41,930 nucleotides of DNA, taken from contig JAOAUK010000029.1 in assembly GCA_030157655.1 (NCBI GenBank), positions 19,904 through 61,833 on the forward strand. Reading direction: 5' to 3'. The position numbers were made by a program, and so were the translations under genes. This DNA comes from Polynucleobacter sp. (GTDB taxonomy: Bacteria > Pseudomonadota > Gammaproteobacteria > Burkholderiales > Burkholderiaceae). The notes under the pieces were generated by a model. It did no database searches. It was not told the origin of the DNA and saw only the letters and a list, made by a program, of their open reading frames with translations. Positions 1 to 41,930 of the stretch are shown here, in pieces; positions within the stretch are counted from its first letter, which is position 1, and every line of letters begins with the position of its first letter.

Positions 1-1215
1 TGGTGGCAAGTCATACAAGTTCTTGTCAGCAGCTTCACCTGGATGAATCTTGTTTTGGATACCATCCAAACCAGCCATCATCAATGCAGAGAAACACAAG
101 TATGGGTTAGCCAATGGGTCTGGGAAACGAGTTTCAATACGACGACCCTTAGGATTCGCAACGTGTGGAATACGGATAGAAGCAGAACGGTTACGTGCTG
201 AGTAAGCCAACTTAACTGGAGCTTCGAAACCTGGAACCAAACGCTTGTATGAGTTTGTACCTGGGTTAGTGATAGCATTCAATGCACGTGCGTGCTTGAT
301 GATACCGCCGATGTAGTACAAAGCAAGATCTGACAAACCTGCGTAGCCGTTACCAGCGAACAAGTTCTGACCGTCTTTCCAAATAGATTGGTGAACGTGC
401 ATACCTGAACCGTTGTCACCAACGATTGGTTTTGGCATGAATGTAGCTGTTTTGCCATAAGCATGAGCTACGTTTTGAATCACGTACTTTTGCAAGATTG
501 TCCAGTCAGCACGTTGAACCAATGTGCTGAATTTTGTACCTAATTCGTTTTGGCCTTGACCAGCAACTTCATGGTGATGAACTTCAACTGGAATACCTAA
601 AGATTCCAAGATCAAGCACATTTCTGAACGCATATCTTGGAATGTGTCTACTGGAGCTACTGGGAAGTAACCGCCTTTTTTACCTGGACGGTGACCTGTA
701 TTGCCATGCTCATATGCTGTAGCAGATGCCCAAGGAGCTTCTTCAGATTCAACCTTGTAGAAACAACCTTGCATGTCGTTGCCCCAAGTAATGCTGTCAA
801 ATACAAAGAACTCTGGCTCTGGACCAAAGTAAGCTGTATCACCAATACCTGTGCTCTTTAAATATGCTTCAGCGCGCTTAGCGATAGAACGTGGGTCACG
901 GTCATAGCCCTTGCCATCAGATGGCTCGATAACGTCGCATGAAAGAACCAATGTTGGCTCTTCATAGAATGGGTCGATGTATGCAGTCACTGGATCTGGC
1001 ATAAGCAACATGTCTGATGCTTCAATACCTTTCCAACCAGCGATAGATGAGCCGTCAAATGCATGACCACTCTCAAATTTATCTTCATCAAAGTGAGATA
1101 CAGGCACAGATACGTGCTGCTCTTTACCTTTAGTGTCTGTAAAGCGGAAGTCTACAAAAGTTACTTCTTTTTCTTTTGCAAGCTTCATTACATCTGCGAC
1201 GGTCTTCGTTGTCAT
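1..1215 (-). CDS. glnA: Glutamine synthetase type I, N-terminal 405 codons (cut by window edge)
   Basis: ATP-dependent ligation of ammonia to glutamate in the cytoplasm, the main nitrogen-assimilation step. Translating the minus strand from the ATG at 1215 gives [20 protein letters not shown], followed by the FDGSSIAGW segment, the metal/glutamate segments GPEPEFFVF and [10 protein letters not shown], and the [20 protein letters not shown] segment. The reading frame is open to base 1. About 65 C-terminal residues, including the adenylylation tyrosine region, lie outside the window, which is why the ORF track omits the gene. A good Shine-Dalgarno (AGGAG, 6 nt spacing) supports the start. The upstream region holds a sigma-54 promoter and an NtrC-type site, so nitrogen control is expected. 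Confidence 0.97.
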
Positions 1216-1291
1216 GCAAATCTCCTATTGGAACAATCTCAAATCAGCCATGCAGTGTTTTAGCACCACACAACCCACTAACTAAAAACTA

Positions 1292-1307
1292 TGCACAAAG
1301 CATGCCA
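1292..1307 (-). promoter_or_regulatory. Sigma-54 (RpoN) promoter of glnA
   Basis: On the minus strand the sequence reads TGGCATGCTTTGTGCA. It keeps the essential GG-N10-GC spacing of sigma-54 promoters and differs from TGGCACG-N4-TTGCA at two positions. Transcription would start near 1281, giving a leader of about 65 nt before the glnA ATG. This is the expected promoter class for glnA. The match is read by eye. Confidence 0.75.
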
Positions 1308-1371
1308 AATAAACATGCCTCATATTCTTAACTACATTTTAGGTCAAAAAGACCCTAGTACCCATCTTAAA

Positions 1372-1388
1372 TGCACCAATTTAGTGCT
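1372..1388. promoter_or_regulatory. NtrC-type enhancer site upstream of glnA
   Basis: TGCACCAATTTAGTGCT has the GCAC-N7-GTGC arrangement of NtrC sites and matches 12 of 14 defined bases of TGCACCA-N3-TGGTGCA. It is centred about 100 bp upstream of the predicted sigma-54 start, the distance usual for NtrC enhancers at glnA. Its right half overlaps a 9-bp inverted repeat (1380-1401). Confidence 0.65.
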
Positions 1389-1401
1389 GTTAAGCACTAA
1401 A
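1380..1401. repeat. 9-bp inverted repeat between cinA-like gene and glnA
   Basis: Arms TTTAGTGCT and AGCACTAAA flank a GTTA loop. It lies just after the stop of the CinA-like gene, so it could be a weak terminator for the five-gene operon, although no T-tract follows on the minus strand. It also presents GTGC and GCAC half-sites next to the NtrC box, so it may instead be a second regulator-binding element. Confidence 0.5.
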
Positions 1402-1418
1402 ACAAAGCTAATGAGGTA

Positions 1419-2243
1419 TTAATCCCCATTATTGTGCAAATCGTGGATTATATGACCCAAATCCTGCACACCCTGCCTTAGTTTGGGCCAAGCCAACTCA
1501 ACCTGCGCTGATTGGCCTTTAACACCTAACTCTATATGACGCTTGGCAAAAACACCTGTCTTCTGAGGATCACCCACAGATGGCAAGCTAAATACTTTGA
1601 CATCAGGGTAGGTATTTTCAATCTTTTCCATCAGTGGTGTCAAACTAGCTTCCATGGCCATAGGCACAATAAAACTACGCTCTAAGAAATCTACCTGATG
1701 AAACAAGTCCTTATAGAAATGATCTAAAACCCAAGTCATCATTGGTGCAGCCATCACAGGAAAGCCTGGCACAAAATAATGCTCTCGAATCGTGAATCCT
1801 GGGATTTGATTAAAGGGATTTGGGATGATCTGGCTCCCCTTTGGAAACTCCCCCATTTTCATGCGTAGTAAATTATCTGAGCTGTTGAGGTCCCCTTTGA
1901 TCGGGTCTCCTTCAGCCATGGTGATAATTCTTTGGGTAATGAGTTGCTTCGCCTCAGGATGCAATTTCAAAGGAAGGTTGAGTGCCGCTGCAGCACATTG
2001 TCTGGTGTGGTCATCTGGTGTTGAACCAATACCACCGGTACTAAATACAACATCATTAGTAGCAAAGCTTCTTCTTAGAACTTCAGTGATCGCTTCTCGA
2101 TCATCTCCCACATATTCAACTTGAGATAGCGATAAGCCGCGCTCACTGAGCAACTCAATCATCTTCGCCATATGCTTATCTTGTCTCTTACCAGACAAGA
2201 TTTCATCACCCACAACAATCAAACGAAATTTTCTATTAGCCAT
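1419..2243 (-). CDS. CinA-like molybdopterin-binding domain protein
   Basis: A 274-residue protein of the MoCF/CinA N-terminal family (competence/damage-inducible protein A type). The family fold is seen in the N-terminal IVVGDEILSGKRQDKH segment and the FSTGGIGSTPDDHTRQ motif. Full CinA proteins also carry a C-terminal nicotinamide-nucleotide amidase domain, but this protein is too short to hold it, so its role is unclear. The ORF track starts at a GTG at 2255. I prefer the ATG at 2243, which follows the upstream stop directly and has GGTGA at suitable spacing. It is the last gene of a five-gene operon and is translationally coupled to the EI24 gene. Confidence 0.85.
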   Translation of the reverse strand: MANRKFRLIVVGDEILSGKRQDKHMAKMIELLSERGLSLSQVEYVGDDREAITEVLRRSFATNDVVFSTGGIGSTPDDHTRQCAAAALNLPLKLHPEAKQLITQRIITMAEGDPIKGDLNSSDNLLRMKMGEFPKGSQIIPNPFNQIPGFTIREHYFVPGFPVMAAPMMTWVLDHFYKDLFHQVDFLERSFIVPMAMEASLTPLMEKIENTYPDVKVFSLPSVGDPQKTGVFAKRHIELGVKGQSAQVELAWPKLRQGVQDLGHIIHDLHNNGD

Positions 2244-2244
2244 A

Positions 2245-3057
2245 TTAAGAGTCACCTAAAACAATTCCATGCACGGCTCGATGCTCACGCAATGCATTCA
2301 ATAAATAGTGTGCAAACCAAAGTGCTGAAAATATAAATACAACGGAATAAATCCAAAGTACTACAAATGAGACAACTGGAAAAAAGATAATCGCTACAGC
2401 TGAGGTTGCCCAAAAGAATGTTGGCACAGCCCCCATCAATCCGCAAAGAATGCCCATGGTCAACAAACTCCAACGATGAGTCTGCATTAGCGACTGTCGC
2501 TCAGCCTCCGTGGCATGGTGCGCGAGCACGTCATAACTCATCAAACGCATGGTGAGCCAACCCCAAAACAATGGCGGCAAAATGGCCACCATAGGGGGCA
2601 CCCACCAAATAGGTAAGGTCATGAGCACCAAGGCGCAGCAAATGACAATCGATACAAAGGCATAAAGAATGCTGCGAATCAGACCTCCCTCATGGGCTTG
2701 ATATAAACCTTGATAATTAGGCTGCCTAGCAATATGCCGAATCACAGCAGGAACTGAGGTAAAGGCCACTAACACTAGTAATGAAATAGTAATCACGGGG
2801 ATTAAAATAATCACCAATAACAACGGCGCCATCACCGCCCTGATCTCATCCCACCCTGTTGCCGACATCACATCCGCCATCCAGGCGGTTAAAAATGAGT
2901 TCGTAATAAAAAATCTTATCGACTCAAGCGCAGGTTCCCACATAAAGAAAAACAGTAACGCCCAAAAGATACTGACCATCATGAATGGGCGCAAACTCAG
3001 CCACAACATCTTGGGATGCATTAGACCAACAATCGACAAACCAAAAGATCGAAGCAC
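2245..3057 (-). CDS. EI24 domain / CysZ-like integral membrane protein
   Basis: A 270-residue inner-membrane protein with about five to six hydrophobic segments, for example LLLVIILIPVITISLLVLVAF and the C-terminal VVSFVVLWIYSVVFIFSALWF. Overall layout and the WVPPMVAILPPLFWGWLTMRLMSYD-type segment fit the EI24 family, which includes the sulfate transporter CysZ. Substrate cannot be read from the sequence. The start is a GTG (3057) with AAGGA close upstream. Pairing with a CinA-like gene is, as I recall, common in Burkholderiales. It lies 18 bp after the hydroxylase gene in the same operon. Confidence 0.82.
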   Translation of the reverse strand: MLRSFGLSIVGLMHPKMLWLSLRPFMMVSIFWALLFFFMWEPALESIRFFITNSFLTAWMADVMSATGWDEIRAVMAPLLLVIILIPVITISLLVLVAFTSVPAVIRHIARQPNYQGLYQAHEGGLIRSILYAFVSIVICCALVLMTLPIWWVPPMVAILPPLFWGWLTMRLMSYDVLAHHATEAERQSLMQTHRWSLLTMGILCGLMGAVPTFFWATSAVAIIFFPVVSFVVLWIYSVVFIFSALWFAHYLLNALREHRAVHGIVLGDS

Positions 3058-3075
3058 AAAATCCTTATTGAAAAT

Positions 3076-4056
3076 TTAACTGGTTTTTCTAAGCGTACGC
3101 CATGCGTGCTTCAAACCTTGCCACTGATGCGCCAGCACATGGTTTGAGACGTCCAAATTCTTAACGCCCGTAGGATGTGCCTGAGAATTAAATATAGCGG
3201 TCTTAAACATCATGTCCCACCACGGAAACAAAATACCAAAATTACACCCGCCTAAAACACCCGGCTTACCTGGGGCTTCATGACCCATGCCAATTGCATG
3301 ATGGTAGCGATGAAACTTAGGCGAAATAATCAAATACTTGAACCAACCATGGTCAATGTCGATATTGCCATGCTGCCAACTTTGCAATAACTGACCCACG
3401 GCAATCAGCCATAGGAATTGCATCGGCTCAACACCAATCATCAAGGCCAACGCTGCAAATACAGCAGAATGACCGATGTCATCTAAGAAGTGATTGCGAT
3501 TATCTGTCCACACAGTCATGTATTTCTGACTGTGATGCAAAGCATGCAATTGCCACCACCAGCTCCAATGGTGGGAGGCTCTGTGATAAAGGTATTCGCC
3601 AAAATCCAGAATCACTAGGTACACCAAAAAGCTCACCCACGGAATTGAAGTAACGCCAGGAACCCAACCTTCTACATTCAACCGATGAAATTGAAGGTCA
3701 TGGAGCTGCGCCTCAAACCAAAAGTACAAATCTGAAAAACTAAAAAAAAGAATTAACTTAACGAATCCCAAGCGATGGATCAGGGTATAAAAAACATCAA
3801 CCACTTGTGCAATTTTTCGTTGCTTTAGCACTTGTGAATCCTTTGATGCAGATTCAACAGGAAACATTTTTTCTAGAGGCCTAAACACCAACAAGATAAT
3901 GATGACTTGAAACACGCCAAATAAAAACCAATCCAGACCACCGATTGCATCATCTGCATAACCCATACCACCAAGAGCATACAAAATAGGCAAGACTATC
4001 TCCTGCATCATCCATTCTTGGAGACTGGCATACCAGGCAGTTATAGAGCTGATCAT
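3076..4056 (-). CDS. Sterol desaturase / fatty acid hydroxylase family membrane protein
   Basis: A 326-residue di-iron membrane oxygenase of the fatty acid hydroxylase superfamily. Histidine clusters expected to bind the two irons are visible: HRASHH (about residue 160), HALHHS (about 173), and HRYHHAIG (about 250), with a further HFLDDIGH segment between. Several hydrophobic helices precede and separate them. The family hydroxylates or desaturates lipids such as sterols, hopanoids, carotenoids or fatty acyl chains; the substrate here is unknown. The ATG overlaps the deacetylase stop by 4 nt (ATGA), so the two are probably translated together. Confidence 0.88.
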   Translation of the reverse strand: MISSITAWYASLQEWMMQEIVLPILYALGGMGYADDAIGGLDWFLFGVFQVIIILLVFRPLEKMFPVESASKDSQVLKQRKIAQVVDVFYTLIHRLGFVKLILFFSFSDLYFWFEAQLHDLQFHRLNVEGWVPGVTSIPWVSFLVYLVILDFGEYLYHRASHHWSWWWQLHALHHSQKYMTVWTDNRNHFLDDIGHSAVFAALALMIGVEPMQFLWLIAVGQLLQSWQHGNIDIDHGWFKYLIISPKFHRYHHAIGMGHEAPGKPGVLGGCNFGILFPWWDMMFKTAIFNSQAHPTGVKNLDVSNHVLAHQWQGLKHAWRTLRKTS

Positions 4057-4826
4057 GGCTTTATTATTCTTGAAATTTCAGAATGCTGCTGAAGACCCAA
4101 TATCGTGTCAAAACAATAGCCTTTTTTCTTAAGCCCTACGATCAAAGGCTCAAGCACTGCTGGAGCCCAAGGATCTTTTCTAGACCATATACCCAAGTGC
4201 GCCACAGCAATATCACCGGGCTTTAATTCTGCAAGAGCCTTTTTAAGCAATTGCTGGTTAGGGAATTTTTCGGATGACAGCTCGTCTCCTAAAAATCCTG
4301 ACTTAGACCAGCCCACATGCCTATAACCACAGACCTCTCCCATCTGAATATATTGAGATGAGACTTTTCCACCAGGCGCTCGCCATATTGGATCTAATGA
4401 ACCACCTGTTAGCTTTTCAAAACGCTGCTTGACTAAATTCATGTCAGCACACAAACCATCTTGTGACATCTTTCTGGCTTTATTCGCATCAGGACCAAAC
4501 TGAGACTTCACCATAACCGCTGATTGATCAAGGTCTTTCACAAGGTAGGTATGGTAATAAGTGTGATTACCAAATGCATGGCCATCTTTTTTGAGTCCTT
4601 GCCAATAGCCTGCCCACGAATCATCCAATGAAAAATCACCACGCTTAGTTTTTTCATTGGCCAAGAAAAAAGTGGCTTTGACCTCATGCTTGCGCAACAC
4701 TTGAGCAACATATTCAGCCACATCCATATTGCCCGTATCGAATGTCAAATATATGGGCTTATTGCAAGCCGCTGCTTGCAAATTAAAACTTGCTAGAACT
4801 AATAGACTGACGACTATTTTTTTCAA
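4053..4826 (-). CDS. Secreted NodB-type polysaccharide deacetylase
   Basis: A 257-residue protein with an N-terminal signal peptide (MKKIVVSLLVLASFNLQAAA), so likely periplasmic. The NodB fold is indicated by YLTFDTGNMD (motif 1), NHTYYH (the HxxxH metal pair), and WRAPGGKVS (motif 3). Motif 1 has D-T instead of the usual D-D, so one canonical metal ligand is replaced. I recall this TFDTG variant in other betaproteobacterial deacetylases. The natural substrate is probably an N- or O-acetylated envelope glycan. It lies between the beta-propeller gene and the lipid hydroxylase gene in one operon. Confidence 0.87.
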   Translation of the reverse strand: MKKIVVSLLVLASFNLQAAACNKPIYLTFDTGNMDVAEYVAQVLRKHEVKATFFLANEKTKRGDFSLDDSWAGYWQGLKKDGHAFGNHTYYHTYLVKDLDQSAVMVKSQFGPDANKARKMSQDGLCADMNLVKQRFEKLTGGSLDPIWRAPGGKVSSQYIQMGEVCGYRHVGWSKSGFLGDELSSEKFPNQQLLKKALAELKPGDIAVAHLGIWSRKDPWAPAVLEPLIVGLKKKGYCFDTILGLQQHSEISRIIKP

Positions 4827-4846
4827 GCGCCACTCCTAATGGGTGA

Positions 4847-5851
4847 TTACTGCCATCCAGCACTTGGGTAAAAGAAAATACCGTGAGGACTTTTACCTAC
4901 TGGAATAGTTGTCATTAATTTCCTAGAAGCAATGTCAATCACCCCCACCTTTTTGGAAAATCTAAAAGTCACCCAAAGCTCTTTACCATCCGGTGTAACG
5001 TCCATGCAATCTGGGCCAGCTGGTAAACCAGTGATATCAGCTACCTTCTCTAACTTTTCCATATCCAAAAGGCTGATTGTTGACTCAACTCGGTTAGTCA
5101 AGAAAATATGTCGCTTATCGCCTAAAGGTCTAAAGTTGTGAGCTGCTCTACCCGTTTTAATTTCCTTAATAATTTTTTGGTTTTTCCAATCAATGACCTG
5201 CACTGAATCCGCACCTGTTAGACCTACCAATAAATATTTATCGCCAGGCGTCATCCAAACACCAGCAGGAGCTTTACCTACAGCCATCTTCCAAATGATC
5301 TCTTGTGTTTCTAGATCAATTGCGACCAACTCATTGGAATCCTGAAGCGTTACAAAAGTAATTTTGCTATTACTTGTAAAGGTAATGTGACTTGGTGTTT
5401 TTGGCGCTTTAACTACCTTCACCAACTTCAACTCACGATCTTTAGCCGCATAAATGTCCACGCGATCTAAACGATTACCTGCAGCAATAAACCATTTTTT
5501 ATCTGGCGAATAACCAATATGGTACGGATCAATGATGTTTGGCGTGCGGCCTTGCAAATCTCCTGTCTTAGGATCTAAAAATGCAACATCGTTACCAACT
5601 GCATTAGCTACCAACACAGATTTCTGATCTGGTGTGATCATCAAGTGATGAGGCTCTTTACCAATTGGAAATGTTTTATAAACAGCACGCTTATCCATAT
5701 CGATCAAGCTAACACTTGCCTCACCTGAATTTAAGACGATGGCCGTTCTCTTAGGAGACTCTGATGGTGAGGCAACCGCAAAGCTTGTGATTAAGGAGAG
5801 GGCCACAAATAGTGTGGCGAATTGAGATATTTTTTTGGTTTTATTGAGCAT
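4847..5851 (-). CDS. Secreted YncE-like beta-propeller (YVTN repeat) protein
   Basis: A 334-residue protein with a signal peptide (hydrophobic stretch FATLFVALSLITSFAVAS). The rest is a series of about seven blades with repeated patterns such as PHHLMITPDQKSVLVANA, PAGVWMTPGDKYLLVGLTG and SPHGIFFYPSAG, typical of YncE/cytochrome d1-like propellers. I see no CxxCH haem motif, so it is probably a binding or scaffold propeller. It is the first gene of the five-gene operon, 20 bp before the deacetylase. No Shine-Dalgarno precedes the ATG. A promoter-like pair with the -10 ending 6 nt before ATG suggests a leaderless mRNA. Confidence 0.85.
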   Translation of the reverse strand: MLNKTKKISQFATLFVALSLITSFAVASPSESPKRTAIVLNSGEASVSLIDMDKRAVYKTFPIGKEPHHLMITPDQKSVLVANAVGNDVAFLDPKTGDLQGRTPNIIDPYHIGYSPDKKWFIAAGNRLDRVDIYAAKDRELKLVKVVKAPKTPSHITFTSNSKITFVTLQDSNELVAIDLETQEIIWKMAVGKAPAGVWMTPGDKYLLVGLTGADSVQVIDWKNQKIIKEIKTGRAAHNFRPLGDKRHIFLTNRVESTISLLDMEKLEKVADITGLPAGPDCMDVTPDGKELWVTFRFSKKVGVIDIASRKLMTTIPVGKSPHGIFFYPSAGWQ

Positions 5852-5857
5852 GCGGTG

Positions 5858-5886
5858 ATTTTAAGACCCAAAATGCTAAAAGTCAT
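5858..5886 (-). promoter_or_regulatory. Sigma-70-type promoter of the beta-propeller operon
   Basis: On the minus strand ATGACT (5886-5881), 17 bp, then TAAAAT (5863-5858), then 6 nt to the ATG at 5851. Hexamer matches are 4/6 and 5/6 with ideal spacing. Transcription would begin at or next to the start codon. Inferred by eye. Confidence 0.5.
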
Positions 5887-5946
5887 AAAACCACCACTGT
5901 TTTTATTGATATGACACAAAACCTTCTTTAGTCGCCACTTGTTGGC

Positions 5947-6240
5947 TTAATGCATTAGATTGTGCTGAACCATGCTGGCTATCACAATCGCAGCAAAAAA
6001 ACCTAAGATCCATTTGATTGTCTTGATCTCAGAATTAATAGTTTTAATTTCCATCTTAATTTCTAGTATTTCAGCTTTGCATTCATTAGATGTCTTATCT
6101 AAATCCTCTTTTGTTGCCAATCGCCCCAATTGACTATTCATGAACTCATTAAATATGGATACAAGCGTTTTTGCTTGCCTACCATCCATGCCTGAATCAA
6201 TCAAATCATTAACTGTTTTGAGCGTATCTATGTACATCAT
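5947..6240 (-). CDS. Small coiled-coil membrane protein (DUF1640-like)
   Basis: A 97-residue protein. An N-terminal helical region with LVSIFNEF and LATKEDLDK is followed by a charged heptad-like stretch (EILEIKMEIKTINSEIKTIK) and a single C-terminal membrane helix (WILGFFAAIVIASMV). This layout resembles bacterial DUF1640/CCDC90-type proteins, but I do not recognise it firmly and assign no function. Tandem ATGs begin it; GGGGA upstream supports the start. An inverted repeat centred 38 nt upstream resembles one before another small membrane gene at 26429. It lies downstream of hrpA on the same strand but probably has its own promoter. Confidence 0.72.
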   Translation of the reverse strand: MMYIDTLKTVNDLIDSGMDGRQAKTLVSIFNEFMNSQLGRLATKEDLDKTSNECKAEILEIKMEIKTINSEIKTIKWILGFFAAIVIASMVQHNLMH

Positions 6241-6267
6241 CGCACTATCCCCTTTTTTAATTACGTT

Positions 6268-6288
6268 TACTTATATTTTTTATAAGTA
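6268..6288. repeat. 8-bp inverted repeat upstream of the small coiled-coil gene
   Basis: Arms TACTTATA and TATAAGTA separated by TTTTT, centred 38 nt before the ATG at 6240. On the minus strand it carries CTTATAAAAA followed by ATATAAG and overlaps a promoter-like region (TTGATA lies just upstream). It may be an operator or an mRNA hairpin. A similar repeat lies at 26454-26482, at almost the same distance from its gene. Confidence 0.6.
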
Positions 6289-6334
6289 TAAGGGTATCAA
6301 TACTGCAGACAACAAAGACCACACAAGTAATCAG

Positions 6335-9300
6335 CTATTTTCTTAGGCTATCGAGAATTTTTTGTAGGCGCTTAGATGACATCGGCGTGGGTGTCTTTAA
6401 CTCTTGAGCATAGAGCGCGACTCTTAGCTCCTCCAATTGCCAGCGGAAGTCCTCTAAACGAACATCTACTGCACCACCGTATGCTTTTTGAGCCTGAATC
6501 ATTTTGCTCCATGGATTGGCAAGCGATTGCCACTCCTGCTGACATTGCGCATCTCTGCTTGGATTGGCTCTTAACTTATCTATGCGCATGTTGACGGCCT
6601 TCAAATACCTTGGCAGATGTACCAAGTATTCATAAGGTGTCTTGGCAACAAATTGTTGATGAATCAAGTTTTGAATTTGCTGAGCAACATCTGCATGAGC
6701 ACTAGCCGACAAAGCCTTTAACTGAGCCATGCGCTTTTGCAAATCCGCATGTGCCTGCAGGCTGGCCAATGTATGTCTTGCTACCTCTTGAGCAATCAGG
6801 GCTAGTTTGGGTTTACCTTGGTCCAGACGTTCTTTAAATGTCGCAGCACTAGTTGGCAATGGCTCCATTAAACAGGATCGCTCGATAGCCAAATCGATCA
6901 CTTGCGTCATCAAGTCTTCAGCATTGCCAATACTCATAAATAAAAGACCGAGATCTCTAGCGCCAGGCAATTGCTTATGCAAGGCCTTAATGGTCTCGCG
7001 CATCGGAATCGCAAACAATCTCTTTAAACCTAGTCGATGCGCTTTTCTGGCAAGCTCAGGATCATCAAATACTTCAATATCGCAATGAGTTTGCTGATCT
7101 ACCAAAGCGGGATAACCATACAAGGTCTGTTTACCCCTCTTAATCTCTAACATCTCAGATAACTCACCAAAAGACCAATCCTTGATGTTGTCTGTTTGGG
7201 CAATTCCAGCATGATTATTCTGGCTTGCTGACTGATTGGGTGACGCCAGCTTTGGCTGATGCGTACTCGGCGCTGCAATTTGGTTCACAGCAGTAGCGGC
7301 AACTTCCTGAAATACCTCTCTAGCAGCTTGCGCATGCTCCGCTCTTAACTTTCCAAGGTTGCGCTCCAAATCAATTTGACGCCCATACTCATCAACTAAA
7401 CGGAAGTTCATAAAACAATGTAGCGGTAAATTTTCAGGACGAAAATCTGCGCGCTGAACTTGTAATTGAGTTTGCTCACGAATATCTGCAATCAAAGCAT
7501 CTAAATAGTCACCTTCACCAAAAGTATTGTTTTCTGAAGTTCGCTCAACGAATTTTTTAGCGTAGTCAGGCAAAGGTACACAATAACGACGTAACTTCTG
7601 CGGCAACGACTTGAGATACAACTGTGTTTTTTCAAGAGCTAAGCCAGGCACTAACCACTCACAACGTCGTTGATCAACTTGATTGAGCAATGCCAAAGGC
7701 ACCACCATGGTGACTCCATCTTTAGGGCTACCAGGTTCAAAGTGGTAACTCAACTGCAGCTCTGTTCCAGCCATTTTGATGGTCTTAGGATAACGATCCA
7801 AAGTGATGCCAGCCGCCTCATGCCTCATCAAATCAGTTTTATCTAATTTGAGTGAGGCTATATTTTTGGCATCTTCTTTTAACCAAGCTTCCAAAGTGGG
7901 TTTACTAAAGATGAGCTCGGGTAAGTGTTGCTCATAAAAAGCAAAGAGCAACTCATCATCCACTAAAACGTCTTGACGTCGAGAGCGATGTTCTAAGGCT
8001 TCGATTTGCTTGATCAAATTTAAGTTATGCCAGAAAAAGCTATAGAGAGGTCCGCTTTGTTTTTGAGCTTGGGCCGCCTCTGTTTGGCCAAACAACTCTG
8101 CCTCAACCAGCGCCCTTTGGATAAAGATACGTCTTGCCTCCTGCGCATCTTTTGGCGCAAACCTAATTTTTCTACCGTGATAAATAGGTAAGCCATAAAG
8201 CGTGCCACGTTCATGAGCCATGACCTCCCCCTGGCGCGCATCCCAAAATGGATCACTCCAAGATCTAACGATGCGATGACTAGCCACCTTCTCCACCCAC
8301 ACCGGTTCAATTTTGGCAATTGTTCTGGCAAACAAACGACTTGTTTCTACCAACTCAGATGCCAAGATCCAGGCACCCGCTTTTTTACCAATTGTTGACC
8401 CTGGCCAGATATTTAGTTTGATGCCTCTTGCCCCTTCATAAATACCAGGGCCATTTTTATCATCTTCAGATTTTTTAGCGATGTTGCCTAACAAACCCGT
8501 TAGCAACGATAAGTGAACTTGCTCAAAGGTTGCGGGTGTCGCATTTTCTTTCCAACCCTGCTCAGTCAGTAATCGATGTAACTGACCATGCACATCACGC
8601 CACTCACGCATACGCCTTGGCGAGATGAAATGAGTCTTACAGAGGTTTTCTAATTGCCGATTACTTTGTTTATTAACAAGTGCATGCTGATACCAATCCC
8701 ATAACTTAACAAATGATAAAAACTCCGATCTCTCATCAGCAAATAATTTGTGGGCCGTATCAGCCGCTTGCACATAATCCATTGGGCGATCTCGAGGATC
8801 CTGGGTCGCCATAGCGGTGGCAATGATTAACACTTCTCTTAATGCTTGTTGTTCTTTTGCCGCCAACAACATACGTCCAACTCTTGGATCTAATGGCAGA
8901 GCTGCCAACTGTTTACCAATTGGGGTTAAAGCACCTTGTCTTGGCCCCTCAGACTCCATGGCACCCAACTCCTCTAGAAGCTGAACACCATCACTAATGG
9001 CTCTACCCATTGGGGGCTCAATAAAAGGAAACTCTTGAATGCGAGGCAACTTTAAAGCGCGCATACGCAAAATCACAGCAGCCAAAGAACTTCTTAAGAT
9101 CTCAGGGTCTGTGAATTTTGGTCTAGCGTTGTAATCGGTCTCGTCGTATAGGCGAATACAAATACCATCAGAAACACGACCGCAACGACCCGCCCTTTGA
9201 TTGGCGGCTGCTTGAGAAATAGGCTCAACCTGCAATTGCTCGACCTTGTTGCGATAAGAGTAGCGTTTTACCCTAGCTAGGCCCACATCAATCACAAATC

Positions 9301-10234
9301 GAATACCTGGCACAGTTAACGAGGTTTCAGCCACATTGGTAGCTAAAACAATTCTTCTACCCCCCGCAGACTGAAAAACCCGCTCTTGCTCTGCTACAGA
9401 CTGCCTTGCAAATAAGCTCAGCACCTCAGGATGAAAGCGTTGATTAAGAACATGGTCTTTACGAATCGCCTCGGCACAATCACGAATCTCTCGCTCACCT
9501 GGCAAAAATACCAAGATATCCCCTGCCGACTGAGCCCCATCACGCCATAACTGACCAACCGCCTCAACAACTGCATCTGGGATGTCTTTGGGTTCTTTTT
9601 GACCGGGCTCTAATAGTGGCTGATACCTCACCTCAACAGGATAGAGTCGACCACTCACTTCAATCACTGGAGCAGGCTGATCTTTAGACCCAAAATGTTG
9701 CGCAAAGCGATTAGCATCAATCGTGGCAGAAGTGACAATCACTTTGAGATCGGGACGCTTAGGTAAAAGCTGTCTTAAATAGCCTAGTAAAAAGTCAATA
9801 TTCAAACTACGCTCATGAGCCTCATCAATGATGATGGTGTCATAAGCATTCAATAACGGGTCTCTTTGCGTCTCAGCTAACAAAATACCGTCTGTCATGA
9901 GCTTCACAGAGGCCGTTGAGCTGGTTTTATCCGAAAAACGCACCTGATAACCCACATCCTCGCCGATCGGGCTACCAAGCTCCTGAGCGATTCTTTTGGC
10001 AGTTGATGTGGCAGCAATACGTCGTGGTTGGGTATGCCCAATTAATTTACCGGTTCCATTCGCTCTACCCCGACCCATGGCCAAACAGATCTTGGGTAGC
10101 TGCGTGGTCTTGCCAGAACCGGTTTCTCCGCACACAATAATGACCTGGTTCTGCTCCAAAGCTTGGGTGATTTTCTCCCTCTGCCCGGAGACAGGTAAGC
10201 TCTCTGGAAACTGAATTTTCAAAAGTTTGGTCAT
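6335..10234 (-). CDS. hrpA: ATP-dependent DEAH-box RNA helicase HrpA
   Basis: A large DEAH/RHA helicase of about 1299 residues. Motif I (GETGSGKTTQ) is near residue 36 and the DEAH box (IIDEAHERS) near 137; SATID (motif III) and the Q-R-GR motif (QRAGRCGR) follow, then the helicase-associated, OB and long HrpA-specific C-terminal regions. Length fits HrpA proteins (about 1300). HrpA acts on stalled or collided ribosomes and mRNA processing in E. coli. The ORF track starts at GTG 10264, only 1 bp from the divergent argA ATG; I prefer the ATG at 10234 (MTKLLKIQFPESLPVSGQR). The choice is uncertain because GTG 10264 also has a weak AGG upstream. Confidence 0.93.
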   Translation of the reverse strand: MTKLLKIQFPESLPVSGQREKITQALEQNQVIIVCGETGSGKTTQLPKICLAMGRGRANGTGKLIGHTQPRRIAATSTAKRIAQELGSPIGEDVGYQVRFSDKTSSTASVKLMTDGILLAETQRDPLLNAYDTIIIDEAHERSLNIDFLLGYLRQLLPKRPDLKVIVTSATIDANRFAQHFGSKDQPAPVIEVSGRLYPVEVRYQPLLEPGQKEPKDIPDAVVEAVGQLWRDGAQSAGDILVFLPGEREIRDCAEAIRKDHVLNQRFHPEVLSLFARQSVAEQERVFQSAGGRRIVLATNVAETSLTVPGIRFVIDVGLARVKRYSYRNKVEQLQVEPISQAAANQRAGRCGRVSDGICIRLYDETDYNARPKFTDPEILRSSLAAVILRMRALKLPRIQEFPFIEPPMGRAISDGVQLLEELGAMESEGPRQGALTPIGKQLAALPLDPRVGRMLLAAKEQQALREVLIIATAMATQDPRDRPMDYVQAADTAHKLFADERSEFLSFVKLWDWYQHALVNKQSNRQLENLCKTHFISPRRMREWRDVHGQLHRLLTEQGWKENATPATFEQVHLSLLTGLLGNIAKKSEDDKNGPGIYEGARGIKLNIWPGSTIGKKAGAWILASELVETSRLFARTIAKIEPVWVEKVASHRIVRSWSDPFWDARQGEVMAHERGTLYGLPIYHGRKIRFAPKDAQEARRIFIQRALVEAELFGQTEAAQAQKQSGPLYSFFWHNLNLIKQIEALEHRSRRQDVLVDDELLFAFYEQHLPELIFSKPTLEAWLKEDAKNIASLKLDKTDLMRHEAAGITLDRYPKTIKMAGTELQLSYHFEPGSPKDGVTMVVPLALLNQVDQRRCEWLVPGLALEKTQLYLKSLPQKLRRYCVPLPDYAKKFVERTSENNTFGEGDYLDALIADIREQTQLQVQRADFRPENLPLHCFMNFRLVDEYGRQIDLERNLGKLRAEHAQAAREVFQEVAATAVNQIAAPSTHQPKLASPNQSASQNNHAGIAQTDNIKDWSFGELSEMLEIKRGKQTLYGYPALVDQQTHCDIEVFDDPELARKAHRLGLKRLFAIPMRETIKALHKQLPGARDLGLLFMSIGNAEDLMTQVIDLAIERSCLMEPLPTSAATFKERLDQGKPKLALIAQEVARHTLASLQAHADLQKRMAQLKALSASAHADVAQQIQNLIHQQFVAKTPYEYLVHLPRYLKAVNMRIDKLRANPSRDAQCQQEWQSLANPWSKMIQAQKAYGGAVDVRLEDFRWQLEELRVALYAQELKTPTPMSSKRLQKILDSLRK

Positions 10235-10257
10235 TTTTTCAAGTTGCACCCTATAAT
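10228..10257 (+). promoter_or_regulatory. Promoter of argA with perfect -10
   Basis: TGGTCA (10228-10233), 18 bp, TATAAT (10252-10257), then only 8 nt to the argA ATG at 10266. There is no Shine-Dalgarno in between, so the transcript would be leaderless or have a leader of one to three nt. The element overlaps the 5' end of hrpA on the other strand. Confidence 0.6.
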
Positions 10258-10265
10258 TTTCCACT

Positions 10266-11603
10266 ATGCCTACAAATCAAGCCCAAAATAATTTTCCCTT
10301 CGTTGCTTGGCTGCGCGATGTAGCCCCCTACATCCATAGTTTTCGAGGCAAAACCTTTGTTATCGGGTTCGCTGGCGAATTGGTGCAAAAAGGCGGTTTA
10401 GAGGCTCTCATCCAAGACGTGGCCATGTTGCATGCCATGGGTATGAGAATTGTTTTGGTTCATGGTTCACGCCCTCAAGTACAAGAACAACTCGATTTAA
10501 GAAAAGTTACCAGCCGCTATGGTACTGGTGCAATGAGTGGTTACCGAATCACAGATCCGGCAGCTCTTGAATGCGCCAAGGAAGCATCAGGCGAACTACG
10601 CTTAGATATTGAAGCAGCATTTAGCCAAGGGTTACCTAATACCCCTATGGCTGGCTCACGTATTTCAGTTATTTCTGGCAACTTCATTATTGCTAGACCA
10701 GTTGGTATCGTCGATGGTGTGGACTTCATGCACACTGGCCTGGTCCGTAAAGTTGATTCCGAGTCCATTGCACACTCACTGGCTAACAACAAGATTGTTC
10801 TCATGTCACCTCTTGGCTTCTCACCGACAGGCCAAGCATTCAATATCGCCTATGAAGATGTGGCCACAGCTACAGCCATGGCCGTCAAAGCTGATAAGTT
10901 GATTTTCTTAACCGAATACAACGGCATCACCGATATTGATGGCGAACTGATTAAAGAATTTTCACTGCGCCAGTTAGAAGACCACATCAGTGGTTTAACT
11001 TTAGCTGACGCAGATCTCAAAGTTCTATTACAAAACGCCATTCGTGCGATTAGATCTGGCGTAAGCCGTGTTCACTTATTGCCACATGATCGTGATGGCG
11101 CTCTTTTAGAAGAGCTATTTACCCACGACGGCATTAGCACCATGATTGCCGCCTCAGATATCGAACACTTGCGCGAAGCCAACCTAGACGATGTGGGTGG
11201 CATCTTGCAATTAATTGAGCCTTTGGAAGATGAAGGCATTTTGGTCGCCAGAGGTCGCGATGTGATTGAACGTGACATCACGCACTTCTCCGTGATTGAA
11301 CATGACCGCGTGCTATTCGGTTGCGCAGCTTTATTCCCCTACTCAAATGGCTTAGGCGAACTCTCCTGCTTGGCAGTGGATCCTCAAGCCCAAGAATCAG
11401 GTGACGGCGAAAGATTGCTTAAACGCATTGAGGCTAGAGCAAAGGCACAAGGTCTGAAGAAAATATTTGTACTAACCACCAGAACTGAACACTGGTTCTT
11501 AAAGCGTGGCTTCGTCCGCGCCAGCGTTGATGACTTACCAGCAGAGCGTAAAGAACTCTACAACTGGGAACGTAAATCAATGGTTCTGATCAAAAATATT
11601 TAA
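10266..11603 (+). CDS. argA: Amino-acid N-acetyltransferase (N-acetylglutamate synthase)
   Basis: First step of arginine biosynthesis: acetyl-CoA plus glutamate to N-acetylglutamate, cytoplasmic. The 445-residue protein has an N-terminal amino-acid-kinase-like domain (VIGFAGELVQKGGLEALIQD, VLVHGSRPQV; about 1-290) that normally serves arginine feedback, and a C-terminal GNAT domain (CLAVDPQAQ, GDGERLLKRIEARA, TTRTEHWFLKRGF; about 295-445). Length and order match classical ArgA. The start fits the conserved PYIHSFRGKTFVIGF region. No Shine-Dalgarno is present, but a perfect TATAAT ends 8 nt before the ATG. yggX follows 31 bp downstream. Confidence 0.96.
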   Translation: MPTNQAQNNFPFVAWLRDVAPYIHSFRGKTFVIGFAGELVQKGGLEALIQDVAMLHAMGMRIVLVHGSRPQVQEQLDLRKVTSRYGTGAMSGYRITDPAALECAKEASGELRLDIEAAFSQGLPNTPMAGSRISVISGNFIIARPVGIVDGVDFMHTGLVRKVDSESIAHSLANNKIVLMSPLGFSPTGQAFNIAYEDVATATAMAVKADKLIFLTEYNGITDIDGELIKEFSLRQLEDHISGLTLADADLKVLLQNAIRAIRSGVSRVHLLPHDRDGALLEELFTHDGISTMIAASDIEHLREANLDDVGGILQLIEPLEDEGILVARGRDVIERDITHFSVIEHDRVLFGCAALFPYSNGLGELSCLAVDPQAQESGDGERLLKRIEARAKAQGLKKIFVLTTRTEHWFLKRGFVRASVDDLPAERKELYNWERKSMVLIKNI

Positions 11604-11634
11604 CTACTAACGATTGCTAATTAAGAGGTAAATG

Positions 11635-11907
11635 ATGGCTCGCATGGTTCACTGCATCAAATTAAATAAAGAAGCTGAAGGCTTAGATTTCGCACCACTA
11701 CCTGGTGAATTAGGTAAAAAGATCTGGCAAGAGGTTTCTAAAGAAGCTTGGGCTGGCTGGTTGAAACAACAAACCATGCTCATTAACGAAAACCGTTTGA
11801 ATATGGCTGATACTCGCGCACGTCAATACCTTCTTAAACAAGTAGAAAAGTATTTCTATGGTGAAGGTGCTGATACAGCACAAGGATACGTTCCAGAAAA
11901 TAAGTAA
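11635..11907 (+). CDS. yggX: Probable Fe(2+)-trafficking protein YggX
   Basis: A 90-residue cytoplasmic protein of the YggX family, linked to iron handling and protection of Fe-S clusters from oxidation. The family signature is clear: [10 protein letters not shown] with its conserved cysteine, [24 protein letters not shown], and [16 protein letters not shown]. Two ATGs are adjacent (11632 and 11635); the second gives the family-typical MARMV start and better spacing to AAGAGG. It probably shares a transcript with argA and ends at a strong terminator. Confidence 0.95.
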
Positions 11908-11930
11908 TCTCTGACATAAGTATTAAATAA

Positions 11931-11955
11931 AAAGGACGCCTAAGCGTCCTTTTTT
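11931..11955. terminator. Bidirectional intrinsic terminator between yggX and rpiA
   Basis: Stem AGGACGC / GCGTCCT with a CTAA loop, followed by six T on the plus strand and preceded by an A-tract that gives T on the minus strand. It serves the convergent yggX and rpiA genes. Confidence 0.9.
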
Positions 11956-11979
11956 AATGTGGCTTGAGACATTGATCCA

Positions 11980-12672
11980 TTAATAGGTCTGACGACGTAC
12001 ACCGCTTGCCTCACCAATCAGCAATACATTGGCTTTTCTTCTGGCAAATAAACCATTACAAATAACGCCTGGTATTTGATTGATGTCTGACTCCAATTTG
12101 ACTGGATCGGTAATTTTCAAACCCGCCACATCCAAAATCCAAGCTTGGTTATCTGTTACAAATACTTGATCAGCGCCCTTGGCTTTTCTGAGCGTTACTA
12201 TGCCGCCCAACTTTTCTAACTCTCTCGTTACTTGTGCTTGAGCCATCGGAATCACTTCAACAGGCAATGGAAATTGCCCCATCACATCAACCTGTTTACT
12301 GCCATCACAAATACATACAAATGTATTAGCCAAATGGGCCACAATCTTCTCGCGAGTGAGCGCACCACCGCCGCCTTTGAGCATATGACCTTGAGGGTCT
12401 ATCTCATCCGCCCCATCGACATACATTGGCAGACTTTGCACTGAATTACTATCCAAAACATTGAAACCATGTTTTTTTAAGCGATCCGTGCTGGCCTGAG
12501 AACTAGACACCACCCCTGCAAAATGAGATTGGTGCGGTGCTATTGCATCAATAAATAAATTAGCCGTTGAACCCGTACCAACCCCCAAAATCCCACCAGG
12601 AGCCATATTTTTCAATACTTCATCTTTGGCTGCCTCAGCAACCATTGCCTTGAGTTGATCTTGGGTATACAT
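11980..12672 (-). CDS. rpiA: Ribose-5-phosphate isomerase A
   Basis: Interconverts ribose-5-phosphate and ribulose-5-phosphate in the non-oxidative pentose phosphate pathway. The 230-residue protein has the phosphate loop [15 protein letters not shown] (about 30), VDGADEID (about 88), [14 protein letters not shown] (about 100) with the catalytic glutamate/lysine region, and the C-terminal [19 protein letters not shown]. Length matches RpiA. It is divergent from tal, which encodes another enzyme of the same pathway; the 106-bp gap must hold both promoters. It ends at the shared terminator with yggX. Confidence 0.96.
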
Positions 12673-12778
12673 CTTTATCTACGACCTTAAAGGAGTGTTT
12701 CTATTAAATTAACTTCATTATTCAGTAAAAATGTCTGCTACATTCTTTTTATTTACAGAAGCATTCTAAAATAGTCCG

Positions 12779-13726
12779 ATGAGCTCATTACTAGAACAAT
12801 TAAAACACTACACCACAGTGGTAGCCGATACAGGCGACTTTGAACGCATGAAGGCCTTTTTGCCTCAGGATGCGACTACCAACCCTTCGCTAATTTTAAA
12901 AGCTGCCCAACTACCCAGCTATCAAAACCTAATTACTGAGGTTAAAGCCAAGAATGCAGGCAAAAGTGTTGATCAGGTTATCGACGCCCTATTGGTGGCA
13001 TTCGGCATTGAGATCTTAAAAATTGTGCCGGGCCGTGTTTCTACAGAGGTAGATGCGCGCCTTTCTTTTGACACTGATGCCACAGTTAAAAAAGCCTGTG
13101 AAATCATTGCTGCCTATCAAGCAGCAGGCATTCCAAAAGAGCGTGTACTGATTAAGATTGCGAGTACTTGGGAAGGCATACAAGCTGCCAAGATACTTCA
13201 AGCAGAAGGCATTGCTTGCAATATGACTTTGCTATTTAGTTTGATACAGGCTGTGGCTTGCGCCAATGCACAAGCACAATTAATTTCTCCATTTGTTGGG
13301 CGCATCACCGATTGGCACAAGAAATCATTAGGCGCCGAATGGAAAGATGAAGTCCATGGTGGAGCACATGATCCAGGCGTAGCCTCTGTAAAAACTATTT
13401 ACAACTACTACAAGAATCATGGCATTCAAACAGAAGTCATGGGTGCGAGTTTTAGAAATATTGGCCAAATCACCCACTTAGCTGGCTGTGATTTACTCAC
13501 AATTAGCCCTGAGCTCTTGGCTGAACTGCACTCAAAAAATGAGCCACTGCAGGCGGCTCTAAGTATTGAGAATGCCGCCCGCTCTAAAGGGGCCACATTG
13601 AAAGCAGACGAGAAGTCATTCCGCTATCAATTAAATCAAGATGCCATGGCAACTGAAAAATTAGCGGAAGGTATCCGTTTATTCTGCGCTGATATTGAGA
13701 AATTAGAAAAACTATTGCTGGCTTAA
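12779..13726 (+). CDS. tal: Transaldolase
   Basis: Transfers a dihydroxyacetone unit between sugar phosphates in the non-oxidative pentose phosphate pathway. The 315-residue length fits the classical TalB type. Visible motifs are [13 protein letters not shown] (about 31), the Schiff-base lysine region [14 protein letters not shown] (about 125), and [14 protein letters not shown] with [13 protein letters not shown]. There is no Shine-Dalgarno; TAAAAT ends 6 nt before the ATG, so a leaderless mRNA is possible. Its stop codon directly abuts the rlmB stop on the other strand. Confidence 0.96.
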
Positions 13727-13735
13727 TTAACCAGC
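13717..13735. terminator. Palindrome at the tal/rlmB stop-codon junction (possible weak terminator)
   Basis: GCTGG and CCAGC flank CTTAATTAA, so the two convergent stop codons sit inside an inverted repeat. No clear T-tract follows on either strand, so terminator function is uncertain. Confidence 0.4.
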
Positions 13736-14545
13736 TTTAGATTGCTTGGCAATTCTTTGCCTTCTGGCCTCGTAGAGACTCACGCCACTCGCAACTGATA
13801 CGTTAAGACTCTCTACGCCGCCCAACATCGGAATCTTAACAAGCTCATCACAAGTCTCTCGAGTAAGACGTCTCATACCCTCGCCTTCGGCACCCATTAC
13901 CAAAGCAACCGGCCCTGTAAAGTCGACATCGTAGAGTGTCTTTTCTGTTTGATCATCAGTACCAATCAACCAAACACCAGCCTCTTGAAGCTCACGCATA
14001 GTTCTTGCTAAATTAGTAACAGCAATTAACGGCATCGTTTCTGCAGCACCACTGGCCACCTTGCTCACCGTCGCATTCAAATGAGCTGAACGATCTTTGG
14101 GCACAATCACCGCATCAACACCGGCACCATCAGCCACACGCAAACAAGCACCTAAGTTATGCGGATCTGTCACACCATCCAAAATTAGTAAAAGTGCTGG
14201 ACCTGTCAAAGCGTCTAGTAACTCATCAAGTGTTTGAACCTTAGAAATACTGTCAGCAAAAGCCACGACACCTTGATGACGATCATTGCCCGCCAAGGTT
14301 CTCAAACGCTCTGTATCTGCTTGATGGAGTCGACGCCCTAAAATTGGTTCAGCTGTTTTAATGAAGTCTTGCATACGACGGTCGCGCCTTGCAGGATCAA
14401 CATACACCGTTCTCAAAGACTCAGGATCTTGACGTAATCTGGCAATCACCGCATGAAAGCCCAACAACATTTGCTTACCATCACCACCCTGTTGTTTTGA
14501 TGACTGATCTTTTTTAGATCGAAAATCCTGCTCTCTATCTGACAT
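13727..14545 (-). CDS. rlmB: 23S rRNA (guanosine(2251)-2'-O)-methyltransferase RlmB
   Basis: A SPOUT/TrmH-family methyltransferase of 272 residues that modifies G2251 in the ribosomal P-loop. The N-terminal L30e-like substrate-binding part starts at [24 protein letters not shown]. The SpoU domain shows [29 protein letters not shown] (motif 1), [20 protein letters not shown] (motif 2) and [27 protein letters not shown] (motif 3). A charged, Q/K-rich leader of about 20 residues precedes it. The ATG overlaps the rnr stop by 1 nt (TAATG), a pairing also seen in E. coli, so co-expression is likely. Confidence 0.95.
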
Positions 14546-16992
14546 TAACGACGACCCTTACGAATACTTAACTCATGCCCTTTTGATTTGGCATTACTAG
14601 ATTTTTTTGGTTTTTTACCAGCTTTGGCGGCAGTAGTTTTCTTAGCACCTCTGCCTGAGGCTGATTTGCTAGGGGCAGATAATACCCCACCACCCTGAGG
14701 TGACCTTGAACCACTAGACATTGAACCAGAAGTATTTGCACGAGCTCTGCCAGATGACTTTTTAGCACCAGCACTTCTATTAGGCTTATTCGAGCGACCA
14801 TTTTCCATTGGTGCAAAACGATCACTCACCCCAACACCCGCTACGCCATTTCTGTCGCCATTAGGTTTTACAAGGCTGAACTCAATACGTCTAGCATCTA
14901 AATCTACACGGCTAACCAAGACATGTACTCGATCAGTTAAGCGATAACGAATACCCGTTCTTTCTCCGCGCAACTCTTGTCTAGCCTCATCATATTGGTA
15001 GTAGTCACCACCTAGTTCACTGATATGAATCATGCCCTCAACAAAGAGGCTCTCCAACTGTACAAATAAACCAAATGTGGCAACACCGGTGATCGTGCCA
15101 GAGTACTCTTGACCCAAGTGATCACGCATGTAGTAGCACTTCAACCAAGCTTCCACATCTCGGGATGCTTCATCAGCTCGACGTTCATTCGAAGAACAAT
15201 GCACACCCAGTTGCGCCCAGGCGGCCATGGCAGTTGATGCCTCTTGCTTAGCTTTAGCTCCGCGCGCTGTTTTAACTGCTGGCTTCGCCTTGGCTTCTTC
15301 GTGAGACTTTTTGGCATTTGCTGCGTTCACACGACCAGGGCCACTCTTTGGCATCGCCAAATTTAAAACCACTTCTGTTGGAATGTTCGGTGAATATGTT
15401 TTCTTGGCCAAGATGGCTTTGATGGCACGATGCACCAATAAGTCTGGATATCGACGAATCGGGCTCGTGAAATGAGCATATGCCTGATAAGCCAAACCAA
15501 AGTGACCATAGTTGTCTGGCTGATAGACCGCCTGTTGCATAGACCTTAAAACAACAGACTGCAACATGCTGGCATCAGGCCGAGGCTTGATCTCTTCAAT
15601 CAACTTAGCGAAGTCTTTAGGTCTTGGCTTTTCAGCTCCACCCAAGTTAAGACCCGCCGTTCTTAATACTTGTTTGAGAGTCATGAGCTTTTCGGCTGAT
15701 GGCTCTGCGTGAACACGGAATAAAGAGGCATGGCCGTTCTTATCCAAGAAGTCTGCAGCACAAACGTTGGCCGCCAACATACACTCTTCAATCACACGGT
15801 GGGCTTCATTGCGCACTCTTGGTTCAATGCGCTCAATTTTGCCTAAGGCATTACTGATGATTTGCGTTTCAGTGGTTTCAAAATCAATCGCACCACGCTT
15901 ATCTCTAGCTGCTCTCAATACTTTATACAAACTGTATAAACGATCTAGGTTTTTCTTAAGATGCTTAAATCGTGCTGCCTCAGGACCATTGCTGTTGCTA
16001 AGTATTTCCCATACGGTGTTGTATGTAAAACGTTGTGCGGAGTGCATCACAGCAGGATAGAACTGATAGGCCTGTACTTCGCCATCCATATCGATCACCG
16101 CATCGCAAACCATACATAAGCGGTCAACCTCAGGTTTTAATGAACATAAACCGTTAGAGATTTTTTCTGGCAACATCGGTATCACCCTACGTGGGAAATA
16201 AACCGATGTGGCTCTAGTTATTGCATCAGAATCTAATGGATGACCAGGCTTAACGTAGTGCGACACATCCGCAATCGCCACAATGAGGCGCCATGCTTTT
16301 GCTTTACCCCAAGTCACTGGCTCACAATAAACTGCATCATCAAAGTCTCTGGCATCCTCACCGTCAATCGTGACCAATGGGATGTCACGCAAATCAATGC
16401 GCCCTTCTAAGTCTTCTTCTCGAATCTCATTCGGTAAAGCTTCAGCTTCCTTGTTGGCTGCAGGAGAAAATAAATGAGGCACACCGTACTTACGTACTGC
16501 AATCTCAATCTCCATGCCTGGGTCATCAATCTCACCCAAGACTTCAACGACTCGACCAACAGCCTGACGATAGCTATCTGGATAGTCAATAATTTCAACA
16601 GAAACCACTTGGCCTAATTTGGCATTACCCTGACCCTTTGGCGGGATCAAGATGTCATGACCAATGCGCTTATCTTCTGGCGCACAAATTAGAACGCCGT
16701 TTTCATTCAGTAGACGGCCAATCACAAACTGATTGGCATGCAAAATCACTTCGCTGATCTGCCCCTCAGGTCGACCACGACGATCCACCCCCGAAACTCT
16801 CACGATTACTTTATCGTGATGCATCACGCGAGACATCTCGCGCTCATTTAAGAAAATGTCTTCACCACCATCATCAGGAATCACAAAACCAAAACCATCG
16901 CGATGGCCTTGAACTGTCCCCTGTTTTTCTGGCAATTTACGGGCGTTAGCTTCAGACAGAGCCAAGGTCCCTTTAGTGCTTTTTTTAGTCAT
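14545..16992 (-). CDS. rnr: Ribonuclease R
   Basis: A processive 3'-5' exoribonuclease that degrades structured RNA. From the ATG at 16992 the protein is 815 residues: an OB/cold-shock region ([24 protein letters not shown]), the RNB catalytic domain with [20 protein letters not shown], an S1 domain ([27 protein letters not shown]), and a long basic K/S/G-rich tail. A lysine/alanine-rich insert of about 45 residues lies between [19 protein letters not shown] and [18 protein letters not shown]. The ORF track's 63-residue extension is hydrophobic, lacks family similarity and overlaps the divergent SDR gene, so I reject it. Confidence 0.95.
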
Positions 16993-17113
16993 ACCCCATT
17001 GTCTTACAAGAATGTGAAAACTCAAGCAATATATCAAGAATATAATCAAATCAACATTGGAGCTAACACCCACCAGCCCCAGAAATAACCATAAAAGTAA
17101 GCGGAGATAGACC

Positions 17114-17899
17114 ATGGATTTAGGCATTAAAAATAAGACCGCCTTAGTGTTCGGCGCTGGCAGTGGCCTAGGACAAGCCATGGCAATCGCGCTAGCTCAA
17201 GAAGGTGCGAAAGTGGCTTTGGCTGGCAGAAATATGGCCAAACTACAAGAGACCGCCAAAATCATTCAAGCAACAGGTGGGCAGTCTTTTTGCATCAGCT
17301 GGGATTTGGCCAATTTAGACCTCATTGATCAACACTTCTCTCAAATTGAAAAAGTATTAGGTCCTGTAGATATTTTGGTCAATAACACCGGTGGCCCTCC
17401 TCCGACCACAGCGGCCAATCAATCAGCAGCGTTATGGGTAGAAAAGTTTCAGGAAATGGTTCTTTCTGTGATTGCTATTACAGACCGAGCAATTGGCGGT
17501 ATGAAAGAACGTCAATGGGGTCGGATTATTACGAGCACATCCTCAGGAGCCATCACCCCCATCCCCAATTTGGCGATTTCCAATACTTTGAGAGCCTCAT
17601 TGCACGCCTGGTCAAAAACTCTATCTAGAGAACTTGCTCCTTTTGGGGTGACTGCCAATGTGATCGTTCCGGGACGCATTGCTACAGATAGGATTAAGTT
17701 TTTGGATACAGCACGCGCAGAACGAGAAAACAAACGTGTTGAAGAGATTGAATCAGATAGCCTTAAAAGTATTCCGATGGGTCGCATGGGCCGGCCTGAA
17801 GAATATGGTCAGGTAGCAGCATTTTTAGCCAGCCAGGCAGCTTCTTACATCACCGGTTCAGTGATCCGGGTAGATGGTGGGAATATCCCCAATATTTAA
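17114..17899 (+). CDS. SDR-fold protein of the atypical FabG-like subgroup
   Basis: A 261-residue Rossmann protein resembling 3-oxoacyl-ACP reductases. The cofactor loop VFGAGSGLGQA is near residue 13, NNTGGPPPT replaces the usual NNAG segment, and the C-terminus ends IRVDGGNIPNI. At the catalytic site the expected YxxxK is replaced by LAISNTLRAS, so the tyrosine and lysine are missing while the preceding STSSG serine region remains. An SDR subgroup with this defect (BKR-like, cd05344) is known to me by recall. Its reaction, if any, is unknown. GGAG upstream supports the start. The stop abuts that of the DUF455 gene. Confidence 0.88.
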   Translation: MDLGIKNKTALVFGAGSGLGQAMAIALAQEGAKVALAGRNMAKLQETAKIIQATGGQSFCISWDLANLDLIDQHFSQIEKVLGPVDILVNNTGGPPPTTAANQSAALWVEKFQEMVLSVIAITDRAIGGMKERQWGRIITSTSSGAITPIPNLAISNTLRASLHAWSKTLSRELAPFGVTANVIVPGRIATDRIKFLDTARAERENKRVEEIESDSLKSIPMGRMGRPEEYGQVAAFLASQAASYITGSVIRVDGGNIPNI

Positions 17900-18706
17900 T
17901 TAAGCACGAATATCTAAAGCTGCAAGTTCAGCTTCAGTAAATCCGGCAGCTTTGCGAGCAGCGTAATTAAATGGTCCGCGCAGCTTAGGAGCTTCGTATT
18001 TTTCCGCCAAATCAGCATAAGCTTTGATTGGGTCGAGATGGTCTTTTTGGCACATATAGTTAAACCAACGATTACCTATCTCTACATGACCAACTTCATC
18101 ATTAAGAATAATTTGTAGCAGCCTAACAGCCTCATGATCGTTAGCTTGCGCTAATTTTTCCTGAATGGGTGGTAAGGCATCCAAACCACGTGACTCCATG
18201 GTGCGCGGCACCAAAGCCATTCTTGCCAAAATAGATTCGGTAGTTTTGCTAACCATTTCCCAAAGGCTGTTGTGCGCAGGAAAGTCGCCATACTTAAAAC
18301 CTTGGGTGTGCAGATGTTGATTCAGCAGATCAAAGTGATAAGCCTCTTCAGCAGCCACCCGCAACCAATCGTCGTAGTACTCTTGCGGCATTCCAGCAAA
18401 TCGCCATAACGCATCCAAAGCTAAATTAATTGCATTGAACTCAATATGCGCTAATGCATGTATTAATACTGCACGACCTTCAGCAGTTACCATCGAGCGA
18501 CGCTTGACTAAACCGGGGTTAACTAATATCGGGGCATCAGGACGACCTGGAATATCCACATCCTTATCCGATAAAAGCACTTTGGCATTGAGATTGATAT
18601 CCCCAGCCAAATATTGCTCACGCAACTGAGCCACCGTCGAGCATTTAGTGCCGGGGTCTTTGATACTCAATAGCAGAAGTGCTTGGGATCTTAGTTCTAA
18701 ATTCAT
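17900..18706 (-). CDS. DUF455 family ferritin-like protein
   Basis: A 268-residue protein of the DUF455 family, whose members share a ferritin-like four-helix fold related to tRNA-hydroxylase MiaE. Probable di-iron ligands are visible in ALAHIEFNAINLALDALW, RVAAEEAYHFDLLNQHL and ILNDEVGHVEIGNRWF, that is, repeated E/H pairs. Function is not established; a redox or iron-dependent role is plausible. The region between this gene and the divergent MFS gene is 78 bp and rich in TATA-like sequences. Confidence 0.9.
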   Translation of the reverse strand: MNLELRSQALLLLSIKDPGTKCSTVAQLREQYLAGDINLNAKVLLSDKDVDIPGRPDAPILVNPGLVKRRSMVTAEGRAVLIHALAHIEFNAINLALDALWRFAGMPQEYYDDWLRVAAEEAYHFDLLNQHLHTQGFKYGDFPAHNSLWEMVSKTTESILARMALVPRTMESRGLDALPPIQEKLAQANDHEAVRLLQIILNDEVGHVEIGNRWFNYMCQKDHLDPIKAYADLAEKYEAPKLRGPFNYAARKAAGFTEAELAALDIRA

Positions 18707-18784
18707 AAAAATGATTAATTTGTCTAATTATCCAACAGTCTGCTGCCCCATATAAAATGATTCAATCATAAAATTTGAGACACC

Positions 18785-20005
18785 TTGACTACCTACCTCA
18801 TGCTTCTAACTCAAGTCTTATCCATTTTTGGATTTGCTTGCTATGCTGCATCACTAACCGTCATTCAGGCCGAATGGCAATTAAGTAATTTTCAATCGGG
18901 GTTTTTGGCCAGTAGTTTCTTTATTGGCTATGTCTTAGTGGTTCCCATTGCCACCACCTTAAGTGACCGCATCGATACACGCCAAATATATCTTACTGGC
19001 GGCCTATTAGCTAGCCTCGGATTATTTGGCATGGGCTACCTTGCCACCGACTTTAATAATGCGTGGCTATTTTTAATGCTGCATGGTGCTGGCGTCTCTG
19101 CTACGTACATGCCTGGATTAAAAATTATTTCCGATCGTGTCACTATGGGTGAAATCACGCGGCACATTTCTTTTTACACTGCGTTCTTTGGCATAGGCAC
19201 AGCACTGTCTTATTTTGTCTCAGGTATTTTTATTGAACAGTATGGTTGGCGAGAGGCATTTTTAATTACCACCTGTGGACCTGCTTTAGCTGGCATATTG
19301 ACCTGGTTAGGCACCAATTCACAGCCAGGTGAAAAATCTTTTTCTCAAATTAGATTTGATCTAAAAGATGCCTTTCCAATTACGCGCTGGAAAAAAGTTT
19401 TACAAACAAAAGAGGCATTGGGTTATATGCTTGGCTACGCTGCTCATAGCCTTGAATTGTTCGCGTCTAGAGCTTGGCTGGTGGCATTTTTCATTTACTC
19501 AGTGAACATCGCAGCACCAGGTCAGTCGTTTCCATTGACAGCCACAGTCATAGCAACCATCATCAATTTAGTCGGCGTACCGGCATCGATCATTGGCAAT
19601 GAAATGGCATTACGCATCGGTCGGCATCGCTGGGTCTATTGGGTCATGATTGGCAGTGCAATCAGTGGCATTTGCCTAGGCGCGTCTTTGCATCTGCACT
19701 GGGGCATCATTTTGACACTCGCATTGGTTCACTCAATTTTCATCATGTCAGACTCAGCCACCCTAACAGCAGGATTAGTCATCAGCGTTCCCAAAGAGAT
19801 CAAAGGTGCAGCCATGGGCTTGCACTCATTGCTAGGATTTGGAGGTGGCCTATTAGGGCCCGCCATATTTGGCGCAACCTTGGACTTTTGTAGGGCCTTA
19901 GGCAACGATGGCTGGATGGCAGCCTATGCCTCTATTGTGGTGTGGGGATTAATATTTGTGTTTTATACACAATACTCACTTTGGAAAGATCAAAGGAAAT
20001 CTTAA
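18785..20005 (+). CDS. MFS transporter
   Basis: A 406-residue major facilitator protein with about 12 membrane helices. The A-loop signature TTLSDRIDTRQIYLTGG lies after helix 2, and the second half starts after a cytoplasmic linker (LKDAFPITRWKKVLQTKEAL). Substrate is unknown; the layout resembles drug/anion-type permeases annotated only as MFS. The start is uncertain: TTG at 18785 (GAGA close upstream) or ATG at 18800 within the first hydrophobic segment. The stop is immediately followed by the ATG of the DUF1653 gene, so the two are probably coupled. Confidence 0.88.
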   Translation: MTTYLMLLTQVLSIFGFACYAASLTVIQAEWQLSNFQSGFLASSFFIGYVLVVPIATTLSDRIDTRQIYLTGGLLASLGLFGMGYLATDFNNAWLFLMLHGAGVSATYMPGLKIISDRVTMGEITRHISFYTAFFGIGTALSYFVSGIFIEQYGWREAFLITTCGPALAGILTWLGTNSQPGEKSFSQIRFDLKDAFPITRWKKVLQTKEALGYMLGYAAHSLELFASRAWLVAFFIYSVNIAAPGQSFPLTATVIATIINLVGVPASIIGNEMALRIGRHRWVYWVMIGSAISGICLGASLHLHWGIILTLALVHSIFIMSDSATLTAGLVISVPKEIKGAAMGLHSLLGFGGGLLGPAIFGATLDFCRALGNDGWMAAYASIVVWGLIFVFYTQYSLWKDQRKS

Positions 20006-20209
20006 ATGCGCAAAACACACCCTAGTCTCTTTCCGATTGGCAGCACACTCAAGCACAAAAAAACAGGTGGCTTTTACCAAGTCATTGGCCTAGCCAAAAT
20101 TGAGGCGACTTTGGAAATGGCTTACGTGTATGAATCAAAGCAAACCCATGATTACTGGGTTCGGCCACAAGCAGAAATGGAAGATGGTCGATTTGAGTTA
20201 GTCGATTGA
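20006..20209 (+). CDS. DUF1653 family small protein
   Basis: A 67-residue protein with IGSTLKHKKTGGFYQVIGLAKIEATLEMAYVYES and YWVRPQAEMEDGRFELV, matching the DUF1653 pattern (compact beta-rich, G-x-Y/F-x-V and WVRP-x-x-x-F). Function unknown. It begins directly after the MFS stop with AAGGA upstream, so it is likely co-translated. Confidence 0.8.
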   Translation: MRKTHPSLFPIGSTLKHKKTGGFYQVIGLAKIEATLEMAYVYESKQTHDYWVRPQAEMEDGRFELVD

Positions 20210-20230
20210 CTCATTAAGTAGACCACTTAA

Positions 20231-21136
20231 CTAACCAGCCTTCTTTTTTGAAGAGACCAATATCCCGGCAACAATGAGCAAAAAGGCAACGCCATGAAAA
20301 ACCTGTGGCGCCTCCCCTAACAATGCTGCAGACATGATGGCAGCAAATAGAGGAATCAAATTGGCAAAGAAAGCCGCCAATGATGGGCCCACCGCACTTA
20401 CCCCAAGCCCCCAACACCTATAAGCAATTAAAGATGGGCCAACCGCGATATAAATTAATAGCAAGATCGTCCAAAAATTAATTTCTAACTGTATAGCGTC
20501 TACCGCCATCTCGTAGCTTAAAAAACTGATAGACCAAAAAACACCAAACACCACTTGCGCCAATAAGAATTCAGACCAATGCCATTGGCGCTCAGTACTC
20601 TTGCCAGGATGACTCAACATCCAACTATAAAAACCCCAAAGAATAGTGGCTAGCAAAATAAATAAATCACCAATGACTAATTTAACTTCAAGAATGCTGA
20701 GCAAGTCTCCGCGAGACAACACAATTACAACACCCAATAAAGAAATCACTGCACCAAACATTTGGCGAGCCTGAGCCTTTTGCTGATAAAACAAAGCGCC
20801 AATTAAGAGCATCCACATCGGCATGCTACCTCCTATCAATGTGACATTGATAGGGGTCGATGTTTCTAAAGAGAGATATAGCAAGCTGTTGTACGAACCA
20901 ACCCCCAACAAGCCCAGCCACAAAAAGCGAATTTTATTTTGCCAAAGCTCACTATTGGATTTAAAAATCCTCCAACCCAATGGCAAAAGTATCAAGGCTG
21001 CTAGTGACCAACGAATACTATTGAGCATGATCGGTGATATCGCACCAACAGCCAATCTACCCACAATAGCATTACCTGCCCACAAAATAGTCGGCAAGAC
21101 CATGTAAAAGATAATGCGGGGGGTTAATGGGGTCAT
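20231..21136 (-). CDS. DMT superfamily (EamA) transporter
   Basis: A 301-residue inner-membrane protein with about ten helices in two EamA repeats: first from IIFYMVLPTILWAGNAIVGRLAV, second from LFILLATILWGFYSWMLSHPG. The terminal KKKAG is positive and probably cytoplasmic. EamA proteins export amino acids or metabolites, but the substrate cannot be read here. No Shine-Dalgarno is obvious. It converges with the DUF1653 gene, with a small inverted repeat (TTAAGT / ACTTAA, 20214-20230) between them that may be a weak terminator. Confidence 0.9.
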   Translation of the reverse strand: MTPLTPRIIFYMVLPTILWAGNAIVGRLAVGAISPIMLNSIRWSLAALILLPLGWRIFKSNSELWQNKIRFLWLGLLGVGSYNSLLYLSLETSTPINVTLIGGSMPMWMLLIGALFYQQKAQARQMFGAVISLLGVVIVLSRGDLLSILEVKLVIGDLFILLATILWGFYSWMLSHPGKSTERQWHWSEFLLAQVVFGVFWSISFLSYEMAVDAIQLEINFWTILLLIYIAVGPSLIAYRCWGLGVSAVGPSLAAFFANLIPLFAAIMSAALLGEAPQVFHGVAFLLIVAGILVSSKKKAG

Positions 21137-21267
21137 CTGAAAATTGCAATAAATACCAAAGGTGATGATGCTAGCACGCCAGTGGCTCAGTCAATGAGAT
21201 TGGCGCACGATGGGATGCAAGATAATGCGAGTATCCTAAGAGCCAACGATAGTTATTCAGGAACATC

Positions 21268-21474
21268 ATGAATCAAGATGAACGCATCACCAACCTAGAA
21301 GTAAAACATAGCTTTTCAGAAGATTTATTAGAAGAGTTGAATCAAACTGTCTACAAACAACAGCAACAAATTGATGCCTTGATCAAGGAAGTGAAAGCGT
21401 TGAAATTACAAATGGCCAGCAATATGCCATCGGATGGCAATAGTCCACGCGATGAAATCCCGCCTCACTACTAA
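21268..21474 (+). CDS. slyX: SlyX family protein
   Basis: A 68-residue protein with an N-terminal coiled coil (ERITNLEVKHSFSEDLLEEL, then VYKQQQQIDALIKEVKALKLQM) and a short proline-rich end (DEIPPHY), which is the family hallmark. Biochemical role unknown. AGGA lies upstream of the ATG. It converges with aroQ. Confidence 0.92.
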   Translation: MNQDERITNLEVKHSFSEDLLEELNQTVYKQQQQIDALIKEVKALKLQMASNMPSDGNSPRDEIPPHY

Positions 21475-21509
21475 GTGAGCAACAAATAATTTGATTGATT
21501 ATTGGTAAC

Positions 21510-21959
21510 TTAAGACTTTTGCGCCAAGCCTTCAATGGCCAGCACATAACCCTGCACACCAAAGCCCACCACAATGCCAGCGGCAACAGGGGAAATGTAG
21601 GAGTGATGTCTAAATGCCTCACGGGCGTGAACATTTGAAATGTGAACTTCAATCACAGGCAAACCATTAACAGCAGCAATCGCATCATGCAAAGCCACAG
21701 AGGTGTGCGTATAAGCACCCGGGTTAAATACTACGCCCTGCACCTTCCCTGCTTTGTATGCCAAACCAGCCTCTTGAATCTTATCGATCAATGGGCCCTC
21801 ATGATTACTCTGCAAAAACTCAACATCAAATCCCAAACGCTTAGCAGCATCTGTACATAACGCTTCTACATCTGCCAAAGTGGCAGAACCATACTTCTCA
21901 GGCTCTCGCGTGCCAAGAAGGTTGAGGTTAGGACCGTTGAGGACGATGATTTTTTTCAT
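21510..21959 (-). CDS. aroQ: 3-dehydroquinate dehydratase, type II
   Basis: Third step of the shikimate pathway: 3-dehydroquinate to 3-dehydroshikimate. The 149-residue length and motifs fit type II dodecameric enzymes: [21 protein letters not shown] with the catalytic tyrosine, [28 protein letters not shown] and the catalytic-histidine region [17 protein letters not shown]. In many bacteria accB-accC follow aroQ; here it stands alone. No Shine-Dalgarno precedes the ATG, and TATACT ends 9 nt upstream, suggesting a very short leader. Confidence 0.96.
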
Positions 21960-21968
21960 AATGAATGA

Positions 21969-21997
21969 AGTATAGCGCTGATGTATTGATTCTTAAA
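21969..21997 (-). promoter_or_regulatory. Putative aroQ promoter
   Basis: On the minus strand TTTAAG (21997-21992), 17 bp, TATACT (21974-21969), then 9 nt to the aroQ ATG. The -10 is good and the -35 weak (3/6). Confidence 0.4.
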
Positions 21998-22001
21998 GAG
22001 T

Positions 22002-22562
22002 TTACTTCCAACGCTCGCAGGTGATTTCGATGGTTCCTTGGCCATTACTGAGCATCAAATGACCATCTTGAATGGTTGCTTGTATTTGCATACTACGCTC
22101 TGCCCAAGTAGCTAATTCTTGTGAAAGATCTGAAGAAACTCGATAGACCGATAACTTATCCATGCGCGTGAGCTTGTTTTCAATCCCCTTCCACCAAACT
22201 TCCGCAGCATGATGGTAGGCATAGACGACCACCTTTTCTGACTTAGAACAGGCTCGACTCAATGGCTTTTCTTCAGGTTGCCCCACCTCAATCCATAACC
22301 TAGTTTGCCCTGTGAAATCTTTTAACCAAACATCAGGTTCATCAGGGTCAGATAAACCCGCACCAAATACCAACTGACCATCACCATTACAAAGATCATT
22401 TAATTGATGTGCGTTAAAAGATAAAGCCAATAAACGCATCATCATCCGCTCATCGGTCTCACTTGGATGCCTTGCTAGAGTCAAACTATGATCTGCATAA
22501 TAGCCATGATCAATATCCGCTACAGATAAGTTAACTTTAAAAATTGTTGCTTTAATGGCCAT
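22002..22562 (-). CDS. yaeQ: YaeQ family protein
   Basis: A 186-residue protein of the YaeQ family, which has a PD-(D/E)XK nuclease-like fold but no firmly known activity. Typical segments are MAIKATIFKVNLSVADIDHGYYADHSLTLARHPSE-like N-terminus, LWIEVGQPEEKPLSRACSKS and KVVVYAYHHAAEVWWKG. The ORF track's start at 22613 adds 17 residues with no family similarity; the ATG at 22562 gives the family start and length. It is divergent from darP with 52 bp between starts. Confidence 0.9.
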   Translation of the reverse strand: MAIKATIFKVNLSVADIDHGYYADHSLTLARHPSETDERMMMRLLALSFNAHQLNDLCNGDGQLVFGAGLSDPDEPDVWLKDFTGQTRLWIEVGQPEEKPLSRACSKSEKVVVYAYHHAAEVWWKGIENKLTRMDKLSVYRVSSDLSQELATWAERSMQIQATIQDGHLMLSNGQGTIEITCERWK

Positions 22563-22614
22563 GAATAGTTTTACTTTTCTGTGTAAAGACGCAATAGTCT
22601 GCGAAAATGACATT

Positions 22615-22941
22615 ATGAAGCAATCACACGACCTAGACGAAGATCAAACCTACGAAAAACCGAGTAAATCGGAGATTAAGCGCCGTTTAGAGGCAAGGCA
22701 GAATCTTGCTGAAGAAATTAGCAAGATGACGCCAGATAAGTGGAAGCAGATGCCACTGCCAGAAAGATTGCTAGAACCCCTCCAAGAAACAGCCAATGTT
22801 CGTAGCCATGGTGGCATCCGACGTCACATCCAATACTTAGGCAAAATCATGGGCGCACTGTCAGAAGCTGAAGTCGAAGCCATCAAACAGGCCCTGATTG
22901 GCATTGTGGGTGCTAAAAAAGCCAGTAAGATGAAAATCTAA
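22615..22941 (+). CDS. darP: Short DarP/YjgA (DUF615) ribosome-associated protein
   Basis: A 108-residue basic protein matching the N-terminal half of DarP/YjgA, a 50S-assembly-associated factor: KPSKSEIKRRLEARQNLAEEI, MPLPERLLEPLQETANVRSHGGIRRHIQYLGKIM, and LSEAEVEAIKQAL. E. coli DarP is about 183 residues; here the second helical half is absent. The next gene starts 30 nt later, so there is no room for a frameshifted remainder. The track's 20-residue extension from 22555 overlaps yaeQ's start and is rejected. GAAAAT ends 6 nt before the ATG and there is no Shine-Dalgarno. Confidence 0.82.
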   Translation: MKQSHDLDEDQTYEKPSKSEIKRRLEARQNLAEEISKMTPDKWKQMPLPERLLEPLQETANVRSHGGIRRHIQYLGKIMGALSEAEVEAIKQALIGIVGAKKASKMKI

Positions 22942-22971
22942 ATAACGATTGAACTAGCAGGAGACTTTTAA

Positions 22972-23598
22972 ATGAAAGTAATCAGCCAAAGTTTTAAAGA
23001 TCAAACAGTTATTCCAGGTGAATTTGCCTTTGCGATTCAAGATCCAGCCAATCATCTTGCTTTATCTAGCAATAAAAATCCGCATTTAAGCTGGTCAGAA
23101 TTCCCTCAAAATACTCAATCCTTCGCCGTGATTTGTCACGATCCTGATGTGCCAAGCCAAGGTGACAATGTAAATCAAGAAGGTAAAGTGGTACCCGCCT
23201 CTTTACCGCGCGTCGACTTTTACCACTGGGTTTTGGTTAATATTCCAGCAAGCATTCATAGCATTGAAGCTGGCTCACATAGCTCATCCATCACACCTAA
23301 AGGTAAAACAGCGACGGCAAGCCCCATTGGTTTAGCTGGCATCAATGATTACACCGCTTGGTTCAATGGCGATGCTGAAATGGGAGGCAACTATTTTGGT
23401 TATGACGGCCCATGCCCACCATGGAACGATGAAATCAAGCATCACTATGTATTTACCGTGTACGCGTTAGATACCCCTTCGATTCAGGTAACTGGCGCAT
23501 TCACAGGGGCAGATGCCCTTGGCGCAATGAAGCAACACATTCTTGATCAGGCAACTATCACCGGTATTTACAGCCTAAACCCGGGCATTCAGCTATAA
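22972..23598 (+). CDS. YbhB/YbcL family (PEBP-like) protein
   Basis: A 208-residue phosphatidylethanolamine-binding-protein homologue. Ligand-pocket motifs are visible: [21 protein letters not shown] (the DPDxP motif), [11 protein letters not shown] and [24 protein letters not shown]. No signal peptide is seen, so it is probably cytoplasmic. The family role in bacteria is unclear. AGGAG upstream of the ATG supports the start. It follows darP by 30 nt and precedes ygiQ by 49 nt. Confidence 0.92.
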
Positions 23599-23647
23599 AC
23601 CTGTCCTGAACAAGCAGAAACGGGCTAATCAGCCTAAAATAGCGCCC

Positions 23648-26023
23648 GTGAATGCACCTTTCAATCCCTCGCTCATTCCGAGCTCTCCAAGGCTAGACTC
23701 ATACCCTAAATATTGGGCAGAGTGCTTTGGCACAGCCCCATTCTTGCCGATGAGTCGTGCTGAGATGGATAAGCTAGGCTGGGATAGCTGCGACATCATT
23801 ATTGTGACTGGTGATGCTTATGTTGATCACCCTAGTTTTGGCATGGCCATCATTGGGCGCTTACTAGAAGCTCAAGGCTTCAGAGTTGGCATCATTGCTC
23901 AACCTGATTGGCAATCAGCCGATCCATTCAAGGTACTTGGTAAACCAAATTTATTCTTTGGTGTAGCAGCTGGCAATATGGACTCCATGATTAACCGTTA
24001 CACGGCTGATCGAAAAGTGCGTAGCGATGATGCATACACGCCGGGCGGTACTGGTGGCAAACGTCCAGACCGCTGCTCATTAGTTTATGCACAACGTTGC
24101 AGAGAAGCCTACTCAGAAGTACCGATCGTGATGGGTGGCATCGAAGCCTCTTTACGCCGTATTGCTCATTATGACTACTGGCAAGACAAAGTAAGACGAT
24201 CGATCTTGATTGATGCAAAAGCCGATATCTTGCTCTATGGTAATGCCGAGAGAGCTGTTGTTGAGATTGCTCACCGCTTAGCTAAAGGCGAACAAATTGG
24301 TGATATCAATGATATTCGTGGCACAGCTTTTGTCAGACGTCACCCTGCTCCAAACTTTACGGAAATTGATTCAAGTACCGTTGATGTTCCAGGCGTCATT
24401 GATGCCCCTATCAATCCTTATTTAACACCTGATGAGCAAGCCAAAGAACAAGGCAGTAGCTGTAAAAAAACGGATGGCACCTTAGAAGAGCCAAGTAGCA
24501 ACGTTCAAGCCATCACGGTGGTTCCGACCGCCAGAAAACGTTTAGAACGTGATACAACAGTGATCCGTTTACCAAGCTACGAAGCAGTCAAGCGCGATCC
24601 TGTGTTGTATGCACACGCGAACCGCGTATTGCACCTAGAAACGAATCCTGGCAATGCAAGAGCATTGGTACAACAACATGGTGAAGGCGCCTCGATTCGT
24701 GACGTGTGGCTAAACCCGCCAGCGGTTCCATTAACCACCGAAGAGATGGATTCGGTATTTGATTTACCGTACGCTCGCGCACCACACCCAGCCTATGGCG
24801 ATGCAAAAATTCCAGCATGGGACATGATTCGATTCTCGGTCAACATCATGCGCGGTTGCTTTGGAGGCTGTACATTCTGTTCAATCACAGAACACGAAGG
24901 TCGAATTATTCAAAATAGATCGTCCAATTCAATCATTAAAGAGATTGAAGATATTCGTGACAAAGTTCCAGGCTTTACAGGCATCATTTCTGATTTGGGC
25001 GGTCCTACTGCCAACATGTATAGGATTGCGTGTAAATCAAAAGAAATTGAAGCGCACTGTCGTAAACCATCTTGCGTCTACCCAGATATTTGCCCTAATT
25101 TAAATACAGATCACACACCACTGATTCAGTTATACCGTCGCGCACGGTCATTGCCAGGCATTAAGAAAATTTTGATTGGTTCAGGGCTTCGTTATGACTT
25201 AGCTGTGAAGGCCCCCGCTTACATCAAAGAATTAGTCACACACCATGTCGGTGGTTATTTAAAAATTGCCCCAGAACACACAGAGCAAGGTCCTTTATCA
25301 AAGATGATGAAACCTGGCATGGGTGCTTATGACAAATTCAAAGAGTTATTTGATAAATACTCTAAAGAAGCTGGCAAAGAACAATATTTAATCCCATACT
25401 TCATCGCGGCCCACCCGGGAACCAGCGATGAAGATATGATGAATTTGGCTATTTGGCTTAAGAAGAACGGCTTCAGAGCAGATCAGGTACAAACCTTCTA
25501 CCCTTCGCCAATGGCAACAGCCACGGCGATGTATCACACCAATAAAAATCCATTGCGCAAAGTGACTCGTGAGAGTGAAACTGTGGATATTGTGCGCGGT
25601 GAAAAACGTCGCCGTCTACATAAAGCATTCTTGCGTTATCACGATGCCAACAATTGGCCATTGCTTCGCGAAGCACTCAAGAAGATGGGCAGAGCTGATT
25701 TAATTGGCAATGGTAAACATCATTTGATTCCAAGCTACCAGCCTAATACTGATGGCACTTATCAAAGTCCACGTCGTAAAAACTCATCATTCGGCAAACC
25801 AAGCGCAAGTGCTGTAGCCCACAACCCAAGAGATTTTTCTGTTCCCCAAAAGCCAGCGAGAGGAAAAATACTGACTCAGCACACAGGATTACCTCCACGC
25901 GCTGGTACTGGTGTTAAGACTGGTGGCAAAGGAGTCGTTAGCCCTGGTGGCAGATCATCACGCAATGGAGTGATTGGCAACGCCAGACCTACAGCAAGAA
26001 CCAAAAGTGGCATTAAAAAGTAA
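23648..26023 (+). CDS. ygiQ: YgiQ family radical SAM protein
   Basis: A 791-residue radical S-adenosylmethionine protein of the UPF0313/YgiQ family. The N-terminal B12-binding-like region ([20 protein letters not shown]) precedes the [4Fe-4S] motif [18 protein letters not shown] (CxxxCxxC, near residue 405). A second cysteine cluster follows ([16 protein letters not shown]). The C-terminus is basic and low in complexity (RTKSGIKK). The reaction is not established. The start is a GTG with no Shine-Dalgarno; TAAAAT ends 7 nt before it and the start codon lies in the arm of a potential hairpin. A strong terminator follows. Confidence 0.94.
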
Positions 26024-26039
26024 GGTGAAAATGTTTCAT

Positions 26040-26067
26040 AAAAAAACCCGCAATTGCGGGTTTTTTT
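26040..26067. terminator. Intrinsic terminator after ygiQ
   Basis: A-tract, then CCCGC-AATT-GCGGG, then seven T. It is symmetrical and probably works in both directions, ending ygiQ and the small minus-strand genes at 26078-26429. Confidence 0.92.
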
Positions 26068-26077
26068 ATCACTAAGA

Positions 26078-26203
26078 TCAAGATTCAGCGTCGTTCACTT
26101 CTGCCTTCTCTTTATCCCCTCCAGCTAAAGCAACGTAATAAATTATGGTGGCAATCAACATAACAACACCCAACATCAAAAAACCAAAGACTTCTCTATC
26201 CAC
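26078..26203 (-). CDS. 41-aa single-helix membrane microprotein (not in ORF track)
   Basis: Starts at GTG 26203 with a strong AAGGAG 8 nt upstream, reading MDREVFGFLMLGVVMLIATI, then IYYVALAGGDKEKAEVNDAES and a TGA stop. It has one hydrophobic helix and an acidic tail. The start overlaps the end of the 77-aa gene by 8 nt, which suggests translational coupling. I do not recognise a family. It was below the length cut-off of the track. Confidence 0.68.
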   Translation of the reverse strand: MDREVFGFLMLGVVMLIATIIYYVALAGGDKEKAEVNDAES

Positions 26204-26429
26204 TTACTCTCTCCTTCAGCAGGTTGCTGCCCATGATGAGCAAAATGATTGATATGAATATAAGAGCCAATGCCTTAATCTCAAACATGATAATTTCAAC
26301 ATCAGAAAACGGCATACCGACAACTGCGATTAATGCTGCTAGAGATAATGAGTGTAGATATCTTGAGTAAGCATCGATTTGCTCCTTAGTAGATTTCTCT
26401 AAGAACTTTTTTAAATATTTGAACCTCAT
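26196..26429 (-). CDS. 77-aa two-helix membrane protein of unknown function
   Basis: A basic N-terminus (MRFKYLKKFLEKSTKEQIDA) is followed by two hydrophobic segments (SLSLAALIAVVGMPFSDV and IKALALIFISIILLIMGSNLL). GAGG and AAGGAG lie just before the ATG. I do not recognise a family. It overlaps the 41-aa microprotein at its 3' end, and an inverted repeat centred 39 nt before its ATG resembles the one upstream of the gene at 5947-6240. The T-tract on the other strand of the 26040 terminator would end the pair. Confidence 0.75.
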   Translation of the reverse strand: MRFKYLKKFLEKSTKEQIDAYSRYLHSLSLAALIAVVGMPFSDVEIIMFEIKALALIFISIILLIMGSNLLKERVSG

Positions 26430-26453
26430 CTCCTTTCCTCTAAAAGAAGATTT

Positions 26454-26482
26454 TAATTGCTTATTATTTTTATAAGCAATTA
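26454..26482. repeat. 11-bp inverted repeat upstream of the small membrane pair
   Basis: Arms TAATTGCTTAT and ATAAGCAATTA separated by TATTTTT, centred 39 nt before the ATG at 26429. On the minus strand TTGCTT, 18 bp, TAAAAT forms a promoter-like pair that the repeat overlaps, as an operator would. Its core matches the repeat at 6268-6288 in 15 of 17 positions. Confidence 0.65.
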
Positions 26483-26512
26483 CCCTACTCTGATAATAGC
26501 TATAGATGGGAG

Positions 26513-26824
26513 TTAAATTGTTAGTGAATCAACGATTGCTTGTGAATCAGCACCACTGACCCTCACTCGCTTTAGACGACTAAGATCACCAGCCAATAAT
26601 TCAATTGCGGAGCGATGAATGTTCAAGGTTTTTGAAAGCCAAAGTATCAGAGCATCGTTGGCTTTGCCCTCTACCGGAGGCGCAGCCAATCTGATTTTGA
26701 GTCTGCCATCATGCTCCCCCTGAACTTCGGTCTTCTTTGCACCAGGCTGGCAATAGAGGGCCAACACATAGGTATTAGTTTTCGAATCTTCTTCTTTTAA
26801 CCAAGGTGGCAATTGGGTACTCAT
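26513..26824 (-). CDS. DUF167 / YggU family protein
   Basis: A 103-residue protein with the DUF167 pattern: LALYCQPGAKKTEVQGEHDGRLKIRLAAPPVEGKANDALILWLSK and LLAGDLSRLKRVRVSG. Small cytoplasmic alpha/beta fold; function unknown. The track starts at a TTG (26854); I prefer the ATG at 26824 because it gives the usual length. It is divergent from the amidase gene with 45 bp between starts. Confidence 0.9.
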   Translation of the reverse strand: MSTQLPPWLKEEDSKTNTYVLALYCQPGAKKTEVQGEHDGRLKIRLAAPPVEGKANDALILWLSKTLNIHRSAIELLAGDLSRLKRVRVSGADSQAIVDSLTI

Positions 26825-26869
26825 AGTCGTATTTGAGCACAAAGTTTTTATCAAGGGTAAGATTGACGC

Positions 26870-28150
26870 ATGACAGAACTACACCAACTATCAGCCAGTG
26901 TTGCCGCTAAAAAGATTCAAGAAAATGAATTACGGTCAGAAGATTTGATACGTTCATGCATTGAAAGAATTCGTGAGCGTGAACCCATCACGCAAGCTTG
27001 GGTAGAGACAAATTTTGATCTTGCAATCCAAAGAGCCAAATATTTAGATCGATCTACTAATTTAGGCATCTTGCATGGCATTCCGTTTGGAGCCAAAGAC
27101 TTATTTGATACACACGACTTCCCTACTCGTTTAGGTTCAGCCATCTACGAGAATAATCGCCCTAGTAGTGATGCAGTACATATTGCACTAATGAGGCAAG
27201 CAGGCGGTGTTCTTATCGGAAAAACTGTCACCACTGAATTCGCGACATTTAAAGGTGGCAAAACCACCAATCCTAACAACCCTGAATACACACCAGGCGG
27301 ATCATCTAGCGGATCAGCAGCTGCAGTGGCGGATGACATGGTTCCATTAGCCACTGGCAGTCAAACTGCTGGTTCCGTAATCAGACCTGCTGCATTTTGT
27401 GGTGTCGTAGGCTACAAGCCCACTTACGGCAAAGTCAGTCTCGGGGGTGTTAAAAGCTTATCGCCCTCACTAGATACCTTAGGTAGTTTTAGCAGGACCG
27501 TCTCAGATGCTGCGCTCTGTGTTGCAGCCATGTCAGGTAATCATCAGTTGGCAACAATTAACAAAATTAATCGAAAGCCACGCATAGCCACATGCCTGAC
27601 CAATGATGCCGAGCTTGCCAGCGCCGAAACAATCACTGCCATCCATCATGCAGCACTACTTGCTGAGGACATCTTTAAAACTCAAGTGCCCGCAATTGAG
27701 TTACCCGCCCTCTTCAAAGACATGTCCACACTGCAAGGGCGCATCATGTGGTCAGAAAGTGCAAGAAGCTTTTCTTTTGAACAGAATAATCACTCTGAAT
27801 CATTAAGCCAGCAGCTAAAAGGTTTAATTAAGATGGGTTCTGCTATTAGCTATGAGCAATATTCAAATGATTTAATTGTTGCTGAAAAAGCCAGGGCTAC
27901 AATCGATCAACTCTTAACCCAATCTTGGGACATATTGATTTCGCCTAGCGCGATTGGTGAGGCGACTAAAGGATTAACGCAAACTGGTGACCCGATTTTC
28001 TGCAGAGTTTGGACACTCATGGGCTTACCTTGCATCACGCTACCCCTATATACAGGACCCAATCATCTGCCAGTAGGCATTCAATTAGTGGCAGCAAGAG
28101 GTCGCGATCAACTACTTCTATCTGTGGCAGATGCCTTAATGAAGGCTTAA
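26870..28150 (+). CDS. Amidase signature family hydrolase
   Basis: A 426-residue amidase with the Ser-cisSer-Lys triad: lysine in GIPFGAKDLFDTHDFPTR (about 66), the glycine/serine signature PGGSSSGSAAAVAD (about 145), and the nucleophile region ATGSQTAGSVIRPAAFCGVVGYKPTYG (about 165). GatA would be longer and is normally beside gatB/gatC, so this is more likely a stand-alone amidase; substrate unknown. No close Shine-Dalgarno is seen; TAAGAT ends 6 nt before the ATG. Its stop codon overlaps the stop of lrgB on the opposite strand. Confidence 0.92.
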   Translation: MTELHQLSASVAAKKIQENELRSEDLIRSCIERIREREPITQAWVETNFDLAIQRAKYLDRSTNLGILHGIPFGAKDLFDTHDFPTRLGSAIYENNRPSSDAVHIALMRQAGGVLIGKTVTTEFATFKGGKTTNPNNPEYTPGGSSSGSAAAVADDMVPLATGSQTAGSVIRPAAFCGVVGYKPTYGKVSLGGVKSLSPSLDTLGSFSRTVSDAALCVAAMSGNHQLATINKINRKPRIATCLTNDAELASAETITAIHHAALLAEDIFKTQVPAIELPALFKDMSTLQGRIMWSESARSFSFEQNNHSESLSQQLKGLIKMGSAISYEQYSNDLIVAEKARATIDQLLTQSWDILISPSAIGEATKGLTQTGDPIFCRVWTLMGLPCITLPLYTGPNHLPVGIQLVAARGRDQLLLSVADALMKA

Positions 28151-28872
28151 AGATAATTCTTTAAAAGCGGTATAAGCAAAGCCCCCAAGATGCCATGTAA
28201 ACCCATGGCTAAACTTGCATAAGTACCAGCTTCAGGATGCACTGCAAATGCTCTTGATGTGCCTATGCCATGAGCAGCAGTTCCCATCGCAAAACCTCTT
28301 TGCCACCATTGCTTCATGCCTAATAAATTAAGAATTGTGCTGCCCAACATTGCACCTAAGATGCCAGTGACTACAGCAAATACAGCCGTTAGCGTTGGGG
28401 ACACACCCAATCTCTCTGCCACTCCCATCGCAATCGGCGCAGTGACAGACTTCGGATAGAAAGCGCCAATGATGGCCGCATCAGCACCCAATAATGTGGC
28501 AATGGAGACAGCGCTCACGATTGAAACAACACCCCCACAAATCAAAGCTATTAATAAAGGAATTAATCTAGCCCTCAAGGCAGCAATGCCACGATAGATT
28601 GGAACAGCTAAAGATACAGTCGCAGTACCCAATAAAAAATGAACGAATTGCGCACCTTCAAAATATGTTTGATAAGGCATATCAACTAAATACAAACATA
28701 AAGCCACTAAAAGTACAGCAATCGCCACAGGATTAGCCAAAGGATATTTATCTGATTTTTGATAACAAACATGACCCACTTGATAAGCGGTCAGTGTGAT
28801 GATCAAAGCAAATAAAGGGCTACCTGATAAATAGACCCAAATCTCAGCTATCTGCAAGGAATTAGGATTCAT
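28147..28872 (-). CDS. lrgB: LrgB/CidB family membrane protein
   Basis: A 241-residue membrane protein with about seven to eight helices. Family motifs are visible: the GAFYPKSVTAPIAMGVAERLG segment, ILGAMLGSTILNLL, and the conserved AAHGIGTSRAFAVHPEAGTYASLAMGLHGILGA near the C-terminus. LrgAB/CidAB proteins have been linked to holin-like activity, and homologues in Bacillus (PftAB) transport pyruvate. The start overlaps the lrgA end by 11 nt. It is the last gene of a six-gene minus block. Confidence 0.93.
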   Translation of the reverse strand: MNPNSLQIAEIWVYLSGSPLFALIITLTAYQVGHVCYQKSDKYPLANPVAIAVLLVALCLYLVDMPYQTYFEGAQFVHFLLGTATVSLAVPIYRGIAALRARLIPLLIALICGGVVSIVSAVSIATLLGADAAIIGAFYPKSVTAPIAMGVAERLGVSPTLTAVFAVVTGILGAMLGSTILNLLGMKQWWQRGFAMGTAAHGIGTSRAFAVHPEAGTYASLAMGLHGILGALLIPLLKNYL

Positions 28873-29212
28873 GAGAATCCTTTTTAGCTAGAAATCTCAA
28901 CACCAAAGCAGTCACAGAGATAGTTAAGACAACACTAACCACTAAAGCTAGACCTATAGCCATCGCATTTGCTTTGAGTTGCGGTAAAAACAGTATGACG
29001 CCTACCGCAGCAGGCACAAATAAAACGCCCAAATGTTGACTAAATGCATCGGACACTAAAGCGAGTGATGAGTTAACACTGCCTTTGATGATCAAGAAAA
29101 CCAACAAAAATATTAAGCCCAATACAGGACCAGGAATAATCGGCAATACAAAATGAGAGACCAACTCACCCAAACCTTGCCAGAGAAGTATTTGGACTAA
29201 GCCTGGAATCAT
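28862..29212 (-). CDS. lrgA: LrgA/CidA family membrane protein
   Basis: A 116-residue protein with four hydrophobic helices, typical of the CidA/LrgA holin-like family: LGELVSHFVLPIIPGPVLGLIFLLVFL, HLGVLFVPAAVGVILFLP and a C-terminal helix before RFLAKKDSHES. It acts with LrgB in the membrane. TAAGG, overlapping the upstream stop codon, supports the ATG. It lies 9 nt after the carbonic-anhydrase gene. Confidence 0.92.
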   Translation of the reverse strand: MIPGLVQILLWQGLGELVSHFVLPIIPGPVLGLIFLLVFLIIKGSVNSSLALVSDAFSQHLGVLFVPAAVGVILFLPQLKANAMAIGLALVVSVVLTISVTALVLRFLAKKDSHES

Positions 29213-29221
29213 CTTTAAACC

Positions 29222-29752
29222 TTAGGCCTCTGGCAACTCAACCAAATACTGTTTGAATAAATTCTTCTTGGCCACATAATTCTCTGCGCTAGCCTTTAAA
29301 CCAGCAATGGCTTCAGGTGTTAACTCGCGCACCACCTTCGCAGGAGAACCCAGAATCAATGAATTATCAGGAAACACTTTCCCCTCAGTAACAACGGAGC
29401 CCGCCCCCACCAAACAGTTCTTACCAATCACAGCGCGATTAAGAACAACTGCTTGGATACCAATTAAAGAGTTTTCGCCAATCGTGCAACCATGCAACAT
29501 AGCTTGATGGCCCACTGTGACATTGTCAGCCAAGGTCAATGGGCAACCCATGTCTGTGTGCATCACCGTACCCTCTTGCACATTACTACCTTTACCCACA
29601 GTAATAGGTTCATTGTCTCCACGAATCACAACGCCTGGCCAAACACTGACATCTTCATGCAACACCACATCACCAATCAAAGTAGCCTCTTTTGCCACAA
29701 AAGCAGATTCATGAATTTGAGGAGATTTATCTTTGTATTTATAAATGGTCAT
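29222..29752 (-). CDS. Gamma carbonic anhydrase family protein
   Basis: A 176-residue left-handed beta-helix protein of the YrdA/PaaY type. Hexapeptide repeats run through ATLIGDVVLHEDVSVWPGVVIRGD and onward. Three histidines in the positions of the zinc ligands are visible in VMHTDMG and VGHQAMLHGCTIG. Activity as a carbonic anhydrase is plausible but not certain for this subgroup. AGGT lies upstream of the ATG. It is in a minus block between DUF2721 and lrgA. Confidence 0.92.
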   Translation of the reverse strand: MTIYKYKDKSPQIHESAFVAKEATLIGDVVLHEDVSVWPGVVIRGDNEPITVGKGSNVQEGTVMHTDMGCPLTLADNVTVGHQAMLHGCTIGENSLIGIQAVVLNRAVIGKNCLVGAGSVVTEGKVFPDNSLILGSPAKVVRELTPEAIAGLKASAENYVAKKNLFKQYLVELPEA

Positions 29753-29781
29753 AGATGTACCTGAATTGATGAATATTATTT

Positions 29782-30228
29782 TTAAGCGTGTGGCTTCCAG
29801 CGTATTGAGTATGAAGCAATCAGAACTTCAATTAATAGCGAAATAAGTGCCAAGATAAATGAACCAATACCCGCCACAAATGTGTACAAAACAAATGAGG
29901 AAAGTATCAACTTACCGCCAGTAGTTTCTGCAAAGAAGAGCTCTAAGATGGTTAAACCTATCATCAATGCACATAGCACCAAAAAGATCATTGAGACATT
30001 AATAAATCTGCCGCGCTTAGCAATGCTTCTTAACTCGTCTTGATAAGTCACTCGGGCTGACGAAGATAGCGATGTATCTTCCATCTCTTTATGTATCACG
30101 CGCGCACGATCAATCACGCGAGCTAGGCGCTGTGTGAGAGCACCAATCATGCCAGCAACAGCCGTGAGTAAAAAAACTGGGGCAACAGCTAATTGGATGC
30201 TGTCACTCAATGTGCTTGGGTTCATCAT
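29782..30228 (-). CDS. DUF2721 family membrane protein
   Basis: A 148-residue membrane protein with an N-terminal helix (IQLAVAPVFLLTAVAGMIGAL), the conserved charged segment TQRLARVIDRARVIHKEME, and two further helices (INVSMIFLVLCALMIGLTIL and YTFVAGIGSFILALISLLIEV). Function unknown. Two ATGs lie in tandem (30228, 30225). TATATT ends 6 nt before the first, with no close Shine-Dalgarno. Confidence 0.9.
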   Translation of the reverse strand: MMNPSTLSDSIQLAVAPVFLLTAVAGMIGALTQRLARVIDRARVIHKEMEDTSLSSSARVTYQDELRSIAKRGRFINVSMIFLVLCALMIGLTILELFFAETTGGKLILSSFVLYTFVAGIGSFILALISLLIEVLIASYSIRWKPHA

Positions 30229-30272
30229 GAACTAAATATACCTCAGACTATGATTTCTGACATTTATAGTAA

Positions 30273-30977
30273 CTACCAAGGCAATAAGTGACCATCATAG
30301 GTAAAAAACTGACCGCTGTCTTTGCCCCCTAATGATTGAATCGTTGCCAACATTTCTTCCGCAGCAATATCAGCAGGCCTAGCATTAGCACCTCCTGCAA
30401 AAGGTTTAGATAAATCAGAGATCACAGTGCCCGGATGTATGGCAACCACCAGCGCTTCTGGTTTTTGCCGACGCAACTCTATTGATGCGGTCTTGATCAA
30501 CATATTCAGAGCGGCTTTTGATGCTCTGTATGAATACCATCCGCCTAAACGATTATCTTCAATGCTACCCACTTTGGCGGAAATCAATGCCATCACACCA
30601 CGAGTAGAAATCAAGGGCACGAAATGCTTTAACAATAGAGCCGGCCCGAATGTATTGGCCATAAAAGTTTCTTGTAGAACTTTCATATCAATATCAGCTA
30701 GTCGTTTTTCTGGCATAAAACCATCGCCATGTAAAACACCAGTGGCAACAACTATTAAGTCAAAAGGCCCATGCTCCTTTACTGCCAAAGCTGCCTTTTG
30801 AATACTCTCCTCGCTCTCCAGATGAATACTAATGACATCGGCATGACTTGATGAACGCGCCATAGCAATCACTGTTTGACACAGTGAATCTTCTTGTAAA
30901 CGCTTCAAAAAAGCAGCCCCAATCGAGCCACTAGCACCGATCACCAGCGCCTTATAGGGCGAGTCAAAAGCGGTCAT
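30273..30977 (-). CDS. SDR family oxidoreductase (C-factor-like)
   Basis: A 234-residue short-chain dehydrogenase. The N-terminal cofactor motif VIGASGSIGAA is near residue 12, and the catalytic YSYRASKAALNML carries an intact tyrosine and lysine with the serine in MALISAKVGS. Substrate unknown. Its ATG overlaps the stop of the hydroxy-acid oxidase by 1 nt (TAATG), so the two are probably co-translated and may share a pathway. Confidence 0.92.
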   Translation of the reverse strand: MTAFDSPYKALVIGASGSIGAAFLKRLQEDSLCQTVIAMARSSSHADVISIHLESEESIQKAALAVKEHGPFDLIVVATGVLHGDGFMPEKRLADIDMKVLQETFMANTFGPALLLKHFVPLISTRGVMALISAKVGSIEDNRLGGWYSYRASKAALNMLIKTASIELRRQKPEALVVAIHPGTVISDLSKPFAGGANARPADIAAEEMLATIQSLGGKDSGQFFTYDGHLLPW

Positions 30978-32122
30978 TAGAACGTGCCTGGGTACAAAAT
31001 ATCTTTAGTGACATTCTGAATATCGCGATGCCCTGTGAATGCCATCGTGATGTCTAACTCTCTATGAATAATCTCTAAACACTTGGTAACCCCCGCCTCA
31101 CCCATGGCACCCAAGCCATACAAGAACGGTCGGCCAATCATGGTGCCTCTCGCACCTAAAGCCCAAGCTTTTAATACGTCCTGACCTGAACGAATACCAC
31201 CATCCATCCACACCTCAATGTCTTTACCAACTGCATCCACAATTCCTGGAAGAGCCTGAATACTAGACACCGCACCATCCAACTGGCGACCACCATGATT
31301 AGAAACAATCAAAGCATCAGCACCAGAATTAACAGCTAATTGGGCATCACCTTCATCCAAAATGCCTTTAATAATTAATTTGCCACCCCACAACTTCTTG
31401 ATCCACTCAACATCATTCCAGTTCAGCGCCGGATCAAACTGTTCAGCCGTCCAAGATGACAACGATGACATGTTGCCCACACCCGTTGCATGGCCAACGA
31501 TATTTCTAAAGGTGCGACGATGAGTACCCAACATACCCAAACACCATGCTGGCTTAGTCATCATATCCAAGATGTTTGGGATAGTGAGCTTAGGAGGTGC
31601 TGTTAATCCATTCTTAAGATCTTTGTGGCGCTGCCCCAAAATTTGTAAATCAAGCGTTAATACCAACGCTGAGCATTTAGCTACTTTAGCTCTTTCAATA
31701 AGACGCTCAATAAAGCCGCGATCTTTCATCACATACAACTGAAACCAAAATGGCTTGGTGGTGTTTTCTGCCACATCCTCAATGGAGCAAATGCTCATGG
31801 TCGATAAGCAAAATGGCACCCCAAATTTTTCTGCGGCTTTAGCCGCCAGAATTTCACCATCGGCATGCTGCATGCCAGTCAAACCAGTCGGAGCCAACGC
31901 CACAGGCATGGCCACATCTTGACCAATCATCTGAGTTTTGGTCGTACGGTTTTCCATGTTAACCGCCACTTTTTGACGGAACTTAATCTTTTGGAAATCT
32001 GACTCATTAGAGCGATATGTAGACTCTGTCCATGATCCAGAATCTGCATAGTCATAAAACATTTTAGGCGTGCGTTTTTTATGCAAAATACGCAAGTCTT
32101 CAATATTGGTAATTACTGGCAC
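30977..32122 (-). CDS. FMN-dependent alpha-hydroxy acid oxidase / L-lactate dehydrogenase-like
   Basis: A 381-residue TIM-barrel flavoprotein of the LldD/glycolate-oxidase family. It shows the N-terminal FYDYADSGSWTESTY region, MPVALAPTGLTGMQHADGE, the substrate-binding LIVSNHGGRQLDG histidine/arginine segment (about 275), and VWMDGGIRSGQDVLKAWALGA for FMN phosphate. It could be an L-lactate dehydrogenase (lldD), but 2-hydroxy acids other than lactate are possible. The start is a GTG with AAGGAG 7 nt upstream. First gene of the minus block that ends with lrgB. Confidence 0.92.
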   Translation of the reverse strand: MPVITNIEDLRILHKKRTPKMFYDYADSGSWTESTYRSNESDFQKIKFRQKVAVNMENRTTKTQMIGQDVAMPVALAPTGLTGMQHADGEILAAKAAEKFGVPFCLSTMSICSIEDVAENTTKPFWFQLYVMKDRGFIERLIERAKVAKCSALVLTLDLQILGQRHKDLKNGLTAPPKLTIPNILDMMTKPAWCLGMLGTHRRTFRNIVGHATGVGNMSSLSSWTAEQFDPALNWNDVEWIKKLWGGKLIIKGILDEGDAQLAVNSGADALIVSNHGGRQLDGAVSSIQALPGIVDAVGKDIEVWMDGGIRSGQDVLKAWALGARGTMIGRPFLYGLGAMGEAGVTKCLEIIHRELDITMAFTGHRDIQNVTKDILYPGTF

Positions 32123-32217
32123 TTTTGTCTCCTTTGATTACTGGCAATCAAGCCAAGATAAACTATGGTTTTCGTGTCTAATTTAGTTTGTCCCATTATA
32201 GGTATACCTGACGCAGT

Positions 32218-32943
32218 ATGGCAAAACCCCTCACTCTTGAAAAAATCCTCTTTAGCCAAGGCTTTGGCACACGTCGCTATTGCAGCGACTTGGTCTACGC
32301 TGAACTAGTGAAGGTCAATGGCGTCTTAGCAGAAGACCCTGATGAGAAAGTGCCTACTGAGGGCCTTCTTCTGAATGTTGATGGTGAAGATTGGGAATTC
32401 CACGAAAAGGCTTATATCGCCTTTAATAAGCCGACTGGCTATGAGTGCTCTCATAAAACCAGCCACCACCCGAGTATTTACGGTTTATTGCCCCAACCCT
32501 TAGTCGAACGAGGCATTCAGTGTGTTGGCCGCCTAGATTACGACACCACAGGACTGATCCTAATGTCTGATGACGGTCAGTTTATCCACAAAATGACGAC
32601 TCCGAAAAAGAATATCGGAAAAATCTACGACATCACCACAGCAGAAGATTTAACAAATGGCCAAATTGAGCATCTATTAAATGGTGTTGTATTAGATGAC
32701 GACCCAAAGCCCTGCTTTGCCAAAGCTTGCGTGCAACAATCTGAACGCCTGCTATCTATGACTATTGTCGAAGGCCGATATCACCAGGTTAAACGAATGA
32801 TGGCAGCGGTTGGCAATCATGTAGCTGGACTGCACCGCTCTTCTATCGGTGCTTATACGATGCCTACAGACTTGCCAGAAGGCGAATGGTGCTGGCTATA
32901 CCCTGATGATCTAAAACAACTAGGGACCAGCATACAAGACTGA
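32218..32943 (+). CDS. rsuA: 16S rRNA pseudouridine(516) synthase RsuA-type
   Basis: A 241-residue RsuA/RluB-E family pseudouridine synthase. An N-terminal S4 RNA-binding domain (LEKILFSQGFGTRRYCSDLVYAELVKVNGVL) precedes the catalytic domain with GRLDYDTTGLILMSDDGQ (catalytic aspartate) and GRYHQVKRMMAAVGNHVAGLHR. Length and layout suit RsuA, with RluE-type as an alternative. No Shine-Dalgarno; TATACC, part of AGGTATACCT, ends 9 nt before the ATG. Confidence 0.9.
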   Translation: MAKPLTLEKILFSQGFGTRRYCSDLVYAELVKVNGVLAEDPDEKVPTEGLLLNVDGEDWEFHEKAYIAFNKPTGYECSHKTSHHPSIYGLLPQPLVERGIQCVGRLDYDTTGLILMSDDGQFIHKMTTPKKNIGKIYDITTAEDLTNGQIEHLLNGVVLDDDPKPCFAKACVQQSERLLSMTIVEGRYHQVKRMMAAVGNHVAGLHRSSIGAYTMPTDLPEGEWCWLYPDDLKQLGTSIQD

Positions 32944-32958
32944 AAAATTGCTGGTATT

Positions 32959-33000
32959 TTGAGATAAATCAAAGCGCTCACCAGCACTTGCTCCTACAGT
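32959..33000 (+). promoter_or_regulatory. FNR/CRP-type class II promoter before the DUF3149 gene
   Basis: TTGAGATAAATCAA (32959-32972) matches the FNR consensus TTGAT-N4-ATCAA at 9 of 10 bases. TACAGT (32995-33000) fits a -10 box. If transcription starts at 33007, the box is centred exactly at -41.5, the class II activator position, and an 18-nt leader with GGGAG precedes the ATG. The region also forms a hairpin with arms TGCTGGT / ACCAGCA. Confidence 0.6.
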
Positions 33001-33024
33001 TGAGGTATCTACAGGGAGTGAAAA

Positions 33025-33150
33025 ATGTTAAGTGAATTATTTGGTTCTTTTGCAGGTCAATTAAGCCTACTCGTGATCTTGTTCATGATAGTTGCAGGCT
33101 TTACAGCGGTGCGTGTGGTACTCAAGAAAATGTCAGAAACATCTGATTAA
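33025..33150 (+). CDS. 41-aa DUF3149-like membrane microprotein (not in ORF track)
   Basis: Reads MLSELFGSFAGQLSLLVILF, then MIVAGFTAVRVVLKKMSETSD and TAA. It has one membrane helix and a positively charged inner end. The pattern xELFGxxxGxLSLxVIxF fits the DUF3149 family of short membrane proteins with unknown function. GGGAG lies 5 nt before the ATG. The gene lies behind an FNR-type promoter, which suggests induction at low oxygen, and converges on the isochorismatase-like gene. Confidence 0.82.
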   Translation: MLSELFGSFAGQLSLLVILFMIVAGFTAVRVVLKKMSETSD

Positions 33151-33154
33151 GTTA

Positions 33155-33180
33155 TTTGAGCTTATTTCACTAAGCTCAAA
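33155..33180. terminator. Convergent hairpin terminator candidate
   Basis: Perfect 10-bp stem TTTGAGCTTA / TAAGCTCAAA with a six-base loop TTTCAC. It lies between the DUF3149 gene and the end of the isochorismatase-like gene, whose stop codon and last few codons are within it. There is no long T-tract, so efficiency is uncertain. Confidence 0.55.
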
Positions 33181-33767
33181 CCTGCCTTAAATTCTGGGTG
33201 CTCACAAGACCTTAGAAGTTCAAAAATCACCATTTCTGTGGTGACCAATTCAGCACCATTGCCCGCCAAGCGGTCAAATGCTGCATCGCGACTAAGTTCA
33301 GTTCTTGAGCCACAAGCATCCGTGACCACCCACACGTCAAACTCTTCTTCAAGCAAGCCCAACGCTGTTTGCAATAAGCAAACATGGGCTTCACACCCAG
33401 CAATCACAACTGTATTGCGCTCCTCATGACCTTCTTGCTTTCTTTGGATATGCTTAGGCAAACTTCTGGCATTGCCCATCGGTTTAGGTGGTTCTCTTAG
33501 TAACTCCACCAAACCATCTTCGCAAGCGCCAAAATGCATTTTTGGCAAAGTCTTTAAACAAAGACTCTTAATCTCTTGGTCGTTAGATCCCAACTTTTCA
33601 GCATGCTGCTCTGTGCCAAAAATGGGTAGCTTGAGTAGTTTGGCCATTTTTGCCAAACGTCTTGCATTAGCTAATACAGCATCGGCTTGATGGATAGCTG
33701 GCATCAATTTAGCTTGGTAATCAACCAATACCAATTGTGAATCTTCCGCAGATAGCAATATAGACAT
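33162..33767 (-). CDS. Isochorismatase family cysteine hydrolase
   Basis: A 201-residue alpha/beta hydrolase of the isochorismatase-like family. Catalytic residues are visible as the Asp in LVLVDYQAKL (about 16), the Lys in LPKMHFGACED (about 76) and the Cys in VIAGCEAHVCLLQTAL. The overall form resembles YcaC-type hydrolases, so a true isochorismatase role is unlikely; substrate unknown. AGGT upstream supports the ATG. Confidence 0.9.
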   Translation of the reverse strand: MSILLSAEDSQLVLVDYQAKLMPAIHQADAVLANARRLAKMAKLLKLPIFGTEQHAEKLGSNDQEIKSLCLKTLPKMHFGACEDGLVELLREPPKPMGNARSLPKHIQRKQEGHEERNTVVIAGCEAHVCLLQTALGLLEEEFDVWVVTDACGSRTELSRDAAFDRLAGNGAELVTTEMVIFELLRSCEHPEFKAGLSLVK

Positions 33768-33837
33768 AATGACCTAGTTTTCTCTATGATGAATACATGG
33801 TATTTTCTTATAAAAAGAGAACTAAGGAGTAACTATT

Positions 33838-34233
33838 TTGTTTCTAGCCTTTTTAATCATTGTTCCGCTAGTCACCTTTATTTTTTATATCAGAGCCATT
33901 AGCAAAACACTAGCGGCGATTGCAGAACCGTATCGCACGCAATCCCCAGGAATGGCTTGGCTTCTTTTAATACCGATTTTTAATGTGATTTGGTTTTTCT
34001 TTTTGTTAAAGGCAATGAGAGATGGCTTTAGACAAATGCATCAAGATGGTCTTACTCAAAAAGAAATTGATACTGGCTACAACTATGGCATTGGCATGGG
34101 TTGCTGCTGGGCAGCATCCTTCATCCCCAAACTTATTTTTATTGCCTTAATACCGATGTTTGTATTTTCTATCCTGCACTGGAACAAGCTCAACAGCGCT
34201 AGAAGAGCCATTACCAAACAACAAAATACGTGA
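33838..34233 (+). CDS. 131-aa membrane protein of unknown function
   Basis: Starts at TTG 33838 with a strong AAGGAG 8 nt upstream. Three hydrophobic stretches: LAFLIIVPLVTFIFYIRAI, GMAWLLLIPIFNVIWFFFLLKAM and ASFIPKLIFIALIPMFVFSIL. The segment PGMAWLLLIPIFNVIW followed by a positively charged linker is reminiscent of small bacterial proteins with no assigned function; I do not recognise the family. Upstream CTTATAAAAA recalls the half-site of the inverted repeats at 6268 and 26454, but the second arm is lost. Confidence 0.75.
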   Translation: MFLAFLIIVPLVTFIFYIRAISKTLAAIAEPYRTQSPGMAWLLLIPIFNVIWFFFLLKAMRDGFRQMHQDGLTQKEIDTGYNYGIGMGCCWAASFIPKLIFIALIPMFVFSILHWNKLNSARRAITKQQNT

Positions 34234-34234
34234 A

Positions 34235-34501
34235 CTAACTATTATTTAAGCTAGCCTGGTGAGCTTTCTGTAGCCAAAGACTCAAGGCAGCCGCCAAATC
34301 TTTTTTACTAAACGAACAGCTCTCTTCAGTGAACAAAGAAGAAGATTCCAGGCGAGACAAAACACTCTCTAAAACGTCAGAATATTTTTGCGGTAACTTG
34401 GCCTGCTCACAAGCATCTCTAAAACTCATGATCAATACATGAGTATCTTGATCGCCAGCTAGCCACGCGTTTAATTCTTCCGTTAAATGATTTACTTCCA
34501 T
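34235..34501 (-). CDS. 88-aa protein of unknown function
   Basis: A mainly helical, acidic cytoplasmic protein (MEVNHLTEELNAWLAG at the start, FSKKDLAAALSLWLQKAHQA near the end). The track begins at ATG 34513 (MGSK); I prefer the ATG at 34501, which has GGGGAG five nt upstream. No family recognised. It lies downstream of the acnB terminator on the same strand and converges with the 131-aa gene with one base between. Confidence 0.72.
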   Translation of the reverse strand: MEVNHLTEELNAWLAGDQDTHVLIMSFRDACEQAKLPQKYSDVLESVLSRLESSSLFTEESCSFSKKDLAAALSLWLQKAHQASLNNS

Positions 34502-34515
34502 CTTGCTCCCCATAC

Positions 34516-34545
34516 AAAAAAGGCTTCCCTTCGGAAGCCTTTTTT
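34516..34545 (-). terminator. Intrinsic terminator after acnB
   Basis: Stem AGGCTTCC / GGAAGCCT with a CTTC loop, flanked by an A-tract on the left, giving six T at the 3' side on the minus strand. It ends acnB; the T-tract on the plus side makes it bidirectional. Confidence 0.92.
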
Positions 34546-34559
34546 ATGTTTGATACTAA

Positions 34560-37145
34560 TTAAGCATCAACAGTCTTAGCTACATCACTGAAATCTTTGA
34601 TTTGATCAAAGTTCATGTATTTGTAGATCTGACCACTGCTTGCATTAAGCACGCCAATGTCAGCCATGTACTCTTCCTTAGTTGGGATCTTACCCAACTT
34701 AGAACAAATAGATGCCAACTCAGCAGAGCCAAGGTACACAAATGTGTTTTTACCTAAACGGTTCGGGAAGTTACGTGTTGATGTTGACATCACAGTAGCA
34801 CCTTCGCGAACTTGTGCTTGGTTACCCATACACAATGAACAACCTGGCATTTCCATGCGCGCACCAGCACTACCTAGAACGCCATAGTGGCCTTCTTCAG
34901 TCAATTGCTTAGCATCCATCTTTGTTGGAGGAGCAACCCACAATTTCACAGGAATATCACGCTTACCTTCTAACAACTTAGAAGCAGCACGGAAGTGACC
35001 GATGTTTGTCATGCATGAACCGATAAATACTTCATCAATCTTCGCACCAGCAACATCAGACAAAGTCTTCACATCATCTGGGTCGTTAGGGCAAGCAACG
35101 ATAGGCTCGTGGATATCTGCCAAATCAATCTCAATCACAGCAGCGTACTCAGCATCAGCGTCACCCTTTAACAACTCAGGCTTAGCCAACCATGCTTCCA
35201 TTGCCTTGATACGGCGACCCAACGTACGAGCATCAGAGTAACCATTAGCAATCATCCACTTCATCAATGTGATGTTACTGTTCATGTACTCAATGATTGG
35301 ATCTTTGTTCAAGTGAACTGTACAGCCAGCTGCTGAACGCTCTGCAGAGGCATCAGACAATTCAAATGCTTGCTCAACCTTAAGTTCTGGCAAACCTTCA
35401 ATCTCAAGAATACGACCAGAGAAAATGTTCTTCTTACCCTTCTTCTCTACAGTCAATAAACCTTGTTTGATCGCATACAAAGGAATAGCGTTAACCAAGT
35501 CGCGTAATGTCACGCCTGGTTGCATTTTGCCTTTAAAGCGAACCAATACTGACTCAGGCATATCCAAAGGCATCACGCCAGTTGCAGCAGCAAACGCTAC
35601 CAAGCCAGAACCCGCTGGGAAAGAAATACCAATTGGGAAACGTGTATGAGAGTCACCACCTGTACCAACAGTATCAGGCAACAATAAGCGGTTTAACCAT
35701 GAGTGAATCACGCCGTCACCTGGACGCAATGCAACACCACCACGTGTGCTGATGAAATCAGGCAACTCATGGTGCATCTTTACGTCAACTGGTTTTGGAT
35801 AAGCTGCTGTGTGGCAGAAAGATTGCATCACCATATCTGATGAGAAACCTAAACATGCCAAATCTTTCAACTCGTCACGTGTCATTGGACCTGTTGTGTC
35901 TTGTGAACCAACAGTTGTCATCTTAGGCTCACAGTATGTGCCTGGACGAACGCCCTTGCCTTCTGGCAAACCACATGCACGACCAACCATCTTCTGCGCC
36001 AATGAGAAACCTTTGCCTGAATCAGCAGGATTTGTTGGCAAGCGGAACAATGTTGAAACTGGCAAGCCCAATGCCTCACGAGCTTTAGCCGTCAAACCAC
36101 GACCAATGATCAATGGAATACGGCCACCAGCACGTACTTCGTCAAACAATACATCTGACTTCACCTTGAACTCAGAAATAACTTTACCGTCTTTAAATGC
36201 TTTGCCTTCGTATGGGCGCAGTTCAATCACGTCACCCATGTTCATGCTGCTCACATCTAACTCGATTGGCAACGCACCAGCGTCTTCCATCGTGTTGTAG
36301 AAAATTGGAGCAATTTTGCTACCCAAACAAACACCACCAAAGCGCTTGTTAGGTACGTAAGGAATATCTTCACCAGTGAACCACAACACTGAGTTAGTCG
36401 CTGATTTACGTGATGAACCAGTACCAACAACGTCACCAACATAAGCCACCAAGTTACCTTTGGCTTGCAATCCAGCCAATTGCTTGATCGGGCCAACTTT
36501 ACCTGCTTCTTGTGGCTCAATGCCTTCACGTGGGTTTTTCAACATCGCCAATGCGTGCAATGGAATGTCAGGACGGCTCCATGCGTCAGGCGCTGGAGAT
36601 AGATCGTCTGTATTTGTTTCGCCAGTTACTTTGAACACTGTCAAAGTTAAGCTTTGTGGCACTTCTGGACGGCTTGTGAACCATTCAGCATCAGCCCAGC
36701 TTTGCATCACAGCTTTAGCATTTGCATTACCTTTATCTGCCTTTTCCTTCACGTCATGGAATTGATCAAACATCAATAATGTCTTTTTCAAGCCTTCAGC
36801 AGCAATGCCACCAACTGTAGCGTCATCCAACAAATCAATGAGAGGAGAAATGTTGTAACCACCAAGCATCGTGCCTAGCAACTGTGTTGCTGTTTCACGA
36901 GTAATCAATGGAGTTTTTTCTTTACCGAAAGCAACCGCTGCTAAATAAGAGGCTTTAACCTTTGCTGCATCATCCACACCTGCAGGAACGCGATGAGTGA
37001 TTAGTTCGACCAAAGTTGCTTCCTCACCTTTTGGTGGGTTCTTTAACAACTCGATCAACTCACCAGTTTGTTGCGCTGACAACGGTAACGGTGGAATACC
37101 TAGGGCCGCACGTTCTGCGACATGGTCACGGTAGGCTTTCAACAT
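34560..37145 (-). CDS. acnB: Bifunctional aconitate hydratase 2 / 2-methylisocitrate dehydratase
   Basis: TCA-cycle aconitase (citrate to isocitrate) that also works in the methylcitrate cycle. The 861-residue protein has the AcnB order: N-terminal HEAT-like domain (about 1-160), swivel domain next (about 170-370), then the catalytic domains. Cysteine ligands for the [4Fe-4S] cluster are visible in [17 protein letters not shown] and [14 protein letters not shown]. coli AcnB is 865 residues. AGAGGGA precedes the ATG. Tandem inverted/direct repeats lie upstream, and a strong terminator follows. Confidence 0.97.
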
Positions 37146-37189
37146 AGTCTTTCCCTCTCTATTTAGACAATTAAATAAACCAATATTCT

Positions 37190-37214
37190 AAGACTTATAT
37201 CTTATATAAGACTT
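37190..37214. promoter_or_regulatory. Tandem operator-like repeats upstream of acnB
   Basis: AAGACTT occurs twice, 18 bp apart (37190-37196 and 37208-37214), and the region between includes the perfect palindrome TCTTATATAAGA (37200-37211). It lies 45-69 bp before the acnB ATG. The form suits a dimeric GntR-type regulator; a link to a TCA-cycle regulator is inference. Confidence 0.55.
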
Positions 37215-37324
37215 GCAAAACTGGCAATATAACCATGAAAATTAGCTCAATTTCATTGCCTGTGCCTGACAAAATGATGTCAAATAAAAATAGCTTTTAA
37301 ATCAATGATGTAAAGTAATGCCTT

Positions 37325-37480
37325 ATGAAGAAAACAGACCTTTACAAGAACGCGGGATTGGCCGTGGCCAACCAAATGAAGAATTCAGCCCCAAAACCCA
37401 AGGGAAATGCTAAAAATTCCCCTGGAAATGGCAAAAAACTGAACCCACTTCTCGCATCCCTGCTTAAAAAGCCTGAATAA
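37325..37480 (+). CDS. 51-aa basic protein (not in ORF track)
   Basis: Reads MKKTDLYKNAGLAVANQMKN, then a K/P/G/N-rich middle and NPLLASLLKKPE at the end. It is strongly positive and probably disordered apart from the ends. The MKKTDL start resembles small Burkholderiaceae proteins I recall only vaguely. There is no good Shine-Dalgarno. An inverted repeat TGACA-N6-TGTCA (37267-37282) lies about 45 nt upstream. Divergent from acnB. Confidence 0.6.
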   Translation: MKKTDLYKNAGLAVANQMKNSAPKPKGNAKNSPGNGKKLNPLLASLLKKPE

Positions 37481-37500
37481 GGCCAAGGCAACCCAATGGG

Positions 37501-37923
37501 TTAGAGATCAAATTTTGCTTTGATTTCTGGTGGCCATGCCGCTGCTTTTTGAGCCACAAAATCAACCCAAACCATGGTGGCCCCACCATTGGCATAAACA
37601 GTATCTGGGTCTGACGTCAGAGAAATGACATTAAACGTATCAACCCCCACTCTGCTTGGGTTGGCAATATAGGTTTTTACGATCAAATCTGCCGGATAGG
37701 TAATTTGCTTTAAGAAGTTACAAAAAGCATTCACCACCACTACTCCAGCGTCTCCTTTGGTGACAGCTAAGCCAAAACTATCCAACCAATTCACGCGGGC
37801 TTGCTCAATATAACGAAAATAAACTGCATTATTCACATGCCCCAATGCATCCATATCACCCCAACGAACTGGGATGCGTGATTCATGAACCAGTTTTTTA
37901 TCTTCAGGTATTTCAATGCGCAT
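37501..37923 (-). CDS. Acyl-CoA thioesterase (4HBT / YbgC-like hotdog fold)
   Basis: A 140-residue hotdog-fold thioesterase. The family signature VRWGDMDALGHVNNAVYFRYIEQARVNW (about 19-47) includes the catalytic aspartate. It probably hydrolyses short or medium acyl-CoA thioesters in the cytoplasm; substrate unknown. It follows the RND permease gene by 34 nt on the same strand and may be co-transcribed. Confidence 0.92.
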   Translation of the reverse strand: MRIEIPEDKKLVHESRIPVRWGDMDALGHVNNAVYFRYIEQARVNWLDSFGLAVTKGDAGVVVVNAFCNFLKQITYPADLIVKTYIANPSRVGVDTFNVISLTSDPDTVYANGGATMVWVDFVAQKAAAWPPEIKAKFDL

Positions 37924-37957
37924 AGGTCTTCATCCAATCAGTGAGATCACTTAGTCA

Positions 37958-40900
37958 TCAAGGCGTGTTCTTATCAATCTTGAACCATGCAGCGTACATA
38001 GCAGGCAAAGACAACAAGGTTAATCCTGTGGCAACAATCAAACCGCCCATAATTGCCACCGCCATCGGCCCCCAGAAGACACTTCTAGATAATGGAATCA
38101 TCGCTAATACAGCTGCCGCTGCAGTCAAGATGATCGGACGATAGCGCGTTACACAAGCATGAATAATCGCCTCACGCGCAGGCATGCCAGATGCACGACC
38201 TTGCTCAATTTGATCAATCAAAATCACTGAGTTACGCATGATCATGCCTAGTAGAGCGATAAATCCAAGCAGCGCCACAAAACCAAATGGGCGATTAAAT
38301 AACAATAATGTTAAGGCTACTCCAGAGATACCTAGCGGCGCAGTTAACACGACCAAGAAAGCGCGTGAACTACTTCTTAGCTGTATCACTAATAAAGTAA
38401 AAGTGATAAAAAGCATAATCGGCACACCTGCATTGATCGAATCTTGACCACGTGAACTTTCTTCGACAGATCCGCCGATGGCCACTTTGTATCCTGGCGG
38501 TAATTTATCAATCAGCGGCTCAAACTGTTTTAACAATGCGCTAGTTGCAGTGGGACCTTGGATACCTGGCATCACATCAGCTTGAACAGTAATAGCGTAT
38601 TCGCGATTTTCGCGCCACATAGTAGCTGGCTCCCAAACAACTTGAACCTTGGCAATCCTTCCGAGCGGAATCACCTGACCTGAAATGGTGGTCAACATCG
38701 TTTCATTTAAATCACTCACCTGATCGCGTTCAGAACGAGGCAAACGCAAAACAATCGGCGCCAATAAATCACCCTCACGATACTGACCAACTGTTACTCC
38801 ACCAAAATGACTAGATAGAGTTTGCGCAATGACTTGAGGTGGCACACCCAATTCTCGCGCTTTAGCTGAATCAACCTCAATTTTTGCAACTGGCTGGTTT
38901 TCATTCCAGTTATCTTTAACACCATAAATTAGATCTGATGCGCGCATCACATTCAGCAAACGATCGGCCTCAACTCTTAGCTGAATTGGATCATCCCCCG
39001 TCACCCTGAACTCGACTGGATATGTCACAGGTGGCCCATTAGGTAGCAATTTCACCCTCAATCTAGCTTCTGGCGCCACATCCTCTAGTACACGCGGTAA
39101 CACTTGATTGAGTCGATCCCGCTCCGCTAAATCTGCGACTACGATTGCTTGAGCAGCATTGGATCTTGGAAAAATAATATCTAAAGGCAAAAAGAATCTT
39201 GGTGCACCATTACCTATCCACATGGTCACGGATTGCACACCTTTTTGCTCCAATATTTTTTCTTCAATTTTTTTGGCGGCAGCTTCAGTGGCTTCAAAAC
39301 TCGCGCCCTCAGTCAAATAAATATCCACCAAAATTTCTGGGCGAGAAGAGTCAGGGAAAAACTGCTGCTGCACCTGACTCATACCAACAATACCCAATAC
39401 AAAACTTGCTACTGTGGCAATAATGGCTTTACGACGATGATCAATACACCAAGCAACAATTGTTTTAAACCGTTGATAAAAAGGTGTATCAAAATGCTCA
39501 TGCTGCTGACCATCCAAAACAATATGATCTGGCTTTTTCAATAACAAGAAGCCTAGATATGGCACAAACAACACAGAAACAAACCAAGAAATAATTAGTG
39601 CAGCAGCAGTCACAGCAAAAATAGCAAAGGTATATTCACCAACGGCAGACTTTGCAATGCCAATTGGCAAGAACCCCACGGCAGTAATCAGCGTACCAGT
39701 TAACATCGGCATAGCGGTTAACTCATAGGCAGCCGTGACAGCTTTAACGCGGTCATAACCCTCTTCTAATTTACGCACCATCATTTCAACCACAATGATG
39801 GCGTCATCAACCAAAAGACCTAAAGCAATAATTAGTGACCCTAATGAAATCTTATGCAGGCCAACCCCGGAAATATTCATTACCAAGAAAGTTACCGCCA
39901 TTACCAATGGGATACTGATAGCCACCACCAAACCAGGCCTTGGGTCTATCCGCCAAGGATTTTTATGCAGACCTAAGGCTAGTAAACTCACAACCAAAAC
40001 AATGATCAAAGCCTCAAACAAGGTAACCAAAAATTCCCTGACCGAACCTGCCACAACTTTTGGCTGATCTTGTATCAAGGACAACGTGACACCAGCGGGC
40101 AAATCTTTTTCAATAGCGTTGCTAGCTTTCGTCAGAGCTTTACCTAATTCAACAATATCTCCACCTCTGGCCATTGAGATCCCCAAGGCAACCAACTCTT
40201 CGCCCTGAAATCTAACTTTGCTTTGAGCGGGATGAATAATGTCGCGCCGAACCTCTGCAACATCGCCCAAGCGCAATGATGCCCCCGAAGATGTTCGTAA
40301 AGGCATTGCCTTAATATCTGCAATGTTCTCAAACGGTCCGCCGACTCGAATAGGCATCGAGAAAGATTTTGTTTCAACTTGACCACCATTCTCAATCGCA
40401 TTTTGTTGATTAAGTTGCTGAGCAACCGTTGCTGGAGACAGAGCATACTGAGCCATCTTTTTCCTAGATAGCTCGATATAGACTTGCTCTTCTTGCAAGC
40501 CATAAATATTGACCTTGCCAACATCCTTTACCTGAAGTAAACGTTGTCTAACATAGGTAGTGAAATCCCTCACTTCATTTGGCTTATAACCTTTAGCAGA
40601 CATCGCATAGATCACACCATAAGTATCCCCAAAATCATCATCAAAATATGGGCCGTTAATACCCATAGGTAAATATGATCTTGAGTCTGAGACTTTCTTA
40701 CGAACCGTATAAAAAAGATTAGGTATATCTTTAGCTGGCGTACTATCTTTAACAAAAAAGATAATCATTGATTCGCCAGGGTGAGAGAAACTTCTGATCT
40801 TGTCGATACTAGGAACCTCTTGAAGCGTCCTCTCAATTTTGTTAGTTACTTGATCGGCAACTTGAGCAGCAGTCGCCCCCGGCCAAAAAGTTCTGACCAC

Positions 40901-41050
40901 CATCGCGCGAAAAGTAAAGGGAGGATCTTCATCTTGGCCCAACTGAAAATAAGCGCTAATACCTAACACGGTAAGAGCAATCATTAAGTAACGAACTAAA
41001 GGCGCGTTATCAATTGCCCAGCGAGACAGGTTGAATTTTCCAAGGCTCAT
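37958..41050 (-). CDS. RND efflux transporter permease (HAE1 type)
   Basis: A 1030-residue inner-membrane proton-driven exporter. It has the two-repeat RND layout: helix 1 (LVRYLMIALTVLGISAYF), periplasmic loop, TM4 with the paired aspartates GLLVDDAIIVVEMM (about 410), and the second half beginning after the linker near residue 530. In TM10 the usual lysine of AcrB-type pumps is replaced by arginine (GMIMRNSVILIDQIEQG). Substrates unknown. The ATG overlaps the adaptor stop by 1 nt. No outer-membrane channel gene lies next to it. Confidence 0.93.
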   Translation of the reverse strand: MSLGKFNLSRWAIDNAPLVRYLMIALTVLGISAYFQLGQDEDPPFTFRAMVVRTFWPGATAAQVADQVTNKIERTLQEVPSIDKIRSFSHPGESMIIFFVKDSTPAKDIPNLFYTVRKKVSDSRSYLPMGINGPYFDDDFGDTYGVIYAMSAKGYKPNEVRDFTTYVRQRLLQVKDVGKVNIYGLQEEQVYIELSRKKMAQYALSPATVAQQLNQQNAIENGGQVETKSFSMPIRVGGPFENIADIKAMPLRTSSGASLRLGDVAEVRRDIIHPAQSKVRFQGEELVALGISMARGGDIVELGKALTKASNAIEKDLPAGVTLSLIQDQPKVVAGSVREFLVTLFEALIIVLVVSLLALGLHKNPWRIDPRPGLVVAISIPLVMAVTFLVMNISGVGLHKISLGSLIIALGLLVDDAIIVVEMMVRKLEEGYDRVKAVTAAYELTAMPMLTGTLITAVGFLPIGIAKSAVGEYTFAIFAVTAAALIISWFVSVLFVPYLGFLLLKKPDHIVLDGQQHEHFDTPFYQRFKTIVAWCIDHRRKAIIATVASFVLGIVGMSQVQQQFFPDSSRPEILVDIYLTEGASFEATEAAAKKIEEKILEQKGVQSVTMWIGNGAPRFFLPLDIIFPRSNAAQAIVVADLAERDRLNQVLPRVLEDVAPEARLRVKLLPNGPPVTYPVEFRVTGDDPIQLRVEADRLLNVMRASDLIYGVKDNWNENQPVAKIEVDSAKARELGVPPQVIAQTLSSHFGGVTVGQYREGDLLAPIVLRLPRSERDQVSDLNETMLTTISGQVIPLGRIAKVQVVWEPATMWRENREYAITVQADVMPGIQGPTATSALLKQFEPLIDKLPPGYKVAIGGSVEESSRGQDSINAGVPIMLFITFTLLVIQLRSSSRAFLVVLTAPLGISGVALTLLLFNRPFGFVALLGFIALLGMIMRNSVILIDQIEQGRASGMPAREAIIHACVTRYRPIILTAAAAVLAMIPLSRSVFWGPMAVAIMGGLIVATGLTLLSLPAMYAAWFKIDKNTP

Positions 41051-41898
41051 TACTCAGCCTTTTCTGATAATGCAATACGCACCTTCTGACCAACACTTAG
41101 AGCATGCCAACCAGTGGCTATAACCACATCCCCAAGAGACAACCCTGCCAAGACTTCAGCGGAAACATCATCTACCTTGCCCAAGGTAACTTTAGCAATC
41201 GCAATCGTACCAACTGATTTGGACTCTGGATCCAAGGTTAACTTATAAACGCTGGTGCCATCACCGTGAATTGCTGTAGCCGGCAACAAAATAGCTTGAT
41301 TATTTTTTGTTATAGGCCTGCTAGATGAGCCCTCTGTTTTAACCCTAGCAACCAAGTCCTTGATATCTACCATCTGGCCTAGAGTTAGGCCAAATTCAAT
41401 TAATTGACCAGGCTCAATGGCGCGCAAAGTCACAAACCCCATCTGTTCCATCGACTGCTCATACTTAGCGCGAGCAGCCTCAATCACAGCCACTCGACGA
41501 TCAAACTCTGATGCAGAAATAAAATTCTTAGCCTTTAAATCTGAGTAACGCTTAAAGTCAGCTTCCGCTGATTGCAACTCCGCTTTAGCAGCTCTATAGC
41601 TCACTAAAACAGTTGATTCAGAAGAAATAGTATTAGGCATCAATCTAGCCAAAGATTGGCCAGCCTGCACACGATCACCTCGCTTAGCCAATAGTTCAGT
41701 GACCTTGCCGCTTGCATCGAAATAAAGCTTACCTGGGTCTTTGTTCGCGACCCCAACGTCAGCACCTTCTATAGTCTGACCAATAACCACGACTTTAACC
41801 AATCGAGGTAAGGGATTTTTATCTTCACCACCACCGCAACCGCCCAATAGGGCAATGGATAACAAAAGTGCTGGTATTGCTATTAGTTTTGAGCTCAT
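41050..41898 (-). CDS. RND periplasmic adaptor (membrane fusion) lipoprotein, short form
   Basis: A 282-residue lipoprotein: signal ALLLSIALLGGCGGG with a lipobox cysteine near residue 21. It has a biotinyl-lipoyl half (GKVTELLAKRGDRVQAGQSLARL), an alpha-hairpin (AAKAELQSAEADFKRYSDLKAKNFISASEFDRR), and the C-terminal part with ILLPATAIHGDGTSVYKL. Related adaptors are about 350-380 residues. By eye, most of the beta-barrel domain and about ten residues of the second lipoyl half appear missing, both in frame. It precedes and overlaps the permease gene. Confidence 0.88.
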   Translation of the reverse strand: MSSKLIAIPALLLSIALLGGCGGGEDKNPLPRLVKVVVIGQTIEGADVGVANKDPGKLYFDASGKVTELLAKRGDRVQAGQSLARLMPNTISSESTVLVSYRAAKAELQSAEADFKRYSDLKAKNFISASEFDRRVAVIEAARAKYEQSMEQMGFVTLRAIEPGQLIEFGLTLGQMVDIKDLVARVKTEGSSSRPITKNNQAILLPATAIHGDGTSVYKLTLDPESKSVGTIAIAKVTLGKVDDVSAEVLAGLSLGDVVIATGWHALSVGQKVRIALSEKAE

Positions 41899-41930
41899 GC
41901 CCTGATTTTAGTGCAATGCCCCATTGATTG

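Follow-up and report, generated by a model that had tools for sequence, protein, structure and literature searches.

In the window, the 41,930-nucleotide stretch of Polynucleobacter DNA analyzed here, an FNR-type class II promoter probably drives a one-helix membrane protein of the DUF3149 family whose likely role is in the cbb3-type cytochrome c oxidase, either as an accessory subunit or in the assembly of the enzyme. The window comes from contig 29 of a 1.33-Mb genome (G000) that is 87% complete. Judging from the layout, the DUF3149 gene with its own promoter is a compact, self-standing transcription unit, which would be monocistronic because the isochorismatase-family gene on its 3′ side is convergent. 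The elements of the locus are as follows.

32218–32943, + strand: RsuA-like pseudouridine synthase gene, the 5′ neighbor, which stops 16 bp before the box and lies outside the unit
32959–32972, + strand: FNR-type box TTGAG-ATAA-ATCAA (TTGAGATAAATCAA), centered at 32965.5 (sequence, pattern scan, clade alignment, and conservation in genus and class)
32995–33000, + strand: −10 hexamer TACAGT, with an implied +1 near 33007 (sequence; offset conserved genus- and class-wide)
33007–33024, + strand: predicted 18-nt 5′ leader, placed from the −10 hexamer
33014–33018, + strand: Shine–Dalgarno sequence GGGAG (sequence; G positions largely invariant in the clade)
33025–33150, + strand: DUF3149 (PF11346) one-helix membrane microprotein, 41 aa, with its ATG at 33025
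33162–33767, − strand: isochorismatase-family gene, convergent to the DUF3149 gene

The gene order around the DUF3149 gene is shared with named relatives, among them locus L062 of Polynucleobacter sp. HJF.22, and this assigns the window to Polynucleobacter. A function deduced from the neighbors in the window (rsuA, the isochorismatase-family gene and acnB) was dropped, as these are not conserved beyond the window's clade.

An earlier note on this DNA, made from the letters alone, had described the product as a 41-aa DUF3149 protein, and this assignment holds: the ORF scores 28.6 bits against the Pfam model (gathering cut-off 23.2), and the AlphaFold prediction is essentially one helix, spanning residues 9–40 with a mean pLDDT of 85. 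The ORF also matches a genus DUF3149 profile with E 1.9e-22, the window sequence being itself a row of that profile. The hydrophobic stretch covers residues 15–33. The protein is probably oriented with its N-terminus out and its C-terminus in, because the positive charges lie on the C-terminal side (RVVLKK), in line with the positive-inside rule. A sampled phylum-wide search found the family only in Gammaproteobacteria, and a plasmid collection yielded no homologue. The PF11346 match in G202/L031 was rejected as false, since it falls within a long membrane protein. The naming of DUF3149 proteins by NCBIfam gave only a spurious match (E = 0.015), and neither DUF3149 nor PF11346 was found to be mentioned among 5.39 million open papers.

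Nine of the 10 bases specified by the FNR consensus TTGAT-N4-ATCAA are present in the box, and the pattern scan of the window placed it one mismatch from TTGAYNNNNATCAA. The fifth base is G where the consensus has T, and this G5 variant is uniform in the window's clade. When the last base of TACAGT is counted as −7, the predicted start falls at 33007 and the box center lies at −41.5 relative to it; both the nine-base match and the exact spacing, as proposed in the earlier note, were thereby recovered from the sequence, the pattern scan and the coordinates. A good −35 hexamer is absent, in keeping with class II activation. An inverted repeat around the box (GCTGGT...ACCAGC) was discarded as a chance feature, not being conserved in the sister genome G126. 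Taken alone, a single box is weak evidence, because the window contains 149 boxes with at most two mismatches, against 111 in shuffles. On the scale of the genome, where the FNR regulon was sampled by pattern, TTGA-N6-TCAA occurs 97 times in G000, against 34 occurrences of a reversed-pattern control.

Three layers of conservation, in the clade, the genus and the class, settle on comparative grounds that the box exceeds chance. When six genomes of the window's clade are aligned, hardly any column is invariant outside the box, the −10 hexamer, the Shine–Dalgarno sequence and the ATG. A first survey of 27 Polynucleobacter genomes found a box of the TTGA-N6-TCAA type before every DUF3149 gene, with an exception by one base in L023 (a change in the right arm), and in the loci checked the box lies 64–88 bp before the ATG. 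The gene occupies several different chromosomal places in the genus, with the box kept. The offset of the −10 hexamer from the box start is 36 in 17 and 35 in 8 of the 27 distinct promoters in the family/genus set. In the class sample, which comprised 38 DUF3149 loci across the GTDB Gammaproteobacteria (31 stand-alone and 7 operon-linked), 27 of the 31 stand-alone genes are preceded by a box with no more than two mismatches, where dinucleotide shuffles give an expectation of 3.25, and 18 by one with no more than a single mismatch, against 0.33 expected. As a rougher control, 278 other ORFs from the same loci were scanned in the same way; upstream of 38 of them there was a box with two mismatches or fewer, and upstream of 13 one with a single mismatch at most. 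TAnnnT peaks at offset 36 in the class loci (12/28, with no more than three at any other offset), in the Cupriavidus copies TTGAC/T-N4-CTCAA is followed by TACACT, spaced as in the window, and four independent loci obtained later all had the box. The earlier note had named the lack of a conserved box before homologues as grounds for refutation; the box and its −41.5 placement are instead conserved throughout the genus and at most stand-alone genes of the class. The few class members without a box score weakly for DUF3149; among the stand-alone loci of that sample, L150, L158, L161 and L163 had no acceptable box, and L156 had only an off-position match.

Two named MAG loci, L047 and L058, have degenerate sites at best. 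The former stood outside the 27-genome survey, and its DUF3149 gene lies downstream of a transposase-like gene, which seems to interrupt an OsmC-like gene just upstream (L047:1500-2950). The box at this locus has decayed (TTAATTGCAGTCAA), and the promoter may have been lost naturally. Genome G175 has two different DUF3149 copies that lie far apart (L010 and L033), and both are preceded by a box and a −10 hexamer of their own.

Three features of a class II FNR promoter, namely a near-consensus dyad, its placement at −41.5 with a usable −10 hexamer (relative to the predicted start) and a four-cysteine FNR in the genome, are all present. A chance match, that is, a box-like sequence in an intergenic spacer that regulates nothing, would accommodate the many one- and two-mismatch boxes of the window and the departure from T at the fifth base, but the clade-wide invariance of exactly the box and the −10 hexamer, the uniformity of the G5 variant and the recurrence at fixed spacing through the genus, the class and the independent loci reduce its probability to almost nothing. 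Sites of DNR/NnrR regulators are similar to those of FNR, and the box could accordingly be read by another member of the CRP family, either a DNR/NnrR-like NO sensor or a second protein of the genome, in which case the signal would not be oxygen. Only two cNMP-domain proteins were found in G000. One is the FNR (L044), a 251-aa protein with an N-terminal CxxCx5C and one further Cys that scores 228.3 bits, just over the NCBIfam Fnr cut-off of 228, and whose [4Fe-4S] cluster would presumably be oxygen-labile. The other, L127, is a short, unplaced CRP-like protein that gives the alternative regulator a candidate in G000, although it falls far below all regulator cut-offs. The sister genome G126 (92% complete) carries the same box with only FNR among its detected cNMP-domain proteins, and similar boxes stand at the cco operon of G000 and, as TTGATTTGCATCAA, between its fnr and a divergent TauE/SafE-like gene. 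We therefore consider FNR the simplest reader of the box, given the four-Cys FNR in G000 and that L127 was not detected in the box-bearing G126, and regard another regulator as quite improbable; the caveat of the earlier note concerning other CRP-family regulators is weakened to the same extent but keeps a second cNMP-domain protein on its side. L127 itself (L127:1489-2067, 192 aa) is encoded directly before a TonB-receptor-like gene. In beta-proteobacteria, control of the cbb3 regulon by FNR is established, as with the fixNOP promoters of Herbaspirillum (PMC5934665), which resemble the present case except that the target here is an uncharacterised stand-alone microprotein gene.

The box at −41.5 makes the DUF3149 gene a likely FNR target, although it does not name the protein partner. 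The candidate partner emerges from genomic linkage. In seven class loci from five families (L132, L147, L148, L151, L159, L160 and L162), the gene lies in or beside an fnr-ccoNO(Q)P-ccoGH cluster, in the order fnr-ccoNO(Q)P-DUF3149-ccoG-ccoH or near variants, and in five of the seven it stands between ccoP and ccoG; at L152, fnr alone is beside it. The distribution of boxes follows this arrangement. Six of the seven operon-linked genes are without a box of their own, while the ccoN promoters of these loci have one in six cases, that of L160 giving only a two-mismatch match. It appears, then, that DUF3149 genes have their own FNR box when they stand alone and usually none when they lie inside an FNR-controlled operon. 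An uncharacterised membrane protein of ~82–86 aa (WPSFL...GFFLFW) also recurs in fnr-cco clusters beside DUF3149, at −357 in L132, −263 in L159, −271 in L160 and +2240 in L162, and a similar-looking protein occurs near fnr in the window's own genome (L112:371-631).

Co-occurrence points in the same direction. At the genome level, where the statistics count related genomes as independent, ccoN is present in 36/37 DUF3149 genomes and in 156/332 others (p = 2e-10); at the level of families, where the test does not do so, the figures are 26/26 and 79/157 (p = 1e-7). The only DUF3149 genome without a detected ccoN, G480, is 55% complete. By score, class ccoN sequences divide into two groups, one with E below 1e-213 and the other with E from about 1e-180 to 1e-212, and DUF3149 occurs mostly with the first (33/37), three genomes (G290, G331 and G545) having only the lower-scoring type. 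Within Polynucleobacter, ccoN was found in 30/30 DUF3149 genomes, compared with about 118/151 overall (hypergeometric 2e-4). About three quarters of the ccoN-bearing genomes of the genus are without DUF3149, so that the protein is not essential for the cbb3 enzyme and would modulate rather than enable it. The earlier note had suggested an accessory to a respiratory complex; the cco linkage, the ccoN co-occurrence and a negative cytochrome bd control support this and narrow the complex to the cbb3 oxidase. In that control, CydA showed no association with DUF3149 (18/37 DUF3149 genomes versus 151/332, p = 0.42), and a general low-oxygen lifestyle is therefore insufficient as an explanation.

This bears on the alternative that the promoter is indeed FNR-driven but the protein has another micro-oxic membrane function, such as a part in general membrane stress, a redox/sulfur role or service to a different complex under FNR control, its co-occurrence with cbb3 reflecting merely a shared micro-oxic lifestyle. 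FNR regulons include many non-oxidase genes, and in the Polynucleobacter clades beyond the window's own DUF3149 stands next to genes for rhodanese, OsmC-like, thioredoxin and ArsR proteins instead of cco genes. None of the Polynucleobacter loci that were read has DUF3149 within the cco operon, and the fnr and adjoining cco cluster of G000 lie on another contig than the DUF3149 gene, with no physical link. Against this stand the gene's place in the fnr-cco clusters of five families, whether between ccoP and ccoG or at another point, the presence of ccoN in every DUF3149 family and the lack of association with another micro-oxic oxidase, and we judge such a function unlikely. A cbb3 accessory role is preferred because of the position in the fnr-cco clusters and the co-occurrence with ccoN. 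In the other Polynucleobacter clades (L050 and L048, in the region from −2.2 kb up to DUF3149, and L046, L054 and L059), DUF3149 ends a rhodanese/OsmC-like/thioredoxin/ArsR-type island that also includes a small membrane protein, cl11, and a near-FNR box also precedes cl11 in L050 and L048. Locus L053 has two further FNR-type boxes, TTGATTTAAATCAT around −120 from DUF3149, ahead of a divergently oriented thioredoxin gene, and, around +500 and downstream of cl11, a perfect TTGATCTGCATCAA.

Small proteins are a recurring feature of terminal oxidases, and DUF3149 was compared with several of them. CcoS and CcoH are small membrane proteins of the cco cluster that are involved in cbb3 assembly. The cluster of G000, ccoI-ccoS-ccoN-O-Q-P-G, is complete, with ccoS at L166:1329-1532, TTGACCTATATCAA before ccoN and a 59-aa CcoQ between ccoO and ccoP, and DUF3149 is therefore additional to CcoQ, CcoG and CcoS. 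CcoQ (FixQ) is likewise a small one-helix cbb3 component that is FNR-controlled with its operon. The identity of DUF3149 with CcoQ was rejected, since profile comparison revealed no homology (probability 1.5%) and CcoQ is separately encoded in G000. The passage of PMC10433244 that cites Kohlstaedt 2016 gives CcoM as a 36-aa subunit of the Pseudomonas stutzeri cbb3 oxidase, like DUF3149 a small protein tied to that oxidase and to oxygen limitation; DUF3149 is cco-linked in several families, and its profile gave no credible match among PDB chains, a set that included entry 5djq and was compared by profile. CydX of cytochrome bd and CioY, the microprotein of the CioAB terminal oxidase (PMC11955535), are the same kind of thing, terminal-oxidase microprotein subunits, but of a different oxidase, and DUF3149 is without CydA association. 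CcoM, CioY and the small membrane ORFs that occur within oxidase operons of Burkholderia (PMC11742914) illustrate that terminal oxidases attract microproteins.

We propose the following mechanism, in which FNR binding, low-oxygen induction, physical association with the oxidase and the alternative of subunit or assembly factor are all inferred from genomic patterns. As oxygen falls, FNR carrying its [4Fe-4S] cluster would dimerise, bind the box at −41.5 and activate transcription of the DUF3149 gene. The microprotein would be made together with the FNR-controlled cbb3 oxidase, insert in the inner membrane and act on the ccoNOQP enzyme as an accessory subunit or an assembly/stability factor, by analogy with CydX for cytochrome bd and CcoM or CcoQ for other cbb3 enzymes.

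More tentatively, DUF3149 may represent a previously unrecognised family of oxygen-regulated cbb3 subunits in about a tenth of the sampled Gammaproteobacteria, which has repeatedly left the cco operon as a cassette of gene and promoter with its own FNR class II box. If so, some lineages could tune a modified oxidase under low oxygen separately from the core operon. Our analysis suggests that a regulatory footprint, operon position and co-occurrence can together indicate a function where a microprotein is too short for homology. It gives DUF3149, a family without mention in the open papers covered, a concrete and testable function, and the high-affinity cbb3 oxidase, on which many bacteria of low-oxygen habitats draw, gains a candidate small subunit.
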